Part shown: in pieces, positions 1-64,000 of the stretch | Numbering within the stretch: the first letter of the stretch is position 1 | Layout of the letters: every line of letters starts with the position of its first letter | Assembly: GCF_949774925.1 (NCBI RefSeq) | Contig: NZ_OX458932.1 | Location: 1,612,001-1,676,000 of the forward strand | Direction: 5' to 3' | Length of the DNA: 64,000 bases | Source: Candidatus Methylacidiphilum fumarolicum | GTDB taxonomy: Bacteria; Verrucomicrobiota; Verrucomicrobiia; Methylacidiphilales; Methylacidiphilaceae | The notes under the pieces: generated by a model | Told to the model about the DNA's origin: nothing | What the model saw: the letters and a program-made list of their open reading frames with translations, nothing else | Database searches by the model: none | Translations under genes and position numbers: made by a program

Positions 1-2062
1 CAGCTTTTTTGAATTCTTTTCTCCAGATTTTAAGGATCTCTTGAAGCCGCAGCTTCCTTTCTTTTCTTGGAGTAAGAGTAATAAATAGAGCCCCAAAGTT
101 AACTTGTCCTCCACTATACCCGCCTATACTGCTGAAGACATGGGCCACATAAGGTTGTTTTTTAAGATACTCTTCAAGAAAGCGGACTCTTTCACCGGTA
201 TGTGCCAGAGAAGAACCAACAGGAGTTTCAATCCGGATTAAAGCTATACCCATGTCTTCGGAAGGAGAGAGTTCCTTATGGAGAGCGGGAAAGAGCCGAA
301 GGGAGAAGAAAAATATCAAAAAAGAAACGCTCACCACTAACCATCTTTTTTGAAGGGCAAGCTTTAAGAGATTTCTATAGATTCGAGCAAATTTCCAAAA
401 AACCCTGTCAAGCCAAACTTCGAAATAATTCTTTTTTTCTTCTTTCCCTACATTTAAAAATTCAGCCACACGCATTGGCGCAAGCGTCAAGGCCTCTAAA
501 AGCGAAATGAGAACAGCTACACTTAAAGCCACACCAAACTGAGACAAAAATTTTCCGACCACTCCACCTACAAAAAGAATTGGACAAAAAACCGCAACGA
601 TCGAGAGAGTAGCAGCAAGAGCAGCAAACGACACCTCATTGGCTCCATCCAGAGCTGCAGTCTGCGGGTCTTTCCCTAAATTTTTATGTCTTGTGATGTT
701 CTCCAACACCATAATGGAATCATCGACAACAATCCCAACAGCAAGAGACAAAGCCAAAAGCGTAAAAAAATTAAGTGTGTATCCCAGGAATTTGAAAAAA
801 ATAAAACTACCTAGAATTGAAATAGGAATGGAAAAGAGAACATTTAATGTTGTCCGAAAAGAACCAAGAAAAAGCAAACAGACAGAAGCAGTAAAAAATA
901 TAGTTAGTAAAAGAGTAAATTCTGTTTCATGAACGGCTTCCTGAGTATACACCGAAGAATCAAAACGCGGTCCGATTGCCATCCCTGCGGGCAGATCTTT
1001 TTTAAGCTCTTTGACAAGTTCTTTAACTTCTTTAGCCACAGCAATTTCATTAAACCCCCTAAGCTTCTGAATACCCAAGCCGATGGCCGGTTGGCCATCA
1101 CTACGAGAAAGCCGGGTAAGATCCATAATCCCATCTTCAACGGAAGCCACCGTTGATAAAGGAATATAAACGGAAGAAGCTCCCCGCGTATTGGAAAGCA
1201 AATTTGATGCTGCACTTGTCATTGCTGGATTGGTTAAAAACTGATTGCTTCCAGCACCTGTAACCCCCATTCCCCCTCCCTGACTGCCACCAATCCCGGT
1301 GATAGGAATGCCACTAGCTCCCGCAGCCCTATGGTTCAATGCTAAAGACTGCATTTCGTATTCTGATCTAGCTTCTCCCATAATCCTCACATTGATTTCA
1401 TTGGTTTTGCTTTCCAAATAACCTGCTCCAAGCTCAATATTTTCTGCCTGAAGCATGTCACGAATGTCGGTGGGAGAAATCTGCAATTGATTAAGTCTTT
1501 TTCTATCCAACCATATTCTCAAATTCCTGTCCGCCCAGCCCCCAAGTTGAATATCGCCTATGCCATGAACAAGCATAAACCGATCCCGGATATACTTATC
1601 AACATATCGAACAAGGTCTTTAAGAGGTCTATCCCATGTGACAGCAAGCCAAAGGATTGGACTATCATCCTGATTGATTTTAAAAATTTGGGGCGGATTA
1701 ACATCGGTGGGAAGACGAACGCTTCGGACCTTAGCATTAACTTCCTGTAAGGCTGCATCGATATTTTTATCGATATAAAATTCTAATTTAATATTGGCTA
1801 TCCCTGGAAGCATAGTCGATTCGATGTCTTTGATTCCTTGGACAGATACAAGTACATTTTCCAAAGGATCAACAATCTCAGATTCCATGACTTCTGGTGC
1901 TGCCCCAGGCCACTGGGTGACTACGGTAATCACGGGATAAGTGACATCTGGAAATCTACTTATCCCAAGAGAAAAAAGAGAGAGTAGCCCAAAAAAGACC
2001 AATGCTGCCATAAGCATCCAAGCTGCTACAGGTCGGCGAATCGCAAATTCTGGAAAGCTCAT
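1..2062 (-). CDS. RND efflux permease, HAE1-like (3' end beyond window)
   Basis: Inner-membrane subunit of a proton-driven RND pump that would expel small hydrophobic or toxic compounds. The frame is open from an ATG at 2062 to the window edge, giving about 687 residues, so the C-terminal third is missing because of the window and not because of a mutation. The N-terminus has the family hallmark (SFPEFAIRRPVAAWM, then a first membrane helix). The proton-relay pair in TM4 is visible as VVDDSIMVLEN, followed by further membrane helices and the start of the second periplasmic loop. It lies 36 bp downstream of a second RND permease on the same strand. Two tandem permeases resemble the MdtB/MdtC arrangement, but that pairing is inferred. 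A glycine-rich insert lies in the first periplasmic region (about 1240-1320). Confidence 0.9.
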   Translation of the reverse strand, partial: MSFPEFAIRRPVAAWMLMAALVFFGLLSLFSLGISRFPDVTYPVITVVTQWPGAAPEVMESEIVDPLENVLVSVQGIKDIESTMLPGIANIKLEFYIDKNIDAALQEVNAKVRSVRLPTDVNPPQIFKINQDDSPILWLAVTWDRPLKDLVRYVDKYIRDRFMLVHGIGDIQLGGWADRNLRIWLDRKRLNQLQISPTDIRDMLQAENIELGAGYLESKTNEINVRIMGEARSEYEMQSLALNHRAAGASGIPITGIGGSQGGGMGVTGAGSNQFLTNPAMTSAASNLLSNTRGASSVYIPLSTVASVEDGIMDLTRLSRSDGQPAIGLGIQKLRGFNEIAVAKEVKELVKELKKDLPAGMAIGPRFDSSVYTQEAVHETEFTLLLTIFFTASVCLLFLGSFRTTLNVLFSIPISILGSFIFFKFLGYTLNFFTLLALSLAVGIVVDDSIMVLENITRHKNLGKDPQTAALDGANEVSFAALAATLSIVAVFCPILFVGGVVGKFLSQFGVALSVAVLISLLEALTLAPMRVAEFLNVGKEEKKNYFEVWLDRVFWKFARIYRNLLKLALQKRWLVVSVSFLIFFFSLRLFPALHKELSPSEDMGIALIRIETPVGSSLAHTGERVRFLEEYLKKQPYVAHVFSSIGGYSGGQVNFGALFITLTPRKERKLRLQEILKIWRKEFKKA

Positions 2063-2098
2063 GATTCCTCTTTGCTTACAAAATCACAGTCAATAGGC

Positions 2099-5000
2099 TT
2101 AATCCTTTTTCTCTACTAAACTTTCTTCTTCTTTTCCAACAGGAGCAGTCTGAGGCTGGATCAAAAAGGGCCTAGACTTTTCAAAACGAGAAAGTAAAAG
2201 ATAAGCTGCAGGCACAACAAACAACGTAAATACCGTTGAGACAGCAATGCCGCCAAGTAAGGTAATCGCCATGGGGATACGGCTTTCAGCCCCAGGGCCT
2301 AAGGCAAGAGCCGGAGGGATGGCGGCAGCAATCGTCGCCATCGAAGTCATAAGGATAGGTCTCAGCCGAATTGGGGCCGCTTCTAATATGGCCTCTTTAA
2401 TAGAGAGCCCTTTATACCTAAGCTGATTTGTAAACTCAACCAAAAGAATCGAATTTTTCTTGGCAATACCCATTAACAAAACAAGGCCAATCATACTGTA
2501 AAGGTTGATGGATTGGTGAGTAAACCATAGAGCCAACAGAGCCCCACTCAAACTAAATGGTAAGGCAAGGAGCACAGAAAAAGGATGGACAAAACTGTTA
2601 AACTGGGAGGCTAAAACCATGTAGGCGATGACAACGCCAACCCAAATAGCGAAGACAAGGCTTTGGAATGTTTCCTCGAAGGAGGCAGCTCCACCACTCA
2701 GAAAAAGTCTATAGCCTTTGGGAAGATTTTTGCTGCATATCTTTTTAGCCACTACCAAGGCTTGAGCCTGGGATTTTCCAGAAGCAACATTCGCAAAGAT
2801 AGTAATTGCTCTTTCTCGCATTTTTCTTGTCAGTGTTTGATAGGTTTGGACAGTCTGAAGCTTAGCTACGGAAGTTATGGGCATGAACTCATTGGTATTG
2901 GTTCGGATCCCCAACCGGGCGATATCTTCTGGTCCTACTCTTTCATCGCCCCGTAACCTTATCCGGATATCATACCGTCTTTCTCCATTAGTGAATTGTC
3001 CTTGGGCGATGCCTCCAATGGCGATCGCTACTGTATTAGCAATGTTCTGAATGGGAATCGAACAAGCATTTGCTGCAAACCTATCGGGATAGACTCTGAC
3101 TTCAGGCATTCCATCTCTAAAGTCTGTGTCCAGATCAACAAAATAGCCGCTTTTTTTCATTTCTTCGATGTCTTCCTGTACTATTTTTTCCAGCACTTTG
3201 TAGTCTTCCCCACGAATAGTTAATTCGATAGGAAATCCCCTCCCAGTGGTAAATCCTCGAATGGAAAGATCTTGTGGGGTAGCCCGAAGATCCTTAAGCT
3301 TATTTAATTCTTCTCTTAAGGTGTCCATCAAAATCCTTTGAGAAAGTACCCTTTCTTTTTTATCTTTTAAGGTGACATAAATAGTTCCAACATTGACTTC
3401 GCTGTCTACAAGATTCCCATCAGTCGCTCCTGTCCTTTGAATCATTCCTCCGACTTCGCCAAAGACTTTCTCGACTTCTTGATGCGAAAGAATGAGTTTT
3501 TCACATTCTTTGAGCTTTTCTTCGGTATAGTAAATCGACGAGCCTACCGGGGTTTGAATCCGAATAATGAAAGAAGATTCGTCTTGAGTGGGAATCAGTT
3601 CCTGAGGTAGAAAACTGAAAAGCTTCAACGAATAAAGAAAAACACTTAAAGCTCCCAGGATCACAAGCCAGGGATAAAAGATACAAAACTTCAAAAGATA
3701 CTTATACACTTTGGCAAGACTTTTGAAGGAGTAATCGACGATATAGGCTAAGCCTTTTCTTTGGTAAGAGTCATCCATAATTTGGGAACAGCGCATAGGT
3801 GTTAGGGTGATGGCTTCCAACAGCGAGAGGGCTACTGCAGCCGAAATCGTAAGACCAAATTGATAAAAATACTTGCCTATGACCCCCTTCATAAAAGCAA
3901 CAGGAAGAAAAATGGCGATAATAGCCACAGTAGCAGCCATAGCAGCAAAGGTGATTTCTCTAGCCCCATCTCTGGCTGCCATCACCCTTGTCTTTTTCAT
4001 ATCCCGATGCCTATAGATATTTTCAAGAACCATGATCGCGTCATCGACAATAATCCCAATGGCCAAGGAAAGGCCAAGGAGAGTAAAGAAATTCAAAGTA
4101 AAACCTAAAAAGTAAATGACAATAAAGGTTCCAAGAACAGAAGTGGGTATAGAAAGCAACACATTAAGGGTGGCAGTCCAGCTTCCGAGGAACAGATAAC
4201 AGACCAAGCTGGTGATAACAGCTGAAAGCCCAAGGGTAAATAAGGTTTCCTTAATCGAATCTTCTATATGTTTTGTTCTATCATAGACTACGCTGAGATG
4301 GATTCCTTTTGGAAGAAAGGGTTGAATTTCCGATAACTTTTTTTTGACCAATCGAGCCACTTCCACGGAATTTGCTCCGGGTTGCTTTTTTATACCGACA
4401 CCAATAATAGTCTGTCCATTGCTAGCCGCAATGCGTCGAATATCATCCAATCCGTCCTCTACCTTTGCTACATCCTTTATCCGTATGTTCGATCTATAAA
4501 TGAGTTCTGAGCCCCTTTTTTTAATTTGAATATTGCCTACTTCTTCAGGACTTAGTCCTTCACCCATGGCTCTCACATTGAATTGCTTATGTGGGTTTTC
4601 AAGATCCCCTGCAGCCACTTCCACGTGTTCCTGCATGATCGCCGTTTGAAGATCTTGAACGGTCAATTGGTACTGCGCCAACTTTTTACTATCCGCCCAA
4701 ATTCTTAAATTTCTGACATTATACCCAGCTAAGACAATCTGACCAACACCTGGAACAATTTGTAACTCGTCATGCAGCACAAGATCCACAAAAGTGACAA
4801 GATCATGAAGAGTCTTGTGCTCTCCAAAGACTCCAACCAATAAAATAGGCTGCTCTTCAGGATTATCTTTGACAAGAATTGGTTGTGGAACAGGAGTAGG
4901 GACCTGTTGCATGCCCACCTGCTGAGTTGGATCCATTGGTAATTTGACCGAGCTTATCTTCGATTGTACTTCGGTCAAGGCTGAATCGATGTTCCTGCCA

Positions 5001-5290
5001 AGTTCAAACTCTAAGATGATGGATGCCTGCCCCAATTGAATATAGGAACTTATCCCTTTAAGCCCTTGTGCCGAAATCACTGCTTGTTCAATGGGATCGA
5101 CAAGTTCTGTTTCAAGAATTTCGGGAGAAGCCCCATTCCATTGCAGGTTTATAGTAATAATCGGGAAATCGATCTCAGGAAGCTGACTAATTCCTAATCT
5201 AAAAAGAGCAACAATACCAAAAAAAATTAACCCAATCATCAACATCCACGCAAATACAGGCCTGCGAATGGAAAGATCAGAAAGGGTCAT
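2099..5290 (-). CDS. RND efflux permease, HAE1/AcrB-like
   Basis: Full-length 1063-residue inner-membrane RND transporter, the usual length of the family. The N-terminal motif SDLSIRRPVFAWM leads into TM1. The TM4 proton-relay aspartates are in GIIVDDAIMVLENI. A second set of membrane helices (SINLYSMIGLVLLMGIAKKN and following) mirrors the first half, reflecting the internal duplication of RND proteins. It shows HAE1-type (multidrug) features and not the heavy-metal CzcA type, although substrate cannot be read from sequence. It is probably co-transcribed with the next permease, 36 bp downstream. No periplasmic adaptor (membrane fusion) protein is encoded between here and the TolC-type gene at 6664-8208, so the adaptor must lie beyond the left edge or elsewhere. 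Confidence 0.95.
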   Translation of the reverse strand: MTLSDLSIRRPVFAWMLMIGLIFFGIVALFRLGISQLPEIDFPIITINLQWNGASPEILETELVDPIEQAVISAQGLKGISSYIQLGQASIILEFELGRNIDSALTEVQSKISSVKLPMDPTQQVGMQQVPTPVPQPILVKDNPEEQPILLVGVFGEHKTLHDLVTFVDLVLHDELQIVPGVGQIVLAGYNVRNLRIWADSKKLAQYQLTVQDLQTAIMQEHVEVAAGDLENPHKQFNVRAMGEGLSPEEVGNIQIKKRGSELIYRSNIRIKDVAKVEDGLDDIRRIAASNGQTIIGVGIKKQPGANSVEVARLVKKKLSEIQPFLPKGIHLSVVYDRTKHIEDSIKETLFTLGLSAVITSLVCYLFLGSWTATLNVLLSIPTSVLGTFIVIYFLGFTLNFFTLLGLSLAIGIIVDDAIMVLENIYRHRDMKKTRVMAARDGAREITFAAMAATVAIIAIFLPVAFMKGVIGKYFYQFGLTISAAVALSLLEAITLTPMRCSQIMDDSYQRKGLAYIVDYSFKSLAKVYKYLLKFCIFYPWLVILGALSVFLYSLKLFSFLPQELIPTQDESSFIIRIQTPVGSSIYYTEEKLKECEKLILSHQEVEKVFGEVGGMIQRTGATDGNLVDSEVNVGTIYVTLKDKKERVLSQRILMDTLREELNKLKDLRATPQDLSIRGFTTGRGFPIELTIRGEDYKVLEKIVQEDIEEMKKSGYFVDLDTDFRDGMPEVRVYPDRFAANACSIPIQNIANTVAIAIGGIAQGQFTNGERRYDIRIRLRGDERVGPEDIARLGIRTNTNEFMPITSVAKLQTVQTYQTLTRKMRERAITIFANVASGKSQAQALVVAKKICSKNLPKGYRLFLSGGAASFEETFQSLVFAIWVGVVIAYMVLASQFNSFVHPFSVLLALPFSLSGALLALWFTHQSINLYSMIGLVLLMGIAKKNSILLVEFTNQLRYKGLSIKEAILEAAPIRLRPILMTSMATIAAAIPPALALGPGAESRIPMAITLLGGIAVSTVFTLFVVPAAYLLLSRFEKSRPFLIQPQTAPVGKEEESLVEKKD

Positions 5291-5396
5291 AAAAAGATCA
5301 ATTTATCGTTTTATCTCTAAGACATCAGAATCCATCCATAAACAAATTTGTTTATTTGAAAATATAGCGTGTTTTGTCTTTAGTGGGAAAAAATAG

Positions 5397-5903
5397 CTAT
5401 CGAGGTGGTTGAGAACCTGTGGCCAAAGCTGAAACAAAAGGAGGTACAGTAATCCCCGTAGCAGGAACAAATTCATTTTTTGTTTTTGAATAGCTTATTC
5501 CAGAGGTTGGACCAAATCGTCCTAGTCCAATATATGTCGAACCCAAATAGCTGGTAGAAATCATTATTGTTGCCGAACCAGGCCTATTGCCTTGTAGAAA
5601 TTGGCCAGAGGTAAATTTCGTATAACTAGGGAAAACCGATTCTCGGAGATGACGGATTCCATGGAGGCCTGCAGGGTAACTTTTATAAGAAGGGAAGAGA
5701 GGATTAGCCGCTTTTGTTGTGGATGCTGAGCGATAAAGTTTTATCTTTTCAGTTGTTGGATGGGGTAGCTTCAGTCCTCTTGTATGTCCAAACCCTCCTC
5801 TCCCTCCCCCCCCTCGAGCCATACTAGAGGTGGCTACAGAAAAAAACAAAAGGCCAAAAAGAATCGAAAAATAAATTTTAATTCTCTGATACTCAAAAGC
5901 CAT
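5397..5903 (-). CDS. Small secreted glycine-rich protein, unknown function
   Basis: A 168-residue protein I do not recognise. It begins with about 10 polar residues, then a hydrophobic stretch (IYFSILFGLLFFSVATSS) ending in a plausible signal peptidase site at SSMA-RG, so it is probably exported. A glycine- and arginine-rich segment (GGGGRGGFGHTRG) follows directly. The rest is rich in Ser, Thr, Tyr, Pro and Phe with no cysteines, suggesting an extracellular or surface location. It sits between the ECF sigma factor gene and the RND permease genes on the same strand, with a 64 bp gap to the sigma gene and 106 bp to the permease. It could be a target of that sigma factor, which is inference. 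The coding call rests on the signal peptide and the clean frame. Confidence 0.6.
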   Translation of the reverse strand: MAFEYQRIKIYFSILFGLLFFSVATSSMARGGGGRGGFGHTRGLKLPHPTTEKIKLYRSASTTKAANPLFPSYKSYPAGLHGIRHLRESVFPSYTKFTSGQFLQGNRPGSATIMISTSYLGSTYIGLGRFGPTSGISYSKTKNEFVPATGITVPPFVSALATGSQPPR

Positions 5904-5967
5904 GCTTCCTTCTGTTCAATCTATTATATAGGAAAACCAGATTTTCTGGAAAAAGTTTTTGCTTTCC

Positions 5968-6564
5968 TCAGTCTTTTCTATTGCTGCTGCTGCTTGCTTC
6001 CCATTTTTGAAAAGCCACTCTTAAGGTTTCTCTTGCTCTAAAAAGTAGGGATTTTGTGGCTGGAATACTCACCCCAAGAATCCTTGCTATTTCATCATAA
6101 GAAAGGTCCTCATAGCTTTTCAATATGACTGCTAATCGTTGTCTTGGAGGTAAGCCATCGATGATCTTTTCTATCCATTCCATTTGCTCTTGCTTAACGA
6201 GCTGGTCCAAAGGAGACATTGCCGACTGATAGGTAGCTATATCTTTATCTTCGCCATTTTCCGTCACAAGAGGGGAAGATTGGATCTCCTTTTTTCGAAA
6301 TTGATTGAGAACCAATCTTCGTAAGATCGTGTATAACCAGGTCCTTAGTTTTGCCCTTGGTTCATAGCGACCTGCGGCTCTATAGGCTTGAAGAAAAACT
6401 TTCTGAGTTATTTCTTCGGCTAGAAACTTATCTTTTAACATTTTCAGTGCGGCTCCATAAATCGCTTGATAATGTCTTTGTACAAGAAGACCATAGGCTC
6501 CATCATCCCCCTTTGCCGTCATTGCCATCAATTCAGAATCGCTATATTCCATATTTTTCTCCAT
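5968..6564 (-). CDS. ECF-type RNA polymerase sigma factor (sigma-70 family)
   Basis: A 198-residue extracytoplasmic-function sigma factor that redirects RNA polymerase to a small regulon. Region 2 occupies about residues 25-95: the core-binding helix (LLVQRHYQAIYGAALKML) and the -10-recognising segment (AKLRTWLYTILRRLVLNQFR). Region 4 lies at about 135-185, with the -35 helix-turn-helix DLSYDEIARILGVSIPATKS. Regions 1.1 and 3 are absent, as is normal for this class. No anti-sigma factor is adjacent: upstream is the TolC-type gene and downstream a small secreted protein. A GAGGAGG stretch lies about 18 bp upstream of the chosen ATG; a second in-frame ATG 12 bases further in is possible. Its placement among efflux genes suggests an envelope-stress role, which is inference. 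Confidence 0.93.
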   Translation of the reverse strand: MEKNMEYSDSELMAMTAKGDDGAYGLLVQRHYQAIYGAALKMLKDKFLAEEITQKVFLQAYRAAGRYEPRAKLRTWLYTILRRLVLNQFRKKEIQSSPLVTENGEDKDIATYQSAMSPLDQLVKQEQMEWIEKIIDGLPPRQRLAVILKSYEDLSYDEIARILGVSIPATKSLLFRARETLRVAFQKWEASSSSNRKD

Positions 6565-6663
6565 TACAGGTCATTACTTGTCCTCCTCTAGACAATCGTT
6601 TTATCATCTTAAAAAGGCTCAGCGCTCCGCACAAGTAAAAAATTTTGAATCACCCCAAAGCCC

Positions 6664-8208
6664 TTACCTTGATAACATTTGAGAAGGATCGATTGGCTGG
6701 AGTTCTGCAGGTTGCGTTTTGATAATTTTTTGAACTGGCATCGCAGATCCTTCTGGATTCCTAGGTACTGTGCCTGCAGCCACAAAGAGGTTAACCAATT
6801 GCATCCTCGCCCCCATTTCGGCTTGAAATAGATTGAGTCTGGCTGTTTGATAGGTATTTAAAGCAACAAGAACATCCAGCAAAGCGGCTACTCCTCTTTG
6901 AAAATCATCTCTCTGGGCAGCGTAATAAAGGGCCCCCACCTCTGTTTCCTCTCTCAATTGTACCACTTGACTGATTGCGGCATTAAAGAGAGCAAAGGAA
7001 ATACGCACATTTTCATCCGCTTGCCTTTTCAAATCTTCCAATTGCAATTGCACTTGATGCACAAGGGCTTCTTGTTGTCTGATCGTTGAGGTATATAGAC
7101 CGCCATTGAAGATGGGCATCGAAGTGATCACGTTGACATTCCAGACATTTGGGACAGGTGGGTCATGAGTCAACAGATAAAAGCCGTTAACAGAGATGGT
7201 GGGACCAAGCATACCTCTGGCAACAGCCAGTCCAGCTTTTTGAGCACGTAGCAGTTGGACTTGAGCCAATACATCGGGCCTAGAACCAACCTGGGCAAGA
7301 TACTCTTCTAAGTTCTTTGTTGAAGGCAGGCTTTGGGTGTCTTTTATGTTTATTTTTTCAGGTGGAATCCCCAGATAATAGGTAAGGAGGGCCAGAAACT
7401 GATTATAGAAACCTTTGTAATTTTCTCTTTGAGCTACGGTTGCCGCTAAATTTGTTTGTGTTTGGAACACATCGGCTGGCCTCGATCTTCCAATTTTTTG
7501 TCTATACTCTAATTCATTGACTAGAGCCTGCAGAATATCAATCTGATCGTTCAATATGGCGATACTCCCCTCGTACATCAAAGCACTATAGAAAGCTGAA
7601 GCTAGATTAGCATAGAGAAGTTGATAATCCCTTTCCATATGATAAGCGGAGTAAGCGGCAGTCGCCCTAGCCGCATTAAGCCGGTTGACATTCTGGAAAC
7701 TGTTGAAAATAGTCCATGTACCACTGAGGGAATTTAAGGAAAAGTAAGTACTTGGTGCTACTCCAAAGGCTATTCCCCCTAAGGTTGGAGCAAAGCCAAC
7801 ACTATTTTGAAAACTTTGTTCATTTAAGAAAGAGACTTGAGGATAAAATTGAGCAAGCGTCTGGGATACGACAGCCTGCTGAGCAATCATACCCTGATAG
7901 TCTATCTTTAGCTGATTCCACCTTGCGGCTGCAAGTTGGAAACATTGAAAAAGGTCTAGTGCTGTTTTATCGGTTAGTTTGTGAGCAATCGGAGAAACAG
8001 CTTTCAGCAATTCCTCAAGAGGAGGGGTATAGGAAGGAGCAATTCTACCCGGAACAGGTTGACTAATAGGAGGCAGTGCTCTTGGCGGTGGTTTGCCTTC
8101 TTCCATTGCAGAAACTTGCGCTTCCACCGCCTGAAGCTTTTCTTCAGCTAATGATAGGATTAGTGGACTGAGGAAGAACCAAAGGACAATTAATACAACC
8201 ATGACCAT
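6664..8208 (-). CDS. TolC-family outer-membrane efflux channel
   Basis: A 514-residue outer-membrane channel for tripartite efflux or type I secretion. The N-terminus is hydrophobic (MVMVVLIVLWFFLSPLILSLA), consistent with a Sec signal peptide. A proline-rich linker follows, then two long alpha-helical repeats with TolC-type strand-helix boundaries: LPSTKNLEEYLAQVGSRPDV near the middle and RQADENVRISFALFNAAISQ in the second repeat. The helical segments are rich in Ala, Gln and Leu, as expected for the periplasmic barrel. The two RND permeases downstream on the same strand are its likely partners. It is divergent from the nuclease gene at 8369, with a 160 bp AT-rich spacer that probably contains both promoters. 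Confidence 0.93.
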   Translation of the reverse strand: MVMVVLIVLWFFLSPLILSLAEEKLQAVEAQVSAMEEGKPPPRALPPISQPVPGRIAPSYTPPLEELLKAVSPIAHKLTDKTALDLFQCFQLAAARWNQLKIDYQGMIAQQAVVSQTLAQFYPQVSFLNEQSFQNSVGFAPTLGGIAFGVAPSTYFSLNSLSGTWTIFNSFQNVNRLNAARATAAYSAYHMERDYQLLYANLASAFYSALMYEGSIAILNDQIDILQALVNELEYRQKIGRSRPADVFQTQTNLAATVAQRENYKGFYNQFLALLTYYLGIPPEKINIKDTQSLPSTKNLEEYLAQVGSRPDVLAQVQLLRAQKAGLAVARGMLGPTISVNGFYLLTHDPPVPNVWNVNVITSMPIFNGGLYTSTIRQQEALVHQVQLQLEDLKRQADENVRISFALFNAAISQVVQLREETEVGALYYAAQRDDFQRGVAALLDVLVALNTYQTARLNLFQAEMGARMQLVNLFVAAGTVPRNPEGSAMPVQKIIKTQPAELQPIDPSQMLSR

Positions 8209-8332
8209 TGCCCTTTTTATAACAAAGAAAACTAAACTTTATCCAAAAATTTTGTTTTTTTTCCCTTTTTTTATCTCCGTTTTTCTAAAAATTCAATTAA
8301 ATAGAAAAGTACCGTTTTTTTTCTTTTTAAAA

Positions 8333-8338
8333 TATAAT
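8333..8338 (+). promoter_or_regulatory. Candidate -10 box of the YhaM-like gene
   Basis: A perfect TATAAT hexamer lies 30 bases before the ATG at 8369, in the AT-rich divergent spacer 8209-8368. No convincing -35 hexamer is seen 16-18 bases further upstream, so the call is weak. Confidence 0.3.
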
Positions 8339-8368
8339 TTTACTATCAAAATCGAGTTTTGAGATCCG

Positions 8369-9451
8369 ATGCAGACGGAAGAAAAAATAAAGAGCCTTAG
8401 CGAACTTTCTGAAAGAATAGGACAAATTGAAAGTTTAAGTGGGAATATTCGCTGCCAACTAGTATCAACAAAAGAATCTACTACCCGAAATGGTTCTTTT
8501 TTCCTGGATATAGAAATAGCAGACCATTCAGGAAACAAAAAAATTAAAATATGGCAGGAATCAAAAGCCTATGCTTCTTTTTTAACACTGCCCAAGAACG
8601 CCTTTGTCGAATTTTCAGCGACTTTTCGCAATAGCTCTTATGGTTTGCAAGCGATTGTCCATACGCTGAGGGTTTTAAGCCAAGAAGAAATACAAGAACT
8701 TCTTGAACAAAACCAAAATGCTGAAATTCAAGCGGATTGGGAATTGCTTCAAAAAAAAATAGATTCCATAGCAGATCCTCGCCTTTGTCGCTTATGTTCC
8801 CAATTTCTAATCGACTATGGAGAAAGATTAAAAAGGGCAGCAGCTGCTAGAGAATACCATCATAATTTCCGTGGTGGCTTGCTCAGACATGTATGCCAAA
8901 TGATCCAAGCTGCCGAAGGATTGATGGCAGCTTATCCTGGGTACAACTGGGACCTTATCAAAGCGGGGATCCTTTTCCATGATTGTGGAAAACTCTGGGA
9001 AAACGATTTTCAAGAACAGGGATTTGTCATGAAAAGAAGCAAAACAGCCGAACTCATTGGACATATCCCAATAGGGGTAGAAATTGTCAACTCCTTATGG
9101 AGAAGCCTGCAACATAGGGAGGAATTTCACAGAGCGTTGATTCCCCCTTCGGATCTGGTCCGAGTCCATCTCCTTCACTTAATCGTTGCCCATCACGGTC
9201 TTAGAGAATATGGCTCACCTGTGACCCCAAGAACTCCAGAGGCTTGGATTCTCCATATCCTCGATAATCTGGATGCAAAATTAGAGATGTTTCGTTGCGC
9301 TTATGAAGAGGGAAAAGAAGTCGTTCCTGGAATCTTTGAAAGAAGGCCTCCTCTAGAAGGCTATCCTATTGCTCCCTTAGGCAAGTATACACCTAACCCA
9401 ATGCCCTTAGAACAGACCGAGGAGACCTCACCAGAAAACCTTATTGATTAA
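8369..9451 (+). CDS. YhaM-like 3'-5' exoribonuclease (OB-fold plus HD domain)
   Basis: A 360-residue protein with the architecture of YhaM: an N-terminal nucleic-acid-binding OB-fold (about residues 20-105, with RNGSFFLDIEIADHSGNKKI) and an HD phosphohydrolase domain (about 160-310). Metal ligands are visible as HH at 164-165, H174 in GGLLRH, H204-D205 in LFHDCGK and the HH of VAHHGLREYG. YhaM homologues in Firmicutes are metal-dependent 3'-5' exonucleases acting on RNA and single-stranded DNA; the same activity here is inferred from family membership. The stop codon overlaps the end of the convergent purC by 11 bp, so the two transcripts are complementary at their 3' ends. The last 30 residues are Pro-rich and probably disordered. 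Confidence 0.88.
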   Translation: MQTEEKIKSLSELSERIGQIESLSGNIRCQLVSTKESTTRNGSFFLDIEIADHSGNKKIKIWQESKAYASFLTLPKNAFVEFSATFRNSSYGLQAIVHTLRVLSQEEIQELLEQNQNAEIQADWELLQKKIDSIADPRLCRLCSQFLIDYGERLKRAAAAREYHHNFRGGLLRHVCQMIQAAEGLMAAYPGYNWDLIKAGILFHDCGKLWENDFQEQGFVMKRSKTAELIGHIPIGVEIVNSLWRSLQHREEFHRALIPPSDLVRVHLLHLIVAHHGLREYGSPVTPRTPEAWILHILDNLDAKLEMFRCAYEEGKEVVPGIFERRPPLEGYPIAPLGKYTPNPMPLEQTEETSPENLID

Positions 9452-10337
9452 GGGAGGCTTCTAGCTTTTTAAGTCGTTCTGGAAAAAGTCTTGAAAGGAC
9501 TTCTTTATACCGCTTTTGTGTTTCTTCTATAATTTCTTGACTGAGATGGGGTGGGGGTGGCTGCTTGTTCCATTTCGATTGTTCTAGGTAGATGCGTATA
9601 ATCTGTTTATCGTAATGGGTAGAATTTCCTTTGTGTTTTTCATAATCTTCGACTAACCAAAACCGAGAACTGTCCGGAGTAAGCATTTCATCAATCAAAT
9701 AGAGTTTTTCGTCTCTTCTGCCGAACTCAAATTTTGTATCCACAAGAATCAAGCCTTTTTGATAGGCATATTTTTTCCCAAAAAGATAGAGATCTAGGGT
9801 AATATTTTTTAAAACGTCGTAATTATCTCCTAGGATTTTCTTGGCTGATTCTATATCAAGAGCCTCATCATGTCCTTCTTTAGCCTTTGTTGTAGGACTA
9901 AATAAAGGCTCAGGCAATGGACTGCCAAAAGTCAAATGAGGAGGAAGTCGGTAGCCGCCTACTGTCCCTTTTTCAAGATATTCTTTCCAACCGCTACCCA
10001 CTAGATAACCTCTGGCGATAAATTCCATCGGAAATGGATCGCAAGGAAGCATTCGCATCAGCCTACCATTCCATTCTGGCAGGTTCACTTCAGGGGGAAG
10101 TTCCTCACTTAATAGCGCATTGGGGAAAAGCAAAGAGGTTTGTTCGAACCAACCCAGAGCTATTTGATTAATAATAATTCCCTTTGTTGGAATGACTTCT
10201 GGTAGGATGCAATCAAAGGCAGACACTCTATCAGTGGTCACCATCCAAAGTTCTTCTTTCCAGCAATAGAGATCTCTCACTTTCCCGCTTCTTATTTTTC
10301 GAAGACCGATTCGTTCCAAATCTTGCTTTGCTTCCAT
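9441..10337 (-). CDS. purC: Phosphoribosylaminoimidazole-succinocarboxamide (SAICAR) synthase
   Basis: Cytoplasmic enzyme of purine synthesis that joins aspartate to CAIR using ATP. At 298 residues it is of the longer PurC form. Family motifs are clear: the N-terminal IRSGKVRDLY nucleotide-binding strand, TDRVSAFDCILPEVIPTKG, PMEFIARGYLVGSGWKEY and the metal/substrate-site segments VDTKFEFG and LIDEMLTPDSSRFW. The C-terminus ends with a short charged helix. It stands alone with no other pur gene nearby. It is convergent with the YhaM-like gene and divergent from the glycosyltransferase fusion gene. Confidence 0.96.
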   Translation of the reverse strand: MEAKQDLERIGLRKIRSGKVRDLYCWKEELWMVTTDRVSAFDCILPEVIPTKGIIINQIALGWFEQTSLLFPNALLSEELPPEVNLPEWNGRLMRMLPCDPFPMEFIARGYLVGSGWKEYLEKGTVGGYRLPPHLTFGSPLPEPLFSPTTKAKEGHDEALDIESAKKILGDNYDVLKNITLDLYLFGKKYAYQKGLILVDTKFEFGRRDEKLYLIDEMLTPDSSRFWLVEDYEKHKGNSTHYDKQIIRIYLEQSKWNKQPPPPHLSQEIIEETQKRYKEVLSRLFPERLKKLEASLNQ

Positions 10338-10368
10338 CTTTTTATTTAAATCCTTTTATTCTTTAAGC

Positions 10369-10374
10369 TATAAT
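10369..10374 (+). promoter_or_regulatory. Candidate -10 box upstream of the GH-GT2 gene
   Basis: TATAAT hexamer in the 91 bp divergent spacer between purC and the GH-GT2 gene, 54 bases before the TTG start. The -35 side is only AT-rich, so this is a weak call. Confidence 0.25.
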
Positions 10375-10428
10375 ACTTTTTTAAAGAATGTAATTTTCTT
10401 TCTTTTCAGACTGCTTAAAATTAAACTT

Positions 10429-12978
10429 TTGCCCTTACATTTTGCTGTGACAACGTCAGCTCCTTCTGAGTCTCAACTATTTTCTCAAAGAATAAAAATT
10501 CATTCCAAATTTTTTTACAACAAAGGGAAAAAATTCTACCTCCAAGGAGTTAATTATGGCCCCTTTCGACCAAGGGATTCGACAAATTCATATTTTCCTC
10601 TAGCTGAAGAAGTCAGAAATGATTTTCTTCTCATGCAGAAGGCGGGAATAAATACGATTAGGACCTATCATTTTCCTCCTAGCTGGTTGTTAGATCTAGC
10701 AGAAGAATATGGGCTAAAAATTTTAGTTTCTATTCCTTGGACAGAAAGATACCTCTATTTTTCCGATTCCAAGTCATTTAATGCTTTTAAGCAATGGATA
10801 CTACAGAAAGTAAAAGAGTATGTGGGACATCAAGCCCTATTAGGTTATTTTGTCGACAACGAACTGCCACCAGACTGTATTCGTTTTTATGGAAGAAAAA
10901 AAATTGAAAAACTCATTTCTGATCTGCTTCTCCTTATTAAAAATACTGATGGGGAAGCTCTTGTCAGCTATGCCAATTTTCCCCCAACGGAATACTTCCA
11001 ACCATATCCTGTAGATTTTTATAGTTTCAATGTTTATTTGCACAACCCCAAAGACTTGGAAGCCTATTTGTACAAACTGCAAAATCTAGCAGGTGAAAAA
11101 CCGCTCATTCTAAGTGAGTTTGGCATGGATTCCTTAAGGCATGGACAGGACAATCAAGCATGGCTACTTGGAGAACATATTCGGATTGTTTTCCAATCAG
11201 GCTTAGCTGGAACGATCATATTCAGCTGGACAGATGAATGGTTTACCGGAGGGATGGAAATAGAAGATTGGGCTTTTGGATTGGTAACCAAAAATCGAGA
11301 ACCCAAAAAAAGTTATTGGATTATTAGCAAACTTTTCCAAGGACCCCACCTTCCCCTTTGCCAAAGATTTCCTTTGGAACGTACTCCGAAAGTCTCTGTG
11401 GTCGTTTGCAGTTACAATGGAGCCAATACTCTTTCTGATTGTCTTTCCTCATTGAGAGCTCTTCAATATCCAGACTATGAAATTATAGTGGTCGACGATG
11501 GCTCAACGGATCATACCCAGGAGATACTCAAAAAATTTCCTGAAGTTATTGCCATTCATCAAGCCAACAAAGGGTTAGGAGTCGCCAGAAACGAAGGCAT
11601 TAAAAGAGCTTCTGGAGAAATTGTTGTTTTTACAGATTCTGACTGTATGGCCGATCCCGATTGGCTATATTTTCTTGTCAAGACACTGCTTGATAAGCAA
11701 TACGTAGCCTGTGGAGGACCTAACTATTCTCCTATCCCCAAAGGTCTTATACAGGCAATTATATCCCTAGCACCTGGCTCGCCCAGTCATGTACTGCTGA
11801 CAGATAGTTCTGCAGAACATATTCCTGGCTGTAATATGGCCTTTTGGAAATGGATATTTGAGAAAGTAGGATATTTTGATCCTATTTTTCGAAAAGCTGG
11901 AGACGATGTGGATTTTTGCTGGAGAATCTTATTTAATGGATACCAAATCGGATTTAATCCTTCGGCAATCGTTTGGCATTATAGAAGATTTACAATCAAA
12001 GAATATCTCAAACAGCAAATAGGTTATGGGGAAGCCGAAGCGCTTCTTCGTTTTAAACATCCCCATTACTTCGGAGCGTTGGGCAGTGCGATCTGGAAGG
12101 GGCAAATATATGAACAAAATTTTAATCTTTTCTCTTTGAGAAAATCTTCCATCTATCAAGGTGTTTTTGGAACCGGATTGTTTCAATTTTTATACCCTGG
12201 AAAAGAAAATTATTGGGTTACTCTTACAAGAAGTTTCGAGTATATGATGGCTGCTTCTTTTCTTTCTCTGCTTTTTTTTACTATTGAAAAAACTAGATTG
12301 TGGTTCTTTCTTCCTTTCCTTCCTTCTCTTTGGTCGGCCTTAAGCTATATTGCCCAACTGAAAGCAGATCCTAAAAAATTGAGATTTACTTCTAAACTTT
12401 TGCTTTTTTCCCTTGTCGTTATCCAACCCATTGTTAGGGGCATTACAAGACATAAACGCTGGTTTTTTTCTCGGAAGCTGCCATTAGCTTTTCCAGGGAA
12501 CAGCACCTCTCTGATCCCTATGATATTCACAATACAGAGGCCTCTTATCCTCTCTTATTGGTCCAAAACAGGCCAAGATAGAATTAGCCTTTTAAAAAAG
12601 ATTATAGAAAAACTCGATGAAAAAGCTTGCAGATATGCCTTAGATTCTGGTTGGGACAGTTGGGATATTTTTCTCTATGCAGACAACTTCTGGGACTGCC
12701 CTCTGCTTAGTCTGACTGAAATCTATCCTCGAAATGAGAGGATTATAAAAATTAAATTGGATGCTAAACCAACATCCCTACACAAATTAATCTTCTTTGT
12801 TATGCTGCTTACTACATGCTTTCTATGGGTTGGAGTAGGACAGATTTCGCTTTTGGCTACACTACCTCTGCTAGCCCTTCTTTCTTTTTACTTGAGAATC
12901 AAACAAAGAAGGATGTTCATTAAACTTATGGCTTTAATCGATCAAGCTGCCAAAGAAGCCCTTTTGACAAAAATCTAA
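10429..12978 (+). CDS. Glycoside hydrolase-like/glycosyltransferase family 2 fusion, membrane-anchored
   Basis: An 849-residue two-enzyme protein. Residues about 25-305 form a TIM-barrel glycosidase-like domain resembling the GH2/GH5 superfamily: LQGVNYGPFRPRDS at the first strand, a candidate acid/base Glu145 in YFVDNELPPD and a candidate nucleophile Glu230 in LILSEFGMDS. Residues about 320-570 form a GT-A family 2 domain with VVDDGST (354-360) and the metal-binding DSD (403-405), then an acceptor segment GDDVDFCWR. Hydrophobic segments follow in the C-terminal third. The start is TTG, chosen because no in-frame ATG precedes the first domain. Its TAA overlaps the ABC transporter ATG by one base (TAATG), so the two are translationally coupled. 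A role in making and trimming an exported glycan is inferred; the polymer is unknown. Confidence 0.88.
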   Translation: MPLHFAVTTSAPSESQLFSQRIKIHSKFFYNKGKKFYLQGVNYGPFRPRDSTNSYFPLAEEVRNDFLLMQKAGINTIRTYHFPPSWLLDLAEEYGLKILVSIPWTERYLYFSDSKSFNAFKQWILQKVKEYVGHQALLGYFVDNELPPDCIRFYGRKKIEKLISDLLLLIKNTDGEALVSYANFPPTEYFQPYPVDFYSFNVYLHNPKDLEAYLYKLQNLAGEKPLILSEFGMDSLRHGQDNQAWLLGEHIRIVFQSGLAGTIIFSWTDEWFTGGMEIEDWAFGLVTKNREPKKSYWIISKLFQGPHLPLCQRFPLERTPKVSVVVCSYNGANTLSDCLSSLRALQYPDYEIIVVDDGSTDHTQEILKKFPEVIAIHQANKGLGVARNEGIKRASGEIVVFTDSDCMADPDWLYFLVKTLLDKQYVACGGPNYSPIPKGLIQAIISLAPGSPSHVLLTDSSAEHIPGCNMAFWKWIFEKVGYFDPIFRKAGDDVDFCWRILFNGYQIGFNPSAIVWHYRRFTIKEYLKQQIGYGEAEALLRFKHPHYFGALGSAIWKGQIYEQNFNLFSLRKSSIYQGVFGTGLFQFLYPGKENYWVTLTRSFEYMMAASFLSLLFFTIEKTRLWFFLPFLPSLWSALSYIAQLKADPKKLRFTSKLLLFSLVVIQPIVRGITRHKRWFFSRKLPLAFPGNSTSLIPMIFTIQRPLILSYWSKTGQDRISLLKKIIEKLDEKACRYALDSGWDSWDIFLYADNFWDCPLLSLTEIYPRNERIIKIKLDAKPTSLHKLIFFVMLLTTCFLWVGVGQISLLATLPLLALLSFYLRIKQRRMFIKLMALIDQAAKEALLTKI

Positions 12979-14831
12979 TGAAGAAGGCGACACAACCAAC
13001 AACGCATCGACTCAAGAAACTTTCTTTTATACCTGCTCTTTTTGATTCCTTTGCCATTTATAAGCATACGTTGCCTTACTATCAACCTTTCATTCCAAAA
13101 CTCCTTCTCTGCGCATTTTTGATTATTCTTTCTGTGGGGCTGAATATACTAAGACCTTGGCCAGTGAAATGGCTCATTGACGACGTGCTGCTAAAAACCA
13201 TCAATCACCTCCCCCATGGTTATAAGCACAATCTTATGACCACTGCTTTTATTGGCTGCGCAGCCTTATTTCTAATTTATTTGATCCATAGCCAATTAAC
13301 CCTTCTAATCAACTCTTTACTCTATCGCATAGGGCTATCGGCCCTTCTGAAATTAAGAACTGATACTTTCTCCATCCTTCAATATCTTCCATTGCGTTTC
13401 CACGAATCGACCAAAAGTGGGGACATAGTCTATCGAATTGCCTATGACAGCCAATCAATACTGACCATGTTGATCAGGGGATTTAGCACTATCTTTAGTT
13501 CTTCTCTCCTTCTCATCGGTACATTATTTGTGATGCTGAAGCTTAATCTATATCTAGCCACAACAGCCCTGGGCATCGCACCTTTGTTATGGGCAATTAT
13601 CTCAGCCAATACTGCTAAAATCAGGGAAAAAAGTACCCGAGTCCAAGAACAGGAAAGTAATCTTTTGGCAGAGACCTCAGAAAGAATTTCTTCGATGCGG
13701 TTGATTCAAGCTTTCTCTAAAGAAGAAGAATCGATCGCATCTTTTGAAAAAGCCGCTTGGAACAGTCTGAACGCCAACTTTGAATACCTGCAGACTAGCA
13801 ATCTCTCTTCCCTTCTTATAACAATGACCACAGCCTTCGGAACAGCCCTGATCCTTTTCATAGGGACGAATGAAGTCTGGAAAGGAAGATTATCTATTGG
13901 GCAATTATGGATTTTTCTAAGTTATCTGGCTTCCTTATACCAACCGATGGAACAGCTCAGTTACACCTCTTGGGCTTTGGAAAGTGCCACAAGTAGTATG
14001 AAAAGAATTTTCGAACTCTTTGAGATTCCTAATGAAGTTTCAGAGCCTTCTAATGGAATCGTTTTGAAGTCCCCACAAGGTAAAATAGAATTTAGAAACG
14101 TCTCTTTCGAGTATCATCCAGGAAAGCCTGTTCTCAAAAATATAAGTTTCACTATCAATCCTGGAGAACGCGTTGCTATTGTAGGTCCCACAGGATCCGG
14201 AAAAACAACCATTCTTTCCTTACTCTGTAGGTTTTATGATCCTATCGAAGGCGCGATCACTATCGACGGTATCGACCTACGAAGCCTTACCAAAAAATCA
14301 TTACGCCAACATATTTCTCTAGTCTTACAAGATACCATTCTATTCAATACGACCGTCGAAGAAAACATCAAATTCGGAAAAGAGGGATCGAGTCACGATC
14401 AAATCATCCAGGCAGCAAAAGAAGCTTCAGTCGATTCATTCATTACCCAACTGCCTAAGGGATATGATACGATTGTAGGAGAAAAAGGGGCACTTCTCAG
14501 TGGGGGACAAAGACAAAGAATAGGTTTAGCCAGAGCTTTTTTAAGAAATTCTCCAATCCTTCTTTTAGACGAACCAACCAGCTCCTTAGATTTAAAAACG
14601 GAATTAGAACTTATGTCTTCTTTACTACACCTTATGAAAAATAAGACCACCCTCTTCGTTACCCATAGGCTACACATCATTCATTCTTGGGAACGCATTC
14701 TTGTGATAGTGGATGGGAAAATCTGCGAAGAAGGAAGCGGTAAAGAACTATTAAACAAAAAAGGGGTCTTCTATCACCTGTGGAAAGCGGGCAATTTTTT
14801 CTCACCTTCTACTGATCTCAAACCTCTTTGA
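12978..14831 (+). CDS. ABC exporter, fused membrane and ATPase domains (MsbA/HlyB type)
   Basis: A 617-residue half-transporter that should work as a homodimer in the inner membrane. Residues about 30-330 form a six-helix type I exporter membrane domain, and about 365-600 the ATPase. The ATPase shows Walker A GPTGSGKTT (near 403), Q-loop VLQDTILFN, signature LSGGQRQR (near 506), Walker B ILLLDEPTSSLD (near 528) and H-loop FVTHRL (near 561). No peptidase or cNMP domain precedes the membrane part. Tight coupling to the GH-GT2 gene suggests that it exports the glycan, or a lipid-linked form, made by that protein; this is inference. The 3' end overlaps the convergent regulator gene by 14 bp. Confidence 0.95.
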   Translation: MKKATQPTTHRLKKLSFIPALFDSFAIYKHTLPYYQPFIPKLLLCAFLIILSVGLNILRPWPVKWLIDDVLLKTINHLPHGYKHNLMTTAFIGCAALFLIYLIHSQLTLLINSLLYRIGLSALLKLRTDTFSILQYLPLRFHESTKSGDIVYRIAYDSQSILTMLIRGFSTIFSSSLLLIGTLFVMLKLNLYLATTALGIAPLLWAIISANTAKIREKSTRVQEQESNLLAETSERISSMRLIQAFSKEEESIASFEKAAWNSLNANFEYLQTSNLSSLLITMTTAFGTALILFIGTNEVWKGRLSIGQLWIFLSYLASLYQPMEQLSYTSWALESATSSMKRIFELFEIPNEVSEPSNGIVLKSPQGKIEFRNVSFEYHPGKPVLKNISFTINPGERVAIVGPTGSGKTTILSLLCRFYDPIEGAITIDGIDLRSLTKKSLRQHISLVLQDTILFNTTVEENIKFGKEGSSHDQIIQAAKEASVDSFITQLPKGYDTIVGEKGALLSGGQRQRIGLARAFLRNSPILLLDEPTSSLDLKTELELMSSLLHLMKNKTTLFVTHRLHIIHSWERILVIVDGKICEEGSGKELLNKKGVFYHLWKAGNFFSPSTDLKPL

Positions 14832-15963
14832 CTATTTTCCCTAAAGCCTCAAAACTATAACCAGGTAACAAGGCTAAATCATCTTTAAGATCCCCAGATT
14901 TGAGAAAATCCAGAAATTTTTCTACCGCAGGCTGCAAAATTAAGTCATGAGGTATAGCTAACCAAAATTCCATCTCATAGAGAGGAACAAAATCCAAGGA
15001 AGTAATTTCCGCACAAGCCCTCGAACTTAAACCAACATCGGCAAATCCATACCCAACAGCCTTTGCAACATCCAAAGCAGTAGGTAGCTCGATAGGATAT
15101 CCGTTAATTTGATGGGGTTGGATCCCCGCTTTGTTTAGCAAGCTATCAAGCAATATTCTGGTTCCAGAGCCATCTTCTCTATTGACAAAACGAATATTTT
15201 TTCTAAGGAGATCTTCTACTTGCCGAATGTTCAACGGATTGCCAGGTTTAACCACGAACCCTTCTTCCCACTTACTAAAAGCAAAAATCAAGCCTCCTGT
15301 CTTGGCCAATGCTTCGGTACCACTTGCGATATTGTTTTTTGGATGCTCCTTAGGAAAATGGAAACCACCAACATGAGCAAATCCCAATTGCAGAGAACTT
15401 AAAGCTTTAAGACTTGGTTGTCTAAACCACCATAGCTTAAAGTCAGAATACCTAGCAAGACGACTGGAGAGCATTCCAAGAGCGGGATCACACCCAACCA
15501 AAAAAATTTGTTTTTCTATTTCTGAATATGGGCAAAGAAGTCTCAGTTGTCGACAATTCCCTTCAGAACTTGCACGAAAAGCATTCGCTTCAACATACCC
15601 AAGATTTAACTCTAGACTGGCAGAAGGCCATGCAATCTTCTTTCCTCTCACCTCTCCCACAACCAATCTGTCCGGACTTTTTTCAGCGTACGTATTTTGC
15701 TGATCGACCCCAACAATGCAATCGGCATCTATAAAATCCGGGCTATAAGGAAAAAGAAACTCGACACTTTTCCCTAAAACTCGAGCCAACCTAAGAGCAA
15801 CGGCCGTATTAGGTACATAGCGCCCATTTTCCATCGCATGAATGGTTTGGCGACTTACTCCAATTTTTGAAGCAAGTTCCTTTTGGGATAGGCCTTTGCC
15901 AATCCTTGTCAACCGAAGAGGATTATTAATGAGAGAATCTTTTAAAGCCATTTTTCTATGCAT
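14818..15963 (-). CDS. XRE-family regulator fused to a periplasmic-binding-protein-like domain
   Basis: A 381-residue one-component regulator. Residues about 15-75 are an XRE helix-turn-helix (GLSQKELASKIGVSRQTIHA, then MENGRY). Residues about 90-370 match the PBP-like domain also found in molybdate-linked regulators and MoeA-associated proteins, with FVNREDGSGTRILLDSLL as the ligand-loop motif and KAVGYGFADVGLSSRA near the hinge. It probably senses a small anion or cofactor precursor such as molybdate or tungstate; this is inferred from family. It follows the ftsZ-like gene by 17 bp on the same strand, so it may be co-transcribed with the dcw cluster. An alternative ATG lies four codons in. 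Confidence 0.85.
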   Translation of the reverse strand: MHRKMALKDSLINNPLRLTRIGKGLSQKELASKIGVSRQTIHAMENGRYVPNTAVALRLARVLGKSVEFLFPYSPDFIDADCIVGVDQQNTYAEKSPDRLVVGEVRGKKIAWPSASLELNLGYVEANAFRASSEGNCRQLRLLCPYSEIEKQIFLVGCDPALGMLSSRLARYSDFKLWWFRQPSLKALSSLQLGFAHVGGFHFPKEHPKNNIASGTEALAKTGGLIFAFSKWEEGFVVKPGNPLNIRQVEDLLRKNIRFVNREDGSGTRILLDSLLNKAGIQPHQINGYPIELPTALDVAKAVGYGFADVGLSSRACAEITSLDFVPLYEMEFWLAIPHDLILQPAVEKFLDFLKSGDLKDDLALLPGYSFEALGKIVKEV

Positions 15964-15980
15964 GCGCCAGGAGTTAGTTT

Positions 15981-17093
15981 TTAAATTTTAATAGAGATCC
16001 CTTTTCTTAAAAAAGCAGGCAGATCCAAATTAACTCCTTTATGGACCGTTTTATAGCCTTTGGTAAAAATACCAGTAGAAATACTCTCTTTTTGAAGACC
16101 ATCGGCAGGTTGTGTAGAGTTTTTATCATCGGCAAGGTCGGTATCGGTCCTTTCGAGTTGTTTTTCTACCTCGGTTTCAATAAACTTTTCTCCAGCAGCA
16201 TTACCAATAAGAACAACCCCCTCCTCTCTAGCACCCGTATCTTCTCTAATAATACTCAAATAGAAACGGTCGAACAAGCTTTCTTCGGCCTTAAAAAGGC
16301 TTCGTAGATCTTCCTCAGTTTTCGTAGGAGAAAGAAAAAAACAAACCCAGGCCACCTTCTTATTCTGTTCTATATCGACATCCCTAGCCGGCTGCAAATA
16401 AGGTTGTATCTTATCCGGTAGTTTCTCTACACCTCGTAAGGAAAAACTATAAAAGTCTTCGACAAAGAGAAGGGAAGGAAAATTGATGCTATCAAAAGGA
16501 GCTTCTTCTGTAGCCGCTTGGGTTAAGCGGTACCAACAGGAAATGATTGAGCTTACTTTTTTATTAAGATTTCTATACACCCGAAAGGGATCGTCTGCTG
16601 GACCAAAAACTCCCTTTGCTTTTTCGTTAGAGAAAAAAATGAACTGATGAGGAAATTCTAAAAGTTCTTGCACTGTTTTTCTTGCAGTATCTCGACGCAA
16701 AAAGGCCTCAGAATGAAACGGAAGAAAAGCTATAGAACTGAGAGTTTTGACTCTTTCGGCGGCTTTTTTAGAAAAAAATTGGAGCCCTGCGCTGCCCATA
16801 GCCCCTCCAAGCCCAGATAAAACTAACAAATGCTCACAGTCCTCCAATATCTGTTCAATTCTCGGTTCTTCTTCCTCAAAAATCTTCAATGCCAATTCCA
16901 AATCCCCACAAGTTCCTAACCCCTTTGTCGCCTCTTTGCCAAGTAGCATTCTTCTTTCAGCAAGGCTTCCTTCTACAGTCGAAAAATCAGCATCCAAGGC
17001 ATATAAGAGCCCACTAGGCTCTTCAGCTAAGATCCATTCGTCCAGTAAGTTAATCCCTGCTCTCCCTATCCCAACAACGACATTTTTCGTCAA
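15981..17093 (-). CDS. ftsZ: Highly divergent FtsZ homologue
   Basis: A 370-residue tubulin-superfamily division protein placed directly after ftsA. Homology is visible across the GTPase domain (VVVGIGRAGINLLDEW; LGKEATKGLGTCGD; LLVLSGLGGAMGSA), but key residues differ. The GGGTGTG tubulin signature reads GGAMGSA (96-102), the glycine-rich N-terminal loop reads GIGRAG, and the T7 loop expected as NxDxxD reads NFPSLL (204-209), lacking both catalytic aspartates. A polar linker (about 320-350) leads to a well-conserved C-terminal tail, LDLPAFLRK, the segment that binds FtsA in other bacteria. The start is TTG with a GGAAGG sequence about 7 bases upstream. It could be a hydrolysis-impaired FtsZ or a specialised paralogue. 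Confidence 0.85.
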   Translation of the reverse strand: MTKNVVVGIGRAGINLLDEWILAEEPSGLLYALDADFSTVEGSLAERRMLLGKEATKGLGTCGDLELALKIFEEEEPRIEQILEDCEHLLVLSGLGGAMGSAGLQFFSKKAAERVKTLSSIAFLPFHSEAFLRRDTARKTVQELLEFPHQFIFFSNEKAKGVFGPADDPFRVYRNLNKKVSSIISCWYRLTQAATEEAPFDSINFPSLLFVEDFYSFSLRGVEKLPDKIQPYLQPARDVDIEQNKKVAWVCFFLSPTKTEEDLRSLFKAEESLFDRFYLSIIREDTGAREEGVVLIGNAAGEKFIETEVEKQLERTDTDLADDKNSTQPADGLQKESISTGIFTKGYKTVHKGVNLDLPAFLRKGISIKI

Positions 17094-17130
17094 AAGAACC
17101 CTTCCTTTTGTAGTGTAAATAAAATTGTAA

Positions 17131-18369
17131 TCAATTTAAAAATTTGATATTTCCTAAAAATCGCAAGAGTGAAGAACGCATTTTTCCAAACGGTCCTTCT
17201 TTTAGACTCTCCATTTCGAATATCCGCCCATATCTGAGTAAGCCTAAAACGGTATACAGATCCGGCCTATCGAGATAGGATTGATCTCCTTCAAAAGGCA
17301 GCGGTTCAGCCAATTTAACAGGATAGTTAAAGATTTTTTGAGCTAGCTCTTCTACTCCATCGATCTTGCTCCCTCCACCAGTCAAGTAGATGGTACCTGT
17401 AAAATGAGGCCAAAAAGATTGCATTTCCAAATCCTCTTTAATAATTTCAAAAATTTCTTCTTGCCGGGCTCTCATAATTTTTACAATTGCGTTATAAGAC
17501 ACCAACCTTTCTTCGGGAAGAGGATGATTGCTTGTTGTCAGTCTCTTTTTAATGGATTCAGAGCCTAACTTAAAAGAACCAAAATGTTTCTTTATTTCTT
17601 CTGCTTGAGGAAATGGAATTCTTAAAGCCAGAGCTAAATCATTGGTTAAATGATCTTGTCCTACCCCGATCACTCCAGAGTGAACAATAATGCCTCCATG
17701 ATAAACGATATAGTCGGTTAGCCCTGCTCCTAGGTCAATAACGATCGCTCCATGCATTTTCTGACTCCGTGTGAGCACCGCTTGAGCTGTTGCAAAGATA
17801 CTCAGACAGTAATTGCGAATATCAATAGAAAGCTCTTTTACGCACCGGACAGTCGTTTGAAGCCTCGTAGCAATGCCTGAAATGAGATGATACTCCGCCG
17901 TCAACTTCTTTGAAAAAAGGCCGATAGGATTTTCCGTCAGTGTTCCATCATCTAAAGAATAGGTTTTCAATAAGTCATGTAAAAGGATTTGTCCAGTCGG
18001 CAAAGCCTGCTGTCTGACCAAAGACCTGAGTTCCATTAAGTGCTTTTGATCGATGCGATCTCCTTCTTCTCCAAGGCTAATAACCACTTTAGAATTGAAC
18101 GATCGGATATGGGCTCCACTAATGGCAAGATAAACTTCTTCGATCGCAACATTGGTTTTTGTTTCAGCTTCTACAATAGCATCATGTACCGATTTTTGAG
18201 CTAGCTCGAAATCAACGATTTCCCCCTTTCTAACATTGAGCGAAGGGCTCTCAGCAATACCCAATAAGTAGAGCTCGCCACCTTCCCTTAGTTCAGCCAC
18301 CGCACAAGCAATTTTGCTTGTCCCTATTTCAAGCCCAACAAGAATTGGCCATTCTTTCTTCCAAAACAT
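17131..18369 (-). CDS. ftsA: Cell division protein FtsA
   Basis: A 412-residue actin-like ATPase that tethers FtsZ to the membrane and recruits later division proteins. The phosphate-1 motif is near the start (VGLEIGTSKIACAVAEL), followed by the FtsA-specific 1C region (YLAISGAHIRSFNS). The phosphate-2 motif is GAIVIDLGAGLTDYIVY and the adenosine motif IYLTGGGSKIDGVEELA. The C-terminus (MRSSLLRFLGNIKFLN) has the basic amphipathic character of the FtsA membrane-targeting helix. It lies 37 bp upstream of the ftsZ-like gene and 31 bp downstream of ftsQ. An AGGAAA sequence precedes the ATG. Confidence 0.96.
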   Translation of the reverse strand: MFWKKEWPILVGLEIGTSKIACAVAELREGGELYLLGIAESPSLNVRKGEIVDFELAQKSVHDAIVEAETKTNVAIEEVYLAISGAHIRSFNSKVVISLGEEGDRIDQKHLMELRSLVRQQALPTGQILLHDLLKTYSLDDGTLTENPIGLFSKKLTAEYHLISGIATRLQTTVRCVKELSIDIRNYCLSIFATAQAVLTRSQKMHGAIVIDLGAGLTDYIVYHGGIIVHSGVIGVGQDHLTNDLALALRIPFPQAEEIKKHFGSFKLGSESIKKRLTTSNHPLPEERLVSYNAIVKIMRARQEEIFEIIKEDLEMQSFWPHFTGTIYLTGGGSKIDGVEELAQKIFNYPVKLAEPLPFEGDQSYLDRPDLYTVLGLLRYGRIFEMESLKEGPFGKMRSSLLRFLGNIKFLN

Positions 18370-18400
18370 TCTCGTTTCCTAATAAAACAAACTTTATAAA

Positions 18401-19270
18401 TTACTGAAATATCACTGGTATATTTTGCTCCGGGGTCAGATCGACCATGGAAATTTTACGGCCATGGCTCTGAGAAAAAGAATAAATTTTTTGCAGTCTT
18501 TGTACCTGTTCATTCAAATGATCGATCCGGAAAGTAAGCCGGACTCCATCTCTCGTAAGGAGACCGATTGAAAGTGGCCTTGATACATCGATAGTTTGAG
18601 GATCAAAGGCGAAGTGTAAAGAAGAATTTTCTAATATACGAAGCAAATTGAGGGCAGCAGAAACCTCCGGTTCTTCTATTCTTTTTTTCCCTTCAATCAA
18701 TTTCAAAGGAACTCCCACCATTTCTGGCAAAGAAAGAAGATCCTCTCTGTTTTCTGTTACAAACGGATAGCCTTTTTCATCAAGACAATATTTCCTATTC
18801 TCTTTAGATTTCACAGCCAATCTCACAACAGGTTTTCTTTCCCAAATCCTTATTAGGACGCGATCGGGAAGATCCCTCCTGACAAGGGCTTTATCTACTT
18901 CTTGAATGGAACAAACTTTCGAATAGATATCCTTCAATGACAGGTTAAAGATATTATCTCCAACATGCACATTTGAAGCACGGATGACCTCATCTTTTGA
19001 TATTCGCCCGCTCCCGATCAACTCAACATCAATGCGTCTAAGCTGATAGCCGTAACACGCTAATAGATTGTTTTTAAAATAATCCCAGCTTTTGAATCCC
19101 CCGACAGTTCCAATCACAAACAATCCGATATATAACAACGCTCTTAATAAAAGAGAAAATTTAATCCTTTTTTTAGGTACACTTTCTTTGCCTTCGACGT
19201 GCAAAAACTCCATTGGAACTTTCTTGAGTCGATTCTTTTTTCTCTTTTTTGGTCTGTTTGTTACCCTCAT
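18401..19270 (-). CDS. ftsQ: Cell division protein FtsQ
   Basis: A 289-residue single-pass divisome protein. A short, very basic cytoplasmic tail (RPKKRKKNRLKK) and one membrane helix (about residues 42-58, LLRALLYIGLFVIGTVGGF) are followed by a POTRA domain (about 78-150, RRIDVELIGSGRISKDEVI) and a beta domain. The ATG at 19270 was chosen because an AAGGAG ribosome-binding site lies 6 bases upstream. A longer frame reaching 19351 would overlap ddl and lacks such a site. ddl ends 44 bp upstream and ftsA starts 31 bp downstream. Confidence 0.9.
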   Translation of the reverse strand: MRVTNRPKKRKKNRLKKVPMEFLHVEGKESVPKKRIKFSLLLRALLYIGLFVIGTVGGFKSWDYFKNNLLACYGYQLRRIDVELIGSGRISKDEVIRASNVHVGDNIFNLSLKDIYSKVCSIQEVDKALVRRDLPDRVLIRIWERKPVVRLAVKSKENRKYCLDEKGYPFVTENREDLLSLPEMVGVPLKLIEGKKRIEEPEVSAALNLLRILENSSLHFAFDPQTIDVSRPLSIGLLTRDGVRLTFRIDHLNEQVQRLQKIYSFSQSHGRKISMVDLTPEQNIPVIFQ

Positions 19271-19314
19271 ATCATGCTCCTTGGAAAGATTTGCCTTCTG
19301 GCGCTTTGCGTTTT

Positions 19315-20244
19315 TTAGATCCTGACACCAAAAGACTCTCTGGCTCGCCATTTGAAGAAAGAAAGTTCTACAATCTTTTCACAAAGTTCTGCAAAATTGA
19401 GCCCAGCTGCTTTTGCAGCCATTGGGAACAGACTGGTTTCAGTCATTCCAGGGATTGTATTTATTTCTAAAACCCAAGGAACCCCGTTTTCTGACAAAAT
19501 GATATCGACTCTTCCATAAATAGAGCAGCCCAGGACATGAAAAGCATCCAGAGCTGTTTTCTGCACCGCCTCCACTTGACTCTTTGTCAACAAAGCCGGA
19601 CAAATGTATTCTGAAGCTCCCTTAGTATACTTATTTTGGTAGTCATAAAACCCCTTTTTGGGTTTAATTTCCACAATAGGAAGCGCTTGGTTATCTAAAA
19701 TCGCCACCGTCAATTCTCTTCCCTTGATAAGCGTTTCAGCTATCACGACATGATCAAATTGCTTTGATTTTCTGACCGCTTCCTCAAAATCCTCCATAGC
19801 ATAGACAAACTCAACCCCAATGCTTGAACCCTGCCTTGATGGTTTTATGACATAGGGAGGCCCAAAAGGGACTTTTTTTTCTTCACCCACAACAAAAAAA
19901 GGTGGCGTAGGAATCCCTCCTTGGACAAAAAGTTTCTTACTCCAAACCTTATCAAAAGCCTTTTCACTGGATGCAGCATCGCTGCCAGTAAAAGGAATTC
20001 CTCGACGCATTAAGAGTCTTTGTATTTGTCCGTCTTCTCCAAAGGTCCCATGAATACACAAAAAGCAGATCTCCGTTGATTCAGGCAGTTCGAACTTTTC
20101 ATTGATTACATCGACTGATGTCAGCTCATAACCCAGAGAAAAAAGCGCACTTTCAACTGCCGAAGCTGTCTTCAGAGAAATTTGTCTTTCTTCGGAGGGA
20201 CCTCCTTTCAAAATAGTTATATGTCTAGGCAATTCTTCCTTCAT
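19315..20244 (-). CDS. ddl: D-alanine--D-alanine ligase
   Basis: A 309-residue ATP-grasp enzyme making the D-Ala-D-Ala dipeptide of the peptidoglycan stem. Signatures are ILKGGPSEERQISLKTA at the N-terminus, the ATP-binding loop PSRQGSSIGVEFV, DYQNKYTKGASEYICPA and the metal-binding C-terminal EINTIPGMTETS. The ATG overlaps the stop of the murC-murB fusion by 4 bases (ATGA), a sign of translational coupling. In several bacteria ddl sits next to murB and ftsQ, as here. Confidence 0.96.
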   Translation of the reverse strand: MKEELPRHITILKGGPSEERQISLKTASAVESALFSLGYELTSVDVINEKFELPESTEICFLCIHGTFGEDGQIQRLLMRRGIPFTGSDAASSEKAFDKVWSKKLFVQGGIPTPPFFVVGEEKKVPFGPPYVIKPSRQGSSIGVEFVYAMEDFEEAVRKSKQFDHVVIAETLIKGRELTVAILDNQALPIVEIKPKKGFYDYQNKYTKGASEYICPALLTKSQVEAVQKTALDAFHVLGCSIYGRVDIILSENGVPWVLEINTIPGMTETSLFPMAAKAAGLNFAELCEKIVELSFFKWRARESFGVRI

Positions 20245-22526
20245 TGTTCTTCTCCCAAAATGACGACTTCTGTTTCTAGCACGATGCCCCTTTTCTCAAA
20301 AGCCTCCCTTTGAATCAAGCTAATAAGATCCAATATGTCTTTTGCCGTAGCCCCTCCCTCATTGATAATGAAATTACCATGTTCTTCCGATACCCTTGCT
20401 TTGCCTACTGCCTTATTTTTTAAACCTAATTCGTCAATTAATTTCCCAGCTGGAATGCTATTTGGATTTTTAAAAATACAGCCTGCACTAGAACCTGCAG
20501 GTTGACTTTCTACCCGTTTCATTGAAAACTCTTTTAATTCCCTTGCGATAGCATCACTATCCATCGGCTTAGCCACAAGTTGAGCTGAAAGAGCAATGTG
20601 ATTCTCAAAAAAAGGGACTTTTCGATAACAAACTTCCAGTTCTTGCCGATCAATCTCTCCAATATTCCCTTCCATATCCATAAAGCGGATTCTTTTGACC
20701 ACATCCATGGTCGATCCACCCATAGCTCCTGCATTCATTCTTAAGGCGCCCCCTAAGCTACCAGGTATGCCTTCCATAAAGGAAAGGCCCCCAAGCCCAT
20801 GCTTTTTAGCTTCATAAACTATATTCCGCAATTTGACCCCGCATCCTGCAAAAATCAAATGACCTTCAAAACGGATATCACAGAAATTGGGGTGGGCTAA
20901 ATGGATGCAAAGACCTTTGATGCCACCATCACGAACAAGAAGGTTCGTTCCCTTGCCAATCCACACCACAGGCAAAGCCTGTTCTTTAGCAAATTGTAAA
21001 AGCAAGGCAAGATCGGCCTCTGTTGCTGGCTCTGCCCAGATTTCAGCAGGCCCTCCAACCCTCAAAGTCGTATGTCTACTTAATGGTTCATTCATCAAAA
21101 GCTTTGCGTCAGCCGACAATTTACTTTTAAGGTGATCAATCATACGCAGATACTCGGTTAATTTTTCCGCTGTTTTATAAATATCTCCTGCCCCCATAGT
21201 TACTATAGTGTCTCCAGGTTGCAAGATGGAGATTGTTTTATGGATCAGTCTCTTTTCATCAGGTTCAAAAAAAACCGCTGGATGGCCCTGTTCTCTAATG
21301 GCTCTAGCTATTGCTGCTCCATCAACCCCATTAGAGGTCTCTCCAGCTGAGAAGATCTCAGTTACGACAACGACATCGGCTTGAGAAAAAGATTTTGAAA
21401 AAAGGGCTTGCATCTTTTGAACTCGGCTATACCTATGAGGTTGGAATAGAGCAACCGTTCTTCTTCCACGCCCTTTTGCCGAACTTAACGTCGTTTTGAT
21501 CTCTGTCGGATGATGGGCATAATCATCGATGAGTTCGAAATAATTGCCTTTAAATTTCAATTCAAACCTTCTTCTTATTCCTTGGAAGTTCCCAAGGGCA
21601 CAAGCGGCTCTCAAAGGAGAAACTCCAAGGGTCGTTGTCAGCGATAAAGCAGCAAGAGCATTTTGCACGTTTTGAATACCCGGAATTGCCAAGGAAATTT
21701 CACATAACCATTCCTCCCCTTTATAGAAATGGTGTCCAGAAGTGCTTGTTGAAGCCTTCATCCAAAATGCCGCTGCTCTTTCTCTTAAACTATAATTGAT
21801 GGCTCCCTGTTTTCTCCACTCTGCGATGAGTTGGCAATGAGGGTCATCTTGATTATAGACCACTGTATCGGTGGTTTTGGCAACCATTTCTCTAAAAGTC
21901 AAAACGATAGAATGAATATCCGCATAATAATTGAGATGCTCTTCCTCAATATTTAAAACAACCAGCGCATGCGGAGAAAAATACAAAAAACTGCCATCGC
22001 TTTCATCTCCCTCAATGACCATATATTCTCCAGGACTCCACCGCGCACTCTCTCTAAGAGAAATCGTTTCAGCTCCTAAATAAAAGGAAGGATTTAGTCC
22101 ACATTCCTGGAGGATCCAAGCAATCATGGCAGAGGTCGTACTTTTTCCATGCATTCCACTAACAAGAATGACTTTTTTTTCGGCAGCTAAAAGAGAAAGC
22201 AAAAAGGCTCTTTTGACAAGCGGTATGCCAAATTTTCGGCAAGCCTCCAATTCAGGGTTGGCTAAGGGTATTGCTGAAGAATAACACACTAGATCAGCAG
22301 CTAATACCTGAGATTGGTCATGAGTTGGATAAAACTCCAATCCATGGGCTATTAGTTTTTGCGCTTTTTCAGTCGGTTCGTGGTCCGAACCACTGACTTT
22401 GTAGCCTCTTGCAAGCAACAGTAGAGCCAGCGGGGCCATCCCGCTGCCACAAACCCCTAATAAATGAATTTTCGAGCGGTTGTTCTTGAGGATGTTTTGA
22501 ACTAGTTCTCTTTCTTTAGCAGACAT
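20241..22526 (-). CDS. murC-murB: MurC-MurB fusion: UDP-MurNAc--L-Ala ligase and UDP-enolpyruvyl-GlcNAc reductase
   Basis: A 761-residue bifunctional cytoplasmic enzyme. Residues 1 to about 450 are MurC: nucleotide loop LLGVCGSGMAPLA, ATP loop GMHGKSTT (124-131) and the ligase C-terminal domain IDDYAHHPTEIKTTL. Residues about 465-761 are MurB: HTTLRVGGPAEIWAEP, the FAD-binding IGKGTNLLVRDGG and EGIPGSLGGALRMNAGA. The catalytic Ser position of MurB reads Cys (AGCIFKNP), a substitution that should still allow proton donation. The two reactions are consecutive (MurB product feeds MurC), so fusion could channel UDP-MurNAc. The frame is uninterrupted between domains. It overlaps murG by 25 bp and ddl by 4 bp. 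Confidence 0.96.
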   Translation of the reverse strand: MSAKERELVQNILKNNRSKIHLLGVCGSGMAPLALLLLARGYKVSGSDHEPTEKAQKLIAHGLEFYPTHDQSQVLAADLVCYSSAIPLANPELEACRKFGIPLVKRAFLLSLLAAEKKVILVSGMHGKSTTSAMIAWILQECGLNPSFYLGAETISLRESARWSPGEYMVIEGDESDGSFLYFSPHALVVLNIEEEHLNYYADIHSIVLTFREMVAKTTDTVVYNQDDPHCQLIAEWRKQGAINYSLRERAAAFWMKASTSTSGHHFYKGEEWLCEISLAIPGIQNVQNALAALSLTTTLGVSPLRAACALGNFQGIRRRFELKFKGNYFELIDDYAHHPTEIKTTLSSAKGRGRRTVALFQPHRYSRVQKMQALFSKSFSQADVVVVTEIFSAGETSNGVDGAAIARAIREQGHPAVFFEPDEKRLIHKTISILQPGDTIVTMGAGDIYKTAEKLTEYLRMIDHLKSKLSADAKLLMNEPLSRHTTLRVGGPAEIWAEPATEADLALLLQFAKEQALPVVWIGKGTNLLVRDGGIKGLCIHLAHPNFCDIRFEGHLIFAGCGVKLRNIVYEAKKHGLGGLSFMEGIPGSLGGALRMNAGAMGGSTMDVVKRIRFMDMEGNIGEIDRQELEVCYRKVPFFENHIALSAQLVAKPMDSDAIARELKEFSMKRVESQPAGSSAGCIFKNPNSIPAGKLIDELGLKNKAVGKARVSEEHGNFIINEGGATAKDILDLISLIQREAFEKRGIVLETEVVILGEEQ

Positions 22527-23611
22527 CGTTCGATTATCTCCACTATTTTATCAGTTGCATCAGCCTTGAAGAGAGCATGAGCAGCTGCCCCCATCTCCTT
22601 GGCAAGTTGGCTGCTGTTAAGGATTAAGTCTATGGCTTCTTTTAAAGACTGCGGCGTCGTTTTCGATTCTTCAAATACAAAAGCCGCTTTTTCTTTTGCC
22701 AAAACCCTCGCATTTTTGGTCTGATGATCATGAGCCGCATAGGGATAAGGAATAAGGATGCTTGGTAGACCAAAAGCGCAGATCTCTGTTAAAGTCATCG
22801 CTCCAGCTCTACTGATAACCAAATCAGCTAAACTATAGTAAAGATTCATCCTATGCGAAAAGGGCTCCACCACGACTCGATACCCGTAGGAGCTATAAGC
22901 CTTCAAACAGTCTTCATAGTCGTTTGGCCCAGTCAAATGTATAAATTGAATAGTTTCTTTTTGCTCAATCCATAGCGGTAATAACTGAAGCATTAGACGA
23001 TTAATGCCACTAGCCCCTTGACTGCCTCCAAAAATAAATAACGTTTTACGGCTTGGCTCAAGCCCCGTTCTTTGGCAAGCTTCATTCCTGGGTAGCCGAC
23101 AGAGTTCCTTGCGAATTGGTATGCCTGTGAATATTTTTTTATCTGGAGTCAGGGGAATTTCACATTCTTCCATCCCTAAGAGCACGAAATCAGCACGTTT
23201 AAAGAAAAGCTGCGTCACAAGGCCTGGAACAGCATTGGCCTCATGGACAAGCAATGGCAACTTTCTTTTTGCTCCCATAAAAAGGGGCAACGCACTGATA
23301 AAACCACCAAAAGCTAAAATCAAATCAGGCTTAAAAGACAAAAAGATCGACCGACACTTTTTATATCCATCAAAAAGTTTTATAGAAAAAGAGATAATTT
23401 TACTTGAAAACAATCCTGGCCATCCTGCCACAGGGAGTGAGTCCCAAGCAATATTTTTTTTGTTTTTTATCGCTTCCCTATCGACCGTTTTGTCTGATAG
23501 GATAAGTAGAGGATGATGCCCCTTTTCTATTAGCTTTTCGGCTACGGCAATTCCTGGAAATAGATGGCCTCCTGTTCCTCCGCAAGGAATGAGAATATGG
23601 AACGGTTTCAT
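22502..23611 (-). CDS. murG: UDP-GlcNAc:lipid I N-acetylglucosaminyltransferase
   Basis: A 369-residue GT28 enzyme on the inner face of the membrane that adds GlcNAc to lipid I to form lipid II. The N-terminal glycine-rich motif PCGGTGGHLFPGIAVAEKL and a second motif, FIFGGSQGASGINRL, are typical. The UDP-GlcNAc site segment is LVISRAGAMTLTEICAFGLP, followed by LIPYPYAAHDHQ. It starts 5 bp after ftsW and overlaps the murC-murB start by 25 bp, so these genes are expressed as one unit. Confidence 0.96.
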   Translation of the reverse strand: MKPFHILIPCGGTGGHLFPGIAVAEKLIEKGHHPLLILSDKTVDREAIKNKKNIAWDSLPVAGWPGLFSSKIISFSIKLFDGYKKCRSIFLSFKPDLILAFGGFISALPLFMGAKRKLPLLVHEANAVPGLVTQLFFKRADFVLLGMEECEIPLTPDKKIFTGIPIRKELCRLPRNEACQRTGLEPSRKTLFIFGGSQGASGINRLMLQLLPLWIEQKETIQFIHLTGPNDYEDCLKAYSSYGYRVVVEPFSHRMNLYYSLADLVISRAGAMTLTEICAFGLPSILIPYPYAAHDHQTKNARVLAKEKAAFVFEESKTTPQSLKEAIDLILNSSQLAKEMGAAAHALFKADATDKIVEIIERCLLKKEN

Positions 23612-23616
23612 AATCC

Positions 23617-24798
23617 TTAGAGATTGATAGAGCGTTGCGCCCCTTTCTCTTCTACTTTAATATGAAATTCCGGAGGCCTTTGTCGATGTATGTTCAATAG
23701 CACGCCTACGGACATAAGGCAAAAAACAAGATTCGATCCTCCATAACTAATGAAAGGTAAAGGAAAGCCTTTATTCGGAAGCAAGCCAGTCACTACGCCT
23801 AAATTTGCAAGTGTCTGAATACCTATCAACGAAGTCAGACTTGTACCAATCATTAACCCCTCTTTATCCGGAGCAAAAAGAGAAATCCATCCAGCAGTTA
23901 AAATAAAACTTAGATAAAGTCCAACGATAAGTAGGGTTGCCCAAAGACCCAGTTCTTCACCAATGATGGGAAAAATAAAATCGGTTGTTGACTCTGGCAA
24001 ATAAAACATCTTCTGACGACTGTTTCCTAACCCAAGTCCGCTGATACCCCCAGAACCTAAAGCAATCAATGATTGCCAAACCTGATAAGACTTACCTTCT
24101 TTATCTTGATCCATCGCCAAAAAAGCCAAAAGTCGAGATCTTCTTTCTGGCATTAACAAGGCAACGATAAGAACAAAAAGGATACCCGAGCCTAAGATAG
24201 GAAGGATCCATTTCAAGGAAATACCCCCCAAGTACAAAAATAGGACAAAAACCATAAAGTAGAGAAGACTCGATCCAAGATCTCCAGAAATTATTAACAG
24301 ACTAACAAAAAGTCCCATTGTCACAAAAGCCGTAAAAAAGGGAGATACAAAAAAAAGGACTTTCTTTTTGGCATCTGACAGGATGCGAGCAAAAAAAAGG
24401 GAGATAAAAATTTTTGAAAATTCTGAAGGCTCTACATTGAACCCACCTACCGAAATCCATCGGGACGAACCATGAACTTTATGTCCGATTCCAGGAACAA
24501 AACAGAGAATGAGAAGAAAAAAGCCAAAGATCAAAAGCCAATTAGAAAGTTGTAGGAGTTTGTGATAATCAATCAGGCTAAAAATCAAGCAGCTGAAGAG
24601 CCCAATAGCAATCCAAAGGAATTGACGCAACATTAAACTAGAAATCTGACTTTCTTTTCCCAATACAAATTTCCCGGAAGCACTAAAGAGGGCCACAATG
24701 CCAATAGAAAGTAAAGTTAAAGCAATGGCGACTAGTAAATAACCAGAAAATTGATTGATTTTCTTTGTTTTTTGGTGAAACAGATCAAATTCTTGCAT
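23617..24798 (-). CDS. ftsW: Peptidoglycan polymerase FtsW (SEDS family)
   Basis: A 393-residue polytopic inner-membrane glycosyltransferase of the septum, working with FtsI. About ten membrane helices are visible. SEDS features include the large periplasmic loop around GHKVHGSSRWISVGGFNVEPSE, the catalytic-loop segment STTDFIFPIIGEELGL and the C-terminal PLPFISYGGSNL. It lies 15 bp after the LysM gene and 5 bp before murG. I chose FtsW over RodA because of its dcw location. Confidence 0.95.
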   Translation of the reverse strand: MQEFDLFHQKTKKINQFSGYLLVAIALTLLSIGIVALFSASGKFVLGKESQISSLMLRQFLWIAIGLFSCLIFSLIDYHKLLQLSNWLLIFGFFLLILCFVPGIGHKVHGSSRWISVGGFNVEPSEFSKIFISLFFARILSDAKKKVLFFVSPFFTAFVTMGLFVSLLIISGDLGSSLLYFMVFVLFLYLGGISLKWILPILGSGILFVLIVALLMPERRSRLLAFLAMDQDKEGKSYQVWQSLIALGSGGISGLGLGNSRQKMFYLPESTTDFIFPIIGEELGLWATLLIVGLYLSFILTAGWISLFAPDKEGLMIGTSLTSLIGIQTLANLGVVTGLLPNKGFPLPFISYGGSNLVFCLMSVGVLLNIHRQRPPEFHIKVEEKGAQRSINL

Positions 24799-24813
24799 CA
24801 GAAAAACTAGAGC

Positions 24814-25500
24814 TTATTGTGGTGGTGCGTTTTGCAGGGAACTGGAACCAGGAGATGGAGAAGAACTATCTTTTTCTTTTGGATTAGGAATGACTAATTC
24901 CTGTCCTATCTTTAACTTCGTAGGATCCTTGATTGCATTGGCATCCACGATGTCTTTCACAGAAAGATGAAACTTACGCGCTATTTTCCAAAGGCTGTCC
25001 CCCTGTCGAACGGCATAGATCCTTTTGCCATCAGCTTCTTTAAGAAGCATAGATTCTTCAGCCATTTCTTCTTCTGCCATGGGAATCCTTATTTTTTGGC
25101 CCGGGACAAGTGTATCCCCTAGGGAGGGATTATACTTTTTAAGCTCATAAACACTGACTTTATAATGCCTAGCAATACTCAAAAGACTCTCTCCTTCCTT
25201 GACTATATGAACGGATCTTTCCCTTGTGTGCGGACTGACTTGTGGCTGCTGTGGGACTTGCAAATTTTGAGGTTCTGACTCCGGATTTTCCGATTGCATT
25301 TTTTGCTGTGAGGGAGGCTGAAAATTCAAATTTTGGGATCCTCCTGTATGCTGACTTAATACTTTTCCTTTGGAATGAAGCAGATAATAGACGGCCACCG
25401 AACCGATTACTAAAAGATGAATTCCCAGAACCAAAATCAAAACAGCAATGACCTTTAGGCCAAAAGATGGCTTCGAAGCTTTGCTTTTTTTTTCTTCCAT
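24814..25500 (-). CDS. Membrane-anchored protein with two LysM domains
   Basis: A 228-residue protein with an N-terminal membrane anchor (about residues 13-40, LKVIAVLILVLGIHLLVIGS), a Gln/Pro/Ser-rich linker and two LysM peptidoglycan-binding domains. The first spans about 98-140 (IVKEGESLLSIARHYKVSVY) and the second about 160-205 (VRQGDSLWKIARKFHLSVKD). The tail is Ser/Pro-rich. No catalytic domain is present, so it probably binds septal wall or acts as a scaffold. It occupies the mraY-ftsW interval where murD commonly sits in other bacteria. Spacing is 47 bp to mraY upstream and 15 bp to ftsW downstream, so co-transcription is likely. Confidence 0.88.
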   Translation of the reverse strand: MEEKKSKASKPSFGLKVIAVLILVLGIHLLVIGSVAVYYLLHSKGKVLSQHTGGSQNLNFQPPSQQKMQSENPESEPQNLQVPQQPQVSPHTRERSVHIVKEGESLLSIARHYKVSVYELKKYNPSLGDTLVPGQKIRIPMAEEEMAEESMLLKEADGKRIYAVRQGDSLWKIARKFHLSVKDIVDANAIKDPTKLKIGQELVIPNPKEKDSSSPSPGSSSLQNAPPQ

Positions 25501-25547
25501 ATTTTCTAAAGTTCCAACTCATTATATATCGACTTTCACCCAAAATC

Positions 25548-26648
25548 TTATCTAATTTTTAGACTTGATAAGGCAAGCAGTCCAAAAAGCAAACTGAGGA
25601 TCCAAAACCTTACGGTTACAGCAGTTTCACTCCATCCTTTTAGTTCAAAATGATGGTGGAGAGGAGCCATTGCAAAAATCCTTTTGCCCGTAAGTTTGTA
25701 GGAAGCCACTTGTAAAATAACGGAAAGAGCTTCGATCACAAATATTCCCCCCGCAATGACAAGGAGAAGTTCTTGGCCGATTATGATCGCCACTACCCCG
25801 AGAGCACTCCCTATAGCCAAAGAGCCTGTATCCCCCATAAACACCGCTGCTGGATAGCAATTATACCAAAGAAAGCCCATACAAGCACCAATGAGAGCTG
25901 AACAAAAAATAGTCAATTCTCCGACTCCTTTGACATAAGGAATAAGAAGATAGCTGCTCATATCAGCCCTTCCAGACACATAAGAAAAGACGGCATAGAC
26001 AAAAGCAACGCCAATAGAACAGCCTGTTGCTAGACCATCTAATCCATCTGTCAGATTTACTGCATTGGAGCTTCCCATAACAACGAGAATAAAAAAAGGA
26101 ATGGCTAGCCATCCAATATCAATAGCGTTCAACTCTTTTAAAAATGGAATGGTCAACCTTTGGGCATGCTTACATGTTTCCGGATCAGAAAAGAGAACCA
26201 CTCCGACGATCGCTCCGATTAACCCTTGGGCAGCCAGTTTGACTTTACCAGAAATGCCATAATGTTTTTTTTGAACCACTTTCCTAAAATCATCAAGAAA
26301 ACCAACCGCTCCCATAAAAAGCATACTTAGAAGGGTAAGCCAAAAAAACTTGTTTTGCGGAATAACCCAAAGCAAGCAGCTAAAGCTTACTGCAAACAAT
26401 ATGAGTAGTCCTCCCATCGTGGGCGTCCCCGACTTGGTCTCATGAAGGGCTGCAAGATCCCGGACCACTTCCTTACCTCGAATGGGCTGACCAGCCTTTA
26501 ATCTTTTTAAAAGCCGAATCATTGGCTTTCCCAATAACCAAGAAAAAACCAAGGCAGTTATGGCTGCTCCCATAGCCCGAAAAGTGATGTACTTAAAGAC
26601 GTTTAATATCCCAAGATGAGCAGAATAGAGATGAAGATAATAAAGCAT
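25548..26648 (-). CDS. mraY: Phospho-MurNAc-pentapeptide transferase
   Basis: A 366-residue integral membrane enzyme that makes lipid I from UDP-MurNAc-pentapeptide and undecaprenyl phosphate. Catalytic motifs are NLTDGLDGLATG, the Asp-rich MGDTGSLAIGSALG and the histidine motif APLHHHFE. An upstream DDF motif (MGAVGFLDDFRKVV) carries the metal-site aspartates. The start at 26648 (MLYYLHLYSAHLG) matches the usual MraY N-terminus and falls 10 bp after the murF stop. A longer frame to 26693 would overlap murF and adds residues unlike the family. Confidence 0.95.
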   Translation of the reverse strand: MLYYLHLYSAHLGILNVFKYITFRAMGAAITALVFSWLLGKPMIRLLKRLKAGQPIRGKEVVRDLAALHETKSGTPTMGGLLILFAVSFSCLLWVIPQNKFFWLTLLSMLFMGAVGFLDDFRKVVQKKHYGISGKVKLAAQGLIGAIVGVVLFSDPETCKHAQRLTIPFLKELNAIDIGWLAIPFFILVVMGSSNAVNLTDGLDGLATGCSIGVAFVYAVFSYVSGRADMSSYLLIPYVKGVGELTIFCSALIGACMGFLWYNCYPAAVFMGDTGSLAIGSALGVVAIIIGQELLLVIAGGIFVIEALSVILQVASYKLTGKRIFAMAPLHHHFELKGWSETAVTVRFWILSLLFGLLALSSLKIR

Positions 26649-26658
26649 GATTTTAAAG

Positions 26659-28038
26659 CTAAACAGAAAGAAGTTTTTCGACGATCCTGTCAAGTTTTAA
26701 AAATCTCGATCCTTTAATAAGCAGTGTGAGCTTGCAGTTCAAATGCTTTTGCAACTGAAAACAAGCTTCTTCCTGGTCCTCTGTCCCCAATACTGCATTA
26801 AGCGGGAAACCAGCATCCTTAACTCCTTCCACCATATCTTTCCAATGAGGTCCAATAAAAACAATAAAAGAAAGGGGCAAGCTACCAGCAAACACCCCAA
26901 GTTTGTAATGGAGAGCTTTTGCATGCTCTCCTAACTCTCCCATAGAACCTAGTACAGCAATTTTCTCCGATTCAAAAGGAAATTCAGTAAGAGCCCTTAA
27001 GGCGCTCATAGTCGACTGAAGATTAGCATTGTAACTATCATCAATGAGATAACCCATTCTAATGGGATGCACCGTAAGTCTACCAAGAGGAAAAACCGTT
27101 TTTTCAAGCCCCAAAGCAATTTCTTTAGAGGAAAGAGAGGACAAAAAACCAACAGCCGCAGCAAAGAGAGCATTTTTTGCCATTTCTCTGGAAACGGTCG
27201 CAAGAGAAACTTCAAAGCTTTCTCCACGACGAGAAATTCCACAGCGAATACCCTTTAGAGTCAACCAAATCTGATCCAGCCAACACAGTGAATTTTCTTG
27301 GTTCCCTACCCAAATAACTTGTCCAGCACTACGAACGCTCAACCGTTTGGACCATTCGTCATCCTCCATTAGAATCGAAAATCCTTTAGGAGAAACAAAA
27401 GTCAACAAATCCGTTTTTTCCCATCCAATCGCTTCCACAGAACCGAAATTGCCCACATGCGCACTGCCAATGTTGGTGATAATGGCTATATCAGGTGCAA
27501 CAATTCGACTAAGGGAAGCAATTTCTCCACAATGATTAGTTCCCAGTTCAAAGACCCCATATTCAGTTGTATGATCCATTTGCAATATAGAAAGAGGGAG
27601 TCCTATTTGATTATTTAGATTTCCAGAAGTAGAAACAGTTTTGTATTTTACGCGCAATACACTGGAAATCATCTCCTTAGTGCTAGTCTTTCCATTGCTA
27701 CCCGTAATGGCTATAATCTTTGCGTGTAGTTGTTTTCTGTAAAAGAAGGCCAATTGCTGCAATGCCTCAAGCGTATTTTTTACCCGAATAACAGGAATCG
27801 ATAGAGGAATAGACAAAGGAAGCTCACGATCAACTATAGCAGCAACAGCCCCTTTCTGAGCTGCCGTGGCTACATAATCCAACCCATCATATTTTTCTCC
27901 CTTCAAAGCCAGAAAACAGTCTCCTTCTTTGACTGTCCTAGAATCAGTGCTGATCGAACCAACCATGACCGATCCTTTTCCCCCAATGACCCTCCCTTGA
28001 GTCCATTCCGCAATTTGTTCAACTGAAAGCTGCTCCAT
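26659..28038 (-). CDS. murF: UDP-MurNAc-tripeptide--D-alanyl-D-alanine ligase
   Basis: A 459-residue Mur ligase that completes the pentapeptide precursor by adding the D-Ala-D-Ala made by Ddl. Domain 1 (about 1-100) contains ISTDSRTVKEGDCFLALKG. The ATP loop is AITGSNGKTSTKEM (110-123), followed by ELGTNHCGEIASL and the C-terminal domain with IDDSYNANLQSTMSAL. In transcription order it follows a decayed transposon that separates it from murE by 1.9 kb, so it must now be reached by long read-through or its own promoter (candidate at 28119-28145). Confidence 0.96.
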   Translation of the reverse strand: MEQLSVEQIAEWTQGRVIGGKGSVMVGSISTDSRTVKEGDCFLALKGEKYDGLDYVATAAQKGAVAAIVDRELPLSIPLSIPVIRVKNTLEALQQLAFFYRKQLHAKIIAITGSNGKTSTKEMISSVLRVKYKTVSTSGNLNNQIGLPLSILQMDHTTEYGVFELGTNHCGEIASLSRIVAPDIAIITNIGSAHVGNFGSVEAIGWEKTDLLTFVSPKGFSILMEDDEWSKRLSVRSAGQVIWVGNQENSLCWLDQIWLTLKGIRCGISRRGESFEVSLATVSREMAKNALFAAAVGFLSSLSSKEIALGLEKTVFPLGRLTVHPIRMGYLIDDSYNANLQSTMSALRALTEFPFESEKIAVLGSMGELGEHAKALHYKLGVFAGSLPLSFIVFIGPHWKDMVEGVKDAGFPLNAVLGTEDQEEACFQLQKHLNCKLTLLIKGSRFLKLDRIVEKLLSV

Positions 28039-28118
28039 TCTTATTTCGGCCCCACAACCCCAACCAATCCGAATGGTGATTGCAGTAAAAATAGCCGCCT
28101 CGTTGCTCCTTAACCTTT

Positions 28119-28145
28119 TCTATAACTACTATGATGCTCTTTCAA
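28119..28145 (-). promoter_or_regulatory. Candidate promoter for murF and downstream dcw genes
   Basis: On the minus strand a TTGAAA hexamer (28145-28140) and a TATAGA hexamer (28124-28119) are separated by 15 bases, about 80 bases upstream of the murF ATG. The spacer is 1-2 bases shorter than ideal. It is attractive because the transposon scar upstream would otherwise leave murF through ftsZ far from the mraZ promoter. Confidence 0.35.
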
Positions 28146-28282
28146 GAATTTAATGTGTATCCACCTTTCCATGGCTGCCACCTAGACATTCTCCACGACC
28201 TGAAGTCTGTACCTGGCCATTGCAGTAACGCTGCCACCCAAACTTAGGTAGAAAGAGGTGGCTACTTTTATTCAATCCAAAC

Positions 28283-28354
28283 AGCAGAAATGATAAGTGA
28301 CTAATCCGTTCCGTCAGATTTGCTCATTTCTGCTCATCAGCCAAAACAAATCTG
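28283..28354 (-). repeat. Two interleaved inverted repeats at the tnpB 3' end
   Basis: AGCAGAAATGA (28283-28293) pairs with TCATTTCTGCT (28324-28334), an 11-base perfect inverted repeat with a 30-base spacer. CAGATTTG (28315-28322) pairs with CAAATCTG (28347-28354), an 8-base perfect repeat. The two overlap in a pseudoknot-like order. They lie around the tnpB stop, where IS605/IS607 elements keep end hairpins and encode the guide (omega) RNA; that link is inference. Confidence 0.5.
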
Positions 28355-29170
28355 ATTTCTTGCTTCCTCGAGGCCAGTTTCACACCGCCTTCTTGTGGCG
28401 ACGACGGCCAGAGCTTTCCTTTCCCCATACTTCACATCTGACAGCACTTGCCATAGAGCCGCCAATACTGCCAAGCCATACCCCAGGTGATTGCTGGTCG
28501 CATTCACCTCCCAGTCCTGGAGGCTTCCACAGTCCAGGCAGGTCCACAGGCGAACAGTCAGCGGTATTTTCTTCTGACCCTTCCCACCAAGCCAAAGAGG
28601 TATTGCTGGACGCAAACCAGCGATCGGTCACCCCCATCAACCCAACACACCATTCCGCCTTGTATTCTAGTTGCCGCCAGAACTCGAAAACACTCCCGTC
28701 GGCAATGGACCGAGCCAGGGGATGGCTTTTCAGTATCCTTCGCCCATTCAACTCTTTGATGACAATCGAATGAAACCGTCGGGTGAGGTTGGACGTGAAC
28801 TGGCGACAGGCGTCCTGCCGGATATTGGTGATGCAGGCGTGAAGGCTGGACATCTTGGCTATTACTTTTTTCGCATTCTCTGTCGCCGGCAACCGTGTGC
28901 TTTTGGGAATCGGAGCATTGTCCGCTAACCCGAGCTCTCTAGTCAGGGGAAAACAGTCAGGCCCGCCTGTCTTGCGGTACTTCGGGTACTTTGCGCGTCC
29001 TGCCCAGAAGTTCTTGCAGGCGACTCCCAACTGCCCAATTGCCATCTGTGATGCGTTTTTGGTGACTTCGAGCATACAGGGGAATTGCTCGCGTTTCATG
29101 GCGTTGAGCTGGTGACGGAAGGAAGGCTGCGAGAGCTTGGGCAGGCAGGTGCTTGGCTTTCCCCCCCCCC
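28337..29170 (-). pseudogene. tnpB: TnpB-type RNA-guided nuclease remnant (IS607/IS605 group)
   Basis: About 270 codons of a TnpB gene remain out of roughly 400. Recognisable pieces in order are an N-terminal segment (LPKLSQPSFRHQLNAMKRE), FFAGRAKYPK-like sequence (FWAGRAKYPKYRKTGG), the central RuvC region (HSIVIKELNGRRILK, then EFWRQLEYKAEWC) and, after a frameshift near 28600, the zinc-ribbon half WTCLDCGSLQDWEVNA. The first CxxC of the zinc ribbon is lost, and the N-terminal 80 or so residues are missing or unrecognisable. Homologues cut DNA using an RNA transcribed from the element end; this copy cannot be active. Confidence 0.8.
29161..29170. repeat. Homopolymer of ten C residues
   Basis: An uninterrupted C10 run on the plus strand (G10 in the tnpB sense) at the junction of the tnpA and tnpB remnants. 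It stands out in an AT-rich chromosome and could be slippage-prone or a sequencing-length error. Confidence 0.9.
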
Positions 29171-29249
29171 GCATAAAGTCTCTACCACTTGGTCAGCACC
29201 CAGTTGTATCTGAACCGTGTGGTCCCCGCTGCCTTGGCGAAGGAGGTGA

Positions 29250-29940
29250 CCTAAATACTGTGTGAGACCAGCGCGATTATGTAGCGATGATCCCGACTGA
29301 GATTCCTCCACAGCTTTTTTGACATCATCCAATAGCTTCTGGTTCTTGCGCAAGCGACTCCCCCGCATAGCCAAGCGCTAAACATTGCAATGATTTCCAA
29401 CACGCCCTTGGCCCAATCTTCCTCGAAGGTCGTCTCTTTGTCTTGGTTGAGAAGGACCACTTCCACGTTTTTCGCCCTGTAGGTGGCAAATACCAGTTCT
29501 GTACCAAAGCACAACAGCCGGTTCTTGTGGAAGACGACCAGCCACTTAATCTTGCCACTGATGCCAGCATCGAGCAGCCGCTTGAGACCCCTCGTGTGAG
29601 ATTTCATGCCAGACCCTACGTTCGCGATGGCCTCAAACGTTCAGCCCTGGCAGGCACAGAACAGCTCAAGCATCTGTTTCTGCCCTTCCAGCTCGTCCTT
29701 CTAATCGGGGCTGGAAACACGGGCATAGGCAATGGCACGCCAGTTAGCTTCGGCTTCGGCACGGAATAGCTCTGGGGCAACCGCACAAGAGCGTAGCGCT
29801 GGCGCCCGCCCGCCGTGCGGGCTTGCGGCAAAAGCTTGCCCTCGCGTTCCCATCACCGCAGCGTTGGGACAAAACCCCTCAGGAACTCGAGCGGCCTTTT
29901 GAAGGCTGACCATCTTACGCGACAGGTTCAAGCTATGCAT
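29250..29940 (-). pseudogene. tnpA: IS607-type serine recombinase TnpA remnant
   Basis: Remains of a roughly 220-residue transposase with an N-terminal MerR-like helix-turn-helix and a serine-recombinase catalytic domain. Visible pieces are NLSRKMVSLQKAARV, the frame-shifted WEREGKLLPQARTAGGRQRY, the catalytic-serine motif AIAYARVSSPD and GLKRLLDAGISGKIKWLVV, then ETTFEEDWAKGVLEII. It has in-frame stops at 29701-29703 (where Gln is expected) and 29641-29643 (where Trp is expected), a further stop in the HTH (where Arg is expected) and a frameshift near 29370. The nonsense changes look like C-to-T or G-to-A transitions, which suggests simple mutational decay. Confidence 0.82.
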
Positions 29941-29976
29941 TGCTGAGCAACAAAGTGCCAGTATTATGGAAACTGT

Positions 29977-31464
29977 TCAAGCCCTTAACGACAAACATTC
30001 TCTAACCACAAGCCTATCATCAAAAGGATAAAATACTCCACCCATCTCTTGATATGTTTCATGACCTTTACCTGCAACACATACAATATCCCCTGGATTA
30101 GCTACCTGAATTGCTTTTCGGATCGCTTCCTTTCGATCCACTATCCAATAGATCTTTTTAGAACTATCAACTCCTCTTTTCATGTCCTCAAAGATTCTTT
30201 CTGGTGATTCACTTCTTGGATTATCAGATGTAAAAATAACTAAATCCGCATAATCAGAAGCGACTTTAGCCATCTTTGGTCTTTTGGTTCTATCCCTATC
30301 ACCACCACAACCAACCACAAGAATAATCCGCCCAGAAGACTGAATTTCCCGAAGTGTCAAAACTACTTTCAGTAAAGCATCTTCACTGTGGGCATAATCG
30401 ACGACGGCCAAAAGCCCATCTTTAGCATAAAATCTTTCCATTCTACCGGGAACTCCAGGAAAAGATTCTAAGGCGCGTATGGTTGGGTCCAACGGTATCC
30501 CTAACAGAAGTGTTCCTCCAATGGAAAGCAAGAGGTTTTCAACGTTGAATCGACCTAAGAGAGGACTGTTTAGTTGATACAACTGCCCCTCCCACTCTGC
30601 CAAAATAACTGTTAGCAACCGGTCATATTTGATGAATCTTGCTTTAAGTTTGGCTGTCGGTTTGCCTTGGACACTAACAGTAATCATATTCACTTTACCC
30701 TTTAACTTTTCAGCAAGATCACTCCACTGCGGATCATCGATATTCAAAACCACTCCCCCTTCTCCCTCTCTCCCAGCCCGAATATAAGAAATAAACTTTT
30801 CTTTACTCTGCCTGTAAGCCTCCATGGTGAGGTGGTAATCAAGATGATCCTGTGTAAGATTTGTAAAAATACCAATCCGAAATTCAGTGCCTTCCACTCT
30901 TCCCTGCTCAAGGGCATGACTTGATACTTCCATAACAGCTGCCTGGCAATTAGCCTTAAGCATTTGAAAGAAAAGCTGCTGCAAATCGCTTCCTTCAGGC
31001 GAAGTACGGCTTGCAGGGATTCGATCAACTGTCGTATCGTAGTAGATTGTACCAATAAGCCCAGTTTTCCAGCCTTGGGTTTCTAATAGATGCTTCATTA
31101 AAAAAGAAGTTGTCGTTTTCCCATTAGTCCCCGTGATTCCAATAACGGGAAAATGACTGGAAGGATACCCATAAAAAACACTCGCTACTTTTCCTAGTAC
31201 TCTTCTAGGATCCTTCACCTGAATAAAGGTCGTTTGTTTTGATGTTTGCCAAGCAGGCATTTCGGAACAAATGACCCCCCTTGCACCTCTTCCTATGGCC
31301 TCTTCAATATAACGATGTCCATCGGTCTTCTGTCCTTTCCAAGCAAAAAAAAGGGATCCTTCTACGACTTTTCTTGAGTCATACACTATATTATTTATTT
31401 CCCAATCGATCGATCCCTTAATTGCAAGAGGCTGCAAATCAGACAAAACATCTGAAAGTTTCAT
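29977..31464 (-). CDS. murE: UDP-MurNAc-L-Ala-D-Glu:meso-diaminopimelate ligase
   Basis: A 495-residue Mur ligase adding the third residue of the stem peptide. The N-terminal domain contains IVYDSRKVVEGSLFFAWKGQ, the ATP loop is ITGTNGKTTTSFL, and the catalytic segment is MEVSSHALEQGR. The DNPR motif (near residue 412, in FTSDNPRSESP) is the signature for meso-diaminopimelate instead of lysine, predicting DAP-type peptidoglycan. Downstream it is separated from murF by the transposon scar. Upstream a 265 bp gap to ftsI contains a possible small ORF. Confidence 0.96.
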   Translation of the reverse strand: MKLSDVLSDLQPLAIKGSIDWEINNIVYDSRKVVEGSLFFAWKGQKTDGHRYIEEAIGRGARGVICSEMPAWQTSKQTTFIQVKDPRRVLGKVASVFYGYPSSHFPVIGITGTNGKTTTSFLMKHLLETQGWKTGLIGTIYYDTTVDRIPASRTSPEGSDLQQLFFQMLKANCQAAVMEVSSHALEQGRVEGTEFRIGIFTNLTQDHLDYHLTMEAYRQSKEKFISYIRAGREGEGGVVLNIDDPQWSDLAEKLKGKVNMITVSVQGKPTAKLKARFIKYDRLLTVILAEWEGQLYQLNSPLLGRFNVENLLLSIGGTLLLGIPLDPTIRALESFPGVPGRMERFYAKDGLLAVVDYAHSEDALLKVVLTLREIQSSGRIILVVGCGGDRDRTKRPKMAKVASDYADLVIFTSDNPRSESPERIFEDMKRGVDSSKKIYWIVDRKEAIRKAIQVANPGDIVCVAGKGHETYQEMGGVFYPFDDRLVVRECLSLRA

Positions 31465-31541
31465 GATTCAAATTAGGTTGCGATAAAAGGCAATAAAGTA
31501 TCTTTCCACTAAAAAGCAACAACCCTAAAGAAGACTCCATT

Positions 31542-31718
31542 TTATTTTTCTTGAGAAAAGACCCTTGCAATCCCCCGAAGATGGTAAAAAACTGCCTTTG
31601 TTCTTCTTTTCAAAAGAAGAACAATAATACAGCCAAGATGCAGGGCTAATCTTTGGATTTTTGTCATAAAAAGGGAAAAACTACACAAGATCTTCTCAGC
31701 CTTCGCTTTTCGTTCCAT
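31542..31718 (-). CDS. Possible small protein between ftsI and murE (58 aa)
   Basis: An ATG at 31718, 11 bases after the ftsI stop, opens a 58-codon frame ending in TAA at 31542. It starts MERKAKAEKI and has a basic N-terminus, one hydrophobic stretch (LALHLGCIIVLLL) and a basic C-terminal half (KRRTKAVFYHLRG). This would suit a small single-pass or peripheral membrane protein. I do not recognise it. No strong ribosome-binding site is visible, and the frame contains a perfect 13-base inverted repeat (31598-31624) that may instead be an RNA element, so the coding call is tentative. Confidence 0.35.
   Translation of the reverse strand: MERKAKAEKILCSFSLFMTKIQRLALHLGCIIVLLLKRRTKAVFYHLRGIARVFSQEK
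31598..31624. repeat. Perfect inverted repeat in the ftsI-murE gap
   Basis: TTGTTCTTCTTTT and its exact complement flank a single central C, giving a 13-base arm palindrome. The one-base centre would need a few base pairs to open into a loop if folded as RNA. It could be an attenuator or processing hairpin before murE, or a protein-binding site. No T-run follows on the minus strand, so a simple terminator is unlikely. Confidence 0.6.
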
Positions 31719-31729
31719 AAAGGATCGAT

Positions 31730-33544
31730 CTACTTTTCAGTTTCGATACGAATCGCCTGGGCAGGGACACACTTGGGAGTCAAATTAAGGGCTTGTGCGA
31801 TTTCAGAGCCAATATAACTAAAAGCGGGAGCTGCAACCGAGGCTGCATAATATTGCGTACCATGCGGTTCATCAACCATGATCATTAGTACAAATTCAGG
31901 ATCTTCGGCAGGAAGAAACCCAATAAAAGAAGAAATGTATTTTCCCTTTACATAGTTACCATGCACCACTTTTTGAGCAGTCCCCGTTTTGCCTGCGACA
32001 GTAAAACCCATAATCGCTGCCTTAGCCCCTGTTCCTTTTGGAGAAACCACAGATACAAGGGCAGAAGTCACCAATTTCGCTGTTCTTTCCGAGATCACTC
32101 TTCTAATGATAACAGGAGAAAAACTTCGGATAATTTTTCCCTGTGGATTCCTAATGTCTTTGATGATCATTGGTTTGACTAAATAGCCATGATTAGCGAT
32201 AGCAGCCATTGCCCGAATCATCTGAATGGGTGTCACAGCTATTTCCTGTCCCATTGGAATTCGTGTTATCGAAAGTTTTGACCACAGCCTTGGAGGATAA
32301 AGAATGCCTGGAGATTCTCCCTGCCCAAGCAACATTCCAGTTGGCTCTCCAAAGCCAAATGCCCTTGCATAATGGTAGAGTCTGTTTTCTCCTAATTCCA
32401 AGCCCATTTTGGCAAAACCGATGTTACTTGATTTCATGACTACTTCCCGAACGCTAAGCATTCCATAGGGATGACTGTCATGAAGGGTTTTTCCCCCATA
32501 AAAAAAAGCACCATTTTCACAGTTGATGGTACTGTTATCTAAACTAAATATTTTTTCTTCGAGGATTCCTGAAAGAGTGACGATTTTAAAAATCGATCCT
32601 GGTTCTACAGGATCGGTAAGATTTTTATTTTTTAGAAAAGCAATGTTCCATTTTTCTCTTCTGTTTGGATCAAAAGAAGGTCTTTGAGCCATCGCTAAGA
32701 TTTCTCCCGTTTTAGGATTCATGACTATGGCCATAATCCCATTGGGCAAAAACTCCTTTTCAACCCTATCGATGCCTTCTTCGACAATGTGCTGAATCAC
32801 GCTATCAAGCGTCAAACTAACGTTACATCCATCCACAGGTTTTACTTCCAATCCTCTGTATGCAGCAATTTCTTTCCCAAAAACGTCTCTTTCTATCCAC
32901 TTTTCTCCAGGGGTCCCTTCCAACCATTCATTCATTGCTTTTTCCACCCCCGCCGCTCCCTTACCATTCTCATCCAAATACCCAATCAGCGGGGCCGCTT
33001 CCCTTCCACAGGGATAAATGCGGCTATAGTCCTCCTCAAAAGTCAAAAAATGTTCTGCAGGAAGTTTTTTTTTCTTCCATTGCCTCAATTTTTCTTTTTC
33101 GAAGGCCTCCAGTGTCTGCACTTTTTCTTCTGAAAGACCCTTAGCTAAAAGATAAGACCGGTCCATCCGCCGGAAGTTCTGCAGGAGGCTATTTTTTTCT
33201 AGACCAAGAAACTCTTCGAGTTCTTGTATGGTGATGGCTGGTTCCTGAACATTCATCCCATCCAATCGCACTTTATAAGTCAAAAAACTTTGGGCCAAGG
33301 GCACATTTTTACAGTCGACTATGTAGCCCCTTTTGGGGGGAAGCACCTTGCGAACCGTATGAACCGTGGTCGCAAGTTCCAAATACTTTTCGTGTTCAAA
33401 AAGCTGAATTTGCAACAAGCGTAGGGATATCACCGTAAACCCAAGGCTTAAAAAAGCAAAAACAATCAATGCCCTGGATCTCGCCCCGTCTTTCGGAAGA
33501 TTATTTTTCTTGGGCTCTACAGGCTGAAACAAAAGACTATTCAT
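31730..33544 (-). CDS. ftsI: Septal transpeptidase FtsI (class B PBP3)
   Basis: A 604-residue bitopic transpeptidase that cross-links septal peptidoglycan. One N-terminal membrane helix (ALIVFAFLSLGFTVISLRLL) precedes the pedestal domain and the penicillin-binding domain. Catalytic motifs are SIFK (near residue 314, after VEPG), SSN in VMKSSNIGFAKMG and KTGT (near 517). No PASTA domain follows. I chose the ATG at 33544, which overlaps the ftsL stop by 8 bases (ATGAATAG); an upstream TTG at 33562 is less likely. Confidence 0.95.
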   Translation of the reverse strand: MNSLLFQPVEPKKNNLPKDGARSRALIVFAFLSLGFTVISLRLLQIQLFEHEKYLELATTVHTVRKVLPPKRGYIVDCKNVPLAQSFLTYKVRLDGMNVQEPAITIQELEEFLGLEKNSLLQNFRRMDRSYLLAKGLSEEKVQTLEAFEKEKLRQWKKKKLPAEHFLTFEEDYSRIYPCGREAAPLIGYLDENGKGAAGVEKAMNEWLEGTPGEKWIERDVFGKEIAAYRGLEVKPVDGCNVSLTLDSVIQHIVEEGIDRVEKEFLPNGIMAIVMNPKTGEILAMAQRPSFDPNRREKWNIAFLKNKNLTDPVEPGSIFKIVTLSGILEEKIFSLDNSTINCENGAFFYGGKTLHDSHPYGMLSVREVVMKSSNIGFAKMGLELGENRLYHYARAFGFGEPTGMLLGQGESPGILYPPRLWSKLSITRIPMGQEIAVTPIQMIRAMAAIANHGYLVKPMIIKDIRNPQGKIIRSFSPVIIRRVISERTAKLVTSALVSVVSPKGTGAKAAIMGFTVAGKTGTAQKVVHGNYVKGKYISSFIGFLPAEDPEFVLMIMVDEPHGTQYYAASVAAPAFSYIGSEIAQALNLTPKCVPAQAIRIETEK

Positions 33545-33875
33545 TGCCTGCGAAAAAGTCAATTGGTGCAGACTCTTCCATCATGATTACTTCAAGCTCA
33601 GACATTTTGACTAATCCAATTTTCCACTCCTTCAACCTGTTCTCCAATTCTTGAGGCGAGCTGCCTTTAGCAAGCATCGCTTCCAGTCGACTGTTTTTCC
33701 TTTTCATATCCGCAAGCTCCTCTTCTTGAATCTTTAGTTCATCGGAGATACGAAGCACCCTATTCTTCAAATAAAGGAATTCGATCCCACCAAACATGGT
33801 AATAAAGACAGCCATTATCCAAACGAACATCATGGACAATTTGATCGAATGACGGTCTTTCAGTCGATTTTTCAT
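33537..33875 (-). CDS. ftsL: FtsL-like division protein
   Basis: A 112-residue bitopic protein in the ftsL position between rsmH and ftsI. It has a short basic N-terminus, one membrane helix (about residues 13-35, LSMMFVWIMAVFITMFGGIE) and a heptad-rich periplasmic coiled coil (about 36-95, NRVLRISDELKIQEEELADM). FtsL is too variable for residue-level proof; the assignment rests on size, topology and position. FtsB is not in the cluster. Its end overlaps ftsI by 8 bp. Confidence 0.8.
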   Translation of the reverse strand: MKNRLKDRHSIKLSMMFVWIMAVFITMFGGIEFLYLKNRVLRISDELKIQEEELADMKRKNSRLEAMLAKGSSPQELENRLKEWKIGLVKMSELEVIMMEESAPIDFFAGNE

Positions 33876-33919
33876 ACATCCTCCCTTTTCATTTTTTTAC
33901 GAGTTAACTTGATGAATGG

Positions 33920-34864
33920 TTACCTTTCCTCTTCCGAACAGATTTTCCAGCCGATCCGTAGCCTCGCACTTCTTGCCCTTGGATTGTTTCTGCTCTCTTC
34001 TCTAGAAACCAAACGACGCTCTATTCTATAAAAAAAAACCTCCCGCTCTTTCTCCCCTTCCGGCGCATGTCTCCCTTTGGGCAGACAATGATCCTGGAAA
34101 AATCTTTTCACAAGCCTATCCTCTCCTGAATGAAAGCTGATCACAGCTAACCTTCCTCCTTCATTTAAAAGTCTTGCGCCTTCTTCAAGCCCTTTTTGAA
34201 GATGTTCAAGCTCTTCATTGACAGCCATTCTTAAAGCAAGAAATGGGCGAGTAGCAACATGCCCTTTTGCCTTTGATAGGCGAGCTTTTAAAATAATTTC
34301 TAAAAAATCTTTGACCCGAAGAATAGGCCGGATCGATCGAAATCGTTCCACCTCTTCCGCAAGCCTTTGACTTTCTTTTGGCTTGCAGCTTACTGAAAAA
34401 AGCCTTATCAACAGCTCTTTGCTTAAGTTGTTTAACAAAAAGGCAGCTGTTTTTTCTTTCGAACTATCCATTCTCATGTCCAAAGGAGCTTCAGGAAATT
34501 GAAAACTGAACCCTCTTTGTGGATCTTTCAATTGTCCTATAGAAACCCCAAGATCCAACAACACTCCATCGACCCAATCCCAACCGATTTGAGAGCAAGC
34601 TACCGCCATTTCCGAAAAATTCTTTCGGAAAAAGTAAAAATGATACCCTTTTTCTCTTAACAACCCCGCTCGTTGCTGAGCTTGTTCATCCATATCCATC
34701 GCCAAGACCTTGCATCTTCTTTCCAGAAGCGCGGTCGTGTGCCCCCCATACCCAAAAGTACCATCGATCCATTTTTCATTTTCTTGCGGCTGGCATAGCT
34801 CCAAAAACTCCTTGAGCATGACTGGAACATGGAGCAATAGGCCTTCCTCTCTTTTCTCTTCCAT
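33920..34864 (-). CDS. rsmH: 16S rRNA (cytosine1402-N4)-methyltransferase
   Basis: A 314-residue SAM-dependent methyltransferase (MraW) acting on C1402 of 16S rRNA in the decoding centre. The N-terminus has HVPVMLKEFLEL, then the SAM loop DGTFGYGGHTTALLE, the DGVLLDLGVSIGQL motif and DPQRGFSF. The C-terminal part contains the family sequences ALRMAVNEELEHL and VISFHSGEDRLVKRFF. An AAGGTGG sequence immediately precedes the ATG. It is the second gene of the dcw cluster, 75 bp after mraZ. Confidence 0.96.
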   Translation of the reverse strand: MEEKREEGLLLHVPVMLKEFLELCQPQENEKWIDGTFGYGGHTTALLERRCKVLAMDMDEQAQQRAGLLREKGYHFYFFRKNFSEMAVACSQIGWDWVDGVLLDLGVSIGQLKDPQRGFSFQFPEAPLDMRMDSSKEKTAAFLLNNLSKELLIRLFSVSCKPKESQRLAEEVERFRSIRPILRVKDFLEIILKARLSKAKGHVATRPFLALRMAVNEELEHLQKGLEEGARLLNEGGRLAVISFHSGEDRLVKRFFQDHCLPKGRHAPEGEKEREVFFYRIERRLVSREESRNNPRARSARLRIGWKICSEEER

Positions 34865-34939
34865 GCCACCTTTTTCTTTTCATAAATTTTAAGTTCTGCA
34901 ACCCATTCTCATTCTTTTTTCCTCGTTTTTCCCCTCCTT

Positions 34940-35380
34940 TCATAGTCCCATGCCCTCAATTGCTTCCTCAAAAGAAGTGCTTTTCCCAGCCGTTTCTTCT
35001 TGCCATTTCCTTTGATCCCAAATTTCAAAATGATCTAAACGGCCCACCAGTACTGCCTCTTTCCCAATCTGTGAATGCTTTCTTAGTCTTTCCTTGATTG
35101 ATATCCTTCCTTGCTGATCCCAGCTCACCGCTTGAGAAATCTGAGCCAGGAGCTCTAGTTGTTGTCTGATCGGGTCTTGCAATCTTAAAGTTTCAATCTT
35201 TTGATGAATTTCTTCCATCCAGGACTCTGGATAGACTTTCAAGTGGTGAAATTTGGAAGGAAAAACAAAGAGCCGACTATCATAACCTTCCTGCCTCCAT
35301 TCGGAAGGAACAGTTATTCTTCCTTTTTCGTCAAACGCATGCTCAAAAATGTCTGTATAGGTAGCTCTCTTTTTCCCCAT
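34940..35380 (-). CDS. mraZ: Transcriptional regulator MraZ
   Basis: A 146-residue DNA-binding protein with two SpoVT-AbrB-type half-domains: residues about 10-55 (FEHAFDEKGRITVPSEWR) and about 85-130 (SQAVSWDQQGRISIKERLR). MraZ is the first gene of dcw clusters and in studied bacteria binds repeats just upstream of its own start to control the operon. Here three TTCC-type boxes with 20-base spacing span 35373-35423, matching that expectation. The gene is divergent from the acyltransferase gene at 35647. Confidence 0.95.
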   Translation of the reverse strand: MGKKRATYTDIFEHAFDEKGRITVPSEWRQEGYDSRLFVFPSKFHHLKVYPESWMEEIHQKIETLRLQDPIRQQLELLAQISQAVSWDQQGRISIKERLRKHSQIGKEAVLVGRLDHFEIWDQRKWQEETAGKSTSFEEAIEGMGL

Positions 35381-35423
35381 AATTGGATTTTATTCCATTT
35401 TTCTCTATTTTCTTCCATTTTTC
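35373..35423 (-). promoter_or_regulatory. Candidate MraZ-binding repeats
   Basis: The 11-base direct repeat TTCCATTTTTC occurs at 35393-35403 and 35413-35423, and a partial copy beginning TTCC lies at 35373, so the boxes recur every 20 bases, about two helical turns. On the coding strand they read GAAAAATGGAA. MraZ operators known elsewhere are short G-rich repeats (TGGG-type) in the same place. Binding is inferred from position and spacing. Confidence 0.5.
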
Positions 35424-35646
35424 ACCACTATTATTCATACTCAAAGTTTTCTTCCCTGTCATTAAAAACTTTTGGTTTTGGATAAAACTTTTTGCTTGAT
35501 TTTTTGTTAAATTTCTCTCCTTGCTATTAAGCAAAGCTATCTCATCGATCCTTATCTTGATTTTTTTTAAGAAATAAAAAAACTCTATTGGTTGTTTTCC
35601 AAAAAAGTCTTTTCATCGAAAGGACTGATACGTAATCATAAGGACT

Positions 35647-36336
35647 ATGGAAATTCCCTCGCTTTCTTCATTCCATCCGGTTCAATTTTTCGATCTTTCT
35701 CAAACACGCCATCAAAAATTGTTCCATACTGCAGAAAAGATTTGGCAAGTCCTCTCCCTAATCGGAACTTATCTAGAAGAAATTCTAAGCCCTGGTCTTC
35801 ATGGAGAAATTGCCCAGAGCTGTTACATCGGCCCAAAAGTCTATGTGGGCAAGGGAACTATTATCTATCCTGGAGCAATGATCGAAGGTCCTGCCTGGAT
35901 CGGAGAAAACTGTCAAATACGCACAGGCTGTTTCATAAGAAAAAACGTTATCATCGAAGAGGGTTGCATTCTGGGCAATTCTTGTGAATTCAAAAATTCT
36001 TTTCTCTTTAAAAATTGTCAAGTGCCACATTTCAATTATGTCGGAGATTCGATATTAGGAACTAAGGTCCATCTTGGAGCTGGAGTGATTTTATCTAATT
36101 TGAAACTCGATGGATCCGAAATCAAAATAAAGTATAATGGGAACATTTATCCCACTGGTTTAAGAAAATTCGGAGCGATTCTGGGGGATGGTATCCAAAT
36201 TGGATGCAATGCCGTCCTTAATCCAGGTTCCATTCTGGGTAAAAAAACGGTACTCTTTCCTGGAGTTATTTGGCATGGGGTTCTTCTGGAGGAAGGAAAA
36301 GTCATCAAGTATAAGCAAAACCTAGAAATTACTTAA
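35647..36336 (+). CDS. Left-handed beta-helix acyltransferase, GlmU C-terminal-like
   Basis: A 229-residue protein made mostly of hexapeptide repeats (residues about 60-220: YIGPKVYVGKGTIIYPGAMI and onwards), which fold as a left-handed beta-helix in acyl- or acetyltransferases. The repeat region resembles the C-terminal acetyltransferase half of GlmU and related sugar-nucleotide enzymes, with NYVGDSILGTKVHLGAG and ILGDGIQIGCNAVLNPG at the active-site end. The nucleotidyltransferase half is absent; instead there is a 50-residue helical N-terminus. It is divergent from mraZ and convergent with the VWA gene, 14 bp away. The acceptor sugar is unknown. Confidence 0.8.
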   Translation: MEIPSLSSFHPVQFFDLSQTRHQKLFHTAEKIWQVLSLIGTYLEEILSPGLHGEIAQSCYIGPKVYVGKGTIIYPGAMIEGPAWIGENCQIRTGCFIRKNVIIEEGCILGNSCEFKNSFLFKNCQVPHFNYVGDSILGTKVHLGAGVILSNLKLDGSEIKIKYNGNIYPTGLRKFGAILGDGIQIGCNAVLNPGSILGKKTVLFPGVIWHGVLLEEGKVIKYKQNLEIT

Positions 36337-36350
36337 AACTAAAAAAGTCT

Positions 36351-37355
36351 TTAAATTCTTTTTGAGATAAGAAAAGCCAAAAACCAAAAGAACAGACCCA
36401 AAACCAAAAAAATGGGGAAAAGCTCTTCTTTTTTTGTGACAACGATTGGTTCAAAAGGGATCTTTTTTTTGGTATCAATAGCCTGGAAAGCCGAAAGAAT
36501 TGCATTACTATCGGTTGCTCTAAAATATTCTCCACCAGTCAATTGAGCTATTTTCCGTAAGAGTTCTTCATCCACTTCAGAAATTACTGTTTGACTCCCG
36601 ATCTTCCGTCTTTCTTCATCTAAGACAGGCATTGTTACCTCCCCACTTAATCCCGCCCCGATAGCAAAAACAGGTATAGAACTTCGGGCCGCCAATTGGG
36701 CAGCCTCCAAAGGCAGGAGATTTCCACAATTATTTGCTCCATCAGTCAGAAGGATCAAGAATGACCCAATTTTGTGTCGTGCTTCTGACTCTTTTTTTCC
36801 CTCAAGACGGCTTAAAGCCAGGCCTAAGGCATCTCCAATAGCCGTTCCATCTTCGATCGCTCCTGCCTGTAATTGATCAATCTTTCTTTTTATCCACTGA
36901 TGATCAAAAGTCAAAGGACATACGGTATAAGCTCTTCCAGCAAAGGCTACTAATGCAATACGGTCGTTGACTCTTTTATCTAAAAAGGCTTTGACCACAT
37001 CTAAAACGACGTCTAACCTGCTGACCATCTTTTGATCAATTTCATAATCTTCGGCAAGCATGCTCCCAGAAATATCAAGAACAAGGACGATATCGTAGCC
37101 TTCTTTCCTTATGGGGATTTTGCCTTTTTCTTCCTGTGGGCGAGCAAGCGCAATAATAAACAACACAAAAGCAAGGTAGCAACAGACTACAGGAAGCTTA
37201 TTGATCGATCCTTGTCTTTCCGTTCCCACCCATTGAGAGGCAAAAGGGAGAAAAAAAGGTTCTTCTTTTTTATACCTCCGAAAGAACCAAACAAGAGGTA
37301 AAAGCAAAAGCAAGAAAAAAAATGAGGGATTTGCAAAAACAACAAGAGCTACCAT
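36351..37355 (-). CDS. VWA-domain membrane protein, BatA-like
   Basis: A 334-residue membrane protein with a von Willebrand A domain facing outside the cytoplasmic membrane. Two N-terminal helices (about residues 1-25 and 57-75) precede the VWA domain (about 85-285), whose metal-ion-dependent adhesion site is VLDISGSMLAED with downstream DGTAIGDALG and LLTDGANNCG. A C-terminal helix (FPIFLVLGLFFWFLAFLIS) ends it. I prefer the ATG at 37355; a TTG 18 bases upstream is possible. It is the third gene of a MoxR-DUF58-VWA unit. Such units help fold or activate metalloproteins or complexes in other bacteria; its client here is unknown. Confidence 0.9.
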   Translation of the reverse strand: MVALVVFANPSFFFLLLLLPLVWFFRRYKKEEPFFLPFASQWVGTERQGSINKLPVVCCYLAFVLFIIALARPQEEKGKIPIRKEGYDIVLVLDISGSMLAEDYEIDQKMVSRLDVVLDVVKAFLDKRVNDRIALVAFAGRAYTVCPLTFDHQWIKRKIDQLQAGAIEDGTAIGDALGLALSRLEGKKESEARHKIGSFLILLTDGANNCGNLLPLEAAQLAARSSIPVFAIGAGLSGEVTMPVLDEERRKIGSQTVISEVDEELLRKIAQLTGGEYFRATDSNAILSAFQAIDTKKKIPFEPIVVTKKEELFPIFLVLGLFFWFLAFLISKRI

Positions 37356-37373
37356 GGAACTATATAAATACAA

Positions 37374-38291
37374 TTATTTAATGGTTGAGCGTTCAGCAAA
37401 AAAATGCAATAGATCCGCAAAGATGGACTTGCCAACGGTAAAAGAGCATCTCGAAGACCGATTGGGAAAGAGGCTATTCCAATATTTTTCTCTTTCTAAC
37501 CTCCACTGTTGCTGTCTTTTTTTTGTTTCTGGTTTGCTAGGATCGATTTTGACCACTTTGCCAGCAACCGGATCAAAAGCCAAAAAACTTTCTTTTATAG
37601 GCATCGTTTGTTCCCAGGGATCCTCAACTCGAAAACCAAGAATTTCAAAACGCTGAGACAAAGCGAACCATTGTTGAGGGATCGGTCTTAGAGGGAAATC
37701 TCCGATCCAAAACAATATGGTATTTCTCGGTAAAATTCTTTGGAGAAAAGACCAGGGAATTTTCACTGGTTGTTCTAACAGAAGGGAGGGTGGAGCCAAA
37801 CTACAGATCTTCACCATGTTAGACAAAACTTTTTTTCTTCCTTTGGCTGGCGGAATAAACAAATAGCCACCAGGAAAAACATGGACTATACCTAATCTAT
37901 GTCTAAAACCGGTGGCCAGAATGGCTAAAATAGCTGCAATTTCCATAACCGTCTCTCTCTTGGTCATCGCTCCCGAACCAAATAACAGTGAAGGACTATC
38001 TTCGATGACTATGACAATGACCAACTCTCGTTCCTCAACATATTTCTTCCTGTAGAGTGCTCCAAGCCTGGCCGTGACATTCCAGTCTATATCCCTAAAA
38101 TCATCTCCAAACTCATAGGCCACTACCTGGTCAAACTCCTTCCCCTTGCCTTTGAAAACCGATCGATATTCTCCTGAAAAAAGGTAGGTTGAGGTGGTTT
38201 TTATCGTCCATTCAATACGATGCAGAAGCCGCAAGGCCTCTTTAACTTTTTCTTTTGAAAAAACGAAAGGTTCAGCCTCTTTCTTCGCCAT
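37374..38291 (-). CDS. DUF58 family protein
   Basis: A 305-residue protein of the DUF58 family, which accompanies MoxR ATPases. The signature is GKEFDQVVAYEFGDDFRDID with WNVTARLG following, then a VWA-like fold starting VIVIVIEDSPSLLFG. No membrane helix is predicted. The ATG at 38291 lies inside the end of the MoxR gene, overlapping by 20 bp, a coupling seen commonly in these operons. A longer frame to 38369 would overlap MoxR much more and adds an unusual Arg-rich start. Confidence 0.88.
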   Translation of the reverse strand: MAKKEAEPFVFSKEKVKEALRLLHRIEWTIKTTSTYLFSGEYRSVFKGKGKEFDQVVAYEFGDDFRDIDWNVTARLGALYRKKYVEERELVIVIVIEDSPSLLFGSGAMTKRETVMEIAAILAILATGFRHRLGIVHVFPGGYLFIPPAKGRKKVLSNMVKICSLAPPSLLLEQPVKIPWSFLQRILPRNTILFWIGDFPLRPIPQQWFALSQRFEILGFRVEDPWEQTMPIKESFLAFDPVAGKVVKIDPSKPETKKRQQQWRLEREKYWNSLFPNRSSRCSFTVGKSIFADLLHFFAERSTIK

Positions 38292-39252
38292 ATTCTGTGG
38301 GAATGGAAACAGTTTTAAGAATTTCTTCGAGGATGCTCTCCACCGTCTTGCCCTCGGCTTCGGACTCATAACTCAATCCAACTCTATGTCGTAGAGAATC
38401 GATATAGAGTTCCTGAATAAATTGAGGACTTAGGAAATCAGAACCTCTGATCCAGGCAAGAGCACGGCTTGCTTGGAAAAGGGCAAGAGAGGCCCTAGGA
38501 GAGGCTCCATAGCTCAACCTTTGAATGCCCTCAGAAGAATTTCTTACGGCCTCCCTAGTCGCCCGTACCAAAGCCAGTATATAATGTTCAGCCATAGGAC
38601 TAACAAAGACCTGATCAATTTCTTTCCTTATCTCCCGTATTTCCTCAGGGGAAGAGACCGGGCTTATTTCTGGCTCCTCTGTCAACCTTCCCCAAAGCCT
38701 CAGCATTTTCATTTCCTCTTCTTCCGAAGGATACCCAATAATAAGCTTGAATAAGAACCGATCGGATTGTGCTTCAGGCAATGGATAGGTACCCTCCTGT
38801 TCAATCGGGTTTTGTGTCGCCATGACAAGAAAGGGATCAGGCAGTCGATGAGAAGTCCCTCCAATGGTAACCTGTTTTTCTTGCATGGCTTCCAATAAAG
38901 CACTTTGAACTTTGGCTGGAGCTCTGTTGATTTCGTCAGCTAACACAAGGTTGGCAAAGATGGGACCTAAATGTGGAAAAAAGCGGCCCTCTTTGGGCTG
39001 AAAAATCATCGTTCCTACCACATCGCTTGGTAGAAGATCTGGAGTAAATTGAATCCGTTCAAACTTCAGACCAACCGCTTTAGCAATCGTTTTGATAAGA
39101 AGTGTCTTAGCCAACCCAGGCATGCCTTCAATGAGAATATGACCTCCAGTTAGTAATCCAATCAACAGTCTTTCAATGATTGTTTGGTGCCCAATAATTG
39201 CTTTTTTGATTTCAGATAACACTCTTTCTGACCATTCTTGACCTCTTGTCAT
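38272..39252 (-). CDS. MoxR-family AAA+ ATPase
   Basis: A 326-residue AAA+ chaperone-like ATPase. Motifs in order are the Walker A variant EGMPGLAKTLL (near residue 40), the family sequence FTPDLLPSDVVGTMIF, Walker B LVLADEINRAPAKVQ, sensor 1 MATQNPIEQEGTYPLPEAQ and the arginine finger in SDRFLFKL. A lid domain with YGASPRASLAL closes the protein. In methylotrophs a MoxR helps mature methanol dehydrogenase, but no dehydrogenase gene is in this window, so the client is open. First gene of the MoxR-DUF58-VWA unit. Confidence 0.95.
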   Translation of the reverse strand: MTRGQEWSERVLSEIKKAIIGHQTIIERLLIGLLTGGHILIEGMPGLAKTLLIKTIAKAVGLKFERIQFTPDLLPSDVVGTMIFQPKEGRFFPHLGPIFANLVLADEINRAPAKVQSALLEAMQEKQVTIGGTSHRLPDPFLVMATQNPIEQEGTYPLPEAQSDRFLFKLIIGYPSEEEEMKMLRLWGRLTEEPEISPVSSPEEIREIRKEIDQVFVSPMAEHYILALVRATREAVRNSSEGIQRLSYGASPRASLALFQASRALAWIRGSDFLSPQFIQELYIDSLRHRVGLSYESEAEGKTVESILEEILKTVSIPTEYGEERG

Positions 39253-39482
39253 AGGATTGCATAAAACTACTGGACTTTATCAGCATAATCAAAGGAGTTT
39301 TTGGCTATTTGATGAGAAAACTTCTTGCTACTCCTCTTCTTACCGAGAAGGGTCCTAACTTTTTCTGTGGAAGAAAACATAAAAAGGCTATATTTAGAAT
39401 AGGATTCTTTTCGAGAGAGAGTTTCGGAAAAAAAATTGATGAATTCCTTCTCATTCTAGGACATTAAAATAGGATAGGAAAA

Positions 39483-40532
39483 GTGAAAAATAGACTTATT
39501 AATGTTTTTTCAGCCATTCTTACTTTTTTTGTTTTTTTACTAATAGCTGTTGGAGCCATGGTGACCAGTACCAATTCAGGTATGGCTGTTCCGGATTGGC
39601 CAACAACTTTTGGCTACAATATGTTTAGCTTTCCTCTATCCAGATGGATTGGAGGAGTTTTTTACGAGCATAGTCATCGGCTCGTTGCTTCGGCTGTCGG
39701 TTTTTTAACCATTATTCTTTTCTTTCTTCTTTTATTTAAAGAAAAACGCGCCTGGGTCAAATGGGCAGGCTGCTTTGCTCTTATTCTTGTTATTTTTCAA
39801 GGAATCCTTGGGGGACTGCGAGTGGTTTGGATGAAAGATCAGATTGGGATTATTCATGCTGCACTGGCTCAGGCTTTTTTGGTGCTTGTGGGTATTATTT
39901 GGCTGTCCACTTCTAAGTATTGGATAACCGAGAACCACTTGCAAAAAGACAATTATTATGTGGGAGGGACCAAAAACATTCCCCTTCTTTTTTTATTCCT
40001 TTCTCTCATTGTTTATATCCAGCTTCTTTTAGGAGCGGCTATGCGTCATGCACATTTAGGACTATCCATTACCGATTTTCCGCTTGCTTACGGGCAAATT
40101 ATCCCCAGACTCACTCCTGAGGATCTGGCGAATATTAATGCAAAAAGGCAAGCCATGGGATTGCCTCCAACAACCCTTGGCCAGATTCATCTACAGCTTG
40201 CCCATCGGTTTGTTGCCCTGGTTATTTTCTTACTTACTGTCTTTTCTTTTTTTGTCCTTAAAAAAAAGGCCCCCAGCTCCTCGGTTCTTTCTATGGCTAG
40301 GCTCTTACACAGCCTGGTGGCTCTACAGATCGTTCTAGGAGCCTTCGTCATTTGGACAGGAAAAGAAAATATCATTACCACCGCTCATGTTCTTGTGGGT
40401 GCTGCCATCTTGTTCCTCTCTTCCCTCATAACGGTTATCCTTTACCGAGGAGAATGGTTGATCAAAACCAAGCAAAATGACTTAAGGGTGTTGTTCAATC
40501 CTTCTTCGACCTACTCCAACCCTGGGCAATGA
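39483..40532 (+). CDS. ctaA: Heme A synthase (CtaA/Cox15)
   Basis: A 349-residue membrane enzyme oxidising heme O to heme A for aa3-type cytochrome oxidase. About eight helices form two similar halves. Heme-ligand histidines are seen in YEHSHRLVAS, MRHAHLGL, QLAHRFVAL and TTAHVLVGAA. The conserved entry motif NSGMAVPDWPTTFGYNMF is present, with SITDFPLAYGQIIP in the second half. The start is GTG preceded by AGGATAGGA. It lies 36 bp upstream of heme O synthase, the previous step in the pathway. Confidence 0.95.
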   Translation: MKNRLINVFSAILTFFVFLLIAVGAMVTSTNSGMAVPDWPTTFGYNMFSFPLSRWIGGVFYEHSHRLVASAVGFLTIILFFLLLFKEKRAWVKWAGCFALILVIFQGILGGLRVVWMKDQIGIIHAALAQAFLVLVGIIWLSTSKYWITENHLQKDNYYVGGTKNIPLLFLFLSLIVYIQLLLGAAMRHAHLGLSITDFPLAYGQIIPRLTPEDLANINAKRQAMGLPPTTLGQIHLQLAHRFVALVIFLLTVFSFFVLKKKAPSSSVLSMARLLHSLVALQIVLGAFVIWTGKENIITTAHVLVGAAILFLSSLITVILYRGEWLIKTKQNDLRVLFNPSSTYSNPGQ

Positions 40533-40568
40533 TCGCTTCAACAACCATTTCCTCTTTTTAGTTTAGAT

Positions 40569-41519
40569 ATGAAAAGCTTTAAGACAGAAACTTCAAACCA
40601 ACCTCAGAGAGAAAATGGATTACTGCAGAGTTCCCTGAAGCCCACATTGGCTCGTCGTCGCTCTCTGTTAAAAGATGTTGCTGAGCTCATCAAGTTCCGT
40701 CTTACCCTTTTGGTGCTAACCACCACTTTTTTCGGTTTTGTTTTAGCTTCAGGAAGTTCTTTGGATATAGGAAAAGCCCTTCATGTTGTGGTCGGCACTG
40801 GACTGGTCGCTGCTTCGGCTGCTGTATTAAATGAAGTACTAGAAAGTCGTCAGGATAGCAAAATGTCAAGAACAAAAGACAGGCCACTGCCAGCACATCG
40901 TCTTGACGCTATAGAGGCTGCAATTACTGCCATTATTGGAGCCATTGTAGGATTTCTCTATCTGTGGAATTTTTCTAATCTTATGGCTGCTAGCCTTGCC
41001 CTTTTAAGCCTTATCGTTTATGTTGGAATCTATACCCCTCTTAAACAGATAAGCCCGTGGAATACCTGGATTGGAGCTATATCTGGTGCCCTTCCTCCAG
41101 TCATTGGCTATGCTGCACAAGAGGCAAACATCCTGCACGTAACACCAATCTTCCTTTTTTGCATTCTCTTTTTCTGGCAAATGCCACATTTCTATGCCAT
41201 TGCATGGATTTACCGAAGCGATTACAAAAAAGCCGGTTTTAAAATGCTTGTTGTAGTAGATTCTAGTGGCAAAAAATTGACACTGCAGAGTCTTCTATTC
41301 TGTTTTTTGTTAATGATGGCTTCTCTTTTGCCTTACTTCACTCATCAGGCAGGGCTTTTATATCTTTGGGGATCTCTCCTACTAGGCATGCTTTTCTTTT
41401 TATCCGCCCTCTTTTTACACCTCAAAAGAAATTTAACAGCAGCTCGTCTTCTTTTCTTTGCTTCAATTGCCTACCTACCATTGCTCTTTACTCTATTAGC
41501 CATTTGCTGGAAAAAATAG
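40569..41519 (+). CDS. ctaB: Heme O synthase (protoheme IX farnesyltransferase)
   Basis: A 316-residue UbiA-family prenyltransferase that adds farnesyl to heme B. The first Asp-rich motif appears as NEVLESRQDSKMSRTKDRPL, and the second as YRSDYKKAGFKML after the conserved MPHFYAIAWI. Nine or so membrane helices are visible. The N-terminal 35 residues are polar and unlike the family, probably a cytosolic extension. It is co-directional with ctaA, and its end is convergent with the TPR-protease gene, 21 bp away. Confidence 0.95.
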   Translation: MKSFKTETSNQPQRENGLLQSSLKPTLARRRSLLKDVAELIKFRLTLLVLTTTFFGFVLASGSSLDIGKALHVVVGTGLVAASAAVLNEVLESRQDSKMSRTKDRPLPAHRLDAIEAAITAIIGAIVGFLYLWNFSNLMAASLALLSLIVYVGIYTPLKQISPWNTWIGAISGALPPVIGYAAQEANILHVTPIFLFCILFFWQMPHFYAIAWIYRSDYKKAGFKMLVVVDSSGKKLTLQSLLFCFLLMMASLLPYFTHQAGLLYLWGSLLLGMLFFLSALFLHLKRNLTAARLLFFASIAYLPLLFTLLAICWKK

Positions 41520-41540
41520 AGTGCTTTCTTACCCAATCAA

Positions 41541-42974
41541 TCAATGATCCGATTCATCGATCCCAGCTACAGTTCTTTGATATGCCAACGGGCTAATTGG
41601 CGGTTGGTCGGTAGCAGCCATTTTTTTGGATTGCAAGATCAACACCATATTCTGGAAATCAAAAGTAACGATAAAAGACTTCAAAAAGCTATTCCCTACA
41701 ATCGCTCCGATGTGGAACCCTTGCTTATGCTCAATGGCAGGTGGAAAATCATAGCTTTTCCCAATATCGGCCTTCACGTTTTCCATGACAATATTCCCAA
41801 TCTGTATTTTCGGAACAATCGTGTAAATGGAAGGATATCTTCCGCCTCTTCTTAAACCGATCATCCAACCCCCATATCGAGGCAAATGAAATTTCTCAAG
41901 CATCCATTCAGAAAAGGTAAAGGCTCTTCCCACATCCAAGCTATCCACCATAAAAAAGATTCCTTCTTGATCATTAATCTTTCCTTGAATAAGAATCTGT
42001 CCTCCTGGAGTTAAGTAAAAAGGAAGCCTCGTAACCGATCCATCTTTTGTCTCTAGAAAAGACCGTTCAGAAAAAGAGCCCTCTCTTTTTTGTAAGAAAA
42101 GCTCTTTTTTCGGATAATCTATCGTCACATTAAATTGTCTCATCATATCTGTTCCTATTACCCCATGGACAATCTGGGGCACATGACGAGGAAAAAGATA
42201 GGTTCCTTTCCATCGGGCTAAAAGGATGGGAATTCTTTCTATTTTCATATTTCCGATTTGCATCGATTGGATAATCCCTGTTCTAGCTCGAATAGACCAT
42301 TTGCCAGCAAAGTTGAACCAGAACTGCAGGGCAATGACATCAAGAAGCCTAATCTCTTTTACTTTTTCATAAAGGTCCCTATCCAGAGCAGTGAACGAAC
42401 TGCGAGTATCCAGAAAAAGCGAGACTTTTTTCCTGCATATTTTTACCGGAATAATCACAAAAGGATCAGAATCATCGAGTTTGATACTAGTCTGTGGCTC
42501 CAGCACATCGAATGCCTTTGGTTCCAGTTGAGTGAGAAGGTTGGCAGTCCACCCTTCCCTAATCTCATTTAATAAGTCAGCCGATTGTTCGAGCTTTCCC
42601 TCTCTATAATAACAAATTGCCAGTAGCCTCTTCATCTCGGTATCTTCAGGATTTAATCTCAATCCCTTTTGGAGAAACCTACTAGCATCTTCAAGTTGGT
42701 TTTTCATCAAAGCCACCCACCCAAGGATCTTTAATGATTTCCAGTCCTGAGGATCACGGAGGGAAGCTTCAAAGGCTACACGAGCTGCCGCCTCTATCCT
42801 CCCTTCATGAAAAAGGCGGCTTGGGTTTTGCCTATCTATTGCCTCAGAGATCGACTCTGAAAATCCATGGGAACAGAAAAAAAAGCATAAAAGGTTGGCA
42901 AGGAACCAGGAAAAATTTTTAACTCCCTCTTTATTGGAGAAAGAAAAAAGAGGATTGAAAAAACCTATACCCAT
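41541..42974 (-). CDS. TPR protein with degenerate retropepsin-like aspartic protease domain
   Basis: A 477-residue exported protein. A hydrophobic segment near residues 22-36 could be a signal peptide. TPR-like repeats cover about 55-145 (EAAARVAFEASLRDPQDWKS). The rest resembles retropepsin-like aspartic protease domains, with the catalytic position reading FLDTRSSFTALD (Asp189), where the family usually has DTGA or DTGS. A second related strand near residue 345 reads VDSLDVG. Since the glycine is replaced by Arg, activity is doubtful; it may be a binding domain. A neighbouring outer-membrane protein gene lies 24 bp upstream on the same strand. Confidence 0.7.
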   Translation of the reverse strand: MGIGFFNPLFSFSNKEGVKNFSWFLANLLCFFFCSHGFSESISEAIDRQNPSRLFHEGRIEAAARVAFEASLRDPQDWKSLKILGWVALMKNQLEDASRFLQKGLRLNPEDTEMKRLLAICYYREGKLEQSADLLNEIREGWTANLLTQLEPKAFDVLEPQTSIKLDDSDPFVIIPVKICRKKVSLFLDTRSSFTALDRDLYEKVKEIRLLDVIALQFWFNFAGKWSIRARTGIIQSMQIGNMKIERIPILLARWKGTYLFPRHVPQIVHGVIGTDMMRQFNVTIDYPKKELFLQKREGSFSERSFLETKDGSVTRLPFYLTPGGQILIQGKINDQEGIFFMVDSLDVGRAFTFSEWMLEKFHLPRYGGWMIGLRRGGRYPSIYTIVPKIQIGNIVMENVKADIGKSYDFPPAIEHKQGFHIGAIVGNSFLKSFIVTFDFQNMVLILQSKKMAATDQPPISPLAYQRTVAGIDESDH

Positions 42975-42998
42975 CTTTGTCTTTTTGATGCATAATCC

Positions 42999-44003
42999 CT
43001 AAAAAAGCAAATGAAACTTCACTACAAAAGCATTCGAATACTCCTTTTCGACTGTCTTTTTATCAATGGCGATCTGATACCCAATACCAAAATAAAGTTT
43101 CCAATCATCTTTGAATCGAAATCTTCCCACTAAAACTTCAGGGGTAACAAAAAGTCCAGGAGCTCCAATAAAGAAAAGCTGATCGATGCTTGAAGTAGAA
43201 TTAATTTCGATTGTTGGAGTTACGTAGCCAATTCTATATTGCAGGGCAATGTTATAAAAGTAGGGTATACCGAAGGTTCTATTGGCTCCATCGGCCCATT
43301 GACTTCCTAAATTGATCATAAAATCAAAATTTCCAAAGCCTTTGCCAAAGAGGACAATAGGATCCCAGATCCAGTGTGCAGGATAGTCTGGAAGAGTTTG
43401 TCCTAGAGGAGAGTGAGCGGCAAGCATGACCGAAAAGACATAATTTTTCTGTCCTTCAGGAGAAGACATAATTCTGTTTTTAATTAAAAAACTTTCCCCT
43501 CGAAACCCATCGAGCCGGCCTTCTCCAGGGTAATAAATGTATTGTGGCAGAGAAAAAGCAAATTCCAGGGTTGGACCAACAATTAAATTGACTCCTTTAC
43601 CTGCTCCCATATCCCATCTTTTATTCCCGTTTGGTAATGTTTGATCGTAGACATCGTATCGAATGCGTTGCTCCAACCTTGGAGTTTCAGTCACAAGCGG
43701 GGTAAGCCAGGTTGTTTGTCTGTTTCTTGTCTCTTCGGTCATCTTCCGCCACTTCCCTATCCATCCTTTCCCATAATCGGCTTGATTCATCGTTTCAACG
43801 ATATCTTGCACAGCAATCTCTTCCCCAGGCCAAAATACTGTATCAGCCCTCAGAATCCCCCTCGTAGAAAGAAGGACCATGGGGACTAAAAGAAATAAAC
43901 AAAAAACTCCAATAGAAAGAGAGAAGTGAGTAGTAGGAGACCATTTCTTGGCAAAGCAGAAAAAAAAATAGAAACAGTAAAAAAGATAAAAAAAATATAA
44001 CAC
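42999..44003 (-). CDS. Putative outer-membrane beta-barrel protein
   Basis: A protein of up to 334 residues that I do not recognise by name. A hydrophobic leader (SIGVFCLFLLVPMVLLST) near residues 31-46 precedes a likely cleavage site at ILRA-DT. The mature part has alternating aromatic/polar strands (LNLIVGP-like, YNIALQYRIGY, WKLYFGIGYQIAI) and ends in phenylalanine (VVKFHLLF), as in Omp85-assembled barrels. The far N-terminus is extremely aromatic and Lys-poor, so the GTG start at 44003 is doubtful and translation may begin further in. It may form an operon with the TPR-protease gene. Confidence 0.6.
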   Translation of the reverse strand: MLYFFYLFYCFYFFFCFAKKWSPTTHFSLSIGVFCLFLLVPMVLLSTRGILRADTVFWPGEEIAVQDIVETMNQADYGKGWIGKWRKMTEETRNRQTTWLTPLVTETPRLEQRIRYDVYDQTLPNGNKRWDMGAGKGVNLIVGPTLEFAFSLPQYIYYPGEGRLDGFRGESFLIKNRIMSSPEGQKNYVFSVMLAAHSPLGQTLPDYPAHWIWDPIVLFGKGFGNFDFMINLGSQWADGANRTFGIPYFYNIALQYRIGYVTPTIEINSTSSIDQLFFIGAPGLFVTPEVLVGRFRFKDDWKLYFGIGYQIAIDKKTVEKEYSNAFVVKFHLLF

Positions 44004-44159
44004 TGACTATAATTCAAAATAAATAGTTAGTTATAAAATTCTCTTTTATGTTTAAATTGAGGATATGAAGAAAAGTTTTATTTTTCATTCAGCTATTTGC
44101 CCTTAATAATCCTTTTATTAAAAAGAGCATGGAACGATAAAGGAAATTGTTGACTCTCT

Positions 44160-44702
44160 TTATTCTTTTTTCCAGTTTTCAATGATTGAGGATACAGTGG
44201 AAAGCTCTACGCCGTAAAATTTGTGAAGATATTCTAGCCCACTTTCCTGTTCTTGAGGACTAAAGGCACACACACAATCTACGGGTACAATCGTATGATA
44301 GTTTAAAAAGAAGGCATCGGCAGCCGTATGCCTTATACACAGATGGGTATGCAGACCCACTAAAATAATGGTATCCACCTTCAAAGATCTTAATACTAGG
44401 TCCAGCCCTGTTTCCCTAAACCCACTATAAGTTCTTTTTTCGAGCACGATATCGGCTGGGCTAGGGGCCAGTTCTTTGATAATAGAAGCTCCAGGAGAAC
44501 CTTTCATGGCATGCTCCCCCCAGATTATCATTTCTGGATCGCTTGGAAGATGAGCATCCCCAACATAAATAACCGGCTTTTTTTTAGCTCTTGCAGCGAT
44601 ACTTAATTTTCTGATCGGTTCTATAATCTTTGCTGCTTCTCTAGAGGCAAGCTTCCCCCCTATGAAATCTTCAAGCATGTCAACAATGACCACAGACTCC
44701 AT
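44160..44702 (-). CDS. Isochorismatase-family cysteine hydrolase
   Basis: A 180-residue amidohydrolase-fold enzyme. The catalytic triad is visible as Asp8 (VIVDMLEDF), Lys89 (LEKRTYSGF) and Cys122 (THLCIRHTA), and metal ligands fit Asp49, His51 and His64 (GDAHLPSD, WGEHAMKG), the pattern of nicotinamidases. Nicotinamidase is therefore the leading guess, with other carbamoyl hydrolases possible. I chose the ATG at 44702 because the fold begins there; the frame extends 14 codons upstream. It follows typA by 48 bp on the same strand. Confidence 0.88.
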   Translation of the reverse strand: MESVVIVDMLEDFIGGKLASREAAKIIEPIRKLSIAARAKKKPVIYVGDAHLPSDPEMIIWGEHAMKGSPGASIIKELAPSPADIVLEKRTYSGFRETGLDLVLRSLKVDTIILVGLHTHLCIRHTAADAFFLNYHTIVPVDCVCAFSPQEQESGLEYLHKFYGVELSTVSSIIENWKKE

Positions 44703-44750
44703 AGAGATTTTTATTATTGAAGTTCCATTGGAAAACACCCTCACATTATC

Positions 44751-46583
44751 CTATGAACCTACTTTTATAGCAGCTTTTTTTCGTTCATTCGAATCTAATA
44801 TTTTTTTTCGAATCCTTATCTTTGTTGGAGTGACCTCAACAAGTTCCTCACTACTAATGAATTCAATCGCTTCCTCAAGCCTGAAAATCTTCGGTGGTTC
44901 TAGTCCAATGGCTTTGCCTTCGCCTTGAGAACGGATATTCGTCAAGTGCTTTGCTTTGCAAGGATTAACAAGAAGATCCCCAGGTCTTTTATGTTCTCCA
45001 ACGACCATCCCTTCATAAATTTCTTCACCTGGACCAATAAAAAGGATGCCTCTTTGCTGGAGGTTTTCCAAAGCATAAGTTGTCGAAATACCTTTTGCAA
45101 TCGAAACAAGAACCCCATTACTCCTTATTTCAATTTCTCCCTGCTTAGGGCCATATTCATGAAAGAGATGACTCGCATAGCCTTCTCCCCGGGTCAGATT
45201 AACAAATTCAGTTTCAAATCCAATTAAGCCCCTTGTTGGAATTAATGTTTCCATAAAAACCCTCTGCTGACTATTTCTCATCATGCGAATATTGCCTCCC
45301 CTTTTCGAAAGCATTTCCATAACTGGGCCAAGGCATTCTTGTGGGATATCTACCGATAATAACTCATAAGGCTCGAAGAGGATACCAGAAGAATCAGCTT
45401 TGTAAATCACTTCTGGCCGGCTAACCATAAGCTCGTACCCCTCTCTGCGCATTTGTTCGACAAGAATAGCTATCTGCATGGTCCCTCTACCACTAATTTC
45501 AAAAGTTCCAGGCACATCCGTTTCTTCAACTCTAAGCCCTACATTGGTTCTTACTTCTTTGAGAAGCCTTCCATAGATGTGTCTGGCTGTCAGAAGTTTT
45601 CCCTCTTTGCCTGCTAAAGGCGAATCATTGACCACGATCCGCATGCGAACCGTAGGCGGATCTACTTCTATTCGTGGCAGTGGAATAGTATCCTCTACAT
45701 CTGCTATCGTATCTCCAATGTAAACTTCTTCTAAACCAGCTATTCCGACTATATCCCCAGCAGAAGCTTCGGAAAGCTCTATCCGTTCCAACCCTTTAAA
45801 GCCTAATATAGCCGTGACGGTTCCACGACTCGTTTTCCCAGATTTTTGATAAGAAAAGAGAGGAGAACCCACTTTAATTTTACCAGAAAAAATTTTGCCA
45901 ATCGCAATTCTGCCTAAATAATCACTGTAGTCCAAGTTGGCGACTAAAAGCTTAAAAGCTGGATCCTGAGAGACAGTCGGAGAAGGGATATGAGTCAAAA
46001 TAGCTTCAAAAAGTGGCTTGAAGCCATTCTTCTTATCTTCAACTGAGATTTCTTTTTTCCATTCTTTCAAAGCGATGCCTTCTTTGGCAGAAACATACAA
46101 TACGGGAAAGTCTAGCTGCTTATCAGAAGCCTCTAATTCAAGAAAGAGTTCGAAAATCTGGTCTAGAACCTTAATAGGCTGAGCATTTGCCCTGTCAATC
46201 TTATTAATGAGCACAAGCGGACTGAGATTTTGGGTCAAGGCTTTTTTCAAAACAAATTTAGTTTGCGCTTGAGGCCCTTCTACAGCGTCTACTAATAGTA
46301 AAACGCCATCAACCATCCCTAGACTTCTTTCTACCTCACTTCCAAAATCGGCATGCCCAGGAGTATCAATCAAATTGATCTTGTAATTCTCATACTGGAA
46401 AGAGGCATTTTTTGCTCGGATGGTTATCCCCTTTTCTCTTTCCAGGTCCATACTATCCATTATTCTTTCGGTCAATTGTTGGTTTTGCCGAAAGGAGCCT
46501 GACTGTTTCAACAATTGGTCTACTAACGTTGTTTTCCCATGATCCACATGAGCAATTATCGCAATGTTTTTTATCTTTTCCAT
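44751..46583 (-). CDS. typA: Ribosome-associated GTPase TypA/BipA
   Basis: A 610-residue translational GTPase related to EF-G and LepA that aids ribosome assembly and stress or low-temperature growth. GTP-binding motifs are [19 protein letters not shown] and NKIDRANAQ; the switch region is [14 protein letters not shown]. The BipA-specific C-terminal domain begins after the EF-G-like domains ([20 protein letters not shown]). Full length for the family. The start ATG lies 52 bp downstream of the SAM hydrolase gene. Confidence 0.96.
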
Positions 46584-46635
46584 AATCTAAACTTTATATA
46601 CACACTATTTAATTAATTCTTCGTCCATACCTCAG

Positions 46636-47562
46636 CTATGGGTGAAGTAACAGGGAGTTACCGGATTGCGCTTTGAGCAATTTCGCCGCTGATCCCTGAC
46701 TTGATGAAATCTCTAAGTAACCGCTACTATTATATAATACGCCAATTTTCCCCAATGGCAACTCACTATAGGTTTTTACACAGGGAGCTGCAAGCGTCAT
46801 TTTCCCAATCTGCACTCGAACCAAATTCCCTTCTTTGATCCAGGAAGCCATTCCCATGGGTATATTGGTAATAATGTTACCAAAATGATCAATATAAAGG
46901 ATTTGTCCAGATACACTCTGTCCAATCGTTGATGGAGGAGAGAAATTCAATAAATGAAGATTTTCTTTTGGTATTCTAGAACCAGTATTGTGAGGTTTGC
47001 CTCCCTTACTTAGATAGGCCGCCACGGGACCAAATATGTCCCTTCCATGAAAAGTATAACTTGGTTCTTGCCTTTTCCATATTTCTTTTTTATCCAGAGT
47101 CCACACCTCAGCAATCCCCTCTCTCTCCACAACTAGACTGAAAATCCCATTATCAGGACCGATATAAAACTTATGGGCTTTAGTTTCTAGCAGTATGCCC
47201 TTACGCTCCGTTCCTACCCCTGGATCCACTACGGCCACAAAAATAGAACCTGCAGGAAATTCCAGAGTCGATTGATCAATAAGAAAAGCCGCTTCGGGAA
47301 GATTATAAGGTTCAATTTCATGATTGAGATCAATTACCCGGGCAAAAGGATCTATGGAGTAAATCACTCCTTTTAGTTGTGCTACATAATGATCTTTTGA
47401 ACCAAAATCGGTAATAAGTCCTATAATCGGCCTTGAATCAATAGCATGCTCCATATGAGACTTTTTATTACAGCCCGAATATATAATCATTGTTCCAGTC
47501 AATAAAAGCAAAAGAAAGCCTTTAGAATGGAGAGAGTTTAAAAATAAGGCTTTTTTCTCCAT
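46636..47562 (-). CDS. SAM hydroxide adenosyltransferase family (DUF62) protein, lipoprotein-like
   Basis: A 308-residue member of the family containing SAM hydroxide adenosyltransferases, fluorinases and chlorinases. Core motifs are GLITDFGSKDHYVAQLKG, VVDPGVGTERKG, GPDNGIFS and SYTFHGRDIFGPVAA. Ahead of the catalytic core is a hydrophobic leader (FLLLLLTGTMIIYS) ending in GC at residues 30-31, a lipobox-like site, so the protein seems to be exported and lipidated. That is unusual, since SAM is cytoplasmic. It lies 21 bp upstream of, and in the same direction as, nothing else metabolically linked; neighbours are typA and a flippase-like gene. Confidence 0.85.
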   Translation of the reverse strand: MEKKALFLNSLHSKGFLLLLLTGTMIIYSGCNKKSHMEHAIDSRPIIGLITDFGSKDHYVAQLKGVIYSIDPFARVIDLNHEIEPYNLPEAAFLIDQSTLEFPAGSIFVAVVDPGVGTERKGILLETKAHKFYIGPDNGIFSLVVEREGIAEVWTLDKKEIWKRQEPSYTFHGRDIFGPVAAYLSKGGKPHNTGSRIPKENLHLLNFSPPSTIGQSVSGQILYIDHFGNIITNIPMGMASWIKEGNLVRVQIGKMTLAAPCVKTYSELPLGKIGVLYNSSGYLEISSSQGSAAKLLKAQSGNSLLLHP

Positions 47563-47583
47563 GTCAATCCCATTTTTTTATTA

Positions 47584-48678
47584 TTAGGTAGGAAGAGAAA
47601 CGCTGTTTTTCTTATTTTTTTTCCAAGTCAAGAAAAACAATCCTCCAATTAAGCTCCAGAGTATTCCAACGCTGAAAGATAATAATGAAAAACCCAAAGC
47701 AAGTTCTGGGTTAATGCCATAAGAACCAAACAGCAGCACCACTGCTCCTTCTCTTACTCCCAGACCAGAGATGCTGATCGGAAGGGATACTATAAGGGTT
47801 ATCTCGACCATCACCACCGCTAGAAGCCATAAAGGCAAATGCATGTGAAGAGAGGCAGACACAAAAACAAACATTAGAATAGCCGACAGATGCACTCCTA
47901 TAGAAAGAATACAAGCAGCCAGGATTCGGCCATAGCAATACTTAAAGACATCTAAAACATGGACAATATCCGTAAGGACCTGTTCTACCCTTTTCCATTT
48001 TCCTAGATATCTTTGCGATAACTTGATGCCAAATTTCAGAAGCATAGGGAGGGTAGCTAAAAATAAAAGAGTTAAAAGTGTGAGTCCTAAAAGAAAAAAA
48101 ACCGCTTTTTGAAGGAAAGGTTGATCATTTAGTTGCCTATAAAACAATAGCCCAAAGGAAGAACCCAAGACAAGAAGTACAACCCCCTCAATCAGTCTAT
48201 CAAAAAGGATGGAAACAGATACTGCCGTTTTGTTCCTCGGGAAAAGCTCCATAGCATAATAGATCCTCACAAAATCCCCACTAGTTCCCCCTGGTAAGGC
48301 AGCATTGAAGAATTTTCCAATCATTGCTAGCTCAAAGGCTGTCCAACCCCTAATAGGGATGTTTAAAGCAAAAAGCAGGAGTTTCCACCGCAGCGAAGAA
48401 AGAATAGTTTGTAAGGCACAAAATAAGAAGGCAAAACCAAGGAATAAAAGATCGATCGATTGGCAATAAGAAAAAAATTTCTGCCAGTTGAGCTTTGAAC
48501 CTAAATAAAAAAGAAGAGAAAAAGAAACGAGGGTTTTGAGTACAATCCCCCAAAAATTTTTACTCTCCTTTTTTCCCTCAATTAGCTTTTGTTGAAGATC
48601 ATTATTGAAGTCGACTGCAGCTGTATTCAAAGATTCTTTTTCAGAATTTATCGATTTTTTTTTCAACTCCCACTCCAA
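47584..48678 (-). CDS. Lysylphosphatidylglycerol synthase TM region/UPF0104 membrane protein
   Basis: A 364-residue polytopic membrane protein with the flippase-like domain also found as the N-terminal part of MprF. About eight helices are visible, with conserved segments LFLGFAFLFCALQTILSSLR, NAALPGGTSGDFVRIYYAM and ISISGLGVREGAVVLLFGSYG. No lysyltransferase domain follows, so a lipid- or glycolipid-translocation role is more likely than lipid aminoacylation. The start is TTG at 48678, followed by a 50-residue charged cytosolic leader; no ATG precedes TM1. Confidence 0.85.
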   Translation of the reverse strand: MEWELKKKSINSEKESLNTAAVDFNNDLQQKLIEGKKESKNFWGIVLKTLVSFSLLFYLGSKLNWQKFFSYCQSIDLLFLGFAFLFCALQTILSSLRWKLLLFALNIPIRGWTAFELAMIGKFFNAALPGGTSGDFVRIYYAMELFPRNKTAVSVSILFDRLIEGVVLLVLGSSFGLLFYRQLNDQPFLQKAVFFLLGLTLLTLLFLATLPMLLKFGIKLSQRYLGKWKRVEQVLTDIVHVLDVFKYCYGRILAACILSIGVHLSAILMFVFVSASLHMHLPLWLLAVVMVEITLIVSLPISISGLGVREGAVVLLFGSYGINPELALGFSLLSFSVGILWSLIGGLFFLTWKKNKKNSVSLPT

Positions 48679-48869
48679 TTGTTCTTCTATAGCTTATAAT
48701 AGTAGCCTCTTATCATTACGATCCCTTTTCAAAAGAAAAAGCATAGATGACTCTAGCCCTCTGTTCTAACTTTTTCTACCTGTTCCTAAAAACATATTCG
48801 GGACTTGCTTACGCCTGATCCAAGTTCGTTCTTTTCGCCTTGGGTTTATGTCGGGATGCCCCGGGATTG

Positions 48870-50390
48870 CTAAGAAGGTTTCGTCCTCTGGGGAGGAGTA
48901 GGATAGAATTAGCGTGTCATCTTAACAATCAAAGAGAACATCTCCCCGCTGCCTGGAATCGTCCGCCCTGGAACAGTTCCCCTTATCGATATTCCCGTCA
49001 GGGGAGTGCCCGCTATTACGGGTAAACCTCTCCAAAAGCATCGCAAGCAGCCGGTTCTGCAGCATCTACGAAAGAAATCTTTCGATCTCCGATCTTTTTT
49101 TGAAGTAGTATGTGCCAATCCTATCCGCATAGTTCGCCTATCCGCCATGCTGGCATACAAACTTGTCACCAGTGCGATGCTGCGTATGGATCTACTCACA
49201 CCGCAGACAAAACTGAGAGCTATAGGCTAGATGGACCATTTCTCTGGCCGAGAACCTCCCCCAGACGTCAGCAATTCGGTTCACTCTTGAAGCACGGCGC
49301 TGCGCAATTGTATAATGCCCTGGAATGCTTTTTGCTTGGAGCGTTCCCATGTATATGGAGATCCTCAAGAAATAAGTACTGAAAGTCTTCGTAATGTAAG
49401 AAGAGAGCTTAGGCTTGTTTTTATTTGCCGCTCTATTTCCGCCTTCCCTTTTCCAAACGAGGCCGCCCGCTTTTTCTTCCCCCAGGTTATGCTTTCGGAT
49501 GCATCTTGCTTTATTCCCCAAACCCTCTCCCCTATTTCTTTCCGTGATCATCTGTGAAAACTTCAGAAAGTCTAGCCTCTATCCCATCCGCTTCTCCTTC
49601 TAACTGCTTCGGAACTTTTCGTGGTGCTGCGTAGGGAATGCCCGCCTCCTTTTCCTTTAAAACAAGCTAAATCATTCTGCGAATCTTCAGATTGCCTACT
49701 AGTGGAATGACAATCCTTTTACCACGTTCAAGGCTCACGAGCGCGACATACTGCCCACCCTTCTCTTCAAGAGTCCGATACATTTCTTCATCATACAGAA
49801 TAGATCTAGCTTCCCTCACTCTTAGCAGCCTGCCGATTACCTTTTGTAAGTCCTTTCGTAACCTGAAAAGGATGGCCTCTTGCCTCTCTTTTGTGAGGTG
49901 AAATGTAGAAGTGGGCGGCTCTCTTTTTCCTAACATAGAAACAAGCTGCTGCAGAGAATGGAATATCTAGAAAGCAACCCGCTTTGCTTCTTCCGACCAT
50001 CTCAGGCGTTGCTGGATCTTTGGGTTGATCATCACAGAGAAGACTAACATCCACTTTTCGATCGCTTCCTAGCCGTTCTAGAGGGCTACCTTCCACATTC
50101 TTGCTGGTAGCCCGCTTGGGCTAGCGTAGCCTTCCGCCACAAGCTTGTCCTTCGCCCTGCGTTCGCGAGAGACTTTCCGCGAAGCGCTCCAAGCCAAAGA
50201 AAGAGACAAGAAGACGCTTCTTGGCTGCGGAGCAAAGGCAAAGATCCTCTAGCATCTCGCGCTTCTTCCAGTTGAGCGATAGGCTCTCCGCTCGGGACCA
50301 TTCAGCGCATCGCCTTACCCGGCTTCACCAACTTTCCCTATTGCCCCTGGTCTTTTGTATTGGCGCAAACCGTAAAGATGGCTTGGGAAG
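48870..50390 (-). pseudogene. tnpB: TnpB-type nuclease remnant (second element)
   Basis: Broken gene whose pieces, in order, include PIAQLEEARDARGSLPLLRS, YVALVSLERGKRIVIPLVG, the RuvC-I-like segment GIEARLSEVFTDDHGK (family expects Asp where Glu stands) and the C-terminal zinc ribbon SSQFCLRC, then GDKFVCQHGG and ANYADRIGTYYFKKR. In-frame stops are at 49192-49194 and 49138-49140, with several frameshifts between 49250 and 50090. Motif spacing is that of TnpB of IS607/IS605 elements. The N-terminal limit is approximate. Confidence 0.72.
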
Positions 50391-50492
50391 GCAGGGATTG
50401 ATCGAAAGGAGATCCTTGGCATCTCCTCCTGCGGAGAAAGGGATTCGCCCGTTCATGACGGAGATTTTGGTCCTAAGAGAGGGGTAAAACTT

Positions 50493-50926
50493 CTAGGGGC
50501 CATCCGAAACCGAACCGGACAAGCCATGCCTTGTGGGCCACCATGACCATCGGAGATCTCGCCCCATTCCCCTAGCTCCATCAGACGTGAGAAAATTCTT
50601 TCTCTTGTAGTTTAGTCCACTGCTTTTATCCCTCAGCCGATCGATCACTGTTTTGTCTTGTGCTAGACAAAACCTTACCAGAGCTTGCCGCTGATCCTTC
50701 AGATCCCTCTTTTTCCCGGCGATGGAGACTCTTGTGTTGGTTCTTGTGTAGAGCTTGCAGCGTCTTTTGGCCGATCCCCACCAGATAGGCTTCATGAGGG
50801 TAATACTGCCGGTTTGTCGGAGTTCGTTTGGTGCGCAGCACCCCTTCCCATCGCCTTGCGCTACTGCCTGCTGACGCTCCGACCGATCAGCGCACTAAAC
50901 TTCTTCGGCAAATAGATGTTCGCCAT
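50493..50926 (-). pseudogene. tnpA: IS607-type serine recombinase remnant (second element)
   Basis: The reading starts at an ATG at 50926 (MANIYLPKKFSALIGRSVS), a MerR-like DNA-binding start, shifts frame into GVLRTKRTPTNRQYYPHEAY, shifts again near the catalytic Arg-Val-Ser motif (TRVSIAGKKRDLKDQRQAL) and ends in degraded SSGLNYKRKNF and LMELGE sequences. At least three frame changes and a truncated catalytic domain make it inactive. The motifs match IS607 resolvases but differ clearly from the tnpA remnant at 29.25-29.94 kb. Confidence 0.75.
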
Positions 50927-51082
50927 GCCTATTTATTCCTAGACTGCATCGCAATAGCAATAGCTATTCATAATTCTATCTGTTGGGTTCTACTCAAATC
51001 GTGTTTAAAACATTACTCTATAGGAAGAAAACTATTTACTTATCGCTCAAAAAAAGGACTGTATTGAAAGAAAAAAATTAAA

Positions 51083-52381
51083 ATGAACAGCTTTTTCCTC
51101 GTAAGCTTTCTTGTTGGAGTAGGAATCGGGTTTCTTTTAACGCTGCTGCTACTTAGACCTAGATACATTTTGCTTCAAAAAGACCTAGAAAGATATAAGA
51201 ATGAAAATGAAGATTTGATCAATTTACAGGCGCAAAACAAAGATTTAGAGCTACAAATAGCCACTCTTGAAGCTCAAAAGAAGGCTCAACAAGAACAAAT
51301 TCTTTGGGTCACGGCGGCTCAAGACACACTCAAAACTATGTTTCAATCCCTCGCATTGCAAGTATTGGAATCGAATTCTAAAAATATTCTGGAGCAGGCT
51401 ACTTATCAATTTCATTCCCTCTTTGAGAGCATGAAAGCGGACTGGAATCTAAAAAAACAAGAATTCAAAGAAATAGTCATGCCGATTGAAAAAAGCCTGG
51501 AAGCATTGGATCAACAGATAAAAAACTTGGAAAGCAAAAGAGAAGGAGCTTATAGCTCACTAAGCACTCATTTAACCCATCTATCTGAGGCTTACAAAGA
51601 ACTCCATGAATCAGCTATAAAACTGGAACAATCCTTAAAATCTCCCCTTGTAAGAGGATCATGGGGAGAATACCAACTCCAGCGTCTTGTAGAAATGGCC
51701 GGAATGAAAGAACACGTCTCCTATATTCCACAGCCTCCCGATGCAGACAAAAGAGCCGATATGATCATCTATATCCCTGGGAACAGAAAGATATATGTTG
51801 ATGCAAAAACGCCGATGGGAGCCTATCTTGAGGCTATGACAGCTGATAATGAAACCACAAGAAAAACAAAATTAAAGGAGCATCTGGCTGCGGTAAAGGA
51901 AAGAATCAGAGAATTAGGGAAAAAAGAGTACGGTCAGAATCAAACCGATGCATTTGAATATGTCATCATGTTCTTACCAAATGAAGGGCTTCTATCAGTC
52001 TCTTTTGAAGCAGATCCAGAAATATTCCAATATGCCTTAGAAAGAAAAGTCCTTCTTGCTTCACCGATCAATTTTCTTGCCTTGCTCAAAGCAATTGCTC
52101 TTGGCTGGCAACAGCAGCAGATGACGGAAGAGGTCGAAAAAATTGCCTATGAAATCAAAGAGCTGTACAGTTCTTTTGTTGAGCTCATGGAACTATTAAA
52201 CAGACTCCGCAAAGCATTGGGAAGCTCGATGGAGGCTTTCAACAAAATTGCAACCCTCTGTCAAGGGAAAATTATTCCTTCGACAAAAAAAATTAAAACT
52301 AGTGGAGCTTTTTCCGAAGAGGTTAGTGATGTCCATGAAATCGAACCAACTCTTAAGGACATACCGTTCCAGCAGACCTAA
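51083..52381 (+). CDS. rmuC: RmuC-family nuclease-like protein
   Basis: A 432-residue protein of the RmuC family, linked in E. coli to limiting DNA inversions and recombination. An N-terminal membrane helix (FFLVSFLVGVGIGFLLTLLL) is followed by a coiled coil (about residues 35-200) and a restriction-nuclease-like core (about 205-370). The core shows GSWGEYQLQRLVEMAG, then RADMIIYIPGNRKIYVDAK with the PD-(D/E)XK-like Asp and DAK. It begins 157 bp after the IS607 remnant. Upstream support for a strong ribosome-binding site is weak. Confidence 0.92.
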   Translation: MNSFFLVSFLVGVGIGFLLTLLLLRPRYILLQKDLERYKNENEDLINLQAQNKDLELQIATLEAQKKAQQEQILWVTAAQDTLKTMFQSLALQVLESNSKNILEQATYQFHSLFESMKADWNLKKQEFKEIVMPIEKSLEALDQQIKNLESKREGAYSSLSTHLTHLSEAYKELHESAIKLEQSLKSPLVRGSWGEYQLQRLVEMAGMKEHVSYIPQPPDADKRADMIIYIPGNRKIYVDAKTPMGAYLEAMTADNETTRKTKLKEHLAAVKERIRELGKKEYGQNQTDAFEYVIMFLPNEGLLSVSFEADPEIFQYALERKVLLASPINFLALLKAIALGWQQQQMTEEVEKIAYEIKELYSSFVELMELLNRLRKALGSSMEAFNKIATLCQGKIIPSTKKIKTSGAFSEEVSDVHEIEPTLKDIPFQQT

Positions 52382-52475
52382 AAATGAGAAATAAAAAACC
52401 ACCTTTTTGTTTTAAGGTTCGTAGGCAGTCTCTTGAAAGCAACAAACTTCAGAGTAGAGTTAAGAAATATAAGAG

Positions 52476-54629
52476 ATGATAGCAACCTTTAATAAACCTG
52501 AATATTTTATTAACCGAGAGCTAAGTTGGCTTGAATTCAATGCGAGAGTTTTGGAAGAAGCTGCTGATCCAAAACAGCCTTTGCTTGAAAGACTCCGGTT
52601 CCTTTGTATTTTTAGCTCCAATTTAGATGAATTTTTCGAAATTCGGGTCGCAGGAATCAAACAGCAAATAGAAAACGGAAGTGAAGAACAGAGTGCTGAT
52701 GGGTTGACTCCCCTTCAAGTCTTCGAAGGAATCGAGAAAAGGACACATGAACTCGTTGAGAAACAATACAAAATTTGGAACGAGGAAATTAAGCCAGCTT
52801 TAAAAAAGAATGGGATCTTTTTATGCACCCACAATGAATTGACAGAATCAGAGCTTGAATGGTGTAAAACCTATTTTGATAAAGAAATTTTTCCCGTTCT
52901 GACTCCTTTGGCAGTTGATTCGAGTCATCCTTTCCCTCAATTAGTTAACAAATGCCTTAATTTGATCTTGACTTTGAAACGACCTAATGCCTCTCATATG
53001 CACAATTTTGGCATTGTTCAAATTCCAAGGATTTTGCCGCGTCTCATCACCTTGCCTGGAAGCAATTCTAAATCGGGTTTTAGGTTCATTCTTTTAAGTG
53101 ATCTGGTCATAAACTTTCTGGACACGCTTTTCCCTGGTGATGAAATTCAAGATGTCAATTCCTTCAGAATTACCCGTAACAGTGAGCTTTATATCGATGA
53201 AGAAGAGGCAGAGAACCTCTTACAAACCGTTGAAGAGGAGTTGAAAAAGAGGAACAGGGGCAACGCTGTCAGGTTAGAAATAGAATCCACATGTCCAAAA
53301 GAACTAGAAGAGATTCTGTTGAAAGCACTCCATCTTGATCACCGCGACTCCTATCGCAACCCTGATCCTTTGAATTTCCTTCATCTTTTACCTATCTGTA
53401 ACCATGAAGGGTTTCCACACCTAAGAGATAGACCATGGACCCCTGTTATCCCTTCAGAGCTTAGCGGAAAACCTAATCTTTTTGAAGTGATTCGCAAAAC
53501 TGATGTACTTCTCCACCATCCGTATGAAAGCTTTGGAATCATTGTCGATTTTTTGCAGAAAGCAGCCATTGATCCTTCCGTCCTTGGAATAAGAATGACT
53601 CTCTATAGAACCAGTGGAGATTCTCCGATCGTTCATGCTCTTATTCGAGCAGCCCAAAATGGCAAGCAAGTCACGGCTTTGGTAGAAATCAAAGCCAGAT
53701 TCGACGAAGAAAACAATATTCAATGGGCAAGACGTATGGAAGAAGCTGGAGTGCATGTTCTTTACGGTATTGTTGGATTGAAGACCCATTGTAAAATGCT
53801 TGAAATCATCCGGAGAGATCCAGATCAAATCAGGCTTTACGTTCATCTCGCTACAGGCAATTATCATCCAAGCACGGCAAGGCTGTACACTGATCTGAGC
53901 CTTTTAACCACCAATGAGGAGATAACGAAAGAAGTAGCAACTCTTTTCAACATATTGACCGGGCTTTCTCGATTTCATGGCATCGAAAAGCTTATCGTTT
54001 CTCCATTTAATATGGCTAGCAGGCTAAAGGAGATGATCCAAAGAGAAATTAACAATGCCAAAGAAGGGAAAAAGGCTAGAATCATTGCAAAACTGAATGC
54101 CCTCGTTGATGAAGATATCATTCAACATCTTTATGCCGCTTCTTCTGCAGGTGTTAAAATTGATCTTATAGTGAGGGGCATCTGCTGTTTAAGACCGGGA
54201 ATTCCACAAGTCAGTGAAAATATTAGAGTCATTAGCATTGTAGGTAGGTTCTTGGAACATAGTCGGATCTTCTATTTTGAGAATGGAGGCAATCCTGAAT
54301 ATTATTCAGGGAGTGCGGATTGGATGCAAAGAAACTTTTATAGGAGAATCGAAATTATTTTTCCTATTGAACATCCCAAATTAAAAGAAAAGGTGCAGGA
54401 AATTCTAGAGGCTTATCTAGCGGATAATATCAAAGCCAGAGAACTTTTACCTAATGGAATTTACAGACGAATCAAACCAGAAAAAGAGCCTTTTCAGGCC
54501 CAACTCTATTTTAGAGAAAAAGCAAGAAAAGAACAACTGATCCAATCGAAAGGAAGGGAAGGGATGGAAATTCCCATCAAAGCTGTCCAACCACTCGCTA
54601 TGGAAAATCAAAACCAAAGTTTTCTCTAG
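52476..54629 (+). CDS. ppk: Polyphosphate kinase 1
   Basis: A 717-residue enzyme that makes polyphosphate from ATP and can run in reverse. N-terminal domain: YFINRELSWLEFNARVLEEA, the classic Ppk1 start. The two catalytic-domain histidines are His438 (GLKTHCKML; phosphoenzyme site) and His595 (FLEHSRIFYF). Also seen are VEIKARFDEENNIQWARRME and YSGSADWMQRNFYRRIE. It lies 94 bp after rmuC in the same direction. Its end is convergent with rplQ. Confidence 0.97.
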   Translation: MIATFNKPEYFINRELSWLEFNARVLEEAADPKQPLLERLRFLCIFSSNLDEFFEIRVAGIKQQIENGSEEQSADGLTPLQVFEGIEKRTHELVEKQYKIWNEEIKPALKKNGIFLCTHNELTESELEWCKTYFDKEIFPVLTPLAVDSSHPFPQLVNKCLNLILTLKRPNASHMHNFGIVQIPRILPRLITLPGSNSKSGFRFILLSDLVINFLDTLFPGDEIQDVNSFRITRNSELYIDEEEAENLLQTVEEELKKRNRGNAVRLEIESTCPKELEEILLKALHLDHRDSYRNPDPLNFLHLLPICNHEGFPHLRDRPWTPVIPSELSGKPNLFEVIRKTDVLLHHPYESFGIIVDFLQKAAIDPSVLGIRMTLYRTSGDSPIVHALIRAAQNGKQVTALVEIKARFDEENNIQWARRMEEAGVHVLYGIVGLKTHCKMLEIIRRDPDQIRLYVHLATGNYHPSTARLYTDLSLLTTNEEITKEVATLFNILTGLSRFHGIEKLIVSPFNMASRLKEMIQREINNAKEGKKARIIAKLNALVDEDIIQHLYAASSAGVKIDLIVRGICCLRPGIPQVSENIRVISIVGRFLEHSRIFYFENGGNPEYYSGSADWMQRNFYRRIEIIFPIEHPKLKEKVQEILEAYLADNIKARELLPNGIYRRIKPEKEPFQAQLYFREKARKEQLIQSKGREGMEIPIKAVQPLAMENQNQSFL

Positions 54630-54656
54630 CCTTCCCTTTTTTTATTTGGATAGAGT

Positions 54657-54671
54657 GGCTTTTATAAAGCC
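54657..54671. terminator. Possible bidirectional terminator between ppk and rplQ
   Basis: GGCTTT and AAAGCC pair around a TAT loop in the convergent gap. On the minus strand an A-rich tract, not a T-run, follows after a few bases, and on the plus strand the T-run precedes the stem. The hairpin is short and weak. Confidence 0.3.
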
Positions 54672-54705
54672 AGAACCAGAGGCAATAGATCCTTGGTTTA
54701 GACAA

Positions 54706-55101
54706 TCAGGTTTTTTCAGGAGTCTTTTGGCTAGTTCCCACCACTTGCCCTTCTGTCCATTCAATCAATGCCATTTCCGAAGCATCTGATAGCCTATTTC
54801 CTAGTTTCAAAATTCGTGTATAGCCGCCATTTCTGTTTTGCATCTGAGAAGCAATATCATTAAAAAGAACTCGAGCGGCTTTCTTATCATGGATTTTACT
54901 GACGACGAGTCGCCTAGCATGGAGAGTTCCCTTTTTTGCAAGGCTGACCAATTTTTCGGCAAAAGGACGCAAGGCTTTAGCCTTGGCTAAAGTCGTTTTT
55001 ATTCTTTTATGTTCAATAAGCTCTACGGCCAGATTAGCAAGTAACGCAGCCCTATGCTGAGAATCCCTACCTAATTTCTGAGTCCTTTTCTGATGTCGCA
55101 T
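54706..55101 (-). CDS. rplQ: 50S ribosomal protein L17
   Basis: A 131-residue large-subunit protein, last gene of the alpha operon as in most bacteria. The N-terminus has the family start RHQKRTQKLGRDSQHRAALL, with LVSLAKKGTLHARRLV and GGYTRILKLGNRLSDASEMA further on. It follows rpoA by 37 bp. Confidence 0.97.
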   Translation of the reverse strand: MRHQKRTQKLGRDSQHRAALLANLAVELIEHKRIKTTLAKAKALRPFAEKLVSLAKKGTLHARRLVVSKIHDKKAARVLFNDIASQMQNRNGGYTRILKLGNRLSDASEMALIEWTEGQVVGTSQKTPEKT

Positions 55102-55138
55102 CTCATGCCTCCTTTACCATACCCAGAAAAAATCCCTT

Positions 55139-56152
55139 TTATTCCCTGTATGTTTTCTCCTCTGGTTGTTCTAAGATACTCGGATCGAATTTCATTCCTA
55201 GGGAAAGACCAAGCGCAGCAAGCTTTTCTTTGATCTCATTCAAGGATTTCTTCCCAAAATTCCTATATTTAAGCATTTCAGCTTCCGTCTTCATGGCCAG
55301 CTGACCAACCGTAGTAATATTGGCGTTGTTCAAGCAATTAGCTGCTCTGACAGAAAGTTCTATTTCATTGACGCTCATATTAAGGATCTTTCGAAGCCTA
55401 TTTTCTTCTTCTTTAACGGGTGGCTTCGGCTTTTCAAATTCAACCGGCTCTTTCCCAAATTGAACAAAAACATCAAGATGATGTTGGAGAATAGCGGCTG
55501 ATTGTACAATAGCCTCGTCAGGCCCTATCCTCCCATCCGTCCATATTTCAAAAATGAGTCTATCGTAATCGGTCCTTTGTCCTACTCGGGTATTTTCAAC
55601 CTCATACTTCACATGTCGCACCGGAGAAAAAAGACAATCGATAGGAATGACCCCAATGGATTGGTCTTGTTTCTTGTTGTACTCACCCAATAGGAAACCT
55701 CTTCCAACCTTAACTTCCAGCTCCATCATTAAATGCTTTTTTTGGTCAAGCGTACAAATTAGCTGCTCTGGATTGACAATTTCCACACCTGGATCAACCT
55801 GAATATCTGCCGCAGTCACGGGTCCTTCTTTAAGAACATCGATGCGGAAATTCCGAGTCTCCCTATCTGGCATTTTAATCAAGACCTTCTTCAGATTAAG
55901 AACGATGTCTATCACATCTTCGACGACACCAGGAATAGAAGTAAATTCGTGCATGACCCCATCGATTTTGACCGAGGCAATGGCCGCTCCCTCTAAAGAT
56001 GACAAAAGGATTCGGCGCAACGAATTACCTAAGGTATGTCCATATCCCGACTCGAAGGGTTCAATGATATAACGACCAAAGGTTGCATTCGATACCGTCT
56101 CATCTTTGACGATGGAACGGGGCATCTCAAATCTTCCTAAACGTATAGCCAT
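55139..56152 (-). CDS. rpoA: RNA polymerase alpha subunit
   Basis: A 337-residue subunit that nucleates RNA polymerase assembly. The N-terminal domain (about 1-235) contains FIIEPFESGYGHTLGNSLRR-type sequence (ILLSSLEGAAIASVKIDGV). The C-terminal domain (about 255-325) contains NIELSVRAANCLNN-type residues and YRNFGKKSLNEIKEKLAALG for UP-element and activator contacts. It lies 44 bp after rpsD. Length is normal. Confidence 0.97.
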   Translation of the reverse strand: MAIRLGRFEMPRSIVKDETVSNATFGRYIIEPFESGYGHTLGNSLRRILLSSLEGAAIASVKIDGVMHEFTSIPGVVEDVIDIVLNLKKVLIKMPDRETRNFRIDVLKEGPVTAADIQVDPGVEIVNPEQLICTLDQKKHLMMELEVKVGRGFLLGEYNKKQDQSIGVIPIDCLFSPVRHVKYEVENTRVGQRTDYDRLIFEIWTDGRIGPDEAIVQSAAILQHHLDVFVQFGKEPVEFEKPKPPVKEEENRLRKILNMSVNEIELSVRAANCLNNANITTVGQLAMKTEAEMLKYRNFGKKSLNEIKEKLAALGLSLGMKFDPSILEQPEEKTYRE

Positions 56153-56196
56153 AACACCCTACCACTCCTTCTATAAAGGATTTTGCATCCCAATGT

Positions 56197-56805
56197 TCAT
56201 TTTGAATACAACTCCACGACAAGTTGCTCGTTGACGATAGGCTGTATTTCTTCTCTGGTTGGAAGCCGATTCACCGTCCCCTTTAGATTATCTGCTTCTA
56301 GAGAGAGCCAATCGGGGATCCTTATGCCTTTCATGGCTTCAAGATTGCGTAAGGCCAATTTTCTCGATTGAGGCTTAGGGCAAATTTCTATAACATCCCC
56401 TGGTTTAGTTCTATAACTTGGTATATTCACTTTCTTGCCATTGACATAAATATGCCCATGGTTAACTAGTTGCCTAGCTTCCATTCTACTTGTTGCAAAA
56501 CAAAGCCTATAGACGATGTTGTCTAACCTTTGCTCAAGAAGCTGAAATAGCACTTCTCCTGTTACCCCTTTCTTTTTATGAGCAATTTGGAAATACCTTC
56601 GAAATTGCTTTTCCATGATCCCATACATAAACCTCAACTTTTGCTTCTCTGCCAAAGCCACCGCATAATCTGATTTCTTCTTCGCAGCCCTCTGACCATG
56701 AATTCCTGGTGGATAAGGCTTCCGTTCTAAAGCCTTATTAGGGCCAAACAAAGCAACATTAAACCGTCTGGAAATCTTCGCTTTTGGACCAATATATTTT
56801 GCCAT
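56197..56805 (-). CDS. rpsD: 30S ribosomal protein S4
   Basis: A 202-residue primary 16S rRNA-binding protein, of usual length. The N-terminal segment KYIGPKAKISRRFNVALFGP lacks the zinc-binding cysteines found in some S4 proteins. The S4 RNA-binding domain is at about residues 93-155 (LDNIVYRLCFATSRMEARQL, then HGHIYVNGKKVNIPSYR). In other bacteria S4 represses its own operon, but no target structure could be checked here. Confidence 0.97.
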   Translation of the reverse strand: MAKYIGPKAKISRRFNVALFGPNKALERKPYPPGIHGQRAAKKKSDYAVALAEKQKLRFMYGIMEKQFRRYFQIAHKKKGVTGEVLFQLLEQRLDNIVYRLCFATSRMEARQLVNHGHIYVNGKKVNIPSYRTKPGDVIEICPKPQSRKLALRNLEAMKGIRIPDWLSLEADNLKGTVNRLPTREEIQPIVNEQLVVELYSK

Positions 56806-56831
56806 GATTTTGTTTCTCCACTTTTTTCAAC

Positions 56832-57374
56832 TTAGACGCGACGTGGCTTCTTTGGTCGACACCCATTATGAGGTATTGGAGTCACATCTAAGATTGAGGT
56901 GACTTCCAATCCTACCGCTTGCAAGGCCCTGATCGCCGATTCTCTTCCGGTTCCAGGCCCTTTGACTTTTACAATGACCTCTCTCATTCCATGTCCCATA
57001 GCTTGTCTAGCAGCATCCTGTGCAACCAGCTGTGCCACATAGGCTGTGGATTTTTTAGTCCCACGAAAACCACACTTGCCGGCACTGGACCACGCCACCG
57101 TTTTTCCACTCATATCGGTGATCGTCACAATAGTATTATTAAAGGTGGCCAAAATGTTTACTATTCCATTATAAATCGCCTTGCTTGCGCGAACTTTAGG
57201 TATCTTTATCTTTTCTTGCTCCTGTTCCAATGGCGTCGACAATAAATCTTCTCCCTGGTTTTCTTTCTTTTTTATATTCTGAGCTTTTCCTGCCAACTCT
57301 GAAGTTGATGCCATCTGTGAATTACCTTCCTCTTTTTTTACTTTCGGCTTTTTTTCTTGATTACCCTCTGCCAT
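56832..57374 (-). CDS. rpsK: 30S ribosomal protein S11 with N-terminal extension
   Basis: An S11 homologue of 180 residues; typical S11 has about 130. The conserved protein starts near residue 58 ([20 protein letters not shown]) and continues with [20 protein letters not shown] and the C-terminal [16 protein letters not shown]. The first 55 or so residues are Lys/Glu/Gln/Ser-rich ([20 protein letters not shown]) with low complexity, likely disordered. The ATG at 57374 has a GGGAGG site 5 bases upstream, which supports the extension being translated. A GTG 18 bases upstream is less likely. Confidence 0.95.
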
Positions 57375-57432
57375 TGTGTCCTCCCTTTCCACTCCATCAC
57401 TAACTCTCCATTAAGATTAATACAGAACTCCC

Positions 57433-57828
57433 TTAAACCTTGCCTTTCTTAGCCTCTTTTCTTCTGACCACACCGATGGTTTTTCTAGGTCCTTTTCTTG
57501 TCCTAGCATTCGTAGAGGTTCTCTGTCCTCTTACAGGAAGTCCACGGATGTGCCTTAAGCCTCTATAACAACGGATAGACTGCAACCTCTTTATATTTTG
57601 CTGAACCTCTCGTCTTAAATCCCCTTCAATGACAAAACCATTTTCTTCGATTACCTGTATAATCCGATTAATCTGTTGGTTTGTCAGGTCCTTCGCTCTC
57701 ATCTGAGGATTGAGTTCAGCCTGTTCACAAATGAGCTTTGCCCTTGATCTGCCAATGCCATAGATAACAGGCAATGCTGCAATCAAAGGCTTGTTACCTG
57801 GAATTTCTACACCCAAAATTCGAGCCAT
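57433..57828 (-). CDS. rpsM: 30S ribosomal protein S13
   Basis: A 131-residue small-subunit head protein contacting tRNA and the 50S subunit. Motifs are [39 protein letters not shown] and the C-terminal [20 protein letters not shown]. It lies 21 bp after rpmJ and 58 bp before rpsK in transcription order. Confidence 0.97.
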
Positions 57829-57849
57829 TCTATCCTTTCAGTTTAAAAA

Positions 57850-57966
57850 TTAACCCTGTCTTTGTTTCAATCGCGGATTCTTTTTGTTTATAATATAGAT
57901 TCTTCCTTTTCTTCGAACGACTTGACAATTGGCTGTCCGTCTTTTTACTGAAGCTCTTACTTTCAT
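57850..57966 (-). CDS. rpmJ: 50S ribosomal protein L36
   Basis: A 38-residue protein starting at the ATG at 57966: [10 protein letters not shown], then [20 protein letters not shown] and ending QRQG. Zinc-binding L36 has three Cys and one His; here only a single Cys remains, so this is the zinc-free (C-minus) type, commonly linked to low-zinc conditions. It sits between map and rpsM, as in many bacteria. Confidence 0.95.
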
Positions 57967-58043
57967 TGCTTCTCCTAGTGTTAATTAAAAAAGCAGAAGG
58001 TTTTCAATAATCAAAAAAGAAAAAAAATCAAGATTTTTTTATC

Positions 58044-58826
58044 CTAAAAAGCCGTATGATACACTAACTCTACATTATCTTCGGTTAAAGTCAAAATTTC
58101 CGGACCATTCTTGGTAATCAAAACGGTATGCTCAAAATGAGCCGACCTTTGCCCATCTTCAGTAACAGCGGTCCAACCATCTGGCATCATGAGAACTTTT
58201 CCAGATCCTCTGTTAACCATTGGTTCGATGGCTATGGTCATTCCTGCTTTTAACTTCGGTCCTTGGCCTGGTTTTCCAAAATTCGGAACGTGAGGTTTTT
58301 CATGGAGTTTTCTGCCAACCCCATGACCCACAAACTCCTTAACTACCTGATAACCTTGCTCAAGAACATACCTTTCAATTGCCGAGGAAATATCCCCAAT
58401 TCTATTACCTTCCTGTGCCTGAGCTATGCCAAGCATAAGGGCTTTGTTGGTCACTTCAATTAACCGTAAATCCTCTACATCAACCGTTCCCACTGGATAA
58501 GTCTTTGCTGTGTCCCCTATCCACCCATCGAGAATAATACCTACATCCAACTTTACAAGATCTCCATACTGGATTTTTCTCTTTCCTCCAATCCCATGGA
58601 CCACTTCTTCATTGATCGATATACAGATATTTCCAGGAAAGCCTCTATAACCTAAAAACGCACTCTTTGCTCCATAGGATTCGATAAGATGGGCCGCATA
58701 CTTATCCACCTCCTCCGTAGTGATCCCTGGAGCAAGAATAGGCCTTATTTTTTCTATTATTTCGGTGACGACTCTGCAGCTACGCCGCATCGCCTCAATT
58801 TCTTTGCCTCTTTTAATGGGTATCAC
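58044..58826 (-). CDS. map: Methionine aminopeptidase type I
   Basis: A 260-residue metalloenzyme removing initiator methionine. Active-site residues are in EEVVHGIGGK (His), LVKLDVGIILDGWIGDTAKT (two Asp ligands), FVGHGVGRKLHEKPHVPNFG (His), AIEPMVN (Glu) and HFEHTVLI (Glu). I chose the GTG at 58826 because it matches the family N-terminus (IPIKRGKEIEAMRRS); a TTG at 58862 would add an unlikely hydrophobic leader. It lies 77 bp upstream of rpmJ and 71 bp after rpsT. The usual upstream partners secY and adk are absent here. Confidence 0.95.
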   Translation of the reverse strand: MIPIKRGKEIEAMRRSCRVVTEIIEKIRPILAPGITTEEVDKYAAHLIESYGAKSAFLGYRGFPGNICISINEEVVHGIGGKRKIQYGDLVKLDVGIILDGWIGDTAKTYPVGTVDVEDLRLIEVTNKALMLGIAQAQEGNRIGDISSAIERYVLEQGYQVVKEFVGHGVGRKLHEKPHVPNFGKPGQGPKLKAGMTIAIEPMVNRGSGKVLMMPDGWTAVTEDGQRSAHFEHTVLITKNGPEILTLTEDNVELVYHTAF

Positions 58827-58897
58827 TGGAACAGTAAAAGGTGAAAAAATTAAAAATATCAAATTAAATATAATATAAACATAGAAGAGTTACCGAT

Positions 58898-59167
58898 TCA
58901 AACAGAACTGATTTTCCCAATTTTTTTCAATAATCGTTTCTTCTTTCGATTAGCAGTATTCGCCACAAGCTTCTTTCTTTTAACCAATCGATCCAGTAAG
59001 GATTGAATGGTGGGGAAAAAAGACAGAGCTTCCTCTTTTTTTTTGGCATCAATCAATGCCTTAAGCTGTTTTAACTGCTCTTTTAATTCTTTCTTTGCTC
59101 TTAGATTAAAAATGCGCTTTCTTTCGCTTTTCCGTTGGTTCTTTTCAGCCGATTTTGTATTGGGCAT
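58898..59167 (-). CDS. rpsT: 30S ribosomal protein S20
   Basis: An 89-residue, very basic protein that binds 16S rRNA early. It begins PNTKSAEKNQRKSERKRIF and keeps the C-terminal KLVANTANRKKKRLLKKIG. It is divergent from argS, with a 142 bp spacer. It is immediately upstream of map and may share its transcript. Confidence 0.95.
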   Translation of the reverse strand: MPNTKSAEKNQRKSERKRIFNLRAKKELKEQLKQLKALIDAKKKEEALSFFPTIQSLLDRLVKRKKLVANTANRKKKRLLKKIGKISSV

Positions 59168-59309
59168 AAGAAAAAGTAATTTCAGAACATTTGATGGAAT
59201 GTCAAGTAAAAGAAAAATAATTTTAAAAACTTCTCTTCCTAACTATCTTCTTTTGGATCATCCGAACATTGGATAAAAAAGATTTGTAAGAGCTCAGTTA
59301 AAAAGAACT

Positions 59310-61052
59310 ATGAAAATTCCTCAAGATTGGATTTTTGAAAAACTAAAAGTGGCCCTTTCTGAAAAGTTTGGTCAAACCGACCATATTCCAATAGTCGAAC
59401 CCTGTTCCAATCCTTCATTTGGAGATTACCAAACTAATGTCGCATTTCTAATGGCCAGTCAACTCAAAGAAAATCCAAGAAAATTAGCTGAAGAGTTTGC
59501 GAGGATCATTGGAGACAACTCCGTAACTTTTTATCCTGAAGTCGGAGGCAATGGATTCATTAATTTTAGAGTAAAACCAAAAGCTTACCTGAATGCTTTC
59601 CTTGCGATCCGTTCCGACCCTCGACTTGGCATTGAGCAGACTAAAGAACCACAGACAATCGTGATAGATTTTTCAAGCCCAAACATAGCAAAAGAATTAC
59701 ATGTGGGCCATCTTCGCAGCACGATTCTTGGAGATGTCTTAAAAAGACTCAATCTTTTTTTAGGCCATCGTGTCATTGCGGACAATCATCTGGGAGATTG
59801 GGGAACACAGTTTGGGATGGTGCTTTTAGGATACAAAAGATACGGCGATCCGCTTGCTTTAGCCGAAAAACCCTTGGAGTATCTGGAAGGACTATATGTG
59901 AGAATCCAAAAAGAAGCAAAAGAATCTGAAAGGATTAAGGAAGAGGCAAAAAGAGAATTACAAAAATTGCAATCTGGTGACAGCGAAAACTTAAAACTTT
60001 GGGATGTCTTTGTTCATGCTTCCCTAAAGGAATTGGACAAAATTTATCAAAAGCTTAATGTAAAATTCGATTATTCCCTTGGAGAAAGCGTGTATAATCC
60101 TATGCTTCCAGGGGTTGTCGAAGAACTTCTTCAAAAAGGGATTGCTCGATACAGCGAAGGGGCCGTTTGTGTGTTTTTCAACAAAGACTTCCCAGAATTA
60201 GCTAACAAGCCCATGATAATCCAAAAAACTGATGGCGCTTATCTTTATGCCACAACGGATATTGCTACCCTTCTTTTCCGTTTGAGCAATTGGCAAGCTC
60301 AGCGGATCATATATGTCACTGACTCAAGACAAAAACTGCACTTCCAGCAACTTTTTGCCCTTGCTCGACTACTCGGCATCGATATTCAGCTCGAACACGT
60401 TTATTTCGGATCAATCCTTGGAGAAGACAAAAAACCTCTTAAAACTAGGGAAGGGACGTCAATAAAGCTAAGGGAGCTTTTAGAGGAAGCGGTCAATCGA
60501 GCCTACCAGATTATAGATGAAAAAAGAAAGGATTTGTCCGAGGATAAAAAAAGAGAGATAGCCCATGCTGTCGGGATAGGGGCTCTGAAATATGCCGATC
60601 TTTCTCAAAACAGAATCCTCGATTATATTTTTAGCTGGGAAAAACTCCTTTCTCTTGAAGGAAATACCGCACCTTATCTCATAAACGCCCATGTTCGAAT
60701 TTGCTCTATTTTGAAAAAAGCTGCTTCCTCCGGTTATGGTTCTACCCTGGGCTTTACCTCTCTAAAATTCGAAACCGACACCCTCCACCCTCAAGAAATA
60801 GAACTGATGAAAGCGGTTTTAAGCTTCAAATATTCCTTATTCCTTGCAGCCAAAGAAAATAGCCCACACCATCTTTGTAACTATCTTTATAACCTTGCAA
60901 AAGTCTTTCACAAATTCTATGAACAATGCCCAGTCTTAGGTGCATCGACGGAATCCTCAAAGCAGCTACGCCTAGCCTTTTGCGATTTTACGCAACGCAC
61001 TCTTTCTTTAGGACTAGAGCTTCTGGGCATCGAGCCTTTGAAAGAGATGTAG
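59310..61052 (+). CDS. argS: Arginyl-tRNA synthetase
   Basis: A 580-residue class I synthetase. The HIGH-type motif is HVGH (131-134) in ELHVGHLRSTILGDVL. The KMSKS region reads LKTREGTSIKLRELLEEAV, without the usual lysine, as is normal for many ArgRS. The N-terminal tRNA-D-loop-binding domain (about 1-110) and the C-terminal DALR anticodon-binding domain (about 460-580, with YNLAKVFHKFYEQCPV) are both present. It stands alone, with no operon partner. Confidence 0.97.
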   Translation: MKIPQDWIFEKLKVALSEKFGQTDHIPIVEPCSNPSFGDYQTNVAFLMASQLKENPRKLAEEFARIIGDNSVTFYPEVGGNGFINFRVKPKAYLNAFLAIRSDPRLGIEQTKEPQTIVIDFSSPNIAKELHVGHLRSTILGDVLKRLNLFLGHRVIADNHLGDWGTQFGMVLLGYKRYGDPLALAEKPLEYLEGLYVRIQKEAKESERIKEEAKRELQKLQSGDSENLKLWDVFVHASLKELDKIYQKLNVKFDYSLGESVYNPMLPGVVEELLQKGIARYSEGAVCVFFNKDFPELANKPMIIQKTDGAYLYATTDIATLLFRLSNWQAQRIIYVTDSRQKLHFQQLFALARLLGIDIQLEHVYFGSILGEDKKPLKTREGTSIKLRELLEEAVNRAYQIIDEKRKDLSEDKKREIAHAVGIGALKYADLSQNRILDYIFSWEKLLSLEGNTAPYLINAHVRICSILKKAASSGYGSTLGFTSLKFETDTLHPQEIELMKAVLSFKYSLFLAAKENSPHHLCNYLYNLAKVFHKFYEQCPVLGASTESSKQLRLAFCDFTQRTLSLGLELLGIEPLKEM

Positions 61053-61167
61053 GAGGTTGAAGAGACAAGCTTGCCAGTGAAAAAAGAAAGAATGCACAAA
61101 AAATTGGAACTCCAGAGAAAAAAATCAATCTCTATAATTTTTTTTATGGAATAATCATTTTATATTC

Positions 61168-61191
61168 ATACAATTATTGCCTATATTGTAT
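61168..61191. promoter_or_regulatory. Inverted repeat upstream of the histidine kinase gene
   Basis: ATACAAT (61168-61174) and ATTGTAT (61185-61191) form a 7-base perfect dyad with a 10-base centre, 40-64 bases before the kinase ATG. The neighbouring sequence is AT-rich with TATAAG, so it could overlap a promoter. It may be an operator, perhaps for the NarL-type regulator encoded downstream; this is inference. Confidence 0.35.
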
Positions 61192-61231
61192 AAGGTTATT
61201 ATTTAGAAACGAAAATATTGTCTCTATTACG

Positions 61232-62323
61232 ATGGATAACGGATGGCTCGATGAAGAGAAAAGATGTACTTTTACTATTTCTCAATGTCTTCAAGGAGAA
61301 GTAGAACCTTCTTACTGTAGTATCGCTCAATGGATTTTTAATGTTATCCATAATATTGCTGAAGGGTTACTAGTTCTAGATAGTGAAGGGAACATTAAGC
61401 TTACCAACAAGGCTGCTGAAGAGCTTTTCGGCTATCATAGAATGGAACTTTTTCGTAAACCCTTTGTTGAACTCCTTGCCCCTCCCTATCGTCAGAAATG
61501 GATCCGAACTTTTTTAGCTAAAAAGAAAAAAAAACCAATCAACCAATATGAACTCTTAGGTCAAAAGAAAGATAAAACAACCTTTTTCATGGAGATCTCA
61601 GTGAGTGAAGTCTTCTTAAAGGAAGGAAAAGTTTTAAGCGTTCTTGTAAGGGATATTAGAGAAAGAAAAGCTCTAGAAAAGGCAGCCTTAGAAGCTAGCG
61701 AACACGAAAGACAAAGAATAGGCCAAGACATTCATGATAGTCTCTGCCAGTTATTGATTGGTATTGAGTTTAAAGCTCAGTTTTTATCCCAAGAACTTCG
61801 AGAAAAGGCAGCCGTCGGTCATGAGCTAGCCTCTGAAATCGCCAAATTAGCTAGAGAAGCAGCAACTTCAGCTCGAGATATAGCCAAGGGACTAGCGCCA
61901 CTGGCGATGTCCACCTCAGATCTGATTGCTTCCTTAATGGATTTGGCTCAAAATACGGGTAAAAACACCCCCATCACTTGTCAGTTTCATTTGATTGGAG
62001 AACCTGTTGTTCCCAACCCTTCTTTTGCTATCCAGCTTTATCGAATCGCTCAAGAAGCTGTTAATAACGTGATCAAACACTCAGGGGCCTCGCACATCGA
62101 CATCACTTTTGGAGAGACATCTGGAACAATTTTTCTTCAAGTGGAAGACAATGGCATTGGAATGAAAATGAAAGATGGGATAAACAAAGGGTTAGGTTTC
62201 AGGTCGATGCTCTATCGTGCGGGAATGATCGGTGCTAATTTGAGTATCGATTCTCTTCCTGGAAAAGGGACAAAAATCATTTGCAGTTTACCTTCTGCCC
62301 AAAATACTAAAACCAATGGTTAA
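61232..62323 (+). CDS. PAS-domain sensor histidine kinase (NarL/NreB-type, HisKA_3)
   Basis: A 363-residue kinase with no membrane helix, so it is probably cytosolic. Residues about 35-145 form a PAS domain (IAEGLLVLDSEGNIKLTNKA, then FFMEISVSEVFLKEGKVLSV). The dimerisation helix contains the phospho-acceptor His168 (ERQRIGQDIHDSLCQLLIG). The ATPase domain carries the N-box IAQEAVNNVIKHSGA (near 278), the G1 box VEDNGIGMK (near 305) and the G2-like GLGFRSMLYRAG. It overlaps the response regulator by 8 bp. The PAS ligand is unknown; no heme or FAD residue is evident. Confidence 0.94.
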   Translation: MDNGWLDEEKRCTFTISQCLQGEVEPSYCSIAQWIFNVIHNIAEGLLVLDSEGNIKLTNKAAEELFGYHRMELFRKPFVELLAPPYRQKWIRTFLAKKKKKPINQYELLGQKKDKTTFFMEISVSEVFLKEGKVLSVLVRDIRERKALEKAALEASEHERQRIGQDIHDSLCQLLIGIEFKAQFLSQELREKAAVGHELASEIAKLAREAATSARDIAKGLAPLAMSTSDLIASLMDLAQNTGKNTPITCQFHLIGEPVVPNPSFAIQLYRIAQEAVNNVIKHSGASHIDITFGETSGTIFLQVEDNGIGMKMKDGINKGLGFRSMLYRAGMIGANLSIDSLPGKGTKIICSLPSAQNTKTNG

Positions 62324-63029
62324 GAACAATATGATGAAGGAACGATCTACTGAGACGAAAAAAAGAGGGGTGCTCATCGTTGACGATCATGCCGTACTCC
62401 GAGAGGGTTTAGCGTATATTATTGGAACAGATCCATCCCTCTGCGTGTGCGGAATGGCTGAAAACGCGCAAAAAGGTTTTGAGCTTGTCGAAAAGTTAAA
62501 ACCAGATATTGTTCTAGTTGATATTTCTTTACCAGGCAAAAGCGGTCTGGAACTTGTCAAAGACATTCATGCTATTTACCCTGAAATTCCAATCCTTGTG
62601 CTCTCCATGCATGAAGAATCACTGTTTGCTGAAAGGCTGTTAAGAGCTGGTGCTAGAGGCTACTTAATGAAATCGGAAGGCGGTGAAAAGCTGCTTCAAG
62701 CTATAAACAGGATTCTGGAGGGCAACATTTTTGTTAGTGATGAAATTTCTTCTAGGATCCTAGAAGGCTTTACAGGGAAAAAAAGCTCACCTTTCAAGGC
62801 TAGCCCTTTAGGAAAATTGAGCGACAGGGAACTGGAAGTCTTTCAATTGATCGGCAAAGGACTCAGCTCCAGACAGATTGCCGAACAGCTGCATTTAAGC
62901 ATCAAAACTGTCGAGGCTTATAGAGCTAGTATCAAACAAAAATTAAAACTACAGAGTGGAACTGAGCTTGTTCACTATGCCATCTCATGGCATCAAACAA
63001 ATATTTCTTCTGGGCAAACGGACTTTTAA
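62316..63029 (+). CDS. NarL/FixJ-family response regulator
   Basis: A 237-residue regulator. The receiver domain (about 18-135) has the acidic pair VDDHAVLREGL, the phospho-acceptor Asp69 (VLVDISLPGKSGLEL) and a conserved Lys in GYLMKSEGG. The LuxR-type DNA-binding domain (about 172-225) shows SDRELEVFQLIGKGLSSRQI and the recognition helix SIKTVEAYRASIKQKL. It is translated from within the end of the upstream kinase gene, so the pair is co-expressed. The nearby dyad at 61168-61191 is a possible target. Confidence 0.95.
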   Translation: MVKNNMMKERSTETKKRGVLIVDDHAVLREGLAYIIGTDPSLCVCGMAENAQKGFELVEKLKPDIVLVDISLPGKSGLELVKDIHAIYPEIPILVLSMHEESLFAERLLRAGARGYLMKSEGGEKLLQAINRILEGNIFVSDEISSRILEGFTGKKSSPFKASPLGKLSDRELEVFQLIGKGLSSRQIAEQLHLSIKTVEAYRASIKQKLKLQSGTELVHYAISWHQTNISSGQTDF

Positions 63030-63098
63030 CTGTTTTTTGCACATTTCTCCTTTTTTAAGAAACCAAATGATTGCTCGGGTGCTTAAAACTTCTTCTAC

Positions 63099-64000
63099 AT
63101 GAATTCCTCTTACCTCCTACACCCCAGTATTACTCCCTCTTTTTTTGATTCCCAAACTTTAGAGTCTTTTAGTTTCTTTTTAATCCTTCTGGGTTTCTCT
63201 TTGTGTTGGGGAATATTTATAAATTTTTTTCTTCTTGTCCCAAAAATTCTGAAGATTCTCCAACCTTGTTCTCAGAGAAACTACCAGCCACTAAGAAATA
63301 AGCACTACTCTCTGTTATTTTTTTCTTTTGCTTGTCTTTCAGCTGGTTATGTATTTAAGCTGATTGTCAATCCCTCTCCTTTAATTGGACTAGGGATTTT
63401 CTATTTCCTTATAACTTTTTTCTTGCACAGGCTCCTACAGGCTAACCAATCGAGTCTTCCCTCATTCATGGGAATGGCCAGTGGGGTTGTGCTGCTCATC
63501 AGTGAAATTTTATATCTTAGAGGAGTGAAATCCTTCTCCACTTTCGGTTTTCTCACCTCTTTGGAAATAATTTGTTTAGAAATACTTTCTGGTAGTTCTC
63601 TGATTTTTCTTTTGAATATTGTCCCCCTTGTAGAAGGACAAAGTATCAGAAGGGTGTTGAGTTTTTCCCTTGCCAGGTTAGGTAGCCTTCTGGATATTCC
63701 TATGGCGTTATTTTTTTTGAGCCTGCTTTGGCTCTCCTTTGAAAGCTCCCTCTATACCACTAGTCCTTTTTTCCTTTTTACTCCATGGTTTTGCATCCTT
63801 TGTATTCTTTTGCTTTTATTCCGCATTTATCATCAACTTTTGGCAGAGCCACGATTCACTGGGATACTCATGAGATCTTTAGGAGCAAATCATTTCCAGT
63901 TTTCCTTTAGAAAACTCCCATTGCCAAGCATAAAAATAACCTCCTTTTCTCTTCCTAGCTATGTTTTAGAATGCTGGACTTGCTGGATTCTTCTGCTATT
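63099..64000 (+). CDS. Polytopic membrane protein, unknown function (3' end beyond window)
   Basis: A frame open from an ATG at 63099 to the window edge, about 300 codons so far. The start is NSSYLLHPSITPSFFDSQ, and at least seven hydrophobic helices are visible, for example FSFFLILLGFSLCWGIFINF, FMGMASGVVLLISEILYLRG and ALFFLSLLWLSFESSLY. I see no catalytic or binding motif that names it. It lies 69 bp after the response regulator in the same direction and could be its target or a third member of that operon. Confidence 0.6.
   Translation, partial: MNSSYLLHPSITPSFFDSQTLESFSFFLILLGFSLCWGIFINFFLLVPKILKILQPCSQRNYQPLRNKHYSLLFFSFACLSAGYVFKLIVNPSPLIGLGIFYFLITFFLHRLLQANQSSLPSFMGMASGVVLLISEILYLRGVKSFSTFGFLTSLEIICLEILSGSSLIFLLNIVPLVEGQSIRRVLSFSLARLGSLLDIPMALFFLSLLWLSFESSLYTTSPFFLFTPWFCILCILLLLFRIYHQLLAEPRFTGILMRSLGANHFQFSFRKLPLPSIKITSFSLPSYVLECWTCWILLL

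Follow-up and report, generated by a model that had tools for sequence, protein, structure and literature searches.

The debate on whether cell division needs FtsZ treadmilling draws largely on mutants of model organisms. In Bacillus subtilis, rings cannot condense or start to constrict without treadmilling (PMC8079713). The hydrolysis-deficient Escherichia coli mutant D212G reportedly functions in division and constricts liposomes (PMC4383033), and it forms static membrane rings with a GTPase activity below 1% by a cited measurement (PMC7320174). FtsZ proteins of Verrucomicrobiota have been called among the most divergent (PMC9871819). That of Verrucomicrobium spinosum, where ftsZ is essential (PMC12283558), was described as canonical, with the signature GGGTGSG (PMC1845146). 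For Methylacidiphilum infernorum, Hou et al. (2008) stated as data not shown that ftsZ evolution is accelerated while ftsA and ftsK are unaffected, and a reviewer of that paper requested evidence for the acceleration (PMC2474590). A 2016 survey needed an alternative query to recover M. infernorum FtsZ (PMC5147048). Fast evolution of ftsZ has been known since 2008, without a motif analysis, and in the open literature we found no paper on changes in T4, T7, H8, or the nucleotide pocket or on a phylum-wide single-acid T7 loop.

A lineage whose sole FtsZ naturally lacks parts of the hydrolysis machinery would provide wild-type proteins for testing whether division requires a dynamic ring that consumes GTP. 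Living relatives represent each step of loss: both T7 acids, one acid, neither for certain, and base contacts gone. The erosion also bears on the complete loss of FtsZ in neighbouring Planctomycetes and Chlamydiae.

The ftsZ gene, its neighbourhood, and its conservation

The window is a stretch of 64,000 nucleotides of the genome of Candidatus Methylacidiphilum fumarolicum, an acidophilic methanotroph (NZ_OX458932.1, positions 1,612,001 to 1,676,000); its main features are listed in Table 1. It carries a dcw cluster in the order murE, murF, mraY, LysM protein gene, ftsW, murG, murC-murB fusion, ddl, ftsQ, ftsA, and ftsZ, where mraY, murG, and ddl were assigned by eye from the open reading frame sequences. 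The expected FtsZ homologue directly after ftsA is indeed there, as the last gene of the cluster. Its place in the ftsQ-ftsA-ftsZ series and its single copy are as expected of ftsZ, and ftsA lies directly upstream of ftsZ in all 30 loci of the order that were examined. Three further features of the neighbourhood were observed. The LysM-domain protein gene (24814-25500) has ftsW on one side and mraY on the other. A transposon-like stretch (28380-29607), with a weak OrfB_IS605 match below the cut-off, breaks the cluster between murE and murF. Finally, a gene for a regulator with HTH and PBP_like (molybdate-type) domains (14818-15963) adjoins ftsZ, an arrangement conserved in both Methylacidiphilum and its sister genus.

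Table 1. Features of the ftsZ region, in window positions; residue numbers are those of the focal protein.
Feature	Position	Strand	Description	Basis
ftsZ orthologue	15981..17093	(-)	370 aa; begins with TTG at 17093, stop codon ends at 15981	ORF; PF00091
C-terminal tail, predicted FtsA-binding motif	15984..16073	(-)	GIFTKGYKTVHKGVNLDLPAFLRKGISIKI, residues 341-370	
Degenerate T7 loop	16467..16499	(-)	PFDSINFPSLL, residues 199-209; H8 missing; conserved acid D201	
H7 start	16563..16577	(-)	YRNLN, residues 173-177; F182Y, N186 kept, then D187K	
N156	16626..16628	(-)	equivalent of guanine-contact N165; invariant in genus	
T5	16695..16721	(-)	PFHSEAFLR, residues 125-133; E138 and R142 equivalents kept	
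T4 tubulin signature	16788..16814	(-)	GLGGAMGSA, residues 94-102	
T1 loop	17049..17072	(-)	GIGRAGIN, residues 8-15; N24 equivalent kept	
Ribosome-binding-like site	17099..17107	(-)	AAGGAAGGG, 5 bases 5' of the ftsZ TTG	direct read
ftsA	17131..18369	(-)	412 aa, directly upstream of ftsZ	TIGR01174, 299.9 bits
ftsQ	18401..19351	(-)	POTRA and FtsQ_C	
murC-murB fusion	20241..22526	(-)	761 aa	
ftsW	23617..24798	(-)		

The predicted protein matched the Pfam Tubulin/FtsZ GTPase domain (PF00091) with 69.7 bits (cut-off, 33) but scored only 60.5 bits against NCBIfam TIGR00065, below the cut-off of 295.2 and over the GTPase half alone. That cut-off discriminates poorly in Verrucomicrobiota, since only 14 of 145 genomes pass it. 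A Pfam search of the focal protein detected no FtsZ_C domain (PF12327); profile alignment aligned the C-terminal domain weakly and linked it to FtsZ_C only via the sister genus. A canonical second ftsZ would have demoted the gene to a paralogue, but a search of the whole genome (one contig of 2,476,671 bases, 99.95% complete) found no second PF00091 or TIGR00065 gene in its 2.48 Mb. An FtsZl1/Tubulin_2 protein with an intact GLAGGTGSG is encoded elsewhere in the genome, at 1719373-1720398 and outside the dcw cluster, and was rejected as a second ftsZ because it belongs to a different family, already reported for M. infernorum (PMC2875224). The focal protein matches PF00091 only, and the PF13809 (Tubulin_2) match belongs to that other protein. 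A search for a plasmid origin gave no match.

The gene is in frame in four other Methylacidiphilum genomes (92, 91, 50, and 51% identity). A scan of genome contigs with the single protein matched Methylacidiphilum sp. Yel alone, at 91% identity. Within the genus, dN/dS across four pairs (three close, one more distant) was 0.22 to 0.34 for ftsZ versus 0.03 to 0.21 for ftsA, and in most pairs the ftsZ value was several-fold the higher. Because the frame is kept in four congeners and dN/dS is 0.22 to 0.34, the open reading frame is a real gene, neither a sequencing artefact nor a chance occurrence. Comparison of one half of the genus with the other gives 80 to 81% identity for ftsA and 50 to 51% for ftsZ; between genera, the values are 57 to 59% for ftsA versus about 28 to 40% over alignable parts for ftsZ. 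These ratios and identities indicate purifying selection on ftsZ that is relaxed relative to ftsA, and not decay. The reading frame is open in 12 of the 12 Methylacidiphilaceae genomes where ftsZ was found. Its apparent absence from a 13th, of the sister genus, was dismissed; ftsA there is cut by the contig end.

Conservation is unevenly distributed along the protein. Compared with the congener whose genome has 2,287,145 bases, overall identity is 51%, with 59% in the GTPase half, 35% in the C-terminal domain, 18% in the linker, and 78% in tail residues 339 to 370, the most conserved segment. The tail had been called near-canonical, and this held: it contains NLDLPAFLRK, and the motif occurs in 121 of 130 Verrucomicrobiota FtsZ proteins, the others being truncated or slight variants. 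The focal protein thus retains an intact predicted FtsA-binding peptide.

The nucleotide pocket, T7 loop, and helix H8

Motifs were numbered as in E. coli FtsZ, using an alignment of the 130 Verrucomicrobiota proteins with the E. coli protein. The motifs GGAMGSA, GIGRAG, NFPSLL, and NLDLPAFLRK, on which the original prediction was built, were all present in the translation. Its claim of an altered tubulin signature was upheld, as T4 does not match [SAG]GGTG[SAT]G and reads GGAMGSA, or GGGMGSA in two congeners. All five genus members carry T108M, T110S, and G111A, and the three that form the focal clade carry G107A as well. The claim that the N-terminal glycine loop is eroded did not extend to the genus, where T1 is near canonical (GIGGAGIN in 3/5 members) and G20R belongs to the focal species.

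Residues that contact the base and ribose are largely retained: E138, N165, an aromatic residue at 182 (F182Y), N24, and N186 in 5/5 genus members and R142 in 4/5. Of 24 positions taken as nucleotide contacts in FtsZ structures generally, 21 do not vary within the genus, versus invariance at 102 of 195 positions (52%) in the GTPase half (Fisher P = 1.4e-4). At three of these 21 the residue is not that of E. coli (Met at 108, Ser at 110, and Lys at 187), so that what is conserved there is an altered pocket. Conservation of the pocket glycines may be structural and unrelated to nucleotide.

The T7 loop was predicted to have lost both catalytic aspartates. The loop is degenerate and the deduced protein certainly lacks a full NxDFAD motif, but the loss of both aspartates is certain under one alignment only. 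Throughout the order, the stretch of H7 between F182 and T7 can be aligned gap-free. By an ungapped count from H7, an Asp falls exactly at 209 in two genus members (SFDRES and PFDQLG) and one residue off 209 in the focal clade, which is one residue longer (APFDSIN), while position 212 is Ser, Gly, or Asn in the genus. Profile alignment with the order instead pairs NFPSL with SFADV, giving Asn at 209 and Ser at 212 in the focal protein and placing an Asp at 212 (SFPD) in the 2,287,145-base congener. HMM alignment of the segment was not significant, and the Asp that the bulk MAFFT alignment scored at 209 for the genus was not relied on. Under either the ungapped count or the profile alignment, the focal clade has no acid at 212. 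The Phe-Asp pair of this region is invariant in the genus, and its Asp, D201, may occupy the place of D209; the identity of T7 residues depends on the alignment. Between H7/T7 and strand S7, where the order has H8, the genus has approximately 7 to 10 residues fewer, indicating that helix H8 is largely deleted throughout the genus. An AlphaFold2 model from two sequences (pLDDT, 39) was too poor for testing the fold.

Erosion of FtsZ across Verrucomicrobiota

Alignment with FtsZ of other Verrucomicrobia, proposed as a check with the original prediction, revealed a graded loss of T7 acids. In one sample of the phylum (130 proteins, bulk alignment), both acids were present in 17, one in 105, and neither in 8, counts that carry the T7 alignment ambiguity for Methylacidiphilaceae. 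On a quick tree of the neighbouring FtsA, which has several long branches, nearly all families of the order have Ser, His, Thr, or Gly at 209 and Asp or Glu at 212; only f5 has both acids. T7 reads LSFAD or similar in nearly all of these families. The ancestor of the order thus apparently already functioned with a single T7 acid, to judge from these alignments. Methylacidiphilaceae form one clade on the tree. Their basal genus (g2) has LTPWE and retains H8, Methylacidiphilum has the degenerate T7 loop and no H8, and in the sister genus (g3) both the T7/H8 module and the contacts N165, F182, and N186 are gone.

The direction of loss differs among families (loci L053-L132): D212 is lost in f12, f17, and f19 and D209 in f11, f13, f15, and the order of Methylacidiphilum. 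In f12, of the same class, NLDFATL keeps D209 and lacks D212, unambiguously so against B. subtilis NLDFADV. Family f28, of another class (L088, L092, L097, L098, L106, and L111), is a second strongly eroded group, with a T4 of CCGGGT containing a deletion, N165L, N186A, and Arg or His at 212. In f8 (L022 and L029), the sister family of Methylacidiphilaceae on the FtsA tree, T108 is also lost in 2/3 members (GGGAGS) and Leu occupies 182 in 3/3; T4 erosion may therefore predate Methylacidiphilaceae. The comparisons indicate that FtsZ erosion is phylum-wide and graded, with Methylacidiphilum near its extreme end, so that the focal FtsZ represents the far point of a trend rather than an isolated event. 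Sequence, gene order, copy number, conservation, and the graded series were all observed directly.

Possible function and comparison with known FtsZ systems

From these observations we infer the nucleotide state, polymerisation, and ring function of the focal FtsZ. The reading that we tentatively prefer, with a probability of roughly 0.48, is that it is the sole Z-ring protein, that it binds GTP, and that its hydrolysis is strongly slowed or lost, giving slow or static filaments tethered by FtsA. As the sole, vertically inherited FtsZ, it would still build the division scaffold. Guanine nucleotide would still be bound, as the conserved base, ribose, and loop contacts suggest, and hydrolysis would be impaired because the T4 contact to the gamma-phosphate (T108) is gone, T7 is degenerate, and H8 is deleted. 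Filaments anchored by FtsA would recruit FtsQ, FtsW, and cell wall synthesis, and their turnover would depend on a process other than fast hydrolysis of GTP. The genome encodes FtsW and an intact MreB (508 bits); ZapA and SepF were sought in the genome and neither was detected, and M. infernorum is reported to have lost MinCDE and FtsEX (PMC2474590). This reading is favoured because the tail and the base and ribose contacts are kept while gamma-phosphate and hydrolysis parts are lost and because E. coli D212G and Ca. Thiosymbion oneisti FtsZ offer precedents. The requirement for treadmilling in B. subtilis counts against it.

Since D201 may substitute for D209, GTPase activity may persist. D201, or the SFPD Asp in the 2,287,145-base congener, would then replace the T7 acids, and Met at 108 would be tolerated, leaving a reorganised enzyme with useful hydrolysis and treadmilling. 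The ungapped count from H7 and the invariant Phe-Asp pair are consistent with this, as are the 105 single-acid proteins, which are presumably functional, and the essentiality of ftsZ in V. spinosum. However, T108M and the H8 deletion are common to the whole genus, and the acid usual in the order is D212, not D209. We consider an active GTPase somewhat unlikely.

The original prediction had offered a ring that depends little on hydrolysis or a pseudo-FtsZ scaffold. The first gains from the retained contacts, which favour a GTP-binding, slowly hydrolysing ring over a nucleotide-free protein. A pseudo-FtsZ would form no nucleotide-dependent polymer and would act as an FtsA-bound adaptor, with FtsA filaments, MreB, or cell wall synthesis driving division. 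The C-terminal domain that PF12327 does not recognise, the pocket contacts and T7/H8 module missing from the sister genus, and the intact MreB all fit such a protein. In Methylacidiphilum, though, pocket residues are more conserved than the background, and the C-terminal domain is less conserved than the GTPase half, so we regard this alternative as quite unlikely. A decaying, functionless gene retained by operon linkage is very improbable, as the raised dN/dS relative to ftsA is still well below 1, the frame is open throughout the family, and the tail is strongly conserved.

Beyond the preferred slow or static ring, Methylacidiphilaceae FtsZ may lack GTP hydrolysis entirely and that of the sister genus may make no use of nucleotide, which would amount to a natural, lineage-wide replacement of the treadmilling ring by an FtsA-held scaffold, either static or serving as an adaptor; this broader proposal is speculative and unlikely.

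The focal FtsZ shares with the E. coli and B. subtilis proteins its descent and dcw synteny, the GTPase half, the FtsA-binding tail, and the T1, T5, T6, and H7 contacts. It differs in its T4 loop, the lack of NxDFAD in T7, the deletion of H8, an FtsZ_C domain below detection, and its short length of 370 residues. FtsZl1/Tubulin_2 (PMC2875224) belongs to the same superfamily and occurs in the same genome but is a separate family with an intact GGTGSG, outside the dcw cluster. With Verrucomicrobiota FtsZ in general, most sampled members of which have one T7 acid, the focal protein shares lineage and trend; Methylacidiphilaceae go further in the changes to T4 and H8 and, in the sister genus, in the loss of base contacts. 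Ca. Thiosymbion oneisti FtsZ (PMC8953583) is likewise a natural, wild-type protein, with low GTPase activity, but its catalytic residues are conserved. The state expected here, GTP-bound in slow or static filaments, is that of the E. coli D212G and D212A mutants (PMC4383033, PMC7320174); theirs is an engineered point change, whereas that of Methylacidiphilum would be a natural loss across T4, T7, and H8.
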